Part shown: piece by piece, positions 1-44,773 of the stretch
Position numbering within the stretch: position 1 is the first letter of the stretch
Layout of the letters: each line of letters opens with the position of its first letter
Source: a bacterium
Lineage (GTDB): Bacteria > Bacillota > Clostridia > Lachnospirales > Lachnospiraceae
Assembly (NCBI GenBank): GCA_029227655.1
Contig: JAQYAI010000043.1
Span: forward strand, 1-44,773
Reading direction: 5' to 3'
DNA: 44,773 bases
Program-made: the position numbers and the translations under genes
The notes under the pieces: model-generated
Databases searched by the model: none
Told to the model about the DNA's origin: nothing
The model's input: the letters and a program-made list of their open reading frames with translations, nothing else

Positions 1-212
1 GCAACATTCTGAAGCGTTCCTGGTCTGCCTTCTTCATCCTTTAGCTTAGAATGGACAACCAGCGAAAATATCAATAATCCCCCGACAACGATGAGAATAC
101 TGACATGGGTGGTGGTCAACCATAACTCTTGTCCGAACAAGTTAAACTTAACTAGACCATGAATCTGAAAATCCGGCTGCTTCGCCGCCAGCATCCCTAA
201 GCTAGCTCCCAC
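1..212 (-). CDS. atpB: ATP synthase F0 subunit a (N-terminal part, cut by window edge)
   Basis: This is the first 70 codons of the proton-channel subunit a of F1F0-ATP synthase, a multi-pass membrane protein that works with the c-ring. The frame reads VGASLGMLAAKQPDFQIHGL and continues into a hydrophobic first membrane segment (TTTHVSILIVVGGLLIFSLV), as expected for the family. The start is a GTG behind AGGAGGTGGAAGAA, a strong ribosome binding site. It lies 18 nt after the stop of the AtpI-like gene, in the same operon. The ORF track misses it because the gene runs off the left end. The gene position after subunit I supports the assignment. Confidence 0.85.
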   Translation of the reverse strand, partial: MGASLGMLAAKQPDFQIHGLVKFNLFGQELWLTTTHVSILIVVGGLLIFSLVVHSKLKDEEGRPGTLQNV

Positions 213-230
213 TTCTTCCACCTCCTTTTT

Positions 231-614
231 TTAGTTTTCTTTTGAAAAAAATTTGTGTTTAACCGGCTGTAAATACGCCGACACTTTTAATCCCATCACT
301 CCAGCGAGCAATGTAAGCACATTCGCAATCCCTGATAATGAAACGACTACAAATACTACGACCACCGCCAAATATCGCTTCATATAAGCTGACTGCACAT
401 ACTTCTTTGCCCCCGCTTCCCCTAAATCCAACGCTTCGATCAAAGAATCCCTCATGTTCCTCAGCATCAGAATTGCGGCAATGATCCCGACCCATAATCC
501 AACAGTCGCTTTCAGCAAATCACCCGCCACAAAAAAACAGATGACCTGTATCAAAAGACCATATACGATCATGATCAAAGTCATATCCTTTACCACTGCA
601 TCCGGCTTTCCCAT
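231..614 (-). CDS. atpI: ATP synthase subunit I-like protein (AtpI)
   Basis: A 127-residue membrane protein at the usual place of ATP synthase subunit I. Family members are linked to c-ring assembly or Mg2+ supply. Four hydrophobic stretches are visible at roughly residues 12-32, 36-52, 80-98 and 98-115, with a basic C-terminus. It sits between the AtpZ-like gene and atpB, with 17-18 nt gaps, so the three are co-transcribed. The family diverges quickly, so position and topology carry more weight than residue identity. No catalytic motif is expected. Confidence 0.75.
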   Translation of the reverse strand: MGKPDAVVKDMTLIMIVYGLLIQVICFFVAGDLLKATVGLWVGIIAAILMLRNMRDSLIEALDLGEAGAKKYVQSAYMKRYLAVVVVFVVVSLSGIANVLTLLAGVMGLKVSAYLQPVKHKFFSKEN

Positions 615-631
615 TCAAATTCTCCTCTCGC

Positions 632-865
632 TTAATATCGTCTCTTTTTGTCATCTGGATCCTCATTGGCATGGATGGCTAATATGTAAGCATTGCGCAA
701 TCCGGCCAGCACGCCCAGGATGACCAATGGGATAAACAGCGGAAGACCGGTCTTGTCTTCCAGCCATGTTCCGAGAAAAGTGCATAATAAAACAGGGACA
801 ACAATACTTAATCCAAGCTGTGATACTAATGTTAATGTACGATAGACACTGCGCTTATAATTCAT
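632..865 (-). CDS. atpZ: AtpZ/AtpI-type small membrane subunit of ATP synthase operon
   Basis: A 77-residue protein with two membrane helices (about 15-32 and 40-62) and a charged C-terminus ending in DDKKRRY, the pattern of AtpZ/AtpI-type proteins encoded first in Firmicute atp operons. The ORF track begins at 913, but the -10 box of a good promoter lies at 903-908, so that longer start cannot be in the transcript. ATG 865 (MNYKRSVYR) preceded by GGGGATAAGGAT is preferred. It is the first gene of the operon that continues with atpI and atpB. Known family members are proposed to act with AtpI in Mg2+ or Ca2+ transport or in assembly of the rotor. Confidence 0.7.
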   Translation of the reverse strand: MNYKRSVYRTLTLVSQLGLSIVVPVLLCTFLGTWLEDKTGLPLFIPLVILGVLAGLRNAYILAIHANEDPDDKKRRY

Positions 866-902
866 ATCCTTATCCCCATTTCCTGAAATTTCTCTAAGGT
901 AT

Positions 903-931
903 ATTATACTCAAATTGTTGCGCCATGTCTA
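903..931 (-). promoter_or_regulatory. Promoter of the atp operon
   Basis: On the minus strand, TAGACA and TATAAT are separated by exactly 17 nt, a near-consensus vegetative (sigma-A) promoter. The predicted transcript starts near 896, giving a leader of about 30 nt before ATG 865. Confidence 0.8.
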
Positions 932-1065
932 GTCATTTTAAAAACTCGTCTTGATTTTTTGTCGTATTTGCCAGTTCGTCATTCAAATTATCGGTCACAA
1001 GCTTATTATTGAGAAAAGTATCAGAATCTTCATAAAATTTTATGTTCAATTTATTAAAAAAGTAT

Positions 1066-1102
1066 AAACTGGCGCTCCGACTTCTTGTCAAAGCGCCAGT
1101 TT
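1066..1102 (-). terminator. Rho-independent terminator after trmL
   Basis: An 11-bp stem (AAACTGGCGCT with AGCGCCAGTTT) is followed on the minus strand by a T-rich tract. It closes the operon that ends with trmL. Confidence 0.85.
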
Positions 1103-1115
1103 TAAGCAAACTCTT

Positions 1116-1613
1116 CTATTTATCCCACTCTAATCTGTGAAGATGTCCTTCTGTGTTCATTCCCGCAAATCCGTTCTGTCTGAGTGCTTCATAGAGAACG
1201 ATCGCAACCGAATTCCCAAGATTCAGGGACCGTATATCTCCCACCATCGGGATTCTCAGAGTATCTTCCTTGTGATGTGCCAGAATCTCTTCCGGAATTC
1301 CTGCACTTTCTTTTCCGAACATGATATAGCAGTCATCTTCAAATTTTACATCTGTGTAAAGATTTGGAGATTTTGTAGTCGCCATATATATCTTTGCCCC
1401 CGGATTCTTCTCCAGAAAATCCTGATAATCAATGTATGTAGTCACATCCAGATCATTCCAGTAATCCATACCTGCTCTCTTCAGGTTCTTCTCTGTCAGA
1501 CGGAATCCCAGTGGTTCGATCAGATGAAGTCTCGTACCTGTTGCCACACAGGTTCTTCCGATATTTCCTGTATTCGCAGGTATTTCAGGCTCATAAAGTA
1601 CTATATTTAACAT
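1116..1613 (-). CDS. trmL: tRNA (cytidine/uridine-34 2'-O-) methyltransferase TrmL
   Basis: A 165-residue SPOUT-class methyltransferase that 2'-O-methylates the wobble base of certain leucine tRNAs using S-adenosylmethionine. The N-terminal NTGNIGRTC, the central FGKESAGIP and the C-terminal knot segment IPMVGDIRSLNLGNS are typical of the TrmL/YibK group. Length matches the family (about 155-165 aa, no extra RNA-binding domain). It is the last gene of a minus-strand operon, 12 nt after the aminotransferase, and is followed by a strong terminator. Confidence 0.93.
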   Translation of the reverse strand: MLNIVLYEPEIPANTGNIGRTCVATGTRLHLIEPLGFRLTEKNLKRAGMDYWNDLDVTTYIDYQDFLEKNPGAKIYMATTKSPNLYTDVKFEDDCYIMFGKESAGIPEEILAHHKEDTLRIPMVGDIRSLNLGNSVAIVLYEALRQNGFAGMNTEGHLHRLEWDK

Positions 1614-1625
1614 ATTTTCCTCATC

Positions 1626-2798
1626 CTATTTCTTTTTCTCTCTCAGACGGGTAATAAAGTTCTCCAGTCTTCCGAGCGCTTCTTTTAAATCTTCCAGTGA
1701 ATAAGCATAGGAAATTCGAATGAATCCTTCTCCGCATGCTCCGAACGCTGTTCCCGGAACGACCGCAACCTTCTCTTCCTCCAGGAAGCGTGTCGCAAAT
1801 TCTTCGGAAGTCATTCCAAATTCCTGAATGGAAGGGAACACATAGAAGGCACCATATGGTTCAAAACATTCCAGTCCCATACGTCTGAATTCATGCATCA
1901 GATAACGCCGTCTCTGGTTATATGATTCACGCATCTTTTGCACTTCGCCCATGCAGTTTCTAAGTCCTTCCACTGCTGCATACTGGCTGTTCGTAGGTGC
2001 ACACATAATTGCATACTGATGAATCTTTGTCATCTGTTCAATGATAGCAGCTGGTCCGCATGCGTATCCAAGTCTCCATCCAGTCATGGCAAATCCTTTG
2101 GAAAATCCATTTACCAGAATCGTTCTTTCCTTCATTCCAGGGAAATTTGCAATGGAAACATGATCGCCCTTATAGCTGAGCTCTGAATAAATTTCATCTG
2201 ACAGCACATACAAGTCATGTTTGATCACCAGATCTACGATCGGTGCCAGATCATCTCTCGTCATGATCGCACCTGTCGGGTTGTTTGGAAATGGCATGAC
2301 CAGAATCTTTGACTTTGGTGTAATTGCCGCTTCCAGTTCTTCTGCTGTAAGCTTAAATTCATTTTCATTCTTCAGTGGAATTACGACTGGAACACCATCA
2401 GCCATCACTGCGCAAGGCAGATAAGAAACATAACTTGGCTGCGGAATCAGTACTTCATCGCCCGGATCTATCATCGCGCGGAACATCATATCGATTGCCT
2501 CACTTCCGCCGACCGTTACCAGCACTTCTTTCTTCGGATCGTAAGATACGTCCACACGATTTTTTAAATATTTTGTAATTTCAACCTTTAATTCCATGAG
2601 ACCTGCATTGGATGTATAGAATGTGCGGCCTCTTTCTAATGTATAAATACCTTCTTCTCTGATTCTCCAAGGTGTATCAAAATCAGGTTCTCCAACACCG
2701 AGGGAAATCGCATCTTTCATTTCATTTACCACATCAAAGAACTTACGGATGCCGGAAGGTTCTAATTGTACGACTTTCTGTGATAATGGATTCTTCAT
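1626..2798 (-). CDS. PLP-dependent class I/II aminotransferase
   Basis: A 390-residue fold-type I aminotransferase, cytoplasmic, probably acting on an amino acid/2-oxo acid pair. Visible motifs are the PLP-binding FPNNPTGA region, YVLSDEIYSEL, and the Schiff-base lysine in NGFSKGFAMTGWR (about residue 233). A C-terminal RISYAYS segment supplies the substrate carboxylate-binding Arg. It is close to PatA/AspC-like enzymes, but the substrate cannot be read from the sequence. Its start overlaps the stop of the Lrp-type gene (TAATG), which suggests translational coupling and regulation by the neighbouring Lrp protein. Confidence 0.9.
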   Translation of the reverse strand: MKNPLSQKVVQLEPSGIRKFFDVVNEMKDAISLGVGEPDFDTPWRIREEGIYTLERGRTFYTSNAGLMELKVEITKYLKNRVDVSYDPKKEVLVTVGGSEAIDMMFRAMIDPGDEVLIPQPSYVSYLPCAVMADGVPVVIPLKNENEFKLTAEELEAAITPKSKILVMPFPNNPTGAIMTRDDLAPIVDLVIKHDLYVLSDEIYSELSYKGDHVSIANFPGMKERTILVNGFSKGFAMTGWRLGYACGPAAIIEQMTKIHQYAIMCAPTNSQYAAVEGLRNCMGEVQKMRESYNQRRRYLMHEFRRMGLECFEPYGAFYVFPSIQEFGMTSEEFATRFLEEEKVAVVPGTAFGACGEGFIRISYAYSLEDLKEALGRLENFITRLREKKK

Positions 2799-3295
2799 TA
2801 TGGTGTCACCAACATCCTTTCTGTTTTTTTCTGAGGTACCATGATGGTTCCATGGTCTTTGTATTTCTTCAATATAAAATAAGTAGCTGTGGACATGATC
2901 GCATCAATCGGTGCAAGTTTTTCTGAAACGAACTGTGAAACATCTTTCAGTGTCCATCCTTCCAGTGTGATCAGAAGGTCATATCCTCCTGAAATCAGAT
3001 ATACGGATGTCACTTCCGGGAAATTGTAGATTCTTTCTGCAATCTTATCAAATCCCTGATCTCTCTGCGGTGTCACGCGAACCTCAATCAGTGCTGTGAT
3101 CATGTCTGATCCGGCTTTATCCCAGTCGATCAACGTGTGATATCCACAGATGATCTGTTCTTTTTCCATATCCTGAATTTCATTTGCAATTGTCAGTTCG
3201 TCTGTTCCCAGCATGATTGCAAGGTCACCCAGATCTGCTTTGCTGTTTTTTTCAATATAATTTAAAATAGCTCTTCTTGTCTCTTTACTAGCCAT
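2798..3295 (-). CDS. Lrp/AsnC family transcriptional regulator
   Basis: A 165-residue protein with an N-terminal winged helix-turn-helix (about residues 5-55) and a C-terminal RAM/AsnC ligand-binding domain (about 65-150) containing the ISGGYDLL segment typical of the domain. Such regulators form octamers and sense amino acids. The ORF track uses an upstream TTG at 3310, but GGAGGA lies just upstream of ATG 3295 (MASKE), so that start is preferred. Coupling to the aminotransferase suggests a local amino-acid-responsive unit; the effector is unknown. Confidence 0.88.
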   Translation of the reverse strand: MASKETRRAILNYIEKNSKADLGDLAIMLGTDELTIANEIQDMEKEQIICGYHTLIDWDKAGSDMITALIEVRVTPQRDQGFDKIAERIYNFPEVTSVYLISGGYDLLITLEGWTLKDVSQFVSEKLAPIDAIMSTATYFILKKYKDHGTIMVPQKKTERMLVTP

Positions 3296-3312
3296 TGTTC
3301 TATCCTCCAAAA

Positions 3313-4326
3313 TTATTTACTGATATTATCCGCATGCAATTCAGCAAAGAATCTCGCGAATTCATCCTGTGCCGGTCGATCCAGATATCGTTTTTCCCCG
3401 CCATTCATGACCACACGTTCCTTTTCTTTTGTTGTGTGACCGATGATAACGGCCGGCGTTCCGTTTTTAATTAGCGCATCTGCCAACTCTTCTCCTTTGT
3501 CAGTTACCAGAAGCACGCATCCTGTACTGGTAATCTGATAAGGATTGAGGTGAAAATATTCACACACCTCTATCGTTTCCTGCTTCACAGCCATTTTCCT
3601 CATATCAACAGAAAGTCCGATACCTGCACTTTCTGCCAATTCCCATAATGCTGCAAGAATACCACCGTCCCCGATCTGGTGCATAGCAGATACGCCAGTG
3701 GCCGCGGCAGTCTCCAAAGCAGCCACGGAAAATAATTCCTTTTTCCCCGCCTCTACTTTGTTCATGAAAGCAGGAATAAATCTTTCCTTTAATTCCTCTT
3801 CTTTTTCACGTTTTACACGAAGTGCGCCTTCCAGGCCGATCCATTTCAATAGAACGATCTCCTGTCCCGGTTTCGCTTTATGGCACTGTATCAGTTCTTT
3901 TTCCTTTGCGGCTCCAAGCGCCGTCACATGAACAATCGCCGTATGGATTGCCGGAACGCTCTCGGCATTTGCTTCTATGATCTGCAGATGCTCACTCTGC
4001 GCCGCTTCTTCCGCCAATGCAATCATCATTTTCAGTCTGGATTCATATGCATATTCCGGAAGAAGAATCTGAATGGCAAATCCTTTTACCCTGGCACCCT
4101 TTGCCGCCAGATCATTCGCAGCCTTCGCCATGGCAAAAACGCATAGATCTTTTTCATTTCCATAGAGGGACACGCCGGATGCGATTACCTGTTCGTCATC
4201 TGCCGTCCGGATTCCATAGCAGGACTCCTCCTGTGATGGTTCAAGAAGCACAGATGTTTTCTCTATATGTAATTGTTTCAAAATAGATCTGCGATAGATC
4301 GTCTGTGTTACTTTTCCCGCCTTCAT
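3313..4326 (-). CDS. AIR synthase-related protein (PurM/HypE-like fold)
   Basis: A 337-residue protein resembling the ATP-binding AIR synthase/HypE/ThiL superfamily. The N-terminal half carries a short version of the nucleotide-binding segment (VIASGVSLYGNEKDL, then AMAKAANDLAAKGA), and the C-terminal half has the glycine-rich MHQIGDGGILAALWELAE stretch. The usual DGVG/aspartate-rich signature of PurM is not intact, and no HypE C-terminal cysteine is present, so it is neither clearly PurM nor HypE. It lies in the operon with an Lrp regulator and aminotransferase. The reaction is unknown; the superfamily usually uses ATP to activate an oxygen atom. Confidence 0.72.
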   Translation of the reverse strand: MKAGKVTQTIYRRSILKQLHIEKTSVLLEPSQEESCYGIRTADDEQVIASGVSLYGNEKDLCVFAMAKAANDLAAKGARVKGFAIQILLPEYAYESRLKMMIALAEEAAQSEHLQIIEANAESVPAIHTAIVHVTALGAAKEKELIQCHKAKPGQEIVLLKWIGLEGALRVKREKEEELKERFIPAFMNKVEAGKKELFSVAALETAAATGVSAMHQIGDGGILAALWELAESAGIGLSVDMRKMAVKQETIEVCEYFHLNPYQITSTGCVLLVTDKGEELADALIKNGTPAVIIGHTTKEKERVVMNGGEKRYLDRPAQDEFARFFAELHADNISK

Positions 4327-4349
4327 CTGTCCTGGCCCTCTCTTTTTTT

Positions 4350-5897
4350 CTATTCTTCCGACACGTCCGTATCCTCCGACGCTGCCGCTGCACTTTCCAG
4401 TGCTTTTGCCTCGCTGATTGCTGCATTTATCTTCTCTTCATCCTGTGAAGAAAGTGCATTTTTTACAAGCTTTGATGCTTCGGCATTCGAAGATGCTGTT
4501 CCCACCTTCACCGTAAGCTGCGATGCCTGGTAACGACTATTGTTCTTTGTCTCCCTGCTGACTTCTACTCCATCTACATAGACAACTTTCCACAATTTTG
4601 CCGTCTTCCCGTTAATCTTAGCACCTTCGGTAGCTTTTTCACCCAGACTCTTTCCGGAATCCTCCACAAACTTCTTTGTGTAAGGGATCTCTTCCAGTGT
4701 CTCACTTATATACTTAACCGTGCGGTTTTCCGGCCTCGTCTCTTTTCCATAAATACGGAACCAGAGCTGCCCTGCACTATTAATATATCCTTCAATCAGA
4801 ACCGGATAATCATAGCTGTTCTTGAAAATAAGATCCTTCACCCCTTCTGCGATTGCAGCGTCCCGTGACGGTTCCACATAATTCACCTGCATGGAATGTG
4901 CAGACCGGGTCACAATTTCAAGTTCAGCATACAAAACTGCATTATATAAGGTAGTGGATACCTGACAGAGACCTCCGCCGATACTCTGCACGATCTGCCC
5001 ATTCTCATAGGCGCTTCCTTCCACATATCCATTCTCAATTGTATAAGGTGTAGTCGCCTTCTCCACCGAAAGTTCTTCCCCCGGCATCAGAACAATTCCG
5101 TTCAGAAGTTCGGCTGCTCTCTGAATATTCTTCAGACGTGTCCCCGAACCGGCATCCGTATAAAAGGACCCCAACTCATCCTGAATTACTTCCAGATCGG
5201 ATCTCTTTATTTTTGGCTCTTCCACGCTCTGTTTCATTTCAAATTCAATTGCTTCATAAGACCATTCCTTATTGAGGAATGTATTCAATGCTTCTATGGA
5301 CTCTTCTGTATTCACCATAGTACCAGAAACTTCATCCGTAATCTCAAATCCGTTCCCCGACGATTGAATCGTCGCATTCTGTGCACGGAGTTCCAGCGGC
5401 TGCACATATTCGTCGATAAATGCTGTCATCTGAGCGGCATCTATCTGGAATTTATCATTGATTACTCCTGCCTCTTTTTTCAATTTACGAATCTGCCGGA
5501 AACGCTTCCACACAGAACCTGTCTTTCCATAATCGACTGCCTTTTCTACAGCATCTTCCAGATTGCTCATAGAAAATCCTAACTGCTGAAGCGTTGTCTC
5601 TGTCGATGCCTCTCCCACTTTAATGGTAACAGCAAGGGCCCCGTATTCGGCCACTTTCTCATGCAGTGCGCTTTCAGCCTCCTTCGCACTCATGCCGGAA
5701 ACATCAATTTCTCCAATATAAATGTTATGCTGAATCTTATCCTTCTCTGTCTTATTGACGTATTGGTAAAGCGCAATATATACAATGATGAAGAAAGCTA
5801 CAACTGTTCCCCCGACTTTTATCATCAGCTCCCGCTGTCTTCTCTTCTTTCTGCTTATTTTTTTTGAATTTGCACGTCTTTTACGCTTGTTTGGCAT
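4350..5897 (-). CDS. VanW-family cell-wall protein with PG_binding_4 and G5-like domains
   Basis: A 515-residue, single-pass envelope protein. A lysine/arginine-rich start (NKRKRRANSKK) precedes one membrane helix (about 26-46), so the bulk is outside the cell. Residues about 85-185 look like the repeat found before VanW domains (putative peptidoglycan binding). The VanW domain proper follows, with the hallmark GGGLCQVSTTLYNA near residue 315. A G5-like module (about 390-460) and a low-complexity Ser/Ala/Glu tail follow. VanW proteins occur in some vancomycin-resistance clusters and widely in clostridia without a known reaction. There is no van cluster here, so no resistance role is implied. 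It is co-transcribed with a 32-aa membrane protein 24 nt upstream. Confidence 0.85.
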   Translation of the reverse strand: MPNKRKRRANSKKISRKKRRQRELMIKVGGTVVAFFIIVYIALYQYVNKTEKDKIQHNIYIGEIDVSGMSAKEAESALHEKVAEYGALAVTIKVGEASTETTLQQLGFSMSNLEDAVEKAVDYGKTGSVWKRFRQIRKLKKEAGVINDKFQIDAAQMTAFIDEYVQPLELRAQNATIQSSGNGFEITDEVSGTMVNTEESIEALNTFLNKEWSYEAIEFEMKQSVEEPKIKRSDLEVIQDELGSFYTDAGSGTRLKNIQRAAELLNGIVLMPGEELSVEKATTPYTIENGYVEGSAYENGQIVQSIGGGLCQVSTTLYNAVLYAELEIVTRSAHSMQVNYVEPSRDAAIAEGVKDLIFKNSYDYPVLIEGYINSAGQLWFRIYGKETRPENRTVKYISETLEEIPYTKKFVEDSGKSLGEKATEGAKINGKTAKLWKVVYVDGVEVSRETKNNSRYQASQLTVKVGTASSNAEASKLVKNALSSQDEEKINAAISEAKALESAAAASEDTDVSEE

Positions 5898-5921
5898 TTC
5901 AAACCTTCTTTCATCATATTC

Positions 5922-6020
5922 CTACATAATAGCTGGAAGTACGGATGTCGCCAGCATTGCAATAATGATAACAATGATGATCACAGATGCGATTCTCTGT
6001 GTGTTCTTACGATTAAACAT
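5922..6020 (-). CDS. 32-residue single-pass membrane miniprotein (Prli42/DUF4044-like pattern)
   Basis: This ORF is too short for the ORF track. It starts at ATG 6020 behind AGAGGTGAAAGAA and encodes MFNRKNTQRI, then an unbroken hydrophobic helix (ASVIIIVIIIAMLATSVLP) ending in AIM. Positive N-terminus plus one helix predicts an inner-membrane protein with its short C-terminus outside. It is first in the operon after a well-placed promoter and 24 nt before the VanW gene. The layout resembles the Listeria stressosome anchor Prli42 and other small DUF4044-type proteins from memory, but homology is not demonstrated. Confidence 0.72.
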   Translation of the reverse strand: MFNRKNTQRIASVIIIVIIIAMLATSVLPAIM

Positions 6021-6049
6021 TTCTTTCACCTCTCGCATATTTTCCTTAC

Positions 6050-6078
6050 ATTCTATACTTTTTGCATTATTTTTGCAA
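6050..6078 (-). promoter_or_regulatory. Promoter of the miniprotein-vanW-aminotransferase-trmL operon
   Basis: On the minus strand, TTGCAA and TAGAAT are separated by 17 nt, upstream of the 32-codon ORF at 6020. This places an operon start between the radical SAM gene and the VanW gene. Confidence 0.65.
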
Positions 6079-6088
6079 CCCATCTATT

Positions 6089-7837
6089 TTAATCTACCCT
6101 CATTGCCAAAGCCTGATGATTCAGTGGGCTGCGATTCTGGTAATCAAATAGGATCACGCTTTCTTTTTCGTCCATATTTCCCATTACATCCCACGAAAAT
6201 TTTTCCAGATGTGTCATCTTGCGAAGTTTCCGTCTGTCATAAGAATCATATCCCTTCAGGTACTGATGTTCTTCTGCCTCACGGTCATAAAATTCTTTTT
6301 CAAACGCTTTATCCGTCAGTTCTTCTCCCGCAAATTGCGGCCGGTTCTTCGCATTTTCACGAAGATAAAAATCAAGGATCAAAAGCTGTCTGTACTGACC
6401 GGCATGTGCGTTGTCCTTCTCTTTTGCGAAATCAAGCAGGATTTCATACCTCGTTGTTCTGGAATGATTGATCAGATGTAATTCATGTTCTATATAATAA
6501 TTGCTCATCTCTTCGTACATTGCAAATGCACTTTCAAACTGTTTTTCCAAATATGGTAACGTATAGCAGAACTGGCGGCTGTTATAATATACCTCCACCA
6601 TTTCCTCGACACCTTTCAGCCTCAGGACATCTGCGTAAGAAAGCCATTTTGTGTACATCACTTCGTACGGAGGCCGGCTCTTGTAAATTAACCCATACGC
6701 TGTTTTCTGTTCTTCCATATAAGAACCTTTCAGCACTTTTAAGAATCCTAGCTGTAACTGTTCCGGCTGTAATGCATAAACATCATTGAATGATTTGCTA
6801 AAACTCTCGTAATCTTCATACGGGAGACCTGCAATCAGATCCAGATGCTGATGAATGTTCTGATAACTGTTGATTCGTTTTACGATTCTTGCCACTTCGC
6901 CAAACTTCATCGTTCTGCGGATTTCACGAATCGTATCCAGATTGGTTGACTGTACACCGATTTCCAACTGGATCAGTCCCGGACGCATGTTGCTCATGAG
7001 CTCCAGTTCTTCTTCGTTCAACAGGTCTGCCGATACTTCAAAATGAAAATTGGTGATTCCATTGTCGTGCTCCATAATATATTTCCACACTGCCATGGCA
7101 TGATCGTGCTTACAGTTAAAGGTTCTGTCCACAAATTTCACCTGCGGGACTTTATGGTCGATAAAGAACTGCAATTCCTTTTTCACCAGCTCTATGTCGC
7201 GGAACCGCAGACATTTATCCACCGAAGAGAGGCAGTAGCTACACGAAAATGGACAGCCACGACTGCTTTCATAATATATGATTTTATGCTCAAACCCTTC
7301 CATATTATGATAGACAAACGGAACCCGGCTTAGATCCATGACTTTGCGCCATTCATTTTCGACAATCACACCGGACGCCTCATCTCTGTAGACAATCCCT
7401 TCTATATCCGCCAAACTGTTCTTTCCTTCCTGTCCGTAGTATTCAAGAAGCTCGCAGAAGGTTTGTTCTCCTTCTCCTTTCATAACACCACAGATTTCCG
7501 GAAGCCTTGTAAGTACGTCTGCGCCATCATAGGAAACTTCCGGACCGCCCGCCCAGATCAGGGTCTGTGGCAATACCTTGTGCACTTCTTTTACCAGTTC
7601 TTCCACATAATCCAGATTCCAGATATAACATGAAAAGCACAAAATATCCGGCCGTTTTTTATATATTTCCTGCAAAATAGCATCCACCGGCTGATTGATC
7701 GTGTATTCTGCAAGCTCGATTTCTATTTCTTCCATCAGGTCTTTCTTTATATTCTCCTTGGCATATGCCTTCAGGCTGTATACTGCAAGATTGGAATGTA
7801 TATATTTTGCATTGATTGCTGTTAATAAGATTTTCAT
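6089..7837 (-). CDS. B12-binding-domain radical SAM protein (DUF4080 type)
   Basis: A 582-residue cytoplasmic enzyme. Residues 1-140 form a cobalamin-binding-like Rossmann domain (KILLTAINAKYIHSNLAVYSL, then SCYIWNLDYVEEL and WAGGPEVSYDG). The radical SAM core follows, with the 4Fe-4S cysteines in CPFSCSYC (about residue 185) and the downstream LEIGVQSTN strand. A long C-terminal extension resembles DUF4080. The classical B12-ligating histidine motif (DxHxxG) is not visible, so B12 use is uncertain. The track's start at 7924 overlaps the SRP RNA promoter; ATG 7837 behind GGAGGTTGTCGGG is preferred. The substrate is unknown. Confidence 0.85.
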   Translation of the reverse strand: MKILLTAINAKYIHSNLAVYSLKAYAKENIKKDLMEEIEIELAEYTINQPVDAILQEIYKKRPDILCFSCYIWNLDYVEELVKEVHKVLPQTLIWAGGPEVSYDGADVLTRLPEICGVMKGEGEQTFCELLEYYGQEGKNSLADIEGIVYRDEASGVIVENEWRKVMDLSRVPFVYHNMEGFEHKIIYYESSRGCPFSCSYCLSSVDKCLRFRDIELVKKELQFFIDHKVPQVKFVDRTFNCKHDHAMAVWKYIMEHDNGITNFHFEVSADLLNEEELELMSNMRPGLIQLEIGVQSTNLDTIREIRRTMKFGEVARIVKRINSYQNIHQHLDLIAGLPYEDYESFSKSFNDVYALQPEQLQLGFLKVLKGSYMEEQKTAYGLIYKSRPPYEVMYTKWLSYADVLRLKGVEEMVEVYYNSRQFCYTLPYLEKQFESAFAMYEEMSNYYIEHELHLINHSRTTRYEILLDFAKEKDNAHAGQYRQLLILDFYLRENAKNRPQFAGEELTDKAFEKEFYDREAEEHQYLKGYDSYDRRKLRKMTHLEKFSWDVMGNMDEKESVILFDYQNRSPLNHQALAMRVD

Positions 7838-7909
7838 CCCGACAACCTCCTCATTTCCCTCTATCATACGATATTTTTGCAAAATATAAAACAAAAACTC
7901 TCCTGTTGG

Positions 7910-7938
7910 TTGACATTTTCTCAAAAAACAGTTAAAAT
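7910..7938 (+). promoter_or_regulatory. Promoter of the SRP RNA gene
   Basis: TTGACA and TAAAAT are separated by exactly 17 nt on the plus strand, a near-perfect vegetative promoter. It predicts transcription starting at about 7945, directly at the SRP RNA. Confidence 0.85.
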
Positions 7939-7944
7939 CTTGAA

Positions 7945-8212
7945 TTGTGCAACCGGGGTGTTAGCGGTACCCTGTACCTACAATCCGCTACAGTAGGGGT
8001 GATGCTGTGCCGAGGGCTGTTTTGGTCAAAGCTGCCCCTGGTTTGTGACGTTGATATCCGGGTCTTACGCGGCAGGAATCTGTGAACCGTGTCAGGTCGG
8101 GAACGGAGCAGCACTAAGCAGAAGCTCCTGGGTGCCGTAAGGGTGCCTGGGTTGAGTTTACAGCCAGGGTAACGTTTGGTTGAAATATGTTCGACGCACA
8201 GCGCACATAAAA
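7945..8212 (+). ncRNA. ffs: Signal recognition particle RNA, large Gram-positive type
   Basis: The apical helix 8 (domain IV) signature that binds Ffh is clear: GTCAGGTCGGGAACGGAGCA followed by GCACTAAGCAGAAGC. The length of about 265 nt and the structured 5' part (GGTACCCTGTACC hairpin) and 3' part fit the large Bacillus/Clostridium form with an Alu domain, not the short 4.5S RNA. The ends are inferred from the promoter upstream and the terminator at 8234. The RNA assembles with Ffh to target membrane proteins co-translationally. ORF 7932-8114 on the minus strand is a shadow. Confidence 0.93.
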
Positions 8213-8233
8213 TGATTTTTTTACAAAATATAT

Positions 8234-8264
8234 GGAGATGTCACACAAATGGCATCTCCTTTTT
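8234..8264 (+). terminator. Rho-independent terminator after SRP RNA
   Basis: The stem GGAGATGTC with GGCATCTCC (one G-T pair) and an 8-nt loop is followed by TTTTTTG on the plus strand. Confidence 0.85.
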
Positions 8265-8280
8265 TGTCCATAAACGACTT

Positions 8281-8304
8281 AAGAGTCTGCTTACGCAGAC
8301 TCTT
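8281..8304 (-). terminator. Perfect 10-bp hairpin after the alanine symporter gene
   Basis: AAGAGTCTGC pairs perfectly with GCAGACTCTT around a 4-nt loop that reads GTAA on the minus strand (a GNRA-type tetraloop). It stands 24 nt beyond the symporter stop codon. Neither side has a proper T-run, so it may be a processing or stability element rather than a classical terminator. Confidence 0.55.
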
Positions 8305-8328
8305 AACCCTGTAATAAATATTATTAAA

Positions 8329-9708
8329 TTATTTCTTACCATATTTATTTAAGATGGCAAGTACTGAACCTGTTAAAGCAAACAGTGCGATAACGTTTGG
8401 CAGTACCATCAACTGATTGAACAAATCTGAAAGGCCCCAAACCAGATCACTTTCCCCAACTGTTCCAAGGAAGATGAATACTAATGCAACTAAGATGAAA
8501 GGCTTCTGGGCTTTTTCACCGAACAGCCATGTAACATTTATTTTCGCAAACAAGTTCCATCCGAGGATTGTAGAGAATGCAAAGAAGAATAATGCAACTG
8601 CTACGAATCCAGCACCAAGTTTTTCACCAAATACAATACCAAACGCTGTCTGTGCAAGGTTTGTATTCTTAAGAACTCCTGTCACTTCGCCAACATAACC
8701 ATTTGCCAAAGGGCCATCTCCAGCATATAAGCAAGAGATAATTACAAGTGCGTTAAGTGTAAGAACTACAAATGTATCAATAAATACACCAGCCATAGCT
8801 ACAGTACCCTGAATATGAGGATTTTCAACCTGTGCAAGTGCATGTGCATGAGGTGTAGAACCCATACCAGCTTCGTTTGAGAAAAGACCACGTTTTGCAC
8901 CCTGGCTGATTGCGATCTTAAGTGCTGCACCAACTCCACCACCGATGATTGCCTGTGGCTGGAAGGCATATTTGAAGATCATCATAAATGTTTCCGGTAC
9001 ATATTTGATACGGAAGATAAGTACGATAACTGCACCAAGCAAGAAGAAACCTGCCATGATCGGAACGATTTTCTCTGTAACAGATGCAAGACGATCCACA
9101 CCACCAAGGAAAATAAATCCACAAATTACAACAAGCACAACACCAACAATCCATGATGGAATGCCAAATGCGGTATTTACCGTAGATCCGATGGAATTAG
9201 ACTGTACCATACATCCGAAACATCCAAGAGCCAGGATAATTGCTAATGCAAAGAAGCTTGCAAGTCCTTTTCCAAGTCCGCCCGGGAATGCCTTTGTAAT
9301 GTAGTAAACAGGACCACCCTGAATCGTACCTGTCGAATCTTTGGTACGTGTTTCCTGTGCAAGAACTGCTTCTGCATAGATGGTAGACATTCCAAGGAAT
9401 GCGATGATCCACATCCAGAAGATTGCTCCCGGACCACCTGTAAGGATCGCACCGGCCGCACCAACGATATTACCAGTTCCGACCTGCGCTGCGATCGCTG
9501 TTGCTACTGCCTGGAAGGAACTCATTCCACCACCATGTGAACCACCTTTTAGTGAAAGTCCTCCAAAGATTTCTTTGAGACCTGCTCCCAAGTAACGAAC
9601 CTGAACAAATTTTGTTCTGATTGAGTACCAAAGTCCAATTCCCAACAATAGGAATACAAGGACATAGTCTGAAAGATACGAGTTAATTGTGTTAACGATA
9701 GACAACAT
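8329..9708 (-). CDS. Sodium:alanine symporter family protein (AGCS)
   Basis: A 459-residue, roughly 11-helix inner-membrane symporter that imports alanine or glycine with Na+ (or H+). The family signature is present near residue 65-85 as FQAVATAIAAQVGTGNIVG, and the conserved SNEAGMGSTPHAHA lies near residue 280. Length is normal. The start ATG is preceded by AAGGGGG. It is a single-gene unit, convergent with the SRP RNA and divergent from the histidine kinase. The ORFs in other frames here are shadows. Confidence 0.93.
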   Translation of the reverse strand: MLSIVNTINSYLSDYVLVFLLLGIGLWYSIRTKFVQVRYLGAGLKEIFGGLSLKGGSHGGGMSSFQAVATAIAAQVGTGNIVGAAGAILTGGPGAIFWMWIIAFLGMSTIYAEAVLAQETRTKDSTGTIQGGPVYYITKAFPGGLGKGLASFFALAIILALGCFGCMVQSNSIGSTVNTAFGIPSWIVGVVLVVICGFIFLGGVDRLASVTEKIVPIMAGFFLLGAVIVLIFRIKYVPETFMMIFKYAFQPQAIIGGGVGAALKIAISQGAKRGLFSNEAGMGSTPHAHALAQVENPHIQGTVAMAGVFIDTFVVLTLNALVIISCLYAGDGPLANGYVGEVTGVLKNTNLAQTAFGIVFGEKLGAGFVAVALFFFAFSTILGWNLFAKINVTWLFGEKAQKPFILVALVFIFLGTVGESDLVWGLSDLFNQLMVLPNVIALFALTGSVLAILNKYGKK

Positions 9709-9744
9709 AATAACTACCCCCTTTAATGTTTATTACATTCTCAC

Positions 9745-9774
9745 TTTATATCTGTATTGACAAAAAAACAACAA
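9745..9774 (-). promoter_or_regulatory. Likely promoter of the alanine symporter gene
   Basis: On the minus strand, TTGTTG and TATAAA are separated by 18 nt, about 35 nt upstream of the symporter start codon. Confidence 0.5.
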
Positions 9775-9837
9775 AATCGTGGCTAAGAAGCAGTTAAGAT
9801 AGCTCTATATTTCTTTACCATTTCTTTGCCACAAAAA

Positions 9838-9846
9838 TGGTATAAT
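9838..9846 (+). promoter_or_regulatory. Extended -10 promoter of the two-component operon
   Basis: TGGTATAAT is an extended -10 element (TG-N-TATAAT) 22 nt before the kinase start codon, with no good -35 box at the normal spacing. Weak -35 plus extended -10 promoters are often controlled by an activator, possibly the response regulator encoded here. Confidence 0.55.
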
Positions 9847-9868
9847 GTACATATAATGGAGGGATACC

Positions 9869-10945
9869 ATGAAAAAATTTGAAAAAATATTTAAAGATAC
9901 CGCTTTTACGCTTTTGGTGTTGTTCTTTTTCTTCATCATAAGCTCGTGGATTGAATCTTTGTTTCATAACTTTAACTTAATTCCGGCCATATTTACACTT
10001 GCTGTATTTCTGATATCGCTGACAACAGATGGCTTTTTCTACGGGATTGCAGCCTCACTTCTTAGTGTGATGGCGCTGAACTTTGCATTTACCTTCCCTT
10101 ATTTCAAATTTAATTTCACGATACCTGAAAATCTTGCATCTGCCGTAATCATGCTGATCGTCACTATCATGTCAAGTGCCATGACAACGAAAGTAAAACA
10201 GCAGGAAAAAATCAAGGCAGAAAATGAAAAAGAAAAGATGAAAGCCAATCTTCTCCGTGCCGTTTCCCATGATCTGCGCACCCCGCTGACGACAATTTAC
10301 GGATCCAGCTCCCTTATCGCCGATCAGTACCATTCCATTTCCGAGGAACAGCGCATCAAACTTGCACGCGGTATCAAAGAAGATTCCGAATGGCTGATTC
10401 AGATGATCGAGAATCTGCTATCCATTACCCGGATCGACGCTGATGACAGCGGTGTCAAAGTCCAGAAGTCACCGACAGCTCTTGAGGAACTTATTGACTC
10501 TGTCATCCTGAAATTCAAGAAAAAATACCCGGATTCACCGCTCACAGTAACGATTCCGGAGGAATTTATTACGATTCCCATGGATGCAGTGCTGATTCAG
10601 CAAGTACTGATCAATATTCTTGAAAATGCTGTGATACATGCGAAAGGTATGACGGAATTGAAACTTAATGTTTCCATCGACGGGGACAAAGCCCTGTTCG
10701 AAATTATAGATAATGGCTGTGGAATTGAAAAAGACAGGCTTGGTTCTATTTTTACTGGATATTATGAAAAGAAGAATCTTCATGTCGATGCACAGAAACA
10801 CAATATGGGAATCGGATTATCCGCGTGTGCCACAATCATCAATGCACATGATGGAACCATCCATGCTGAGAATCTCAGTACCGGCGGATGCCGTTTCTAT
10901 TTCATTTTAAAACTGGAGAGCGAAGAACATGAACAACAAATATAA
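9869..10945 (+). CDS. KdpD-like sensor histidine kinase (DUF4118 sensor, HisKA, HATPase)
   Basis: A 358-residue membrane kinase. Residues 10-110 hold about four membrane helices in the DUF4118 arrangement seen in the C-terminal half of KdpD. A linker helix leads to the H-box AVSHDLRTPLT (phospho-His near residue 134) and the ATPase domain with N-box NILENAVIHA, G1 DNGCGI and G2 GIGLSACATI. The large cytosolic Kdp/Usp sensor part of true KdpD is absent, and no kdpFABC genes are in the window, so the signal is unknown. It overlaps the response regulator gene by 17 nt, so the pair is coupled. Confidence 0.87.
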   Translation: MKKFEKIFKDTAFTLLVLFFFFIISSWIESLFHNFNLIPAIFTLAVFLISLTTDGFFYGIAASLLSVMALNFAFTFPYFKFNFTIPENLASAVIMLIVTIMSSAMTTKVKQQEKIKAENEKEKMKANLLRAVSHDLRTPLTTIYGSSSLIADQYHSISEEQRIKLARGIKEDSEWLIQMIENLLSITRIDADDSGVKVQKSPTALEELIDSVILKFKKKYPDSPLTVTIPEEFITIPMDAVLIQQVLINILENAVIHAKGMTELKLNVSIDGDKALFEIIDNGCGIEKDRLGSIFTGYYEKKNLHVDAQKHNMGIGLSACATIINAHDGTIHAENLSTGGCRFYFILKLESEEHEQQI

Positions 10946-11636
10946 GATTTTATTAGTAGAAGACGAATTGAATATCTGCAATTTCATCAGGACCGTTCTG
11001 GAAGCAAACAGTTATCACATCATAGATACCCAGAAAGCGGTCACTGGATTATCTTTACTTAAATCCCATTGTCCGAATCTGGTGATTCTTGATCTTGGAC
11101 TGCCGGATATGGACGGAACAGATTTTATCCGGGAAGTTCGTACTTTTTCCAATGTACCGATTCTGGTGCTCTCCGCACGAAGTAATGAGAATGACAAGAT
11201 TCTTGCATTAGATCTGGGCGCAAACGACTATGTAACAAAACCATTTGGCATCGGTGAACTTCTCGCCCGCGTGCGCGCGATCCTCAGAACTTCCCGCATT
11301 CAGGAACTTGACGCAGACTCCGTGCCACAGAATTTTACCATCAACGATCTGACGATCGTGTATGACACAAGGAAGATTACCGTCGCTGATCAGGAAATCA
11401 AACTGACGCAGACGGAATACAATATTGTAGAGTTACTTTCCCTTCATGCAGGAAAAGTCATGACCTACTCAGAGATCATCCATAAGATCTGGGGATACTC
11501 TGATTTTGGAAGTATCAAAAAGCTACAGGTAAATATGGCCAATATCCGCAAAAAGCTTGGTGAAAAACCAGGTGAAAATAAATACATACTCAATGAATTA
11601 GGCGTTGGATACCGCATGAATTCGGCCAATGACTAA
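10929..11636 (+). CDS. KdpE/OmpR-family response regulator
   Basis: A 235-residue regulator with a receiver domain (acidic pocket in LLVEDE, phospho-acceptor Asp in LVILDLGLPDMDG near residue 54, conserved Lys in YVTKPFG) and an OmpR-type winged-helix DNA-binding domain (about 135-230) containing LTQTEYNIVELL and GVGYRM. It pairs with the overlapping kinase gene. Its target is unknown; with no kdp genes nearby, naming it KdpE would overstate the case. Confidence 0.9.
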   Translation: MNNKYKILLVEDELNICNFIRTVLEANSYHIIDTQKAVTGLSLLKSHCPNLVILDLGLPDMDGTDFIREVRTFSNVPILVLSARSNENDKILALDLGANDYVTKPFGIGELLARVRAILRTSRIQELDADSVPQNFTINDLTIVYDTRKITVADQEIKLTQTEYNIVELLSLHAGKVMTYSEIIHKIWGYSDFGSIKKLQVNMANIRKKLGEKPGENKYILNELGVGYRMNSAND

Positions 11637-11641
11637 AGGAA

Positions 11642-11678
11642 AAAGCCGCGAACTGATCACTCAGTCACCGCGACTTTT
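11642..11678. terminator. Bidirectional terminator between response regulator and tadA
   Basis: AAAGCCGCG and CGCGACTTT form a stem (one mismatch on the plus strand, a G-U pair on the minus) with T-runs on both outer sides. It serves the convergent regulator and tadA genes, and one arm lies inside the last codons of tadA. Confidence 0.75.
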
Positions 11679-12151
11679 TTCTTTCTTTTCTCACGAAGTT
11701 CTTTAAAAAATGATTTCATCATTTCCGAACATTCTTCTTCTAAGATTCCTGTTTCCAATTCGACCTGATGATTAAACCGGTCCACCTGTAACAGATTTAA
11801 AATGGAGCCTGCACACCCGGCCTTTGGGTTCATGCATCCCACCACGACTTTCTTCACTCGTGCCTGTACAATTGCCCCGGAACACATCTGGCATGGTTCC
11901 AGAGTCACATAAAGAGTACAATCTTCCAGACGCCAGTCTCCAATCTTCTTACTTGCTTTTTTAATGGCAATAAGCTCTGCGTGAGCAAGTGGATTTTTAT
12001 CCGTTGTTCTCCGGTTATATCCTCGTCCGATTACTTTTCCTTCATGAACGATCACACATCCGATCGGTACTTCTTCTATTTTCCATGCTTTCTTTGCAAG
12101 CTTTATCGCCTGTTTCATATATTTTTCGTCTTCTGTCAGTTTCTGTCTCAT
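11657..12151 (-). CDS. tadA: tRNA-specific adenosine deaminase TadA
   Basis: A 164-residue zinc-dependent deaminase that converts wobble adenosine-34 to inosine in tRNA-Arg(ACG), letting one tRNA read three codons. The zinc and catalytic residues are in LAHAELIAI (HAE) and EPCQMCSGAI (PCxxC), and the C-terminal helix contains CSEMMKSFFKELR. Length and motifs match TadA rather than free-base deaminases. It is last in a three-gene minus-strand run after dgt and a hypothetical gene (3-nt gap). Confidence 0.93.
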   Translation of the reverse strand: MRQKLTEDEKYMKQAIKLAKKAWKIEEVPIGCVIVHEGKVIGRGYNRRTTDKNPLAHAELIAIKKASKKIGDWRLEDCTLYVTLEPCQMCSGAIVQARVKKVVVGCMNPKAGCAGSILNLLQVDRFNHQVELETGILEEECSEMMKSFFKELREKRKKKVAVTE

Positions 12152-12154
12152 TTC

Positions 12155-13036
12155 TTATTCCCCAATTACAGTGCTCACTGTTCTGCACCAGTATCCAAAT
12201 TCGTCATCCTCTTCTCTTTCCTCTGCCGGAAGTTCTATCTCACCCTCATCCGGCCGCATGAACTGGTCAAATCCGAAGGACCGGGCTACCTTCTGCTCAT
12301 TCGGATGAAAGACACCCGGAACTCCAAGCCAGCACGCGCCGTCTTTTTCAAAAGATACCAGATGATGATAGTTGCGATATCCATGTAAAAGGAAGTGATT
12401 ATTGGCCAGTTTCCACTCACACCGTGGAAGGCGAGCCAAATCTTCCCGTGTAATCTTATAGATCAAATCCTTTTGTTTCCTGTCAGATGGCACTTCCACG
12501 CGAACAGATTCCGCCACGTGCAGCGCTTCTTCCTGTGGTTCTTCCCGCATTTCCTCTTCCTCCGGTTCTACTGCCGGCTCTTCCTGCAGCTCCTCTTCCT
12601 CCGGTTCTTCTGCCACCTCTTCCTGTGGACCTTCTTCCATCGGTTCTTCCTTACGGATCATCTGCTCAATATTCAGTGGAATTTCCTCCCATTTGGCTGC
12701 ATACCAGTTCTTCCGGTCACCTTGTCCCTTTGTCAGAATCATTCCTCCCACCCTGTCAAAGGTTTCCCGGCCGCCTACATCACAAGCATCATATTCCAGC
12801 CGATAAGAAAAGACGGGCGATGTATTTTTTAATGTTCCCATGGAAATTCCTATACACTTATCTCCTTCCGGATAAAAAAGGAACAGTTCAAACATATCAT
12901 CTCCATTTACCGGAAACCCCTTGCCATAAATCTGAAGGACTGCTCTGTCTTCACTTTCTTCGCATTTTACAAAACCTACATTCTGGACACATTTTCCATT
13001 CTTGTAAGCATATAGATAACGTACAAATTTTTTCAT
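12155..13036 (-). CDS. Lachnospiraceae-type protein of unknown function with Glu/Pro-rich linker
   Basis: A 293-residue protein I cannot assign a function. The first 115 residues form one domain (FVRYLYAYKNGKCVQNVGFV). A strongly acidic linker (about 130-175, rich in EEPEEEE repeats) follows, then a C-terminal domain (about 190-270) with WKLANNHFLLHGYRNYHHL and a GVPGVFHPNEQ segment. There is no signal peptide or membrane helix. From memory it resembles a family seen in gut Lachnospiraceae (possibly DUF6128), but that label is not verified. It sits between dgt and tadA in the same direction. The acidic linker suggests flexible tethering of two domains. Confidence 0.7.
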   Translation of the reverse strand: MKKFVRYLYAYKNGKCVQNVGFVKCEESEDRAVLQIYGKGFPVNGDDMFELFLFYPEGDKCIGISMGTLKNTSPVFSYRLEYDACDVGGRETFDRVGGMILTKGQGDRKNWYAAKWEEIPLNIEQMIRKEEPMEEGPQEEVAEEPEEEELQEEPAVEPEEEEMREEPQEEALHVAESVRVEVPSDRKQKDLIYKITREDLARLPRCEWKLANNHFLLHGYRNYHHLVSFEKDGACWLGVPGVFHPNEQKVARSFGFDQFMRPDEGEIELPAEEREEDDEFGYWCRTVSTVIGE

Positions 13037-13095
13037 AGTATGTCATGACTCCTTTGTCAGGTATTTTTGTCTATTCCATACTATTCTCTGACCTT

Positions 13096-14517
13096 CTAAA
13101 AAATTCCCGTAAGTTCCTGATACAGTCGTTTTGCATAACTGTCGGTCATTCCACAGATATAGTCAGTCACCAGCAAAAGTCTCAAATAAAGCTTCTCTTC
13201 TTCACTTTTGCCCTGACTATGATAATGATAGGCCTTCTTATAATTATCTGAAATAAAGGAGATGAATCTTTCATCAATAGCGTTCATTTTCTCGCCTTCC
13301 ACATCATAATAAATGGCCGCTTTCACAAAACAATCCATCAGAAAATTCAGAATGGCTGATTCGATCACTTCCATTTTATAGATCTGATAGGAAGTGAACA
13401 CTCTTCGATATGCCATGTCCCCTAAAAGATCCATCAGTTTTTCTGCCGCAGTTCCATGGAAGAGATCGTATTTATAAGTTCCTTCCATAATTTCCTTATA
13501 ATTCGAAGTAAACCCCAGGGTCGCACAACTGATCAGAAAGCTCTGCATGCGGACAATCCAGTTCTTGATGGCATATTCTTCCGGATTCTCCTCTCCGCGC
13601 TCTATTGCTTTCTGGTACAAATGCTCCAGTTTTCCCAGTACTTCAAATCCATATTCCTCCCCAGAATCCGGAAGACTTTTCAGTTCTTCGCAAATGGTGT
13701 GATAAGATAAAAATCCTTTTACAAATGCATCTTCTATGTCTGCTGTTTTATAGGCAATGTCATCTGCAGCTTCCAAAATGAATGTCAGAGGATGCCTCTT
13801 CCCATCTGTCCCTGTTGCTTCCTGTATCGCCTCGAATATTCTTCGATCTGCCTGATAATACCCCATTTTTTTATCTTTGATATCACTGGATTCTTTTTTT
13901 ACTTCCATCGAAGACACCGGGTATTTGATCATCGTTCCCAAAAGGGCATAGGTAAGATTCATTCCCCGTTCATCTACGAGATAATGCAGTTTTGTTACCA
14001 GACGCAGCGCCTGTGCATTCCCTTCAAAATGATAAAGATCTTCTCTCATCGCTTCCGGCAGCACCTCGGCAATCTTCTTTCCTTTAAATTCCAGCTCATT
14101 CAAATGCTGACCGAACCAGTCACGGATCGCAAGTTCGCCAAAATGTCCAAACGGTGGATTGCCAATGTCATGAATCAGACCCGCACACTGCAGAATATTG
14201 CAGATATCCTCTTTCATTTTCACTGTAAAATTATCATCTTTCCGATAAGCAAGGATGTTTTCTCCTATATTCTGTCCCAAAGACTTGGCGAAAGACGACA
14301 CCTCCAGCGAATGTGTCAGGCGCGTCCGAATAAAATCGCTCTTATCCAAAGGAAATACCTGCGTCTTATCTTGAAGTCTCCGAAAAGACGCACTTCCAAT
14401 GATCCTATGATAATCCTTCTCGAATTCGCTTCTTAAATCCGTTGATGTTTGTTTGTATGTTCCATCACTGGTGCTCTTTCGTTCTCTTTCTGCCGATAAT
14501 AATTTCGACCATTCCAT
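13096..14517 (-). CDS. dgt: Deoxyguanosinetriphosphate triphosphohydrolase (dGTPase family, HD domain)
   Basis: A 473-residue HD-domain dNTP triphosphohydrolase that releases triphosphate from dNTPs and so tunes nucleotide pools. The N-terminal FRRLQDKTQVFPLDKSD and TRLTHSLEVSSFA, then LIHDIGNPPFGHFGE and AADDIAY, supply the H...HD...D metal site characteristic of Dgt. Length fits the family. It starts with a solid ORF (MEWSKLLSAERERK) and heads the run dgt - unknown gene - tadA. Confidence 0.92.
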   Translation of the reverse strand: MEWSKLLSAERERKSTSDGTYKQTSTDLRSEFEKDYHRIIGSASFRRLQDKTQVFPLDKSDFIRTRLTHSLEVSSFAKSLGQNIGENILAYRKDDNFTVKMKEDICNILQCAGLIHDIGNPPFGHFGELAIRDWFGQHLNELEFKGKKIAEVLPEAMREDLYHFEGNAQALRLVTKLHYLVDERGMNLTYALLGTMIKYPVSSMEVKKESSDIKDKKMGYYQADRRIFEAIQEATGTDGKRHPLTFILEAADDIAYKTADIEDAFVKGFLSYHTICEELKSLPDSGEEYGFEVLGKLEHLYQKAIERGEENPEEYAIKNWIVRMQSFLISCATLGFTSNYKEIMEGTYKYDLFHGTAAEKLMDLLGDMAYRRVFTSYQIYKMEVIESAILNFLMDCFVKAAIYYDVEGEKMNAIDERFISFISDNYKKAYHYHSQGKSEEEKLYLRLLLVTDYICGMTDSYAKRLYQELTGIF

Positions 14518-14544
14518 AACTTTCCCTCATTTTTCTACGTTCAA

Positions 14545-14574
14545 AAATAGATTGCGCTTTCGCGCAATCTATTT
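14545..14574 (-). terminator. Strong terminator after the HTH/Glu-rich gene
   Basis: A perfect 13-bp stem, AAATAGATTGCGC with GCGCAATCTATTT, with a GAAA tetraloop on the minus strand, is followed by TTG. It separates the HTH gene from dgt. Confidence 0.85.
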
Positions 14575-14578
14575 GGAA

Positions 14579-15334
14579 TTAATCTAAATAAATTGGTGGT
14601 TCATAAGCTTTTCCGAGTGCTGCTTTCTTGTTTTCTTCCATTCCAATGAACGCCCACTCTGTCATATCCGTCCATTTATGTTCCTTGCGGTCATATACCT
14701 GAACATAACCGATTCTCTTTGGATGCGTACGGACACTGTTCGTCTGATATTCACGGCCTGTGTATGGATTGATTTCTCCTGCTTCTCTGTCTTCTTCTAA
14801 ATCTTTTCTCTGCTTGATTGGCTGGAAGTATTTAGAGTTATTAGAGTATTTTGTATCTTCTTTCTTAGCTTTTTCTACATGTTCAACCGCTTTTTCTTCC
14901 ATGACCGGTGCCGCTTCTGCGACTTCTTCCACAGATTCTTCAACTGCCTCAATTACTTCTTCCGCTGGCTCTTCTGCTGCTTCTGGAACGTTTTCAATCT
15001 TTTCTTTCTTTTTCTCTTCGCGAATTTCTTTCATTTCTTTCTTCGCTGCAAGTCTGCCAAGTTCTTTTTCTGTCGGCAGTTCTTCTTCGATCACCATAGC
15101 TTTTTCAGCTTCCAGGCTTGCTAAAATACTTAACTGAAAGGAACATCCTAAAATCTCTGCGATCATCCGCATATCCTGTTCCTGAAAATTATCTCTTCCT
15201 AATCTTTGTGTCAGATTCTGACGTGACATCTTCTTCCCTGTTCTCGCTTCAATCTGCTCTGCCAGTTCCTTGATTGTCATGCCTTTCCTGCTTAATACAA
15301 TCTTAACCTGCTCCCCAAACGTTAGGTTTAACAT
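14579..15334 (-). CDS. Unknown protein: N-terminal Xre-like HTH, acidic linker, conserved C-terminal domain
   Basis: A 251-residue protein. Residues 5-75 look like an Xre-type helix-turn-helix (FGEQVKIVLSRKGMTIKELAE, then MSRQNLTQRLGRDNF). Residues about 85-165 are low complexity and Glu/Ala/Lys/Val-rich. The C-terminal part (about 170-251) is ordered, with INPYTGREYQTNSVRTHPKR and a Trp/Tyr-rich end. There is no membrane segment. It could be a DNA-binding protein with a conserved partner-binding tail; I do not recognise a named family. It forms its own unit, with a strong terminator after it. Confidence 0.7.
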   Translation of the reverse strand: MLNLTFGEQVKIVLSRKGMTIKELAEQIEARTGKKMSRQNLTQRLGRDNFQEQDMRMIAEILGCSFQLSILASLEAEKAMVIEEELPTEKELGRLAAKKEMKEIREEKKKEKIENVPEAAEEPAEEVIEAVEESVEEVAEAAPVMEEKAVEHVEKAKKEDTKYSNNSKYFQPIKQRKDLEEDREAGEINPYTGREYQTNSVRTHPKRIGYVQVYDRKEHKWTDMTEWAFIGMEENKKAALGKAYEPPIYLD

Positions 15335-15459
15335 GTGTACTTCTCCTCCTTATCATCCTTATCATTTATACAAGGATGGGTAACTTATCCATTGCTTCAT
15401 AAACCCATCTTTTTCCCTGACTTTTATTTTAGCAAATGATATTTTGCACGTCAATAAGA

Positions 15460-17502
15460 TTACCACTTCTTGTTCCTTAAAACAATAGCGGAATATTTTC
15501 CCATCATAAGAGTCAGATTTCCATCTACCACTTTATACTCATCGAATTCACGGGTATAACCGCCATCATACGAATACATCAGTCTTGCCATCATCGTTCC
15601 ATCTTCCACTTCTGCTTTCCAAACCGGAATCTTCACTTCCCGAAGCTTGTCCGCATTATTCAGGACAACAATGATCTGTTCATCCTCAAGAAACCTTCCA
15701 TAAGAAAGCAATGCATAGTCTGTCTTCAAAATACGAAGGGAACCCTTCTTCAAAGAAACGTAATTCTTATGAATCCGGATCATTTCCCTATAAAAACTAA
15801 TCAGTTCCTTATCTTCATGTCCCCATGGATAAGTGCGTCTATTATCCGGATCTGTAAATCCACAGACTCCAGCTTCATCCGCATAATATAATGTTGGTGC
15901 GCCGACCCATGTCATCTGTACCACAATGGCTTCGCGCATAACAGCCACATTTATATTTTCTTCTGCCGCCTTTGATCCCAGTTTTCCCACGCGTCCCACC
16001 TTGTGGTTTGTTCTTGTAAGAAATCTTGAATGGTCATGATTCGACAACTGATTCATCGCAGTCTGCTGAGAAGGTGTCATCATGCGTGACATATGATGTT
16101 TCATTGCCCTCTTAAAATTATCTGCATTGCCCAGAAGGTCCACGCGGAATTCATCACTGTGCTTTTCCATTCCCGTCAGAAACCATGTGAGTGGTTCCAT
16201 AAAAGCATCATAATTCATGACGGTATCCCACTGATCTCCCTTAAGCCAGGCTTTCGGATCTCCATAATGTTCTGCAAGAATCAATGCATTCGGATTGGCT
16301 TCCTTTACGACTTTCCGGAATTTTCTCCAAAAGTCATGATTCACTCCGTTGCTCTGTCCCAGATCCGCTGCCACATCAAGTCTCCATCCATCTACATTAT
16401 ATGGAGGTGAAACCCATTTTTTTCCAATATTAAGTACATATTCTTCCAGTTCCTTCGAACCTTCGTAGTTCAGCTTTGGCAGAGTATCGTGATTCCACCA
16501 TCCCAGATAACTGTCATTATTCGGCCAGTCTTCTTCACTGTTCTTATTAAATGTAAAATAATTTCTATAAGGACTGTCGGCCGAAACATAAGCTCCCTTT
16601 TCATAGCCTTCCGCCAATTCATAGATCTGCTCTCTGTCCAGCCATTTATTGAACGAACCACAATGATTGAACACCCCATCAATAATAATCTTCATTCCGC
16701 GCTTGTGGAGTTCTTCCACCAGCCGGATAAAAAGTGCATTACTTGCTTCGAGATTCTTTTTATTTGTGGTTCTGATCCTGTATTTTTCTGCATGCCGATT
16801 GTCAAGGTCTCCCTCTTTCAGAAGTTTCCCTTCATCAACAACAATTTTTCCGACATGCGGATCAATATAGTCATAATCCTGCGTATCATATTTATGATTA
16901 GACGGCGATACAAAAAGCGGATTGCAGTAGATAACTTCTACTCCCAGATTCTGCAGATAGTCCAGCTTGTCAATGATTCCCTGCAAATCTCCTCCATAAA
17001 ATTCACGCACATCCATTGGCTGTGGATATCTTCCCCATTCCTCTACGCGATGGACCTGCTGGTTAATATATACATACTCACCGGTCTCCACGTCATTTGT
17101 TTTATCTCCATTGCAAAATCGGTCCACATAAATCTGGTACATGACCGCACCTTTCGCCCATTCGGGTACCGAAAATCCCGGAACGATCTGAAAATCATAA
17201 TACGTATTCGGCTCATCTTGAACTCCCCATTGATTATAATAGCAGACTTCGGCCCCGGAACGGATTTCAAAGTAGTATTTCATCGTCTTATTTTCTGCTA
17301 AAATTGCAATGGAATAATAATCAAACTTACCTTTTGTATACTCCTTCTTCAATGGATGTGTCTCTTCTCCTGTATGAAGAAGCACTGCGTCGACATCCTC
17401 TTTTGCTGTTCGGAACCAAAGTCGGATCAAATCTCCAACGGCAGGCTCTGTCGGACTCACATAGGCCTCTGTTCCATCACAAAACAGTGCATCTTTGTTC
17501 AT
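15460..17502 (-). CDS. Glycoside hydrolase family 13 enzyme (neopullulanase/alpha-amylase type)
   Basis: A 680-residue alpha-glucan hydrolase. Residues 1-120 form an N-terminal beta domain of the cyclomaltodextrinase/neopullulanase type. The (beta/alpha)8 barrel then shows the four GH13 regions: IIIDGVFNHCG, GWRLDVAADL (nucleophile Asp), ILAEHYGD (acid/base Glu) and LSNHDHSRF (transition-state Asp). There is no signal peptide, so it should act in the cytoplasm on imported maltodextrins. A C-terminal beta domain closes the protein. It stands alone, without transporter genes nearby. Exact specificity (pullulan, cyclodextrin or starch fragments) is open. Confidence 0.9.
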   Translation of the reverse strand: MNKDALFCDGTEAYVSPTEPAVGDLIRLWFRTAKEDVDAVLLHTGEETHPLKKEYTKGKFDYYSIAILAENKTMKYYFEIRSGAEVCYYNQWGVQDEPNTYYDFQIVPGFSVPEWAKGAVMYQIYVDRFCNGDKTNDVETGEYVYINQQVHRVEEWGRYPQPMDVREFYGGDLQGIIDKLDYLQNLGVEVIYCNPLFVSPSNHKYDTQDYDYIDPHVGKIVVDEGKLLKEGDLDNRHAEKYRIRTTNKKNLEASNALFIRLVEELHKRGMKIIIDGVFNHCGSFNKWLDREQIYELAEGYEKGAYVSADSPYRNYFTFNKNSEEDWPNNDSYLGWWNHDTLPKLNYEGSKELEEYVLNIGKKWVSPPYNVDGWRLDVAADLGQSNGVNHDFWRKFRKVVKEANPNALILAEHYGDPKAWLKGDQWDTVMNYDAFMEPLTWFLTGMEKHSDEFRVDLLGNADNFKRAMKHHMSRMMTPSQQTAMNQLSNHDHSRFLTRTNHKVGRVGKLGSKAAEENINVAVMREAIVVQMTWVGAPTLYYADEAGVCGFTDPDNRRTYPWGHEDKELISFYREMIRIHKNYVSLKKGSLRILKTDYALLSYGRFLEDEQIIVVLNNADKLREVKIPVWKAEVEDGTMMARLMYSYDGGYTREFDEYKVVDGNLTLMMGKYSAIVLRNKKW

Positions 17503-17549
17503 AGTGTAGTCTGCCCCCTAATTGTAAAAACCTAATTGCTGAACCATTA

Positions 17550-19361
17550 TTAAAATAATGCTTCAAACTCTTCACGTGGAATCTTTTCTTTCTCAAGAAG
17601 TAATTCTGCACAGCTATGCAGGATTTTCTCATTTTCCTTTAAAATACTCTTTGCTTTTGCATAACACTCATCAATGATTCGTTTTACTTCCATGTCAATC
17701 ATTGTTGCGACCTGTTCTCCATATCCTCTGGATGTTTTTCCAAAATCTCTTCCAACAAAAACTTCATCACTGTCATTATCATAATTGATAAGACCAACCT
17801 GGTCAGACATACCGAACTTGGTCACCATTGCTTTCGCATAAGCTGTCGCCTGCTTGATATCCTGAGATGCGCCCGTTGTGATATCATCAAAGATCATCTC
17901 TTCCGCAACTCTTCCCCCTAAGGAAACAACAATATCCTGCAACATCTTTCCTTTGGTATTGAACATTTCATCCTTTTCCGGAAGCGGCATTGTATAACCT
18001 GCTGCCCCGACTCCGGTCGGAATGATCGATACGCTGTATACAGGTCCTACGTCAGGAAGCACATGGAACAAAATCGCGTGACCTGCTTCATGGTACGCTG
18101 TAATTTTCTTTTCTTTATCGGAAATAACACGGCTCTTCTTCTCTGAACCGATACCGATCTTAACAAACGCGTGCCGGATATCTTCCTGCTTCAAATAAGC
18201 TCTTCCTTCTTTTGCCGCATAAATTGCCGATTCGTTCAACAGGTTCTCAAGATCCGCCCCTGTAAATCCTGCTGTTGTCTGTGCAATCTGCTGCAAGTCC
18301 ACATCATCTCCAAGCGGTTTTCCTTTTGCATGAACCTGTAAAATCTCATAACGCCCCTTCACATCCGGTCTTCCCACCATGACTTTACGATCAAAACGCC
18401 CTGGCCTTAAAATTGCCGGGTCGAGAATGTCCACACGGTTCGTCGCTGCCATTACAATAATTCCTTCATTTACACCAAACCCATCCATCTCTACAAGCAG
18501 CTGGTTGAGTGTCTGTTCTCTCTCATCGTGGCCGCCGCCCATACCGGTGCCTCGTCTTCTGGCAACCGCATCGATCTCATCAATGAAAATAATACATGGT
18601 GCATTTTCTTTAGCTTCCTGGAACAAATCTCTTACCCTTGAAGCTCCTACACCAACGAACATTTCCACAAAATCCGAACCTGATATTGAAAAAAATGGTA
18701 CCTTTGCTTCTCCGGCCACTGCTTTTGCAAGAAGTGTCTTACCGGTTCCCGGAGGACCTTCCAGCAGCACACCCTTTGGAATTCTTGCTCCCACGCGGGT
18801 ATATTTTCCTGGTTCTCTGAGGAAATCTACGATTTCCTCTAAATCTTCCTTTTCTTCGTGAAGGCCTGCCACATTCTCAAAGGTAACTTTGTTGTCAGTT
18901 TCCGTACTCATCTTCGCACGGCTCTTTCCAAAATTCATTGCTTTTGCATTCATGCCGCCGCCCTGTTTGCCCATCATTGTAAACAGAATGAATGCGGCCC
19001 CGATCATCAAAAGTGTGGGTAAGATTGCAGTGACAAATACACTTTCCTGCGGAACATCTTCCAGCTCATAATCCACTTTATAAGACTGCAAAAGCTCCTC
19101 AATTTCTTTCACATCTGATACATAGAGTTTTTCCGCTTCTTCATTCTCTAATTTAATAACAAGTGTCCCCGTTGGCACCACTTTGTTCGGTTCAATCACC
19201 ACTTCCGACACTTCACCTGCTTTTAATGCAGCTTCAAAATCATAATAGCTGAAGTCATTTTTCTGACCGCCCGTCTGTCCCATGAACCAGTACATGGCTG
19301 CAAGCAAAAGCAGGCATGCGATCAGATTGATTCCGCCAATTCCTTTTGATTTATTATTCAA
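17550..19361 (-). CDS. ftsH: ATP-dependent zinc metalloprotease FtsH
   Basis: A 603-residue membrane-anchored AAA+ protease that degrades misfolded membrane proteins and regulators. Two membrane helices (about 8-25 and 108-128) flank a small extracytoplasmic domain. The ATPase shows Walker A GPPGTGKT, Walker [11 protein letters not shown] and the [22 protein letters not shown], followed by the zinc site HEAGH and pore loop FVGVGASR. It is last in the conserved Firmicute order spoIIE-tilS-hpt-ftsH, 19 nt after hpt. The C-terminus is short and lacks the long tail of Bacillus FtsH. Confidence 0.96.
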
Positions 19362-19380
19362 GGTCTGCTCCTCCCGGTAA

Positions 19381-19902
19381 TTACAGTCTTACAATACCAA
19401 TATATGGTAAATTTCTGTATTTCTGTGCATAATCCAAGCCGTATCCAACGACGAATTCATCTGGAATCTCAAATCCCACATGATCTACCTTCACATCACG
19501 GACACGTCTGTCTGGTTTGTCGAGTAATGTGCAGAGTCTCATGCTGTTTGGATGTCTCTTTGCAAGGATCTCCATAAGGTAAGAAAGCGTACGTCCCGAA
19601 TCGATGATATCTTCTACGACCAATACATCTTTGCCTTCCAATGGTTCATCAAGGTCCTTTACGATCTTGACCACTCCGCTTGAAGATGTTCCATCTCCAT
19701 AACTGCTCACACTCATAAAATCCATCGTTACAGGCACGGTAATATATTTTGCGAGTTCACACATAAAAAACACGCCGCCTTTTAATACGCAGATCAGGTG
19801 TACCTGTTTTCCTGCATACTCTTCGCTGATTATTCTTCCCAGCTCAGCAATTCTTGCATCTACCTCTTCTTTTGAAATTAAAACATCAATTTTTTCAGCC
19901 AT
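19381..19902 (-). CDS. hpt: Hypoxanthine phosphoribosyltransferase
   Basis: A 173-residue purine salvage enzyme that joins hypoxanthine or guanine to PRPP to make IMP or GMP. The PRPP-binding motif is VLVVEDIIDSGRTLSYL, and the purine-contacting VDHVGFEIPDEFVVGYGLDY lies near the C-terminus, all family-typical. It lies 1 nt after the tilS stop and before ftsH, the same neighbours as in Bacillus. Confidence 0.95.
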   Translation of the reverse strand: MAEKIDVLISKEEVDARIAELGRIISEEYAGKQVHLICVLKGGVFFMCELAKYITVPVTMDFMSVSSYGDGTSSSGVVKIVKDLDEPLEGKDVLVVEDIIDSGRTLSYLMEILAKRHPNSMRLCTLLDKPDRRVRDVKVDHVGFEIPDEFVVGYGLDYAQKYRNLPYIGIVRL

Positions 19903-19903
19903 G

Positions 19904-21289
19904 TTACTTTCCTCCGTTAACTACGATTTCAACAATCGTCTTCGTTTCTTTTGTGACTTGATAGTTCTTACTCTGTCTGTAACCTATTACCCACAGAATA
20001 TCCTTATCTATTGCCAACACCGGAATATGATCCCTTTTTTCTGACGGAATCTTCTCATCAATATAAAAAGATTTTAATTTTTTTGAATGATGATCCGCAT
20101 CAATTACGATCTTATCTCCCGGGCGTCTTGTTCGTACACTGACATTCCCTTTTATTATATCATAATCAAACCATTTCGTGAATGTTTTTTTCGGAACAAA
20201 CACTTCCCCTTCCGGCTTTTCAAAAATCCTGCAGGAAATCGTCTTGTCCTCATATTTCCAACATGCTCCATCTTTTAAAGTAATTTCCAAAATATTTTCT
20301 GCTTCCAGAATTTTTGTTTTTCTTCCAATTACAATTCCTTCGTAACTACGTTTTGCTGTCAGCCCATATGGAAGGTCCAGCCTTCTTCCTGTCTGCTTTT
20401 GCATCAGCAGAGCAACTGCATGGATATGCGTTTCTTCCAGGTCCTTTTCTCTCCCTGCCATTTCTGCCAGAGCACATCTGATTACCATTTTCCGGATGAT
20501 CTCTGGTGTTTTCCCAAACGGCTCCTCTTTAAGAACAATTGCATTTTTTTCTTTTGAAACAATGGCCTCATACGCAATCTGCTGCTGTTCTTCCAAATAG
20601 CCCTGCACTTCCCGCAGATACTCCATTGCAGCATTTACATGTTCCACAGTTTTGTCATTGATATGGTCCCTGAAATATGGAAGTACATGGTTGCGAATAC
20701 GGTTTCTCATGTAAGTATCTTCCAAATTTGTGGCATCCATACAATATTTTACATTTCTTTCTTCCAAAAATGTTTCGATTTCTTTTCTTCCCACGCAAAG
20801 AAGCGGCCGTATATACTCCCCTTTTACCGGATATATACCGCCGAGCCCTTTCAGTTTACTCCCTCTTGCCAGGTTCAGAAAAAACGTTTCTGCATTATCT
20901 TCCTGATGATGTGCCAAAGCAATCTTTGTCCCGTTATAATCTTTCATCGCCTTCTGAAATGCATTTCTCCGGACTTCTCTCCCTGCTTCTTCTTCTGAAA
21001 TCTTCTGTTCTTTCGCATACACAGGCACATCAACACGCACACACGAAAAGGAAATCCCCCTTGCTTCACACAGTTGCTGTACATAGCTTTCATCATGAGC
21101 GGCATCTGCACCCCGAATTCCATGATTTACATGCACCACATGAATGGAAAATTTCCGGTTCTTCCTAAGTTCATCCAATATTAAAAGTAACGCAACGGAA
21201 TCGGCTCCTCCCGACACCCCCACGATCACAACATCATTTTCTGAAAGCATTTCCCATTGATCGATAAACTGTTCTACTTTCCTTAGCAT
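19904..21289 (-). CDS. tilS: tRNA(Ile)-lysidine synthetase
   Basis: A 461-residue ATP-dependent enzyme that places lysidine at wobble C34 of the CAU-anticodon isoleucine tRNA, switching it to read AUA. The PP-loop is VGVSGGADSVALLLIL near the N-terminus, followed by HVVHVNHGIRG and LAHHQEDNAETFFLNL, then TilS substrate-binding and C-terminal domains with SVRTRRPGDKI. The track's start at 21334 would overlap the SpoIIE stop; ATG 21289 (MLRKVEQFI) behind GAGGAAGAAAAG is preferred. Confidence 0.93.
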   Translation of the reverse strand: MLRKVEQFIDQWEMLSENDVVIVGVSGGADSVALLLILDELRKNRKFSIHVVHVNHGIRGADAAHDESYVQQLCEARGISFSCVRVDVPVYAKEQKISEEEAGREVRRNAFQKAMKDYNGTKIALAHHQEDNAETFFLNLARGSKLKGLGGIYPVKGEYIRPLLCVGRKEIETFLEERNVKYCMDATNLEDTYMRNRIRNHVLPYFRDHINDKTVEHVNAAMEYLREVQGYLEEQQQIAYEAIVSKEKNAIVLKEEPFGKTPEIIRKMVIRCALAEMAGREKDLEETHIHAVALLMQKQTGRRLDLPYGLTAKRSYEGIVIGRKTKILEAENILEITLKDGACWKYEDKTISCRIFEKPEGEVFVPKKTFTKWFDYDIIKGNVSVRTRRPGDKIVIDADHHSKKLKSFYIDEKIPSEKRDHIPVLAIDKDILWVIGYRQSKNYQVTKETKTIVEIVVNGGK

Positions 21290-21321
21290 CTTTTCTTCCT
21301 CTTTCGTTTTATACAAACACC

Positions 21322-22737
21322 TTAATTGTAGCATATGTGCCAGATTCCTGCCACAAGAACTGTCATATCATCCCCCGGCGGATCACCACCCAGTTCCAGA
21401 ACCTTTTCCAGAATATAGTGTGCCATTTCTTTGGGATTTGTAATCGTACTTCCGAGAATCATAAGATCCAGAAGCTTCTGCTGTTCGCCCGCCGGAAGTG
21501 CATCCAGCACTCCATCTGTCACCATGACCACCATATCCCCGGAAGATAATTGATGGGATGACTTTTCTATTTTCTGTCCACGCATTACGCCCAGTGGAAG
21601 ACTCTCCGAATAAATATGCTCCATTTTATCTTCTTTTCGGATAAATGTGGGCGCAGCCCCTGCTTTGAGGAATTCACAGTTCCCTGTGTACAAATCAAAC
21701 ACACTTAAGTCGAGTGTAGAAAAGCACACCTCTTCCCGCCCCATGACCATCGCTGTATTCATCATGGAAAAGGCAGTCTCTTTCGGAAATCCCGCCTGCA
21801 GCAGCTCTTCCAGCATTTCTATGACCATGGTGCTTTCTTTCAGCGCCTTCTCTCCTGATCCCATTCCATCTGAAAGAATCGCTGCTTCTTGTCCACCTGG
21901 AAGGCTCATCATGGCGAAACTGTCCCCGGAAATCTTGTCGCAATCCTTTCCAATCCTCGCAATCCCCTGCATTGTATAGAAGCGTGGGCCTTCCACATAG
22001 ACCATCGTTCCATACTCCTGTCCGACCATGGTCCGCTCCCCCTGTGCAAGGCACATACGTCTTCCCGTACTTTTTGACAGTATCTGTGCCACCACTTTCG
22101 TTGGCACACAATGGCCTTTTTCTGTCTTTGCAGTGACATGAATCTCATAACGTCCTTTTGGATTTACAAAAAAGACGGAACTTAACAGTCTCACTCCCAC
22201 TCTCCTTAGATGACCGCGTATCTTTTTTTCCAGAGGCGGATCTTGAAAAATGCTGGCATCCAGTTCTCGCATTGTATGCCGGATCATCTGGGCAAATTCA
22301 TCCAGCTGAATTGCACAGTTCTCGCGATTCTGAATCATCTTATTCTGCCAGAGCATTTCTCTTTTTGCATTTTGAAAGGTCTCCAGCGTTTCTCTCAAAA
22401 ACCTTGGTGCTAAAATGCATTCTTTTTGTAGTCTTTTTTTCATCTCCATGTTCAGGTCGATTCCATAAATTTCTACCGTACACAAAATCTCTCGAATCAT
22501 TTGATGAATATGCTCTTTTTCTCCTTTCATGCACATTCCTCTGTTTTCACATGATTTGCAGACTTTGTCCACCACCAGTTCGCACATGACACTGATTTCT
22601 TCTTCTGAAAACTGCTCTTTCGGTTCCTCGATCTTCAGAAATTTCTCTCCCAGATGATGCAGTGATACTGCAAACCTTTCTGCCTGTGTCACATACGGAT
22701 TCATGATCACTTTATATTCTTCTTTTACTTCTTCCAT
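21322..22737 (-). CDS. spoIIE: SpoIIE-family PP2C phosphatase lacking the membrane domain
   Basis: A 471-residue protein at the syntenic position of spoIIE, the phosphatase that dephosphorylates SpoIIAA and activates sigma-F in the forespore. The PP2C domain (about 250-465) has the metal-binding AILSDGMGSG and GGDPPGDDMTV signatures. The preceding region contains the Cys cluster CKSCENRGMC. True SpoIIE is about 800 residues with roughly ten N-terminal membrane helices. None are visible here, and only 57 nt lie between this gene and divIC, so the membrane part is not hidden upstream. It may be a soluble, divergent SpoIIE or a related regulator. Confidence 0.85.
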   Translation of the reverse strand: MEEVKEEYKVIMNPYVTQAERFAVSLHHLGEKFLKIEEPKEQFSEEEISVMCELVVDKVCKSCENRGMCMKGEKEHIHQMIREILCTVEIYGIDLNMEMKKRLQKECILAPRFLRETLETFQNAKREMLWQNKMIQNRENCAIQLDEFAQMIRHTMRELDASIFQDPPLEKKIRGHLRRVGVRLLSSVFFVNPKGRYEIHVTAKTEKGHCVPTKVVAQILSKSTGRRMCLAQGERTMVGQEYGTMVYVEGPRFYTMQGIARIGKDCDKISGDSFAMMSLPGGQEAAILSDGMGSGEKALKESTMVIEMLEELLQAGFPKETAFSMMNTAMVMGREEVCFSTLDLSVFDLYTGNCEFLKAGAAPTFIRKEDKMEHIYSESLPLGVMRGQKIEKSSHQLSSGDMVVMVTDGVLDALPAGEQQKLLDLMILGSTITNPKEMAHYILEKVLELGGDPPGDDMTVLVAGIWHICYN

Positions 22738-22768
22738 GCCGCAACTCCCCTTATTAGTGATAAAAGAA

Positions 22769-22796
22769 AAAAGCTCCGGGAATTCCCAAAGCTTTA
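22769..22796 (-). terminator. Terminator after divIC
   Basis: The stem AAAGCT...AGCTTT with a nested GGGAATTCCC palindrome is followed by TTTTTTC on the minus strand. It overlaps the last codon of divIC and separates the yabOPQ-divIC unit from spoIIE. Confidence 0.8.
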
Positions 22797-23114
22797 CTTT
22801 TGTGCTTCAAACAGAATCTCATTCTCATATGCGAGACCTAGTTTTTCTTTTGCGACCATTTCTATATATTCATCTGTTTCTACATATTCTTTTAACTCAT
22901 CGATCTCTTCGGAACGTTCCTGCTCTGCTTCGATCTGAAGCCTGAGTTCTTCCTCTTTAGCCAGATATGCCTCGTTCTTTGCCTTCAAAGAAACTCCGCA
23001 CCCCAGAACTACCGCACCAAGCAGCATAATCACAAGGCTGATCATCAATACACTTCTTCTGTTCTTCCGAAGGCCGTCTGACTTTCTTTTACGATTCTTC
23101 TTTACGCCTGCCAT
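22794..23114 (-). CDS. divIC: Septum formation initiator DivIC
   Basis: A 106-residue bitopic cell-division protein that works with FtsL and DivIB to activate septal wall synthesis. A basic cytoplasmic start (KKNRKRKSDGLRKNRR) precedes one membrane helix (about 23-43) and a coiled coil (about 46-85, Glu/Leu-rich). The C-terminal EMVAKEKLGLAYENEILFE matches the domain. Its position after yabP-yabQ and before spoIIE is the standard Firmicute order. Confidence 0.9.
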   Translation of the reverse strand: MAGVKKNRKRKSDGLRKNRRSVLMISLVIMLLGAVVLGCGVSLKAKNEAYLAKEEELRLQIEAEQERSEEIDELKEYVETDEYIEMVAKEKLGLAYENEILFEAQK

Positions 23115-23198
23115 AATTATTTACACCCTTATTGTCTATTTCCCGATAGTAATAATATTTTATAATATCTGTTATTCTACCCCTTTTCCTTTTATAAA

Positions 23199-23537
23199 TC
23201 AAGAATTTTTGCCGAATTTCCGGCGGGCAAAAACACATATTTTCTCCGCGATTTTTTGCAGAATCGCAATAATTTTCCACAGAAAAAATGCCCCAATCGC
23301 AACACCTAGTGCGTTGAACCACCGTATCTTACCATTATTTGTGTGGTAAAGTTGCACAAAAATATATACAGATACAATGCACCAGTAGCTGATATCTTCC
23401 AGATGAATCATCCAGCGTTTATGAGGAAACAGATGCCTGAGTGCTTCGAAACAGAAATAAAAGGCCAGTATGATCATTCCCGTCAGAACGGCATGCAGAA
23501 AAATCACAAATTCCCTTTCCAGTCCAAGCATATTCAT
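23199..23537 (-). CDS. yabQ: Spore cortex biosynthesis protein YabQ
   Basis: A 112-residue integral membrane protein needed for cortex formation in Bacillus. It has three to four hydrophobic segments (about 9-30, 45-65, 73-93) and a basic C-terminus, with the FCFEALRHLFPHKRW region after the first helix, as in the family. It starts next to the yabP stop. It is shorter than the Bacillus protein but normal for clostridia. The track's 23089-23322 ORF in another frame is a shadow. Confidence 0.85.
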   Translation of the reverse strand: MNMLGLEREFVIFLHAVLTGMIILAFYFCFEALRHLFPHKRWMIHLEDISYWCIVSVYIFVQLYHTNNGKIRWFNALGVAIGAFFLWKIIAILQKIAEKICVFARRKFGKNS

Positions 23538-23834
23538 TTACCCAAATAATTTATCCCAAAAATGCTGGCCCTGTCCTCTCGCTGCATGAGATTGTGAATA
23601 AGCAATACTGTCAATATTTCCTGACAGATCCACTTCTCCTTTTTCAAGGTTCAATCGGTTCACATGCATGTCCGTCCCTTTCACCATCAGCATCCCCTGA
23701 TCGGTCTCCAATAAAATTTCATTCAAATCAAACGACAATACATCAAGCACTCCCGTCACCATGCTGGTCTTCCGGTTATTTACCACCAGCTTATGATTCT
23801 GTGCTTTTGGCATCTGTCTTTCTTCCAAATTCAT
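23538..23834 (-). CDS. yabP: Sporulation protein YabP
   Basis: A 98-residue protein of the YabP/YqfC family, forespore-associated and required for cortex assembly in Bacillus. The family pattern is visible: an N-terminal HKLVVNNRKTSMVTGVLDVLSFD beta segment, then LLETDQGMLMVKGTDMHVNRLNLEKGEVDLSGNI in short succession. No membrane helix. It sits between rqcP and yabQ, the conserved order. Confidence 0.92.
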   Translation of the reverse strand: MNLEERQMPKAQNHKLVVNNRKTSMVTGVLDVLSFDLNEILLETDQGMLMVKGTDMHVNRLNLEKGEVDLSGNIDSIAYSQSHAARGQGQHFWDKLFG

Positions 23835-23913
23835 TCCAACCTTTCTATTGCTTATACATAACTATGATATGTGAGGTTGTACTAAATTATGACTACTTTT
23901 CCATCTCGATTTC

Positions 23914-24153
23914 TTATAAATAACGGAACAGTTCTGTTGCTTCTTCCTTCTTCGTTGTCTCTCTTACGTCCAGCACTTCTGCTTTTACTGTCTTTGTACC
24001 GAACTGAATTTCAATAATATCACCTTTTTTTACTTTTACAGAAGCCTTTGCCACAGCTCCATTTACAAGGACACGTCCTGCGTCACAGGCTTCATTAGCC
24101 ACTGTGCGGCGCTTGATCAGACGTGACACCTTCAAAAATTTATCTAATCTCAT
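23914..24153 (-). CDS. rqcP: S4-domain RNA-binding protein RqcP (YabO)
   Basis: A 79-residue protein consisting of an S4 RNA-binding fold (MRLDKFLKVSRLIKRRTVANEACDAG). In Bacillus this protein helps RqcH add alanine tails during ribosome-associated quality control. ATG 24153 with GGAGGAAG directly upstream is preferred over the track's 24186, which would start before the hup terminator hairpin. It heads the yabP-yabQ-divIC run. The heat-shock protein Hsp15 is a related alternative, but size and position favour RqcP. Confidence 0.88.
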   Translation of the reverse strand: MRLDKFLKVSRLIKRRTVANEACDAGRVLVNGAVAKASVKVKKGDIIEIQFGTKTVKAEVLDVRETTKKEEATELFRYL

Positions 24154-24175
24154 TCTTCCTCCATGAAAACAAATC

Positions 24176-24196
24176 AGAGAGCGCATCGCACTCTCT
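24176..24196 (-). terminator. Terminator after hup
   Basis: AGAGAG and CTCTCT pair across a 9-nt loop that can extend the stem with TGCG...CGC pairing; GATTTGTTTTC follows on the minus strand. It lies just after the HU stop and before rqcP. Confidence 0.65.
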
Positions 24197-24220
24197 GGTC
24201 TATTTATTATCTATAATTCT

Positions 24221-24496
24221 CTATGCGTTAATAGCGTCTTTTAATGCTTTTCCTGCTTTGAATTTTGGAGCTTTGCTTGCTTCAATCTTCATTGTCTCGC
24301 CTGTCTGTGGATTTCTTCCTTCTCTTTCTGCTCTCTCACTTACTTCGAATGTTCCAAATCCTACTAACTGTACTTTTTCTCCTTTTTTGAGTTCGTCTGT
24401 TACAACGTCAACAAATGCTTTTAAAGCTTTCTCTGCGTCCTTTTTTGATAATTCAGCATTTTCTGCAACTGCTGCGATTAATTCAGTTTTGTTCAT
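24221..24496 (-). CDS. hup: HU family DNA-binding protein
   Basis: A 91-residue histone-like protein that bends DNA and compacts the nucleoid. The DNA-binding beta-arm is seen in [23 protein letters not shown], the most conserved part of HU/IHF. The start is ATG 24496 with AGGAGG nine nucleotides upstream; the track's 24550 start adds untranslated leader. It is monocistronic, with its own promoter and terminator, as expected for a highly expressed gene. Confidence 0.96.
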
Positions 24497-24590
24497 GAAC
24501 AAATTCCTCCTATAATTTAAATGTGGCCTTCCAATTCTCAGCCTTATCATTTTCTATTTTGTACCGAGAGACCATATTCTCTTATGTATT

Positions 24591-24619
24591 GTTATATAGT
24601 TTTTCAGTTTCTTTGTCAA
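24591..24619 (-). promoter_or_regulatory. Promoter of hup
   Basis: TTGACA and TATAAC are separated by exactly 17 nt on the minus strand, a near-consensus vegetative promoter giving a leader of about 90 nt before ATG 24496. Confidence 0.85.
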
Positions 24620-24641
24620 GCTAATTCCCTTTAAAATAATA

Positions 24642-25631
24642 TCATAAATACAAATCAAATACACTTTCCAGAAAATATTTTTTCTCTTCTGTCTGTGAAA
24701 TGACTTTTTTCAATTTTTCTGTGCTTTTTTCCGGAATCCATGCCTTATTGGAATGATAGTACATATTTGATATTTTCCAGAATTTCTCTGGATATGCAAA
24801 ACGGACCGCCAGATATTCTCTTTTTTCCCGGCTCAGTGTATTTTCTTTATCGTATGCCTGAAGCATTTTCACGCCGAGCTGTGGTGCATACTGGTGCTTT
24901 TCCAGTATTTTTCTCATAAAATAATACAGATCTTCCAACTGGATTCCATAGTGGGCACGCTCGAACCCTGTAACCGCAACTCCAGCCTCACACATCAGGA
25001 GATTATGGTAATTATATTCTCCATGCATAATGGTCCCTTTTTCTTCCACTTCCTTTTTCATTTGTAAACAGGTAGAACCGGCAAGTTTTTCTTCCGCTGC
25101 CAATGCGAGACTGTACATCGTGTTATATCCTTCTAAAAATGTCCGTTCAAAACTGCCTTTCACACTGCGCTCCTTTATAAAATGACAGACTTTCCTAAGC
25201 TCCCGGTTATGCCTGAAATATTCTTCCTTTAAAGACCTCTCTTTCGGTCTCTCTTCATTTTCCTGTGGCATGACCATGATCCTGTGGAGCCTTCCTAGCG
25301 TCCGAATACCTTCCAGTATTTCACTTTCTTTATATACATCACATTCTCTTCCCTGATACCATTTCTTCAGAACATACTTCGTCTCATCCTCTGCAGTCGA
25401 TACATATTCACCTTCCTTATTTGCGACCATAGCATCGACCTTCCATTCTCCGGATTCCTCTAAGCATCTGTAAAGTTCTATCAAAAAGGGCAGTCTTCGC
25501 TCCCAGATCTGTGCTTCCTTCAAAAGCATAAGTCCCTTGTCCGTCTCACATAAAACAGCTCCTCTTACTCTTCTCACATTATATACTTCTATTGGATATT
25601 GTTCCAAAACACTAACTCCATAATCTCTCAT
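24642..25631 (-). CDS. CotS-like spore coat kinase-fold protein
   Basis: A 329-residue protein with the aminoglycoside phosphotransferase/protein-kinase-like fold of the CotS/YutH spore coat family. The catalytic-loop-like segment is IMHGEYNYHNLLM, where a typical kinase has HGDxxxxN; the second metal motif is GFERAHYG in place of D-F-G, so activity may be weak or absent. ATG 25631 (MRDYGV) preceded by AGGGGGAG is a better start than the track's 25649. Coat association is inferred from family only. Confidence 0.78.
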   Translation of the reverse strand: MRDYGVSVLEQYPIEVYNVRRVRGAVLCETDKGLMLLKEAQIWERRLPFLIELYRCLEESGEWKVDAMVANKEGEYVSTAEDETKYVLKKWYQGRECDVYKESEILEGIRTLGRLHRIMVMPQENEERPKERSLKEEYFRHNRELRKVCHFIKERSVKGSFERTFLEGYNTMYSLALAAEEKLAGSTCLQMKKEVEEKGTIMHGEYNYHNLLMCEAGVAVTGFERAHYGIQLEDLYYFMRKILEKHQYAPQLGVKMLQAYDKENTLSREKREYLAVRFAYPEKFWKISNMYYHSNKAWIPEKSTEKLKKVISQTEEKKYFLESVFDLYL

Positions 25632-25712
25632 AGACTCCCCCTGCATCATTCTTACTACATTCTTTCTAATGTATGCCGGGCTGTGTCTTTTATATGAATA
25701 AATTTACAGGAA

Positions 25713-25756
25713 AAGGCATCGCTCCATCATCTAATTTGATGATTTTGCGACACCTT
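25713..25756 (-). terminator. Terminator-like hairpin after cca
   Basis: AAGGTGTCGC and GCGATGCCTT form an imperfect stem with an inner TCATC/GATGA pairing, followed by TTCC on the minus strand. It ends the proS-cca transcript. Confidence 0.65.
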
Positions 25757-25761
25757 CCTTC

Positions 25762-27099
25762 TCACTGATTCTGTATGATCTTTTCCACTTCTTTCAGAAG
25801 AATCTCTTTCTGGTTAAGCTCTGGATCTTCGATTACAAGTTCTAAGAGCTGGTTTAAAACTTCACCGATCTGGGGACCCCTCTGCACACCGGCCTGGATC
25901 AGATCCCCGCCTTTCACCGCGAGTGTTTTTAAGGAAACGCACTGCTTCTGTCTGCAGATTTCCTGGTAAATCTCTTCGATTTCCTCCAAATTCTTAAGTT
26001 TCTCTTCCCGACGATACTCGCTCTGTGCCAATGTGTCCGCCATTCGGATCTGCATATAATATGGAAATAATTCTTCTCCGATCTTATTCATGGCACGTCT
26101 GACATTACGAAAACTTCCCGGCATCCGGTAATCATGATAATACACCAGTTTTGTTACCTTCCGAAGCGTATCATTGTCAAATTTGAGCCGGTGCATAATG
26201 TCTTTCGCGATCCTCTCACTGACCTCTGCATGCCCTTTGAAATGTGCTCTTCCATTTTCATCAATGGTCTTTTTCGCCGGTTTTCCCATATCGTGAAACA
26301 GCATGGTCAGTCGCAGGACCTTATCGGCATCACAGTTTTGCAGTGCACAAATGGTATGCTCTCCCACATTATACCTGTGATGCGGTGTTTCCTGCTGCGT
26401 CTCCATAAGAGCATCGAACTCTGGCAGAATCACTTGGGTGATTCCAAGTTCATATGCCAGCCGAATCTGTTCCGGATGTGGGGACACCAGTAGTTTGATC
26501 AGTTCTACCTGGATGCGCTCCGCACTGATCTGACGAAGATTTGGCGCAAGAAGTCGAATGGCTTCCTGCGTCTTTGCTTCAATCCCAAATCCAAGCTGGG
26601 CGGAAAAACGGACGGCGCGCATGATCCGAAGCGCATCTTCTCCAAAACGTGCTTCCGCCTGGCCGACGCACCGGATGATCCTGTTCTGCAAATCTTCCAT
26701 TCCGCCAAAAAGGTCCACGATCCCAGATTCATCGTTGTACGCCATCGCATTGATCGTAAAATCCCTGCGAAGCAGATCCTCCGACAAGCTTCTGGTAAAG
26801 GTGACCTCTGATGGATGGCGACTGTCTTCGTATTTCCCATCAATTCGATAGGTGGTCACTTCAAACCCTTCTTTATCCAGAAGAACGGTTATCGTTCCAT
26901 GTTCAATTCCTGTATCAAACGTTCTTGCAAACAGAGCTTTGGTCTGCTCCGGAAGAGCGGATGTTGTAATATCCCAGTCTCCCGGCACACGCCCGAGAAG
27001 TGAATCTCTCACACAACCGCCCACCGCGTAAGCTTCATATCCATGACTCTGTAAGGTCTCAATAATCTGTCTTACCTTTTCTGGCAATTGAATTTTCAT
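25762..27099 (-). CDS. cca: CCA tRNA nucleotidyltransferase
   Basis: A 445-residue class II nucleotidyltransferase that adds or repairs the 3'-CCA of tRNAs. The head domain shows GGCVRDSLLGRVPGDWDI (metal-binding D-x-D), followed by RRDFTINAMAY and a C-terminal HD domain (MLFHDMGKPAKK) found in many bacterial enzymes. The gene is co-transcribed with proS, 2 nt downstream. None of the six tRNA genes in this window encodes CCA, so the enzyme is expected to be essential for their maturation. Confidence 0.93.
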   Translation of the reverse strand: MKIQLPEKVRQIIETLQSHGYEAYAVGGCVRDSLLGRVPGDWDITTSALPEQTKALFARTFDTGIEHGTITVLLDKEGFEVTTYRIDGKYEDSRHPSEVTFTRSLSEDLLRRDFTINAMAYNDESGIVDLFGGMEDLQNRIIRCVGQAEARFGEDALRIMRAVRFSAQLGFGIEAKTQEAIRLLAPNLRQISAERIQVELIKLLVSPHPEQIRLAYELGITQVILPEFDALMETQQETPHHRYNVGEHTICALQNCDADKVLRLTMLFHDMGKPAKKTIDENGRAHFKGHAEVSERIAKDIMHRLKFDNDTLRKVTKLVYYHDYRMPGSFRNVRRAMNKIGEELFPYYMQIRMADTLAQSEYRREEKLKNLEEIEEIYQEICRQKQCVSLKTLAVKGGDLIQAGVQRGPQIGEVLNQLLELVIEDPELNQKEILLKEVEKIIQNQ

Positions 27100-27101
27100 T
27101 T

Positions 27102-28541
27102 TTAATACGCCTTACCAAAATATACTAAATGTTTTGCAGGTTTTCCACAGTAGATACATTTATCACTGATTGGATCCTCTTTACAGATGCAGCGTGTGGT
27201 CGCTCCACCTGTCTCATACTTGATTTCGCCTTCGCATACTTCGCTTCCGCACCACATTGCTTTCACGAAACCACCTTCATTTTCAAATTTATCTTTCATT
27301 TCATCCAGTGTCACTGCTGTATGGATATGTTCATCGAGGAATTTCTTCGCACGGTCATACATATCTTTCTGGATCGTCTCAAGGATTTCTCCTAATTTTG
27401 TCTCAATTTCATCAAGGGATACCACGATCTTTTCTCTTGTATCACGGCGGACAACAACAACCTGATTGTTCTCGATATCTTTTGGCCCGATTTCGATACG
27501 TGTTGGAATTCCGAGCATTTCCTGTTCGCTGAATTTCCATCCTGGACTCTTTTCCGAATCATCAATCTTCACACTGTATCCGGCTTTCTTAAGTGCAGCT
27601 ACTAATTCATTTGCTTTTTCCAGAACGCCTTCTTTGTGCTGTGCAATTGGAATGACTCTTGTCTGGACCGGTGCAATTCTTGGTGGAAGCACAAGACCGC
27701 TGTCATCGCCATGTACCATGATGATTGCTCCGATAATACGTGTGGAAATTCCCCATGATGTTTCATATACGCTGTGAAGTTCGTTGTTCTTATCAAGATA
27801 TTTGATATCGAATGCATCCGGGAATCCACTTCCGAAGAAATGGCTTGTTGCAGACTGGAGTGCTTTCCCGTCATGCATTAATGCTTCGATGGTATACGTA
27901 TCCTGAGCCCCTGCGAATTTCTCGCTTTCTGTCTTTGGTCCTGCAACAAATGGAATTGCAAGAGATTCCTGGATGAAATCTTTGTATACATTATGCATCA
28001 TGATGGTTCTCTGTTCCGCTTCTTCATATGTCGCATGGATCGTATGGCCTTCCTGCCATAAGAATTCTCTTGAACGAAGGAATGGTCTTGTTGTCTTCTC
28101 CCATCTGAGTACGGAGCACCACTGGTTCCATACCTTCGGAAGATCACGGTGTGACTGAACGGTTCTTGACCAGAGGTCACAGAATAAGGTCTCGGAGGTC
28201 GGACGGATACACATCTTCTCCTGAAGACGTTCCATACCACCACGGGTTACCCATGCTACTTCCGGTGCAAATCCTTCGATATGCTCCTTTTCTTTCTCTA
28301 ACAGATTCTCTGGAATGAGCATTGGAAGGTATACATTCTCTACACCTGTTTCTTTAAATCTCTTGTCAAGATCTGCCTGAATCTTTTCCCAGATGGCATA
28401 TCCATTCGGAAGATAGTTCAGACATCCTTTTACACTTGAGTAATCACAAAGCTTTGCTTCGCGCACTACATCTGTGTACCACTGAGCGAAATCTACATCA
28501 CGCGCTGTGATGGATTCTACAAATTTCTTTTCTTTTGCCAT
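27102..28541 (-). CDS. proS: Prolyl-tRNA synthetase, short (archaeal/eukaryote-like) type
   Basis: A 479-residue class II synthetase that charges tRNA-Pro. The N-terminus ([20 protein letters not shown]), the class II motif 2 region ([21 protein letters not shown]), and a C-terminal zinc-like domain with Cys pairs ([19 protein letters not shown]) mark the ProS type 3 form. The long bacterial editing insert (INS domain) is absent. It is preceded by a T-box leader that should sense uncharged tRNA-Pro. cca follows in the same operon. Confidence 0.95.
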
Positions 28542-28873
28542 AATTGTTCTCCTTTTTTCATGAATTTATTCTGACAGGGAGCCCTATACCGTATTATGCT
28601 TTTCTTTACATAAAAATCGCCGGTCATTCTCTCCCAAAAAGGGACCGAATCACCGGCGGTACCACCCTAATTAACTGCAATGCAGTTCACTTCATTCACC
28701 GTTAACGCCGGCATACGCTGCTTACGCAGTGACTCCAAGGCTGGTTCCATGCTTTCCATGCGGTCTCTTCTCACCAACAGAAACCTCTCTGTGCCACTTC
28801 CGCCATGTACTATTCCTCTTCTTCGTCAAAACGAAAAGAATACGCTGATTGCGTATTCCTTTCTATGAAATTA
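28542..28873 (-). promoter_or_regulatory. T-box leader (tRNA-Pro-sensing) of proS-cca
   Basis: On the minus strand the T-box core AGGGTGGTACCGCC lies at about 28655-28668. It is followed by a terminator hairpin (CGCCGGT with ACCGGCG, then ATTTTT, at 28611-28658) that competes with the antiterminator. Upstream is a stem I region with AGAGAGG and GGTGAGAAGAG elements, and a specifier-loop candidate CCT (28738-28740) in AGCCTTGGAG; a CCA lies four bases upstream, and both are proline codons. Uncharged tRNA-Pro should bind and allow read-through. This explains the gene-free stretch. The ORF on the plus strand here is a shadow. Confidence 0.93.
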
Positions 28874-28879
28874 TATTAA

Positions 28880-28908
28880 ATTTTAAAAGTCTTTTTTCTT
28901 TTTGTCAA
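28880..28908 (-). promoter_or_regulatory. Promoter of the proS-cca T-box transcript
   Basis: TTGACA and TAAAAT are separated by exactly 17 nt on the minus strand, placing the transcript start near 28873 and a leader of about 330 nt before proS. Confidence 0.8.
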
Positions 28909-28912
28909 CCCA

Positions 28913-29881
28913 CTATCTTGTGTAAATATACACAAAATATACTGCGTAAAGAATAAGAAAGACTGCCCCTTCTCCTTTGGAAAGTGTTTTCTTGGTTCTT
29001 GCACACCAATAAGCAAAAATGCTCATCGCGATCAGAATGATCATATCGTAAATAGCCGCCACTTCCACAGAGATTGGGAAAATTGCCGTACTTGCTCCAA
29101 GAATCAGAAGAATGTTGAAAATATTCGATCCAACTGCATTTCCAAGTGCAAGATCATTTTCTCCCTTCTTAGCTGCAACGATAGAGGTAACAAGCTCCGG
29201 AAGTGAGGTTCCCATCGCTACGATTGTAAGTCCGATAAATGTCTGGCTCAGCCCGAAATGCAGGGCAATTTCTGTAGCGCTGTTTACAACGAAATCTCCA
29301 CCAAACACGATGGCGATGATACCACCGATAATGTATAACGCGCTCTTCGCCGGGGAGAGCACCTCGTACTCCTCTTCTTCCAAAGCAATTCCTTCTTTCC
29401 TTGCCTTCAGAGCTCCACTCACCTGCGAACCAACAAAGTAAACAAAAAGGATCAAAAGTACGATTCCTTCTAATCTGCTGATCACATAGGTCCCATTTCC
29501 ATTTAATACTCCCGAAAAATCAAAACCTACACTGAACAGTACAAGAACTGCTGTAATAAAAATGGAAAATGGAAGTTCTTTCTGTACAACCTGATCACTC
29601 GCATGCAAAGGCCGCATAAGCGCACTGCATCCAAGAACAATCAATAAATTAAAAATGTTCGATCCAAGAACATTGCTGACTGCAAGTTCATTTGCCCCTT
29701 TAAGTGCTGATGTGATACTTACCGAAGCTTCCGGCATGCTTGTTCCAAATGCCACAACGGTAAGTCCGATGATAATACTTGGTACTTTCAAAATCTTTGC
29801 CACACTGGAACTCCCTTCCACAAAGAAGTCTGCGCCTTTGATCAAAAGTACAAATCCAATAACTAATAATAGATAAGCCAT
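28913..29881 (-). CDS. YrbG-type calcium/sodium (cation) antiporter, probably Mn2+/Ca2+ efflux
   Basis: A 322-residue CaCA-superfamily exchanger with about ten membrane helices in two inverted halves. Both alpha repeats are clear: VVAFGTSMPEASVS with SNVLGSNIFNLL, and IVAMGTSLPELVTS with GNAVGSNIFNIL, plus an acidic cytosolic loop (EEEEYEVL). The start ATG 29881 follows AAGGAGGAAAAGAA; the track's 29926 is inside the riboswitch terminator. The Mn2+-type leader upstream suggests manganese export as at least one job. The family is otherwise annotated as a Ca2+ antiporter. Confidence 0.88.
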   Translation of the reverse strand: MAYLLLVIGFVLLIKGADFFVEGSSSVAKILKVPSIIIGLTVVAFGTSMPEASVSITSALKGANELAVSNVLGSNIFNLLIVLGCSALMRPLHASDQVVQKELPFSIFITAVLVLFSVGFDFSGVLNGNGTYVISRLEGIVLLILFVYFVGSQVSGALKARKEGIALEEEEYEVLSPAKSALYIIGGIIAIVFGGDFVVNSATEIALHFGLSQTFIGLTIVAMGTSLPELVTSIVAAKKGENDLALGNAVGSNIFNILLILGASTAIFPISVEVAAIYDMIILIAMSIFAYWCARTKKTLSKGEGAVFLILYAVYFVYIYTR

Positions 29882-29913
29882 TTCTTTTCCTCCTTTTTTT
29901 GAATCGCTGCGAA

Positions 29914-30080
29914 TAAAAAAAGACATTCATTGCAAAAAACACGCACTACCTGTGTTACTGCGTGAATGTCTGCAATAAAAGTCTCGCTAATTGACAATAC
30001 GAACCGGATTATGTTTAAATAATCGTGATGACGATTTCGTATCACACTGATCTATTCAATGGAAGCTACTCCCTTTTATT
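29914..30080 (-). promoter_or_regulatory. yybP-ykoY (Mn2+) riboswitch with terminator
   Basis: On the minus strand the two invariant aptamer strands are present: AAAAGGGAGTAGC (30065-30077) and AGCGAGACTTTT (29977-29988), with two stems between them, as in yybP-ykoY RNAs that bind Mn2+. A long hairpin (AGACATTCA with TGAATGTCT, 29921-29971, with an inner ACGCA/TGCGT stem) and a T-run follow directly before the antiporter start. High Mn2+ should favour read-through. It fits the putative cation exporter downstream. Confidence 0.85.
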
Positions 30081-30089
30081 TTGAACATT

Positions 30090-30118
30090 AGTGTAACTTC
30101 CTTTGTTTTAAAAGTCAA
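30090..30118 (-). promoter_or_regulatory. Promoter of the riboswitch-antiporter transcript
   Basis: TTGACT and TACACT are separated by exactly 17 nt on the minus strand, ending just upstream of the aptamer. Confidence 0.8.
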
Positions 30119-30141
30119 GCCCCAAAATAAGGAGATTTTTC

Positions 30142-30828
30142 ATGAAACAACCATCTATTTTATTCGAAGATAAAGACATCCTTGTATGCTTCAAACCTGC
30201 AGGCATGCCCGTCCAGACCAAATCTCTGGGCAGCATGGATCTGGAGCATTATCTGAAAAACCATTTGCTGCGCCAGATGCGGAAGGAAGGCATTTCCCCA
30301 AAACAGCCACCTTACCTTGCCATCATCCACAGACTGGACCAGCCGGTAAGCGGGATCCTTGTATTCGCCAAGACGCCGGATGCCGCCAAAAAGCTGAACA
30401 GTCAGATGCAAAGCGATGGATTTACCAAAGAATACGAGGCCATCACTTGTGGTCTTTTCAGGAAAACTTCCGGAACAATCATCAACTATCTTGTGAAGGA
30501 CGGACGCACAAATACTTCCAGCATTTGCCAGAAGGATACACCGGGCGCAAAGCAGGCAGAACTTTCCTACCACGTTGTGAACAGCTTTCCTGAAAAAAAG
30601 CTGACACAGGTCCGTATCCGTCTGAAAACCGGACGCCATCACCAAATCCGTGTCCAGATGGCTGGAAATCAGACTCCGCTTTGGGGAGACAACAAATATA
30701 ATCCAGAATTTTCAGACAAAAAAGGATATTTTCCGATTGCCCTCTGCGCAAGACATCTGGAATTTGTCCATCCGGCGACCGGCGAAAAACTTTCTTATGA
30801 AATTGCTTGCGAATGGCCACAAATATGA
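30142..30828 (+). CDS. RluA-family RNA pseudouridine synthase (no S4 domain)
   Basis: A 228-residue pseudouridine synthase that isomerises uridine in rRNA or tRNA. The catalytic Asp is in IIHRLDQPVSGILVFAK (about residue 67), with the downstream KTGRHHQIRVQMA motif and the usual length for the short RluA group without an N-terminal S4 domain. A strong AAGGAG precedes ATG. The target site cannot be told from the sequence. It is divergent from the antiporter. Confidence 0.92.
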   Translation: MKQPSILFEDKDILVCFKPAGMPVQTKSLGSMDLEHYLKNHLLRQMRKEGISPKQPPYLAIIHRLDQPVSGILVFAKTPDAAKKLNSQMQSDGFTKEYEAITCGLFRKTSGTIINYLVKDGRTNTSSICQKDTPGAKQAELSYHVVNSFPEKKLTQVRIRLKTGRHHQIRVQMAGNQTPLWGDNKYNPEFSDKKGYFPIALCARHLEFVHPATGEKLSYEIACEWPQI

Positions 30829-30905
30829 TATACTTTTCGTGCAGCTATTTGCAAATGATAAGGGATTATAACGAAGATAGATAGAAGATATAAGGGGATT
30901 GGAAC

Positions 30906-31460
30906 GTGGACGACAATAAATTAGAAGCGAAACTTTTGAAAATCAAAGCGCTCGCCGAGCGCGGAGAAGGTGGAGAGAGAGAATCTGCCATCAAGCTTTA
31001 CAATAAACTGTTAAAAAAATACGATATTGACGAAGCATCACTTCAGAAAGACAGCTTACATAAACACTGGTTCGCCTATGAAGGCGATATTGAGGAAAAT
31101 CTTCTCGTACAGATTTTCTATATGGTGACCGGTGATTCTGAATATTTCCGCAGACATAGCCGTACCCACGGTGACCAGTGCGGATGCATGTGTACGGACT
31201 TTGAACGGACAGAAATCGCATTTTATTTCGAATTTTATAAAGGTGCTCTCCAGCAAGAACTGGAGGCATTCCTTATGGCATTCAAGCTGAAAAATCATTT
31301 GTTTCCAGATGAAAGTGCCAGATGCTATGTGCCAGAGGAGGACGCACCGGCAGAAGCCGAGGTGTATACCGATATTTTGATCAAAGCCCAGAAGATGGCA
31401 GAGGATATCGACAAATCGAATCCAGTACGCATGATTGAAAGCGAAGTACCAGCGGAATAA
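30906..31460 (+). CDS. DUF2786-domain protein
   Basis: A 184-residue protein starting at GTG with GGGGATTGGAAC upstream. The N-terminal 40 residues (LLKIKALAERGEGGERESAIKLYNKLLKKYDID) match the DUF2786 helical pattern seen in phage and host proteins of unknown role. The middle part has CGCMCTDFERTEIAFYFEFYKGAL and could be a metal-binding stretch. No membrane segment or signal. The plus-strand ORFs inside it in other frames are shadows. The role is unknown. Confidence 0.72.
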   Translation: MDDNKLEAKLLKIKALAERGEGGERESAIKLYNKLLKKYDIDEASLQKDSLHKHWFAYEGDIEENLLVQIFYMVTGDSEYFRRHSRTHGDQCGCMCTDFERTEIAFYFEFYKGALQQELEAFLMAFKLKNHLFPDESARCYVPEEDAPAEAEVYTDILIKAQKMAEDIDKSNPVRMIESEVPAE

Positions 31461-31479
31461 CTTCAAAGTTTTCTCTCTT

Positions 31480-32199
31480 TTATATAGGAAGAAATGCCCA
31501 TATAACCGCCACCACGATCGTCGGCAGCATATTCGCGACTTTGACAGTTTTTCCCCAGAAGAGATTCACACCTACACAGAAGATCAGCATGGAACCAGTA
31601 AGGGAGAGGTTATGTAATGCAGCTTCTGTCATGACCGGCTCCATGAATCCTGCCAGCAGTGTGACAGATCCCTGTAGAATTGCAACTGGAATGGCCGAAA
31701 AGATGCAGCCTTTTCCCATAGCCGCGGTCATAACGACCACAATGATCAGGTCTAACACTGCTTTCGCTGCTAAGATTGAATAATCCCCGAGAAGACCATC
31801 CTGTATGGAACCAACAATCGCCATTGCCCCAATACAGATCGTGAGCGACGTGGTCACAAATCCTTCTACAAATAAATTGTCTTTTGCATTCCCCGTCTTT
31901 GCCTTCAGCCACTCTCCAAACTGTTCCATCTTTTGTTCTATATTCATCCACTCTCCCAGAAGGGTTCCAATCGTGAAACTTCCAATCATCATCATCGTTC
32001 CGCCACTTACAAGCTTTCCGTCACTAATCGTCAGAATTTTCTCCAACGCACCACTAATTCCAATAAAAATGACACACAGACCACAGACTTTCATCATAGC
32101 ATCCTGATATCGTTCTGTCATAAACTTTCCAAATAAACTTCCAATCATTCCACCGGCAAGTACTCCTGCCACATTAATTATGGTTCCCATTCCTGTCAT
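31480..32199 (-). CDS. DUF554 family membrane protein
   Basis: A 239-residue protein with about six to seven membrane helices. The N-terminal GTIINVAGVLAGGMIGSLFGK and the central GALEKILTISDGKLVSGGT with FVTTSLTICIGAMAIVGSIQDGL match DUF554, a likely transporter of unknown substrate. AAGGAAGTG lies upstream of the start. It is convergent with the DUF2786 gene and divergent from rpoD. No cofactor motif. Confidence 0.85.
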   Translation of the reverse strand: MTGMGTIINVAGVLAGGMIGSLFGKFMTERYQDAMMKVCGLCVIFIGISGALEKILTISDGKLVSGGTMMMIGSFTIGTLLGEWMNIEQKMEQFGEWLKAKTGNAKDNLFVEGFVTTSLTICIGAMAIVGSIQDGLLGDYSILAAKAVLDLIIVVVMTAAMGKGCIFSAIPVAILQGSVTLLAGFMEPVMTEAALHNLSLTGSMLIFCVGVNLFWGKTVKVANMLPTIVVAVIWAFLPI

Positions 32200-32274
32200 T
32201 TGTATTTCACTTCCTTAAAAAAATTCTTTTTTCATTTTAACTCTAAATATCTTTGTCGTAAACAAATATTTTTG

Positions 32275-32304
32275 TTGACTTAATACCACTCTAGGGGTTA
32301 TTAT
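32275..32304 (+). promoter_or_regulatory. Likely rpoD promoter
   Basis: TTGACT and TATTAT are separated by 18 nt, about 90 nt before the rpoD start. A GGGGAGGAG ribosome binding site follows near 32378-32386. Confidence 0.6.
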
Positions 32305-32392
32305 GATATGTGCGAATAAAATCTGTTTTTATAATATATTGTCGTGGATGCACGCATATATTTACAAACGGCGCCATGGGGAGGAGATAAAC

Positions 32393-33517
32393 ATGGATGA
32401 TAAGATTTTAAAATTTAATCAGAAACTCAAAGACCTTTTAGCTTACGCTAAAAAGAAAAATAATATTTTAGAGCAGCAGGAAGTCATTTCCTTCTTTTCC
32501 GATGTTGAATTTGACGCTGATAAGACAGATAGTATTTACGAATTTCTTGAAAAGAGCGGTATTGAAATTGTTTATCCAGTCACAGAACAACCGGACAGTG
32601 ACCTTGATCTTGACCTTGACCTTGATGATGTGACACTGGACGACGACATCGATCTTGATAAAATAGATTTGTCTGTTCCGGAAGGCGTTGGCACTGACGA
32701 TCCTGTCAGAATGTATCTGAAGGAAATTGGTAAGGTACCTCTTCTTTCAGCTGCTGAAGAGCAGGAGCTTGCGGAACGAATTGCAAGCGGTGATGAGGAA
32801 GCAAAGAAGAAGCTTGCGGAAGCAAACCTTCGCCTTGTTGTAAGTATTGCCAAGAGATACAACGGACGTGGTCTTTTATTCCTTGACTTGATCAAGGAAG
32901 GAAATATCGGTCTTCTCAAAGCCGTAGACAAATTTGACTACAACAAAGGCTTTAAGTTCAGTACATATGCAACATGGTGGATCCGTCAGGCAATCACCAG
33001 AGCAATCGCAGACCAGTCAAGAACGATCCGTATTCCGGTTCATATGGTAGAGACCATCAACAAGCTGATTCGTGTACAGCGTAATCTTCTTCAGGAACTC
33101 GGCCGGGAACCACAGCCAGATGAAATTGCTGCAGCAATGGATCTTCCTGTAGAACGTGTACGTGAAATTCTCAAAGTAGCTCAGGAACCTGTTTCTTTAG
33201 AAACACCTATCGGCGAAGAAGATGACAGTCATCTGGGTGATTTCATTCAGGATGAGAATATGCCGGTACCTGCAGATGCAGCTGCATTTACACTCCTGAA
33301 AGAAGAATTGGCTTCTGTTCTTGATACACTTACCGAAAGAGAACGCAAGGTTCTGACTCTGCGTTTTGGGTTGGAAGATGGACATGCCAGAACACTGGAA
33401 GAAGTTGGTAAAGAGTTTGATGTTACTCGTGAACGTATCCGTCAGATCGAGGCAAAAGCGCTCAGAAAGCTCAGACATCCTAGTCGCAGCAAGCGCTTGA
33501 AAGATTTTATGAATTAA
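32393..33517 (+). CDS. rpoD: RNA polymerase primary sigma factor RpoD (SigA)
   Basis: A 374-residue vegetative sigma factor. It shows a region 1.1-like N-terminus, an acidic stretch of LD repeats (about 70-95), region 1.2 [16 protein letters not shown], region 2.4 [20 protein letters not shown], region 3 and region 4.2 with [20 protein letters not shown] 32393 is preceded by GGGGAGGAGATAAAC; the track's 32303 start extends into the promoter. Unusually, dnaG is not next to it (a DUF554 gene is upstream on the other strand). The length is typical for clostridia, and it recognises the TTGACA/TATAAT boxes seen throughout this window. Confidence 0.96.
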
Positions 33518-33530
33518 ATGAATGTGTAAG

Positions 33531-33563
33531 GGAGATGACACCAGACCGTGCATCTCCTTTTTT
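33531..33563 (+). terminator. Terminator after rpoD
   Basis: GGAGATG and CATCTCC form the stem around a 13-nt loop, followed by TTTTTTC on the plus strand. Confidence 0.85.
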
Positions 33564-33590
33564 CTGTTCTGACTGCCTACTCCAGAGGCT

Positions 33591-33974
33591 TTCTTGCCGG
33601 TTCGGCATATAAAACTCTTGTTTTGATGTATTTTGTATGCTCACTTCACTGCGCTTCTCGCTGGTTCAGCATATAAACCTCCTACTTTGATATGTTTTAT
33701 ATGCTCACTTCACTGTGCTTCTTGCCGGTTCGGCATATAAAGCTCCTATTTTGATGTGTTTTGTATGTCCACTTCACTACGCCGCTCGCTGACTCGGCAT
33801 ATAAAACTCCTACTTTGATATGTTTTATATGCTCACTTCATTGTTCTGTGCTGTGATTCAGCATATAATTTCTTTATTCCTTCATATTTTAGATGCCACA
33901 AATTCATTTCACATCGAATTTCCATCATATAAAACTTGAGTTTTTAAGTATTTTAGATACCAAATTAACAAAAA
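33591..33974. repeat. Six in-register copies of a 64-bp tandem hairpin repeat
   Basis: The core GGCATATAAAA/AGCATATAA recurs with ATG (minus strand) at 33608, 33672, 33736, 33800, 33864 and 33928, exactly 64 bp apart with no indel; copies 1-4 are closely alike, 5 and 6 are decayed. Each can form an arm pairing such as GCATATAAAA with TTTTATATGC and a smaller stem (TGCCG/CGGCA in copies 1 and 3, GCTG/CAGC in copies 2 and 5). The minus strand carries ATG and a short ORF in every copy; an AGGAG-type sequence stands before it in copies 2-4 and weaker or no match in the others. This is not CRISPR-like: there are no unique spacers. Confidence 0.85.
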
Positions 33975-34098
33975 CTTTTTTTCAAAAAATCAGTTCTGGC
34001 TATCTACTCCATTGTTCACTTCTCCGTTTATGGAGATATGAATCTTGACTTTCAGTCAAATAATCCAAATATTTTGCTCTTTGATATTTTAATAAGAC

Positions 34099-34127
34099 TT
34101 TACACCATTACAATATTTCCCTATAAT
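34099..34127 (+). promoter_or_regulatory. Promoter of the 59-codon ORF
   Basis: TTTACA and TATAAT are separated by exactly 17 nt, 36 nt before the start of the small ORF at 34163. Confidence 0.8.
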
Positions 34128-34162
34128 ATAGATAGAACTCTATATGGAAGGGGTGTGAAAGG

Positions 34163-34342
34163 ATGAATGAATACATGCCAACCGAAAAAGAAATGATAAA
34201 CAGCCTCATTGACAAATTCACTGATTTACAACGTATAAAAAAATCCCCTGATTTAGAAAAAGAAGTGGATTATCAGTTGAAAATCACAAAAGCAAAATTA
34301 GAATCTTTCGGCATTATTACAGAAGATTTAGAACTTCAATAA
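34163..34342 (+). CDS. 59-residue hypothetical protein
   Basis: This ORF is just below the track's length limit. It reads MNEYMPTEKEMINSLIDKFTD and continues with a charged, helix-rich segment ending GIITEDLELQ. A good promoter lies upstream, and GGGGTG (8 nt spacing) and AAAGG precede ATG. No membrane helix or signal peptide; it is probably a small helical cytoplasmic protein. I do not recognise the family. It stands between the 64-bp repeat array and the tRNA operon, in a likely recombination zone. Confidence 0.6.
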   Translation: MNEYMPTEKEMINSLIDKFTDLQRIKKSPDLEKEVDYQLKITKAKLESFGIITEDLELQ

Positions 34343-34397
34343 CACAACAATACAAATGTAAAAAACAGCTTTTATGGTAACCAATAATCGAACAATC

Positions 34398-34438
34398 AAG
34401 GTGTGAGGTCTTATTAAAATGTCAAAACCTTACACCTT
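34398..34438. other. Long 12-bp inverted repeat
   Basis: AAGGTGTGAGGT and ACCTTACACCTT pair with one G-T position around a 17-nt loop between the small ORF and the tRNA promoter. No T-run follows on either strand, so it may be a transcript end-forming or protein-binding site, not a clear terminator. Confidence 0.5.
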
Positions 34439-34477
34439 AAAAAATGCTCATAACTGTAACATTTTTCAAAAAATTAG

Positions 34478-34506
34478 TTGACATTTCCTTCTATGTCTGC
34501 TAGAAT
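34478..34506 (+). promoter_or_regulatory. Promoter of the tRNA operon
   Basis: TTGACA and TAGAAT are separated by exactly 17 nt, 35 nt before tRNA-Pro. Confidence 0.85.
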
Positions 34507-34541
34507 ATTATCTGTTGCTGATGAAGTAAACAACTTCATAA

Positions 34542-34616
34542 CGGGGTGTGGCTCAGCTTGGCTAGAGCGCCTGGTTTGGGACCAGGAGGTCGCAGGTTCG
34601 AATCCTGTCACCCCGA
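34542..34616 (+). tRNA. tRNA-Pro(TGG)
   Basis: Acceptor CGGGGTG pairs with CACCCCG, anticodon loop TTTGGGA gives TGG, and the T-loop GGTTCGAATCC is intact. No CCA is encoded, so cca is required. It is the likely ligand of the proS T-box in this window. Confidence 0.95.
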
Positions 34617-34620
34617 CTTT

Positions 34621-34691
34621 GCGGGTGTAGTTCAATGGTAGAACACCAGCCTTCCAAGCTGGATACGTGGGTTCGATTCCCATCACCCGCT
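34621..34691 (+). tRNA. tRNA-Gly(TCC)
   Basis: Acceptor GCGGGTG pairs with CACCCGC, anticodon loop CTTCCAA gives TCC, and the T-loop GGTTCGATTCC is present. No encoded CCA. Confidence 0.95.
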
Positions 34692-34716
34692 TTGAATTTG
34701 TAAAATTCAAAAATAC

Positions 34717-34790
<74 letters not shown>

Positions 34791-34841
34791 TTTTCACATT
34801 TTATGTGAGTAAGGGGCTGAATGAAGTCCCGCAATCTCTAC

Positions 34842-34916
34842 GGTGGGTATAGCGCAGTTGGTTAGCGCGCCAGATTGTGGCTCTGGAGGCCCAGGGTTCG
34901 AATCCCTGTATCCACC
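34842..34916 (+). tRNA. tRNA-His(GTG)
   Basis: Acceptor GTGGGTA pairs with TATCCAC, anticodon loop TTGTGGC gives GTG. An extra 5' G pairs with the C73, the identity feature of histidine tRNA. No encoded CCA. Confidence 0.94.
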
Positions 34917-34950
34917 CTTGATGCGATATGTTCAGCATCTGTTTATATGA

Positions 34951-35022
34951 TGGGCTATCGCCAAGCGGTAAGGCACAGGACTTTGACTCCTGCATTCGCT
35001 GGTTCGAATCCAGCTAGCCCAG
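34951..35022 (+). tRNA. tRNA-Gln(TTG)
   Basis: Acceptor TGGGCTA pairs with TAGCCCA, anticodon loop CTTTGAC gives TTG, discriminator G. No encoded CCA. Confidence 0.94.
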
Positions 35023-35049
35023 TTCTGTGAAGCCAATCAATTTAAATAT

Positions 35050-35122
35050 GGGGTATTAGCTCAGTTGGCAGAGCACTTGACTTTTAATCAAGTTGTCCGG
35101 GGTTCGAATCCCCGATGCCTCA
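35050..35122 (+). tRNA. tRNA-Lys(TTT)
   Basis: Acceptor GGGGTAT pairs with ATGCCTC, anticodon loop CTTTTAA gives TTT, discriminator A. It is the last gene of the operon and lies next to a recombinase stub, so its 3' end is a plausible attachment site. Confidence 0.95.
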
Positions 35123-35130
35123 GTAAGAAA

Positions 35131-35171
35131 AAGATAGCGGAAACCTAGGAAAATCAAGGGCTTTCGCTATT
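35131..35171 (+). terminator. Terminator of the tRNA operon
   Basis: GATAGCGGAAA and TTTCGCTAT pair with one bulged G, followed by TTTTTATACC, about 10 nt after tRNA-Lys. Confidence 0.7.
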
Positions 35172-35245
35172 TTTATACCATTTTTCAAGTTGTAAATTTT
35201 AATGAAAAGTATATGGTTTTTAATGTCCGCATCGTGTCCGCAAAA

Positions 35246-35341
35246 TTACATAGCCAAAACATCATTTACTACAGCGGTAACGTCCTCTTTTTCTTCCATG
35301 ATATGATTGTAAACATCCAATACATTCCTTTTTAGTTTCTG
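35246..35341 (-). pseudogene. C-terminal stub of a tyrosine recombinase/integrase
   Basis: The minus-strand frame reads LKRNVLDVYNHIMEEKEDVT and ends VVNDVLAM-stop. VLDVYNHIMEE has the look of the catalytic-tyrosine region at the end of phage and ICE integrases. Upstream in the same frame there is a stop at once (TGA), so only about 30 codons remain. Two GTCCGCA-type copies (TGTCCGCATCG, TGTCCGCAAAA) follow the stop, a pattern I associate with integrase ends beside att sites, from memory. Next to tRNA-Lys it marks a former integration site. No full integrase is in the window. Confidence 0.55.
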
Positions 35342-35350
35342 TCAACTTTC

Positions 35351-35379
35351 TTGACATCCATTAGTATTTTTATCATACT
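35351..35379 (+). promoter_or_regulatory. Likely promoter of the first GNAT gene
   Basis: TTGACA and CATACT are separated by 17 nt, about 80 nt upstream of ATG 35461. An inverted repeat (GTATC with GATAC, 6-nt spacer, 35422-35437) lies in the leader and could be an operator. Confidence 0.45.
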
Positions 35380-35460
35380 ATATCTAACTGATGTATCAAG
35401 TACGCAGAAAAATAATACTTGGTATCAAAACCGATACTGTAAAGGGGAAATCTAGATTTT

Positions 35461-35910
35461 ATGAACGATATTGTATTGAAAAAAATTGATGAGAGTAACT
35501 TTTTAGAAGCATTTAATTTGAAACTGGGACAGGGGCAGGATGAATTTGTTTCAAATCCTGTCAGGAGTTTGGCACAGGCATATGTATATTATAATCAATG
35601 TACGCCTTTCGGGATTTATTTTAAAGATACTATGGTTGGCTATGTAATGATTATTTATGATTATGACCTTGAGGAATATGATATCTGGCATATGATGATC
35701 GATGAAAAATATCAGCATAGGGGTTATGGTCAAAAAGCCATGGAAAAGTGTCTTGAGTATATCAAAACAAAACCCTTCGGAGCATCCAATAAAGTTGTAT
35801 TGACTTGTAACAGAGATAACCGGACGGCAATGGAGTTGTATCGCAAGTTTGGTTTTGCAGAAACAGGAAATGAAGATGAGGATGAAATAGAACTGGCGTT
35901 GGAACTTTAA
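35461..35910 (+). CDS. GNAT N-acetyltransferase, BltD/spermidine-acetyltransferase-like
   Basis: A 149-residue acetyl-CoA-dependent acetyltransferase. The fold is seen from FGIYFKDTMVGYVMII through HMMIDEKYQHRGYGQKAMEKCLEYI, with the acetyl-CoA-binding Q/R-x-x-G-x-G/A as QHRGYG, and ends in NRTAMELYRKFGFAETG. The N-terminal FVSNPVRSLAQAYVYYN resembles BltD-like spermine/spermidine acetyltransferases. The polyamine substrate is an inference. It opens the accessory region; an inverted repeat in its leader hints at control. Confidence 0.85.
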   Translation: MNDIVLKKIDESNFLEAFNLKLGQGQDEFVSNPVRSLAQAYVYYNQCTPFGIYFKDTMVGYVMIIYDYDLEEYDIWHMMIDEKYQHRGYGQKAMEKCLEYIKTKPFGASNKVVLTCNRDNRTAMELYRKFGFAETGNEDEDEIELALEL

Positions 35911-35994
35911 TGGACAGGGGTATGAAGATTCAGTATTACCGTATGGAAGAGAAGTTAGGAAACGAATAGCGGAACGAGAAAGGAAGAACGGAAA

Positions 35995-36501
35995 ATGAAA
36001 AGATTAGTCGTATATCAAAGTGCCACAGGCTTTACAGAAAAATATGCCACATGGATCGCAGAGAAACTGTCCTGTGAAGCTAAGGAATTAAAAGGTGTGA
36101 AAAAGCAGGAAATAGGAAATTATGACATGATTATCTTCGGTGGATGGATTATGGGCGGAATGATTATGGGACTGGATAAAATGCAGAAAATGAATCCGAA
36201 ACAGTTGGTGGTATTTGCCGTAGGTGCATCCAATGACAGCGAAGAGGTGCGGGAAAATTTAAAAACACAGAATCATTTAGAGCAAAGTCCACTTTTTTAT
36301 TTAGAAGGTGGTCTTGCCTTTGAACGGATGAGTTTCTTTCCGAAAACGATATTGAAAAAGATGGGCAAGTCCATCGCAAAAAAAGAGAACAAGACACCGC
36401 AGGAACAGGAGATGGAAAAATTATTTGCAGGTTCCTTTGATAACTCTGATATTACGAAGATAGAACCGTTGGTTGCAGCAGTAGAGGCGGCAACATTATG
36501 A
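35995..36501 (+). CDS. Flavodoxin-domain protein
   Basis: A 168-residue FMN-binding flavodoxin-like protein. YQSATGFTEKYATWIAEKL is the phosphate-binding P-loop (T/S-x-T-G-x-T), and YDMIIFGGWIMGG the second FMN-contact loop. It resembles the HemG-type flavodoxin family by size. Electron carriage or quinone reduction is inferred. Its stop overlaps the next start (ATGA), so it is translated with the macrodomain gene. A short 19-codon ORF lies between it and the GNAT gene before it. Confidence 0.85.
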   Translation: MKRLVVYQSATGFTEKYATWIAEKLSCEAKELKGVKKQEIGNYDMIIFGGWIMGGMIMGLDKMQKMNPKQLVVFAVGASNDSEEVRENLKTQNHLEQSPLFYLEGGLAFERMSFFPKTILKKMGKSIAKKENKTPQEQEMEKLFAGSFDNSDITKIEPLVAAVEAATL

Positions 36502-37316
36502 TATATACAGAGAAATTACTGGAGACATTAATAGAAGATTCTGTGCAATATAAAGATATTGCAATTCCGTCGAAAGAAACAGACAAAAAACATCTAATCC
36601 GCAGCCTTATGAATGTTCGTATGCCAAGGGAGGCTTCTGACCAGTTGCTGGACTTGCAGAATGATTATTTGCAGGAAGAACTTTTGAAAAAAGGAATTGT
36701 AACCTTATGGGAGATTCCAACGGTAAAAGAACAATATGGCAGCCAATTTTCAAATGCAGATAAAATATCTCTTTGGCAGGGAGATATAACAAGGTTAAAG
36801 GTGGATGCCGTTGTAAATGCTGCCAATTCACAGATGTTAGGGTGTTTCGTTCCTTGTCACGGGTGTATTGATAATGCGATTCACAGTGCTGCCGGAATAC
36901 AGCTTAGAACTGAATGCAATCATATTATGAATCAGAGGCGGATTCGCTACGGGGAACAATATGAGGAACCAACCGGCACAGCTACGTTGACAAAAGCTTA
37001 CAATCTTCCCTGTAAATATGTCATTCATACGGTGGGACCGATTGTGTACGGTGAACTAAATGAAGAACTCCGTCAGGAGCTTCGGAATTGCTATGAAAAT
37101 GTTTTGAAATGCTGTGTGGAGAATGAAATAAAATCCGTTGCTTTCTGCTGTATTTCCACAGGAGAATTTCATTTTCCGAATGACGAAGCAGCAAAAATTG
37201 CTTTGAACACCGTAACCGATTTTTTGAAAATGAATGATGGTATGGAGAGGGTTATTTTTAACGTCTTTAAAGATAGTGACAAGGAAATCTATCAAAAGAT
37301 ATTCGGCTTGAATTAG
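36498..37316 (+). CDS. Zinc-containing macrodomain protein-ADP-ribose hydrolase
   Basis: A 272-residue macrodomain enzyme that removes ADP-ribose from proteins. The macrodomain (about 88-270) starts KISLWQGDITRLKVDAVVNAAN, with the zinc-binding and catalytic segment GCFVPCHGCIDNAIHSAAG seen in the Zn-macro group, and the later STGEFHFPNDEAAKIAL. The N-terminal 85 residues are a helical extension typical of the same group. It overlaps the flavodoxin gene by 4 nt. In the usual Zn-macro operon it is paired with a SirTM and lipoate genes; these are absent, so this is an orphan version. Confidence 0.9.
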   Translation: MIYTEKLLETLIEDSVQYKDIAIPSKETDKKHLIRSLMNVRMPREASDQLLDLQNDYLQEELLKKGIVTLWEIPTVKEQYGSQFSNADKISLWQGDITRLKVDAVVNAANSQMLGCFVPCHGCIDNAIHSAAGIQLRTECNHIMNQRRIRYGEQYEEPTGTATLTKAYNLPCKYVIHTVGPIVYGELNEELRQELRNCYENVLKCCVENEIKSVAFCCISTGEFHFPNDEAAKIALNTVTDFLKMNDGMERVIFNVFKDSDKEIYQKIFGLN

Positions 37317-37331
37317 ATGGAGACAATAGAT

Positions 37332-37922
37332 ATGATTAGAATAGCAACAGAACAGGATGCGGAAAAATTACTTGCAATCTATGGATATTATGTAGAAAAT
37401 ACAGCAATCACATTTGAATACGAAGTGCCTTCCGTAGAGGAATTTAGGAGGCGGATTTGCCAGACGCTCAGCAAATATCCCTATCTGGTGTCGGAACAGG
37501 ACGGAGAGATTGCGGGTTATGCATATGCAGGGGCTTTTAAAGGACGGCGTGCATATGACTGGGCAGTGGAGACGACTATTTACATAGCCAAGGATGCCAG
37601 AAAAAAGGGATTGGGGAAGGAACTTTATACAGCATTGGAAAAGGCGTTGGCACTACAGAATATTATAAATCTCAATGCCTGTATCGCTTATCCCAGCGTG
37701 GAGGATGAATACCTGACAAAGAACAGCGTTCAATATCATCAGCATCTGGGGTATCGGTTTGTGGGAGAGTTTCATAAATGTGGGTACAAATTCGGCAGGT
37801 GGTATAATATGGTGTGGATGGAAAAGTGTATTTCCCATCATCCACACCAGCCATTGCCGGTTAGGAGTTTTGAGGAGATTCAAAATCAGCTTGCTTTTTT
37901 GCCATGCGACTCCAATTTATAA
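37332..37922 (+). CDS. GNAT acetyltransferase of the phosphinothricin-acetyltransferase (PAT) type
   Basis: A 196-residue GNAT. It has MIRIATEQDAEKLLAIYGYYVENTAITFEY at the start, GRRAYDWAVETTIYIAKDARKKGLGKELY in the CoA region and NSVQYHQHLGYRFVGEFHKCGYKFGRWY at the end, the pattern of the PAT/YncA family that acetylates phosphinothricin-like or methionine-derivative amines. GGAG lies nine nt before ATG 37332; the track's ATG at 37317 lies next to the macrodomain stop and lacks a site. It is third in the flavodoxin-macrodomain run. Its last 62 nt overlap the convergent pnuC. Confidence 0.85.
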   Translation: MIRIATEQDAEKLLAIYGYYVENTAITFEYEVPSVEEFRRRICQTLSKYPYLVSEQDGEIAGYAYAGAFKGRRAYDWAVETTIYIAKDARKKGLGKELYTALEKALALQNIINLNACIAYPSVEDEYLTKNSVQYHQHLGYRFVGEFHKCGYKFGRWYNMVWMEKCISHHPHQPLPVRSFEEIQNQLAFLPCDSNL

Positions 37923-38580
37923 AGCCATAGATATCATTTACCAGAAAAGTAATAAAGCAAACGATTACCGAAAGGTATGTGATATCATGGATGGTCGCCA
38001 GAATCCATAAGAGTATCAGAACAATATCATTGCAGGCATAAGCAATGGCATAATATGGACTTCTTCGAAATGTGAGATATACCGCAAGAAAACTGGTGGT
38101 AATGGATAATGTGCTTGGAAGAATATTTGCAGTATGGAATGCTTTCAAAATAAAGTAAAAAATAAATGTGACGATAACAGTGAGAATCCACATAAAAAGA
38201 GTTTCTTTTTTACTGATATGATTTACCTGAACTTCCGATTTATTTCCGTTGTAAGGGTGTCTCAGCCATGAAATTAATGCAAATACGGCCATGGGCATTG
38301 TCATGCCAAGGTAAGTAATCATTTCTCCATAATAAGAAAATGTGAAAGAGATGATACCATAGAGCAGACTAAAAATAATCATGAGAAACTGACCCAGAGG
38401 GTTGCCCTTTGCGGCAAAAATGAGTGATGTCACACCAATGAGAGAAGCTGTTAGTGTTAAATAGTTTTCTCTGTCAAAAATACAAAAGGATACTGTGATT
38501 AAAATAACAGAGCAGCACCACAGCAAAATCTCGACTTTTGAAAAATAATTTGTGAAAGTTTCTAATTTGTTTTTATTCAT
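37861..38580 (-). CDS. pnuC: Nicotinamide riboside transporter PnuC
   Basis: A 239-residue importer of nicotinamide riboside (an NAD precursor) with about seven membrane helices. The family pattern includes GVTSLIFAAKGNPLGQFLMII and a C-terminal IYGFINW. The start ATG 38580 has AGGAGG four nt upstream; the track's 38610 start is in the leader. The gene has its own promoter and a terminator-like leader, and its 3' end overlaps the convergent GNAT gene. Together with the macrodomain gene it gives this region an NAD/ADP-ribose flavour. Confidence 0.88.
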   Translation of the reverse strand: MNKNKLETFTNYFSKVEILLWCCSVILITVSFCIFDRENYLTLTASLIGVTSLIFAAKGNPLGQFLMIIFSLLYGIISFTFSYYGEMITYLGMTMPMAVFALISWLRHPYNGNKSEVQVNHISKKETLFMWILTVIVTFIFYFILKAFHTANILPSTLSITTSFLAVYLTFRRSPYYAIAYACNDIVLILLWILATIHDITYLSVIVCFITFLVNDIYGFINWSRMAKKQADFESPQNS

Positions 38581-38595
38581 AAGACCTCCTAAAAA

Positions 38596-38655
38596 AGCAT
38601 CCGCATACACACCTTCAAAGACCTAATGGTGTGTAAACGAATGCTCCTTGCATTC
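38596..38655 (-). promoter_or_regulatory. Attenuator-like leader of pnuC
   Basis: On the minus strand a long hairpin (AGCATTCG..TACACACC with GGTGTGTA..CGGATGCT, 38596-38645) ends in TTTTTT just before the AGGAGG of pnuC. Its first arm can instead pair with an upstream GAATGC (38650-38655 with 38639-38644), so the two folds exclude each other. This is what a riboswitch or attenuator looks like, but I do not match it to a known NAD-type riboswitch. Confidence 0.6.
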
Positions 38656-38690
38656 CTACCCGGTGGCAGTACTTGTATTTATTTTTTTAT

Positions 38691-38719
38691 ATGGTAACAT
38701 GAGAAGAGGAAAAAAGCAA
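38691..38719 (-). promoter_or_regulatory. Likely promoter of pnuC
   Basis: TTGCTT and TACCAT are separated by 17 nt on the minus strand, giving a leader of about 100 nt. Confidence 0.45.
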
Positions 38720-38759
38720 TTAAGAAACAGGATGATTTAAAATACATGGAGCAACACAG

Positions 38760-39281
38760 ATGGAAGTAAGAAAAGGAACACAGCAGGATATAGAGGAAGT
38801 GGCGGCACTATATGATGAACTGAATGATTACTTGGAAAGTCATATCAACTACCCAGGATGGATGAAAGGGATATATCCAATTCGTGAAGATGCAGAGGTA
38901 GGCGTTGCAGAACAGAATCTTTTTGTAGCCACAGAAGAAGGGAAGATTGCCGGTACCGTAATCCTGAACCAGAAGCCGGAGGAGGCCTATGATTTAGCGG
39001 ATTGGCAGAATGATTTGGAGTATGATGATATTTGCGTGATTCACACCCTTGCAATACATCCTGATTTTTTGCACCGGGGAATCGGGAAGGAAATCATGGA
39101 GTATGTGCTTGAATATGCTGAGCATATGAATCGAAAAGCAATACGTTTGGATGTATATGAAAACAATATGCCTGCCATTCGTTTGTATGAAAAAATGGGC
39201 TTTCACTATATAGGAACTGTTGATTTAGGATATGGAAAGTATGGACTGGATTGGTACAAGTTGTATCAGTATTTGTTGTAG
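38760..39281 (+). CDS. GNAT N-acetyltransferase
   Basis: A 173-residue acetyltransferase. Acetyl-CoA binding is seen in IHTLAIHPDFLHRGIGKEIMEYVLEYA (R/Q-x-x-G-x-G/A as HRGIG), followed by RLDVYENNMPAIRLYEKMGFHYIGTV. It is a general GNAT with no clear substrate clue. A GGAG lies eight nt before ATG. It is divergent from pnuC and begins the second part of the acetyltransferase cluster. Confidence 0.85.
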   Translation: MEVRKGTQQDIEEVAALYDELNDYLESHINYPGWMKGIYPIREDAEVGVAEQNLFVATEEGKIAGTVILNQKPEEAYDLADWQNDLEYDDICVIHTLAIHPDFLHRGIGKEIMEYVLEYAEHMNRKAIRLDVYENNMPAIRLYEKMGFHYIGTVDLGYGKYGLDWYKLYQYLL

Positions 39282-39421
39282 AACAATGTTCATTCAGCCG
39301 TAAGGCTTGATGATATAAAATTTATTTTAAGGAGACGCTGTTTGAGAAAAAATAACACTTTGGAGATTGTGGACTAACCGGGAGGTTTGTGCCGCATAAT
39401 CTCACATGAACCTCCCAAATA

Positions 39422-39468
39422 TTGACAGTCAACAATTGAACGACATGATACGAACTGCGAATGTTCGT
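39422..39468 (+). promoter_or_regulatory. Promoter and leader hairpin before the YhbS-type GNAT gene
   Basis: TTGACA and CATGAT are separated by 16 nt; a perfect 6-bp stem (ACGAAC with GTTCGT) follows at 39450-39468, close to the AGGAGG of the gene. Weak, but placed as expected. Confidence 0.4.
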
Positions 39469-39490
39469 GAGTCTGACAGGAGGAAAAATA

Positions 39491-40117
39491 ATGAAAAAAA
39501 ATGACTATATGATTCGTTTGGAAACACCTAATGACTATCGTAAGGTGGAAAATTTAACACGTGAGGCATTCTGGAATGTTTACCGTCCGGGATGTATGGA
39601 ACACTATGTACTGCATTGCTACCGTGACAGAGAGGATTTTGTGCCGGAATTGGATTTTGTAATGGAAAAGGATGGCGAAATTATTGGGCATGTGATGTAT
39701 GTACGTGCCAAAATTCAGGCCGATGATGGCAGAGAAATTCCGATTATGACCTTCGGACCTATCAGCATTGCACCGGAGTATAAACGAAAAGGTTATGGAA
39801 AAGCCTTGTTGGATTATTCTATGGAAAAAGCTAAAAAAATGGGTGTAGGTGCACTCTGCATGGAAGGCAACATTGATTTCTATGGAAAGTCCGGCTTTGT
39901 AGTTGCCAGTACAAAAGGAATACACTACTATGCAGAACCAAGAGAAGAGGAAGTCCCGTATTTTCTGCTCAAGGAACTGAGGGAAGGTTTCTTAGACGGT
40001 ATTACAGGAGTCTATCATACGCCGGAGGGTTATTTTGTAGATGAGAAAGCTGTGGAGAAGTTTGACGCTGATTTCCCATCAAAGGAAAAATTAAAGCTGC
40101 CGGGACAGCTAGTGTAA
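39491..40117 (+). CDS. GNAT N-acetyltransferase (YhbS-like)
   Basis: A 208-residue acetyltransferase. The CoA region is FGPISIAPEYKRKGYGKALLDYSMEKAKKMG, followed by GNIDFYGKSGFVVAS, and a C-terminal extension (about 150-208) with YHTPEGYFVDEKAVEKFD, typical of the YhbS/YjdJ-type family. ATG 39491 has AGGAGG eight to nine nt upstream; the track's 39461 start lies in the leader. It is followed by a strong terminator. Confidence 0.85.
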   Translation: MKKNDYMIRLETPNDYRKVENLTREAFWNVYRPGCMEHYVLHCYRDREDFVPELDFVMEKDGEIIGHVMYVRAKIQADDGREIPIMTFGPISIAPEYKRKGYGKALLDYSMEKAKKMGVGALCMEGNIDFYGKSGFVVASTKGIHYYAEPREEEVPYFLLKELREGFLDGITGVYHTPEGYFVDEKAVEKFDADFPSKEKLKLPGQLV

Positions 40118-40135
40118 ACACAAACGAATAAAAGG

Positions 40136-40175
40136 AGTAGCCGGTGGGGAACAAGTTTCCTCACCGGCTAAAACA
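40136..40175 (+). terminator. Terminator after the YhbS-type GNAT gene
   Basis: AGCCGGTGGGGAAC and TTTCCTCACCGGCT form a long stem with small mismatches around an AAG loop; only a weak A/T tail follows. Confidence 0.65.
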
Positions 40176-40197
40176 ATAAAAACATATAAAACAGTTT

Positions 40198-40586
40198 GAG
40201 AACTGTTCCTTTCAGAAAATTCATGCTTTTCCAATGAACGGGAAACAGCAGAAAAATTGATACTAGAATATGGGAAACACGAAAAAGATCCCCGGTATCA
40301 AGCAGTAATGAATCTGATTGTAGAAGCAAATCAGGAAGTATTCAGCAAGGAGGATGAAAAAATGTGTGAGGCATTACGAAAAATAATGAGTGATGAGTTA
40401 GAGGAAAGGGAAAATATAGGAAGAACTGAAGGGAGGATAGAAGGAAGAGCCGAAGGAATTATTGAAACAGGTATAGAAATAGGACTTTCCGAAGAGGATA
40501 TTTTAGGGAAATTACAGAAGAAACTGGATGTTTCATTGCAAAAAGCACAGGAATATTTGCATATGTTTGGAAAACAGACGGTATAA
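40198..40586 (+). pseudogene. Truncated Rpn/PD-(D/E)XK-type nuclease (C-terminal part)
   Basis: The open frame from 40198 (after a TGA) reads FLSENSCFSNERETAEKLI and runs into the track's ORF at 40257. Its end GRTEGRIEGRAEGIIETGIEIGL is the flexible G-E-repeat linker typical of the Rpn/YhgA recombination-promoting nuclease family, followed by a helical tail. The N-terminal nuclease domain is missing, so this is a decayed remnant, consistent with a mobile-element-scarred region. A TTG start for a short product is possible but unlikely to be functional. Confidence 0.6.
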
Positions 40587-40609
40587 AAGGACAGGAGATA
40601 AAACGGTCT

Positions 40610-41434
40610 ATGCTAAAAATAGTAACATTGGTTGAGAATACAACGTTGTCATCGGAATATCGTTGCAAACATGGATTGTGTCTATACATAGAGACCGAAA
40701 AACATAAAATACTGTTTGATGTAGGACAGGATGATTTGTTCATTGAAAATGCAAAAAAGATGCAAATAGATATTTCGGAAATTGATACGGTAATTATATC
40801 CCATGGACATAAAGACCATGGTGGAGCTTTAAAAGCCTTTATGTCTTTGAACTCTGAAGCAAAGATATATATAAGAAAAGCAGCGTTTGAACCACATTAC
40901 ATCAAGGTGTTGGGACTTCCGTTTGATGTGGGATTGGATGAGGAATTGCTCAATAATGAACAGATAGTAGTTACCACTGATGAAATGAGGATAGATGAAG
41001 AGTTGTTCCTTTTTTCAAATGTAACATCCGATACTTATTTTTCAAAATCAAACAAGGCATTGTATACGAAAAAGCAAAGACGGATGGTGCCAGATGATTT
41101 TTGCCATGAGCAGAATTTGATTATTACAGCAAACGGGAAAAGGGTGTTATTTTCAGGCTGTTCACATACGGGAATTGTGAATATACAGAATCAGGCGGAA
41201 AAATTGATTTTAAGTGAGATTTCGACTGTGGTCGGAGGATTTCATTTATATAATCCCCCAACAAAAAAATATGAGAGTGATGAAATGATTGCTAATATAA
41301 CGAATGCTTTAGAAAAAAAGAAGAGTGATTATTATACTTGCCATTGTACCGGAATAAAAGCATATAAAAAGATGAAATATAAGCTGGGGGAGAGATTACA
41401 TTATTTGTCAACTGGTACGGAAATATTATTGTAA
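40610..41434 (+). CDS. Metallo-beta-lactamase-fold hydrolase
   Basis: A 274-residue MBL-fold protein. The metal-binding IISHGHKDHGG is intact, as are downstream SGCSHTGIVNI and VVGGFHLYNPP with further His residues. It resembles the group annotated as dihydropteridine-type or ribofuranosylaminobenzene-phosphate-synthase-like hydrolases rather than beta-lactamases. The substrate is unknown. There is no signal peptide. It follows the broken Rpn gene. Confidence 0.82.
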   Translation: MLKIVTLVENTTLSSEYRCKHGLCLYIETEKHKILFDVGQDDLFIENAKKMQIDISEIDTVIISHGHKDHGGALKAFMSLNSEAKIYIRKAAFEPHYIKVLGLPFDVGLDEELLNNEQIVVTTDEMRIDEELFLFSNVTSDTYFSKSNKALYTKKQRRMVPDDFCHEQNLIITANGKRVLFSGCSHTGIVNIQNQAEKLILSEISTVVGGFHLYNPPTKKYESDEMIANITNALEKKKSDYYTCHCTGIKAYKKMKYKLGERLHYLSTGTEILL

Positions 41435-41546
41435 GATATTGCTTTTCCGGGAAGGGAATTGATGAAGGAGATAAAAGAAATAAATTAGATTTTTTAGGAG
41501 TACATCTGCCCTATAAAGGAGCAGAAAAGGAAAGTAGAGGAAAATC

Positions 41547-41927
41547 ATGAAACTGAAAAATGTGTTGATTGTAGTGGAGGATATTGAGAAATCCAAAGCT
41601 TTCTATAAAGAATTATTTGGACTGGACGTGGTGGTGGATTTTGACGGGAACGTGATACTGACTGAGGGGCTGGTGCTTCAGGATAAGAAAATCTGGGAAA
41701 AATTCATCGAAAGAGAAGTAATTCCCAAGGGGAATGATGCGGAGCTGTATTTTGAGGAAACAGACTTGGAAGGATTTTCACAAAAGCTGGAGAACAGTTC
41801 CTTTGACATCGAATATGTCAATCGGATGATAGAACATGACTGGGATCAAAGGGTCATCCGCATTTATGATCCGGACAAGCATATGATTGAAATTGGTGAA
41901 CCTATGGAGAAATGGCAGAAGAAATAA
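41547..41927 (+). CDS. VOC (glyoxalase/bleomycin-resistance fold) family protein
   Basis: A 126-residue VOC-fold protein. MKLKNVLIVVEDIEKSKAFYKELFGLDVVVDFDGNV is the first beta-alpha-beta-beta-beta module; the second ends in RIYDPDKHMIEIGEPM with the metal-ligand glutamate. It may bind a metal and an aldehyde or antibiotic, but the substrate is unknown. It lies 34 nt before the first DMT permease gene, with which it may be transcribed. Confidence 0.82.
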   Translation: MKLKNVLIVVEDIEKSKAFYKELFGLDVVVDFDGNVILTEGLVLQDKKIWEKFIEREVIPKGNDAELYFEETDLEGFSQKLENSSFDIEYVNRMIEHDWDQRVIRIYDPDKHMIEIGEPMEKWQKK

Positions 41928-41961
41928 GATTAGAAAAGGTACAAAGGAGATTTTTAGGAAA

Positions 41962-42885
41962 ATGAAAGTAATACGCGGAGTTTTTTTAGCGTTGGTGGCA
42001 GGTATCTGTTGGGGGATGTCCGGCACGGTGGGACAGTATCTATTTACAGAAAAAAATGTGGATGCAGGATGGCTGACAGTAGTAAGGATGTTGATATCCG
42101 GGGTAGTTCTGCTGTTGCTGGCATTGTGGAGCCAGCCTCAGAATGTCAAAAGAATCTGGAATGAAAAGCAGGCAGTTGCGAGACTTCTGCTTTTTTCTCT
42201 GCTGGGACTAATGGCAGTTCAATTTGGTTATATGCAGGCAATCCGCTATTCCAATGCGGGAACAGCCACAGCCATACAATATCTGGGAGAGGCATTTATT
42301 TTAATTTTTACCTGTGTTTCCATGAAAAGATATCCAAAATCCTTTGAGGTGGTGGGACTTGTACTGGCATTGACAGGAATTTATCTGCTGGCAACCCATG
42401 GGGATGTGGGAAACATGGTGCTGTCCACCCAGGGACTTGTGTGGGGACTGGTGGCAGCAGTGGCACTGATGACCTATACATTGCTTCCGGGAAAATTGAT
42501 TCGGGAATATGGAAATCAAACAGTAACCGGATATGCCATGCTCATTGGAGGTATGGTGCTGATGGTGGCTTTGCAGAGCTGGAATCGGGATGTGTCTGTG
42601 GACAAAGAAGTATTTTTGGCAATGTTGGTTATTGTGGTAATCGGAACCATTTTGGCATTTACGGCATATTTCCAGAGCATTGCAGATATAGGCGGGGTAA
42701 AAGCCGGGTTACTTGCTTCGGTGGAAACCATTGCGGCACCGTTGTTTGCATCTCTTTGGTTAAAAACAAAATTTGAACTGGTGGATTACATAGGCTTTGT
42801 ATGTATTTTGGCTATGGTAATTCTGTTGGCAGTGCCGGCTTTGCGGGAAGAGGCGGCAAAAGGTCAGGGAGGTTGTGAAGGATGA
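41962..42885 (+). CDS. EamA/DMT-family membrane transporter
   Basis: A 307-residue permease of the drug/metabolite superfamily with ten predicted helices in two EamA repeats (LVAGICWGMSGTVGQYLF, then GLVWGLVAAVALMTYTLL). ATG 41962 is preferred over the track's 41887. The substrate is unknown; such proteins often export amino acids, metabolites or drugs. Its stop overlaps the next DMT gene by 4 nt (ATGA), so the two are translated together and may form a heterodimer. Confidence 0.87.
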   Translation: MKVIRGVFLALVAGICWGMSGTVGQYLFTEKNVDAGWLTVVRMLISGVVLLLLALWSQPQNVKRIWNEKQAVARLLLFSLLGLMAVQFGYMQAIRYSNAGTATAIQYLGEAFILIFTCVSMKRYPKSFEVVGLVLALTGIYLLATHGDVGNMVLSTQGLVWGLVAAVALMTYTLLPGKLIREYGNQTVTGYAMLIGGMVLMVALQSWNRDVSVDKEVFLAMLVIVVIGTILAFTAYFQSIADIGGVKAGLLASVETIAAPLFASLWLKTKFELVDYIGFVCILAMVILLAVPALREEAAKGQGGCEG

Positions 42886-43934
42886 AAAAAAGCAGGACAG
42901 CAGCAGGCTTTGCTATTCTGGCGGCAGCTCTTTATGCGGTAAATGTTCCGCTGTCAAAAATTCTCATACAATATGTGGAACCCACCATGATGGCGGCGTT
43001 TCTCTATTTGGGAGCAGGCGTGGGTCTGTCAATATGCCGTGGCGTGGAAATGCTGCTGGGAAAAGACTATAAGCGGGAACCTTTGACGAAAAAAGAATTC
43101 CCCTATGTGGCAGCCATGGTATTGCTGGATATAGCGGCACCAATTTTACTGATGTTTGGAATTTCAATGACCACATCGGCAAATGTGTCCCTTCTGAATA
43201 ATTTTGAAATTGTGGCAACTTCACTGATTGCCCTGCTGATATTCCATGAGGTTTTGTCGAAAAGACTGTGGGTTGCAATCGGATTGGTGACTTTGGCCAG
43301 TGTGATACTGGGATTTGAGGGAACAGAGAGCCTTGCCTTTCACAGGGGTTCTCTGTTTGTGTTAGGTGCCTGTATCTGCTGGGGATTTGAAAATAACTGT
43401 ACCAGAATGCTCAGTAGTAAAAGCTCTGTGGAGATTGTGGTCATAAAAGGATGCTTTTCCGGTTTGGGAAGCCTGATAGTAGCGAAGCTGTTGGGAGAAG
43501 CTATCCCGGAAATCCGCTGGATACTTCCGGTGTTGTTGCTGGGCTTCGTAGCCTATGGTTTGAGTATCCATTTTTACATTTTGGCACAAAAGGAGCTGGG
43601 AGCGGCAAAAACCAGTGCCTATTATTCCATAGCACCTTTTTTGGGAGTGGCGTTCAGTGTGTTGCTGTTGGGGGAACATCCTCAGATGCGTTTTTATGTA
43701 GCACTGGCAATTATGGCAGTCAGTACATGGTTAATGGTAAAGGATACCATAGCATTACAGCACACCCATGAGCATCAGCATATCCATACCCATGAGCATC
43801 GTCATGGAAATATGGTACACAGCCATGAACATAGTCATGAGCATACCCATATGCATGTTCATGGTGAGGATTCCCAACAACATCTGCATGGTCATGAGGA
43901 GTTAGGTAACCATAATCATGCCCATTTTTCATAA
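42882..43934 (+). CDS. EamA/DMT-family transporter with a His-rich C-terminal tail
   Basis: A 350-residue DMT permease. The first 293 residues form the normal ten-helix EamA pair (ILAAALYAVNVPLSKILI, then GACICWGFENNCTRML). The last 57 residues (43761-43931) contain 22 histidines, mostly every second residue (HTHEHQHIHTHEHRH, then HSHEHSHEHTHMHVH), then DSQQHLHGHEE and NHNHAH. This looks like a metal-binding tail of the type seen in Zn2+/Ni2+ transporters and chaperones, unusual in the DMT group. The tail DNA is microsatellite-like (CAT-rich). It overlaps the previous EamA gene by 4 nt. Confidence 0.88.
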   Translation: MKKSRTAAGFAILAAALYAVNVPLSKILIQYVEPTMMAAFLYLGAGVGLSICRGVEMLLGKDYKREPLTKKEFPYVAAMVLLDIAAPILLMFGISMTTSANVSLLNNFEIVATSLIALLIFHEVLSKRLWVAIGLVTLASVILGFEGTESLAFHRGSLFVLGACICWGFENNCTRMLSSKSSVEIVVIKGCFSGLGSLIVAKLLGEAIPEIRWILPVLLLGFVAYGLSIHFYILAQKELGAAKTSAYYSIAPFLGVAFSVLLLGEHPQMRFYVALAIMAVSTWLMVKDTIALQHTHEHQHIHTHEHRHGNMVHSHEHSHEHTHMHVHGEDSQQHLHGHEELGNHNHAHFS

Positions 43935-43965
43935 AAGCAACCAATAGTTGCGGCAAAGTTGGTAG

Positions 43966-43997
43966 AAAAAAAGAGGTATGTTTGCAATACTCTTTTT
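43966..43997 (+). terminator. Terminator-like hairpin after the His-tailed transporter gene
   Basis: AAAAAGAGGTAT and ATACTCTTTTT pair with one bulge around GTTTGCA, with the T-run inside the second arm; the ribosome binding site of the Xre gene follows at once. Confidence 0.55.
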
Positions 43998-44009
43998 GGA
44001 GGTGGACAG

Positions 44010-44773
44010 ATGAGTCTTGCAGAAAATATAAAGAGATACAGAACGGATAGAAAAATGTCTCAAGAGGATTTGGCAGAAGCTTTAAATATCAGTCGGCAAT
44101 CTGTTTCCAAATGGGAGACCGGAAAGGCAAAACCTGATACGGGAAATCTGATACAGATGGCACAGCTTTTTGGAGTGTCTTTGGGAGAGCTGACGGAGAC
44201 CCAAGAAGAGGATTTTCAAAGACCAAGGAAAAAATCCAGAAAACGGGTTGTCATAGGAATTTTGATAGGTATCTTACTGATAATATTGTTTGCGGCAGCG
44301 TTGGTTGTACATCGGTATCCCCAGGTTCTGGACAGAATCCGGCAGGAATACCATATGGGACAGAATAAGAAAACGGTAAAGCTCAAGCATGACAATATTT
44401 ATGAGGATGGTATTGACGGTCTGTTGGAGGATTTAGGAAAAGTAATTGATTTTCCCCAGCATATGATGCTAAAAAACAGTTTCAATCTGCATTTTGCACC
44501 GGACGGAACCATTTCGTCCATAGATACCATGTGGTACGGTTATGATGAACGCTATACCTATGTGGACAGTTATCTTATCAGCTATGACAGAAGTAAATCG
44601 GTCTATATCAGTGTTTGGTTTGGGGGCGGAACCGGAGATGTCTATGATGTGGAGAAGGATGTAAATGTTCTCTTTGAGGCATTGCGGGTGATTCCGGTGG
44701 AGGACGCAGTCAAAGACTGGGAAGAACCGGAATACGGAATCCTTTATAAGGGAGTCCGGGACTGGGGATATAA
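44010..44773 (+). CDS. Membrane-anchored Xre-family regulator (3' end outside window)
   Basis: At least 254 residues; the frame stays open to the edge, so the ORF track misses it. GGAGGTGGACAG precedes ATG. The N-terminal HTH_3 domain (about 3-60) is clear: LAENIKRYRTDRKMSQEDLAEALN, then ISRQSVSKWETGKAKPD. After a charged linker there is one membrane helix (about 78-98, VVIGILIGILLIILFAAALVV) and then an extracytoplasmic part with WYGYDERYTYVDSYLI. This is the pattern of one-component sensors that signal from outside to the chromosome. It may control the adjacent DMT genes, which is inference. Confidence 0.85.
   Translation, partial: MSLAENIKRYRTDRKMSQEDLAEALNISRQSVSKWETGKAKPDTGNLIQMAQLFGVSLGELTETQEEDFQRPRKKSRKRVVIGILIGILLIILFAAALVVHRYPQVLDRIRQEYHMGQNKKTVKLKHDNIYEDGIDGLLEDLGKVIDFPQHMMLKNSFNLHFAPDGTISSIDTMWYGYDERYTYVDSYLISYDRSKSVYISVWFGGGTGDVYDVEKDVNVLFEALRVIPVEDAVKDWEEPEYGILYKGVRDWGY

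Follow-up and report, generated by a model that had tools for sequence, protein, structure and literature searches.

What is a 64-bp unit that stands six times in tandem downstream of the sigma-70 gene rpoD: a set of short genes, an RNA, or a DNA site? The first-pass annotation of the window (the whole 44,773-nucleotide stretch of DNA analyzed) had counted six copies at a period of 64 with zero indels, and both tandem-repeat analysis and direct reading of the window confirmed this. The minus-strand ATGs, seen as CAT on the plus strand, were likewise found at 33608, 33672, 33736, 33800, 33864, and 33928, as was the AGGAG reported ahead of the ATG in copies 2 to 4. The features referred to below are as follows.

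32303..33517, plus strand: sigma-70 gene rpoD, a neighbor given for context only
33531..33563, plus strand: likely intrinsic terminator of rpoD, GGAGATG-N13-CATCTCC-T6, read from the sequence (beyond the loop range of the hairpin scan)
33585..33968, plus strand: whole array, six 64-bp units, oriented by arm asymmetry
33604..33641, plus strand: core 1, 38 bp, with half-sites at 33604-33614 and 33631-33641 and a 16-bp interior with a T-run at the dyad
33668..33705, plus strand: core 2
33732..33769, plus strand: core 3
33796..33833, plus strand: core 4, arms perfect
33860..33897, plus strand: core 5, decayed except for the arms; its right arm, TTTTAGATGC, matches the sister arrays
33924..33961, plus strand: core 6, decayed outside the arms

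The array downstream of rpoD

Copies 1 to 4 are well preserved, with 72 to 89% mutual identity, and copies 5 and 6 are only 44 to 56% identical to them with their arms still in register. A covariance model scored the six copies at 58 to 80 bits (58 to 61 for copies 5 and 6), values that are not independent since these copies were the model's own training set. In a scan of the window, no other 64-mer matched the consensus as well as copy 6, while copy 5 alone would not stand out from the window 64-mers by consensus identity. Markov shuffles of the window array yielded zero units, and a chance origin of the array is excluded. The copies alternate in an ABAB pattern, the best TRF row having a period of 128, so the covariation annotated in the small stem (TGCCG/CGGCA versus GCTG/CAGC) does exist as a change but is largely a single A/B difference that was later duplicated. 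The likely rpoD terminator lies upstream of the array, which therefore is not merely 3′ UTR of rpoD.

The genome has two rpoD genes with 74% amino acid identity; the window copy is solitary, and the copy on contig C74 (L043) lies beside dnaG, the arrangement seen in relatives. This second rpoD raised the suspicion that the window contig was contamination of the MAG, which was rejected, the window proS being single-copy and 87 to 91% identical to that of congeners. Two other repeats were noted in the window. Positions 34092-34414 (plus strand) hold a 59-aa ORF (34163-34339), without a Pfam match, between the 16-bp inverted repeats AATAAGACTTTACACC and GGTGTAAAGTCTTATT; relatives of this segment have similar flanks at unrelated loci in other genera (L107, L108, L118, L121, L123, L127, L128, and L131), and it may be a MITE-like unit with a small ORF or else a pair of autoregulatory operators. 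A 39-bp tandem repeat of 2 to 2.5 copies at 12540-12649, with a period divisible by three, probably lies in a coding region.

Sister arrays in the same genome and in other genera

A BLAST search of the unit against its own genome and 145 relatives returned no further array, which first suggested a private minisatellite; this was overturned when the covariance model of the unit matched additional copies elsewhere in the genome, on contigs C114, C126, and C46. A second model, restricted to the 38-nt core and trained on the arrays of contigs C43, C114, C126, and C46, found two arrays on which it had not been trained, one on contig C9 (9226-9582) with steps of 63, 64, 64, 64, and 64 and one on contig C30 with steps of 64, 43, 64, and 64. 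Since this model spans just 38 nt, the 64-bp step cannot be imposed by it. At the scanning threshold used, the 82%-complete genome contains eight arrays with 43 units. The scanned arrays are all intergenic, their flanking genes are codirectional, convergent, or divergent, and their strand relative to the genes is mixed. The neighbors are unrelated: rpoD and a tRNA cluster, CorA and a cation efflux pump, PEP carboxykinase and an unknown protein, a short-chain dehydrogenase and an EamA transporter, PNPase and an MFS transporter, and spore-coat and sigma factor genes. The annotation's fallback, a dispersed repeat family with chance ORFs, is supported on both counts by the eight arrays and by ORFs that vary. 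Its refuting test, dispersal with freely varying ORF and stem positions, gave a split result, with free variation of the ORFs and no such freedom in the arm positions.

Searched against 397 genomes of the family, the core model found arrays in three other genera (genomes G362, G351, and G055), a lower bound because the filters were strict, and seven congeners (G001-G007) had no array. G362 carries ten arrays, nearly all with steps of 63 to 64 bp; G055 has one array at 54 and one at 64 bp; and G351 has one at 63 bp and others at 74, 84.5, 95, and 147. Scanning a genome collection for the two arms at any separation from 8 to 26 bp gave 25 loci, mostly singletons, among which two were arrays: one in Butyrivibrio hungatei NK4A153 (L060), with steps of 64, 64, and 64, where the interior is 17 and the linker is shortened to match, and one in an uncultured Spirochaetaceae MAG (L058), with steps of 74, 105, 74, 90, 74, and 105 and no 64-bp step. 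In total, six genomes hold 30 arrays with 128 units, a small sample in which several genomes are MAGs or incomplete and units within one array are related rather than independent; E-values came from a short calibration. An exact-arm search of 299 family genomes returned the own genome and five single matches, and a control search of 214 kb of rpoD loci in other genomes turned up a single core, with no two cores inside 200 bp of each other. There was no match in phage and plasmid collections, and viral contigs of IMG/VR had single cores only and zero arrays. Among these contigs, a near-identical single core-like palindrome, AGCATATAAAAGCTGAAAAAGCGTACGTTTTATATGCA, is common to the phage contigs L277, L279, and L280, and its reverse complement occurs in L276, L281, and L286.

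Some genes near the arrays are related to one another. Two homologous proteins, L172:2341-3141 and L260:1-570 (both minus strand; about 45% identical along 160 aa), have their starts directly next to an array, the former in this genome and the latter in the Spirochaetaceae MAG, which may be coincidence. Their weak tblastn matches are parts of AAA-ATPase/RecD-like helicase proteins, and the motifs SEVIIAD, YPDFT, and WEH suggest a putative PD-(D/E)XK nuclease. Two LysR-type genes that are 73% identical (L169:1787-2707 and L271:2577-3524, both minus strand) also lie near arrays, adjacent to one in G362 and near, not adjacent, in this genome.

Anatomy of the unit

The unit takes the form of a split palindrome, GCAKATAAA-N(18)-TTTAKATGC, the dyad of which usually carries an A/T run. 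In the full consensus, RGCAKATAAAW-N(16)-WTTTAKATGCY, two inverted 11-bp half-sites enclose an interior of about 16 bp, and 26 bp, counted from these half-sites, separate one core from the next. Column information ranges from 1.1 to 2.0 bits within the arm cores and for the most part stays under 0.6 outside them. Over the 128 units, the interior measures 16 bp in 101, 15 in 17, 17 in 9, and 14 in 1. An A3/T3 run occupies the dyad in 32 of the 43 units of this genome, 32/37 in G362, 13/14 in G351, and 9/10 in G055, and 0 of 500 loop shuffles reached the observed value in each of the four genomes; in the spirochaete the run is weak, 24 of 500 shuffles attaining the observed value, and Butyrivibrio has none. 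Added to the A and T runs of the two arms, the dyad run gives a series of three A/T tracts spaced by about 10 bp, and such a spacing is the usual signature of bent DNA (PMC3940949).

The step is kept where the sequence is not

The step is 63 to 65 bp in most Lachnospiraceae arrays, even where the DNA that separates the arms is no longer similar at all; a few use other steps, from 43 to 147 bp, and 10 of the 69 adjacent pairs in genomes G000, G362, and G479 deviate by 1 to 2 bp. Between neighbors exactly 64 bp apart, the arms are 84% alike and the rest 55%, and in Butyrivibrio the rest is 30% alike, which is chance level, with the step intact. Since the exact step is kept and the arms are so much better conserved than the rest, we read the arrays as double-stranded DNA. 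The earlier guess of selection on the period agrees with these data, the 64-bp step, like the interior length of about 16 bp, having persisted where the rest has diverged, and for the same reason the suggestion of a protein-binding element holds up as a sequence-based prediction.

A length of 64 bp is about six helical turns. The spacings of 43, 54, 64, 74, 84.5, 95, 105, 115.5, 147, and 178 bp fall near whole turns, with a best period of 10.4 bp and a permutation p of 0.008, a value that includes the part of the data on which the phasing was first noticed. Distances first seen later gave R 0.36 and p 0.35, which did not confirm it alone, and 57, 70, and 90 bp are misfits. Helical phasing of the steps is suggestive only.

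Proposed role as measured protein-binding arrays

The arrays are dispersed and of fixed geometry, their arms are conserved, they recur beyond this genus, a spirochaete MAG included, and they contain no conserved ORF. At close to even odds (about 0.48), we favor the reading that they are dispersed intergenic arrays of double-stranded DNA that serve as measured sites for a putative dimeric, probably DNA-bending, protein. Each core would be the binding site of a dimer, the fixed step would let neighboring dimers touch or bend the DNA in register, and the outcome would be a multi-site nucleoprotein platform that might be architectural, insulating, or anchoring. A more specific proposal is tentative and rather doubtful: that this is an undescribed, patchily distributed Lachnospiraceae platform with a spirochaete relative, in which a putative dimeric bender sits on palindromes at whole turns, usually six, and organizes or insulates intergenic DNA. 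Open-access literature text and Rfam gave no description of the family. Some observations weigh against a measured array: a mobile element would equally account for the patchy occurrence, the 64-bp step is missing in the spirochaete, and Butyrivibrio has no dyad run.

Conserved arms and a conserved step, with turnover of everything in between, point to a protein that measures DNA, for which the core offers a short, specific bait sequence. Small tandem repeats dismissed as chance may be readable by their spacing, and, if the helical phasing is true, these arrays would be a natural test case for bacterial use of phased, bent DNA sites.

Alternative explanations

The main rival is a decayed REP-like mobile element, that is, a REP/REPIN- or MITE-like miniature element whose units were distributed in trans by a transposase and multiplied locally as tandem copies, the fixed length being that of the copied unit and the arrays being relics. 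The family is dispersed, intergenic, and palindromic, as such an element would be, and it is patchy among genera, absent in seven congeners and present in other genera and a spirochaete. Neighbors within an array often share interiors (window copies 1 to 4, L170, and L172), which points to local duplication, and tandem REP arrays are known (PMC3116915, PMC3733652). We nevertheless consider this origin unlikely. No GTAG/CGTC tag lies by the core, flanking columns reaching at most about 0.6 bit except for the outermost R/Y pair; no Y1-type transposase (RAYT) was present among the flanking proteins scanned; and near-identical copies at different loci of the genome were not found, so there is no sign of recent movement. 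Furthermore, neutral relics should lose the 64-bp step together with the interior sequence.

A tandem array of hairpins acting as RNA, as a 3′ stabilizer, a sponge, or a source of processed small RNAs, is improbable. Some arms are perfect inverted repeats, and the annotated G-U exchanges keep the larger arm of copies 1 to 4 paired on the plus strand, but pairing is 84.7% on the plus strand versus 83.3% on the minus strand and neither is above shuffles. Over this genome, arm pairing equals that of shuffled arms (79.3% versus 79.2%), and the commonest state of pair 6-33 is an A.G mismatch. Between lineages the arms change together, pairs 5-34 and 9-30 being altered on both sides; these symmetric changes, along with the absence of excess pairing inside the genome, are expected of dimer half-sites, and a hairpin likewise predicts the symmetric changes. 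Folding z-scores are modest, the likely terminator precedes the array, no array matches Rfam at the gathering level, and a hairpin leaves the exact 64-bp step unexplained.

A neutral minisatellite made by replication slippage is more improbable still: it would account for the ABAB structure and the graded decay of the edge copies, but the core and mostly the step are common to unrelated loci and other genera and the arms are conserved when the interiors are not, and the dispersed conserved core has already largely refuted it.

The minus-strand ORFs fare worst. Each ATG falls where it was annotated because it is the CAT of the conserved left arm GCATATAAA. The annotated length of about 7 to 8 codons fits four of the six copies but not the other two (33, 8, 8, 7, 8, and 31 codons in order), and over the 44 units of the genome lengths scatter from 4 to 74 codons. 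The start codon is found at this place in 24 of these units and missing in 20, and a Shine-Dalgarno-like (AGGAG-like) sequence occurs in 4 of the 44, every one in the window array; with neither conserved in the sister arrays, the idea of a translation-coupled or ribosome-binding element is not supported. The mini-ORFs are chance by-products of the arms, and although the Shine-Dalgarno-like sequence is well spaced before the ATG in copies 2 to 4, there is almost no prospect that their translation is the reason for the repeat, coding being already refuted as a family-wide feature.

Comparison with known systems

MIRU and intergenic VNTR repeats are tandem 50- to 100-bp units in intergenic DNA that may contain short ORFs; here, conservation is limited to the two short arms, the dyad run, and the step and does not extend to the ORFs. 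A 36- to 38-bp repeat with a spacer of about 26 to 28 bp at a fixed step resembles a CRISPR array. Unlike in CRISPR, however, the arms are 84% identical but the repeat interior is divergent, the linkers are related within arrays, and the arrays are many and small; no Cas proteins were present among the flanking genes scanned. The A/T runs about 10 bp apart inside each core recall clusters of phased A-tracts. The known case of intrinsically curved DNA is a diffuse genome-wide A-tract periodicity (PMC3940949), whereas here the runs belong to a discrete palindrome that is repeated.

The nearest named kinds are REP, BIME, and REPIN elements, which are short palindromic units in intergenic DNA, sometimes in tandem clusters. 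REPs and BIMEs are dispersed extragenic palindromes of 20 to 40 bp, to be compared with our 38-bp core in eight intergenic arrays, and a REPIN likewise has two inverted conserved ends around a less conserved interior of fixed length (PMC3116915). A REPIN consists of two inverted REPs around a spacer and forms a hairpin; the half-site here is not itself a REP, and the arms pair no better than shuffled ones in this genome. The defining GTAG/CGTC tag is missing, no RAYT lies next to the scanned arrays, and the copies are far fewer, mostly arrayed, and set at a 63- to 64-bp step with diverged interiors. GTAG REPs have been reported from Proteobacteria, Cyanobacteria, Chloroflexi, and the PVC group and CGTC REPs from five phyla including Spirochaetes, with Firmicutes in neither list (PMC3733652). 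Extragenic palindrome arrays have so far been described mainly outside Firmicutes.
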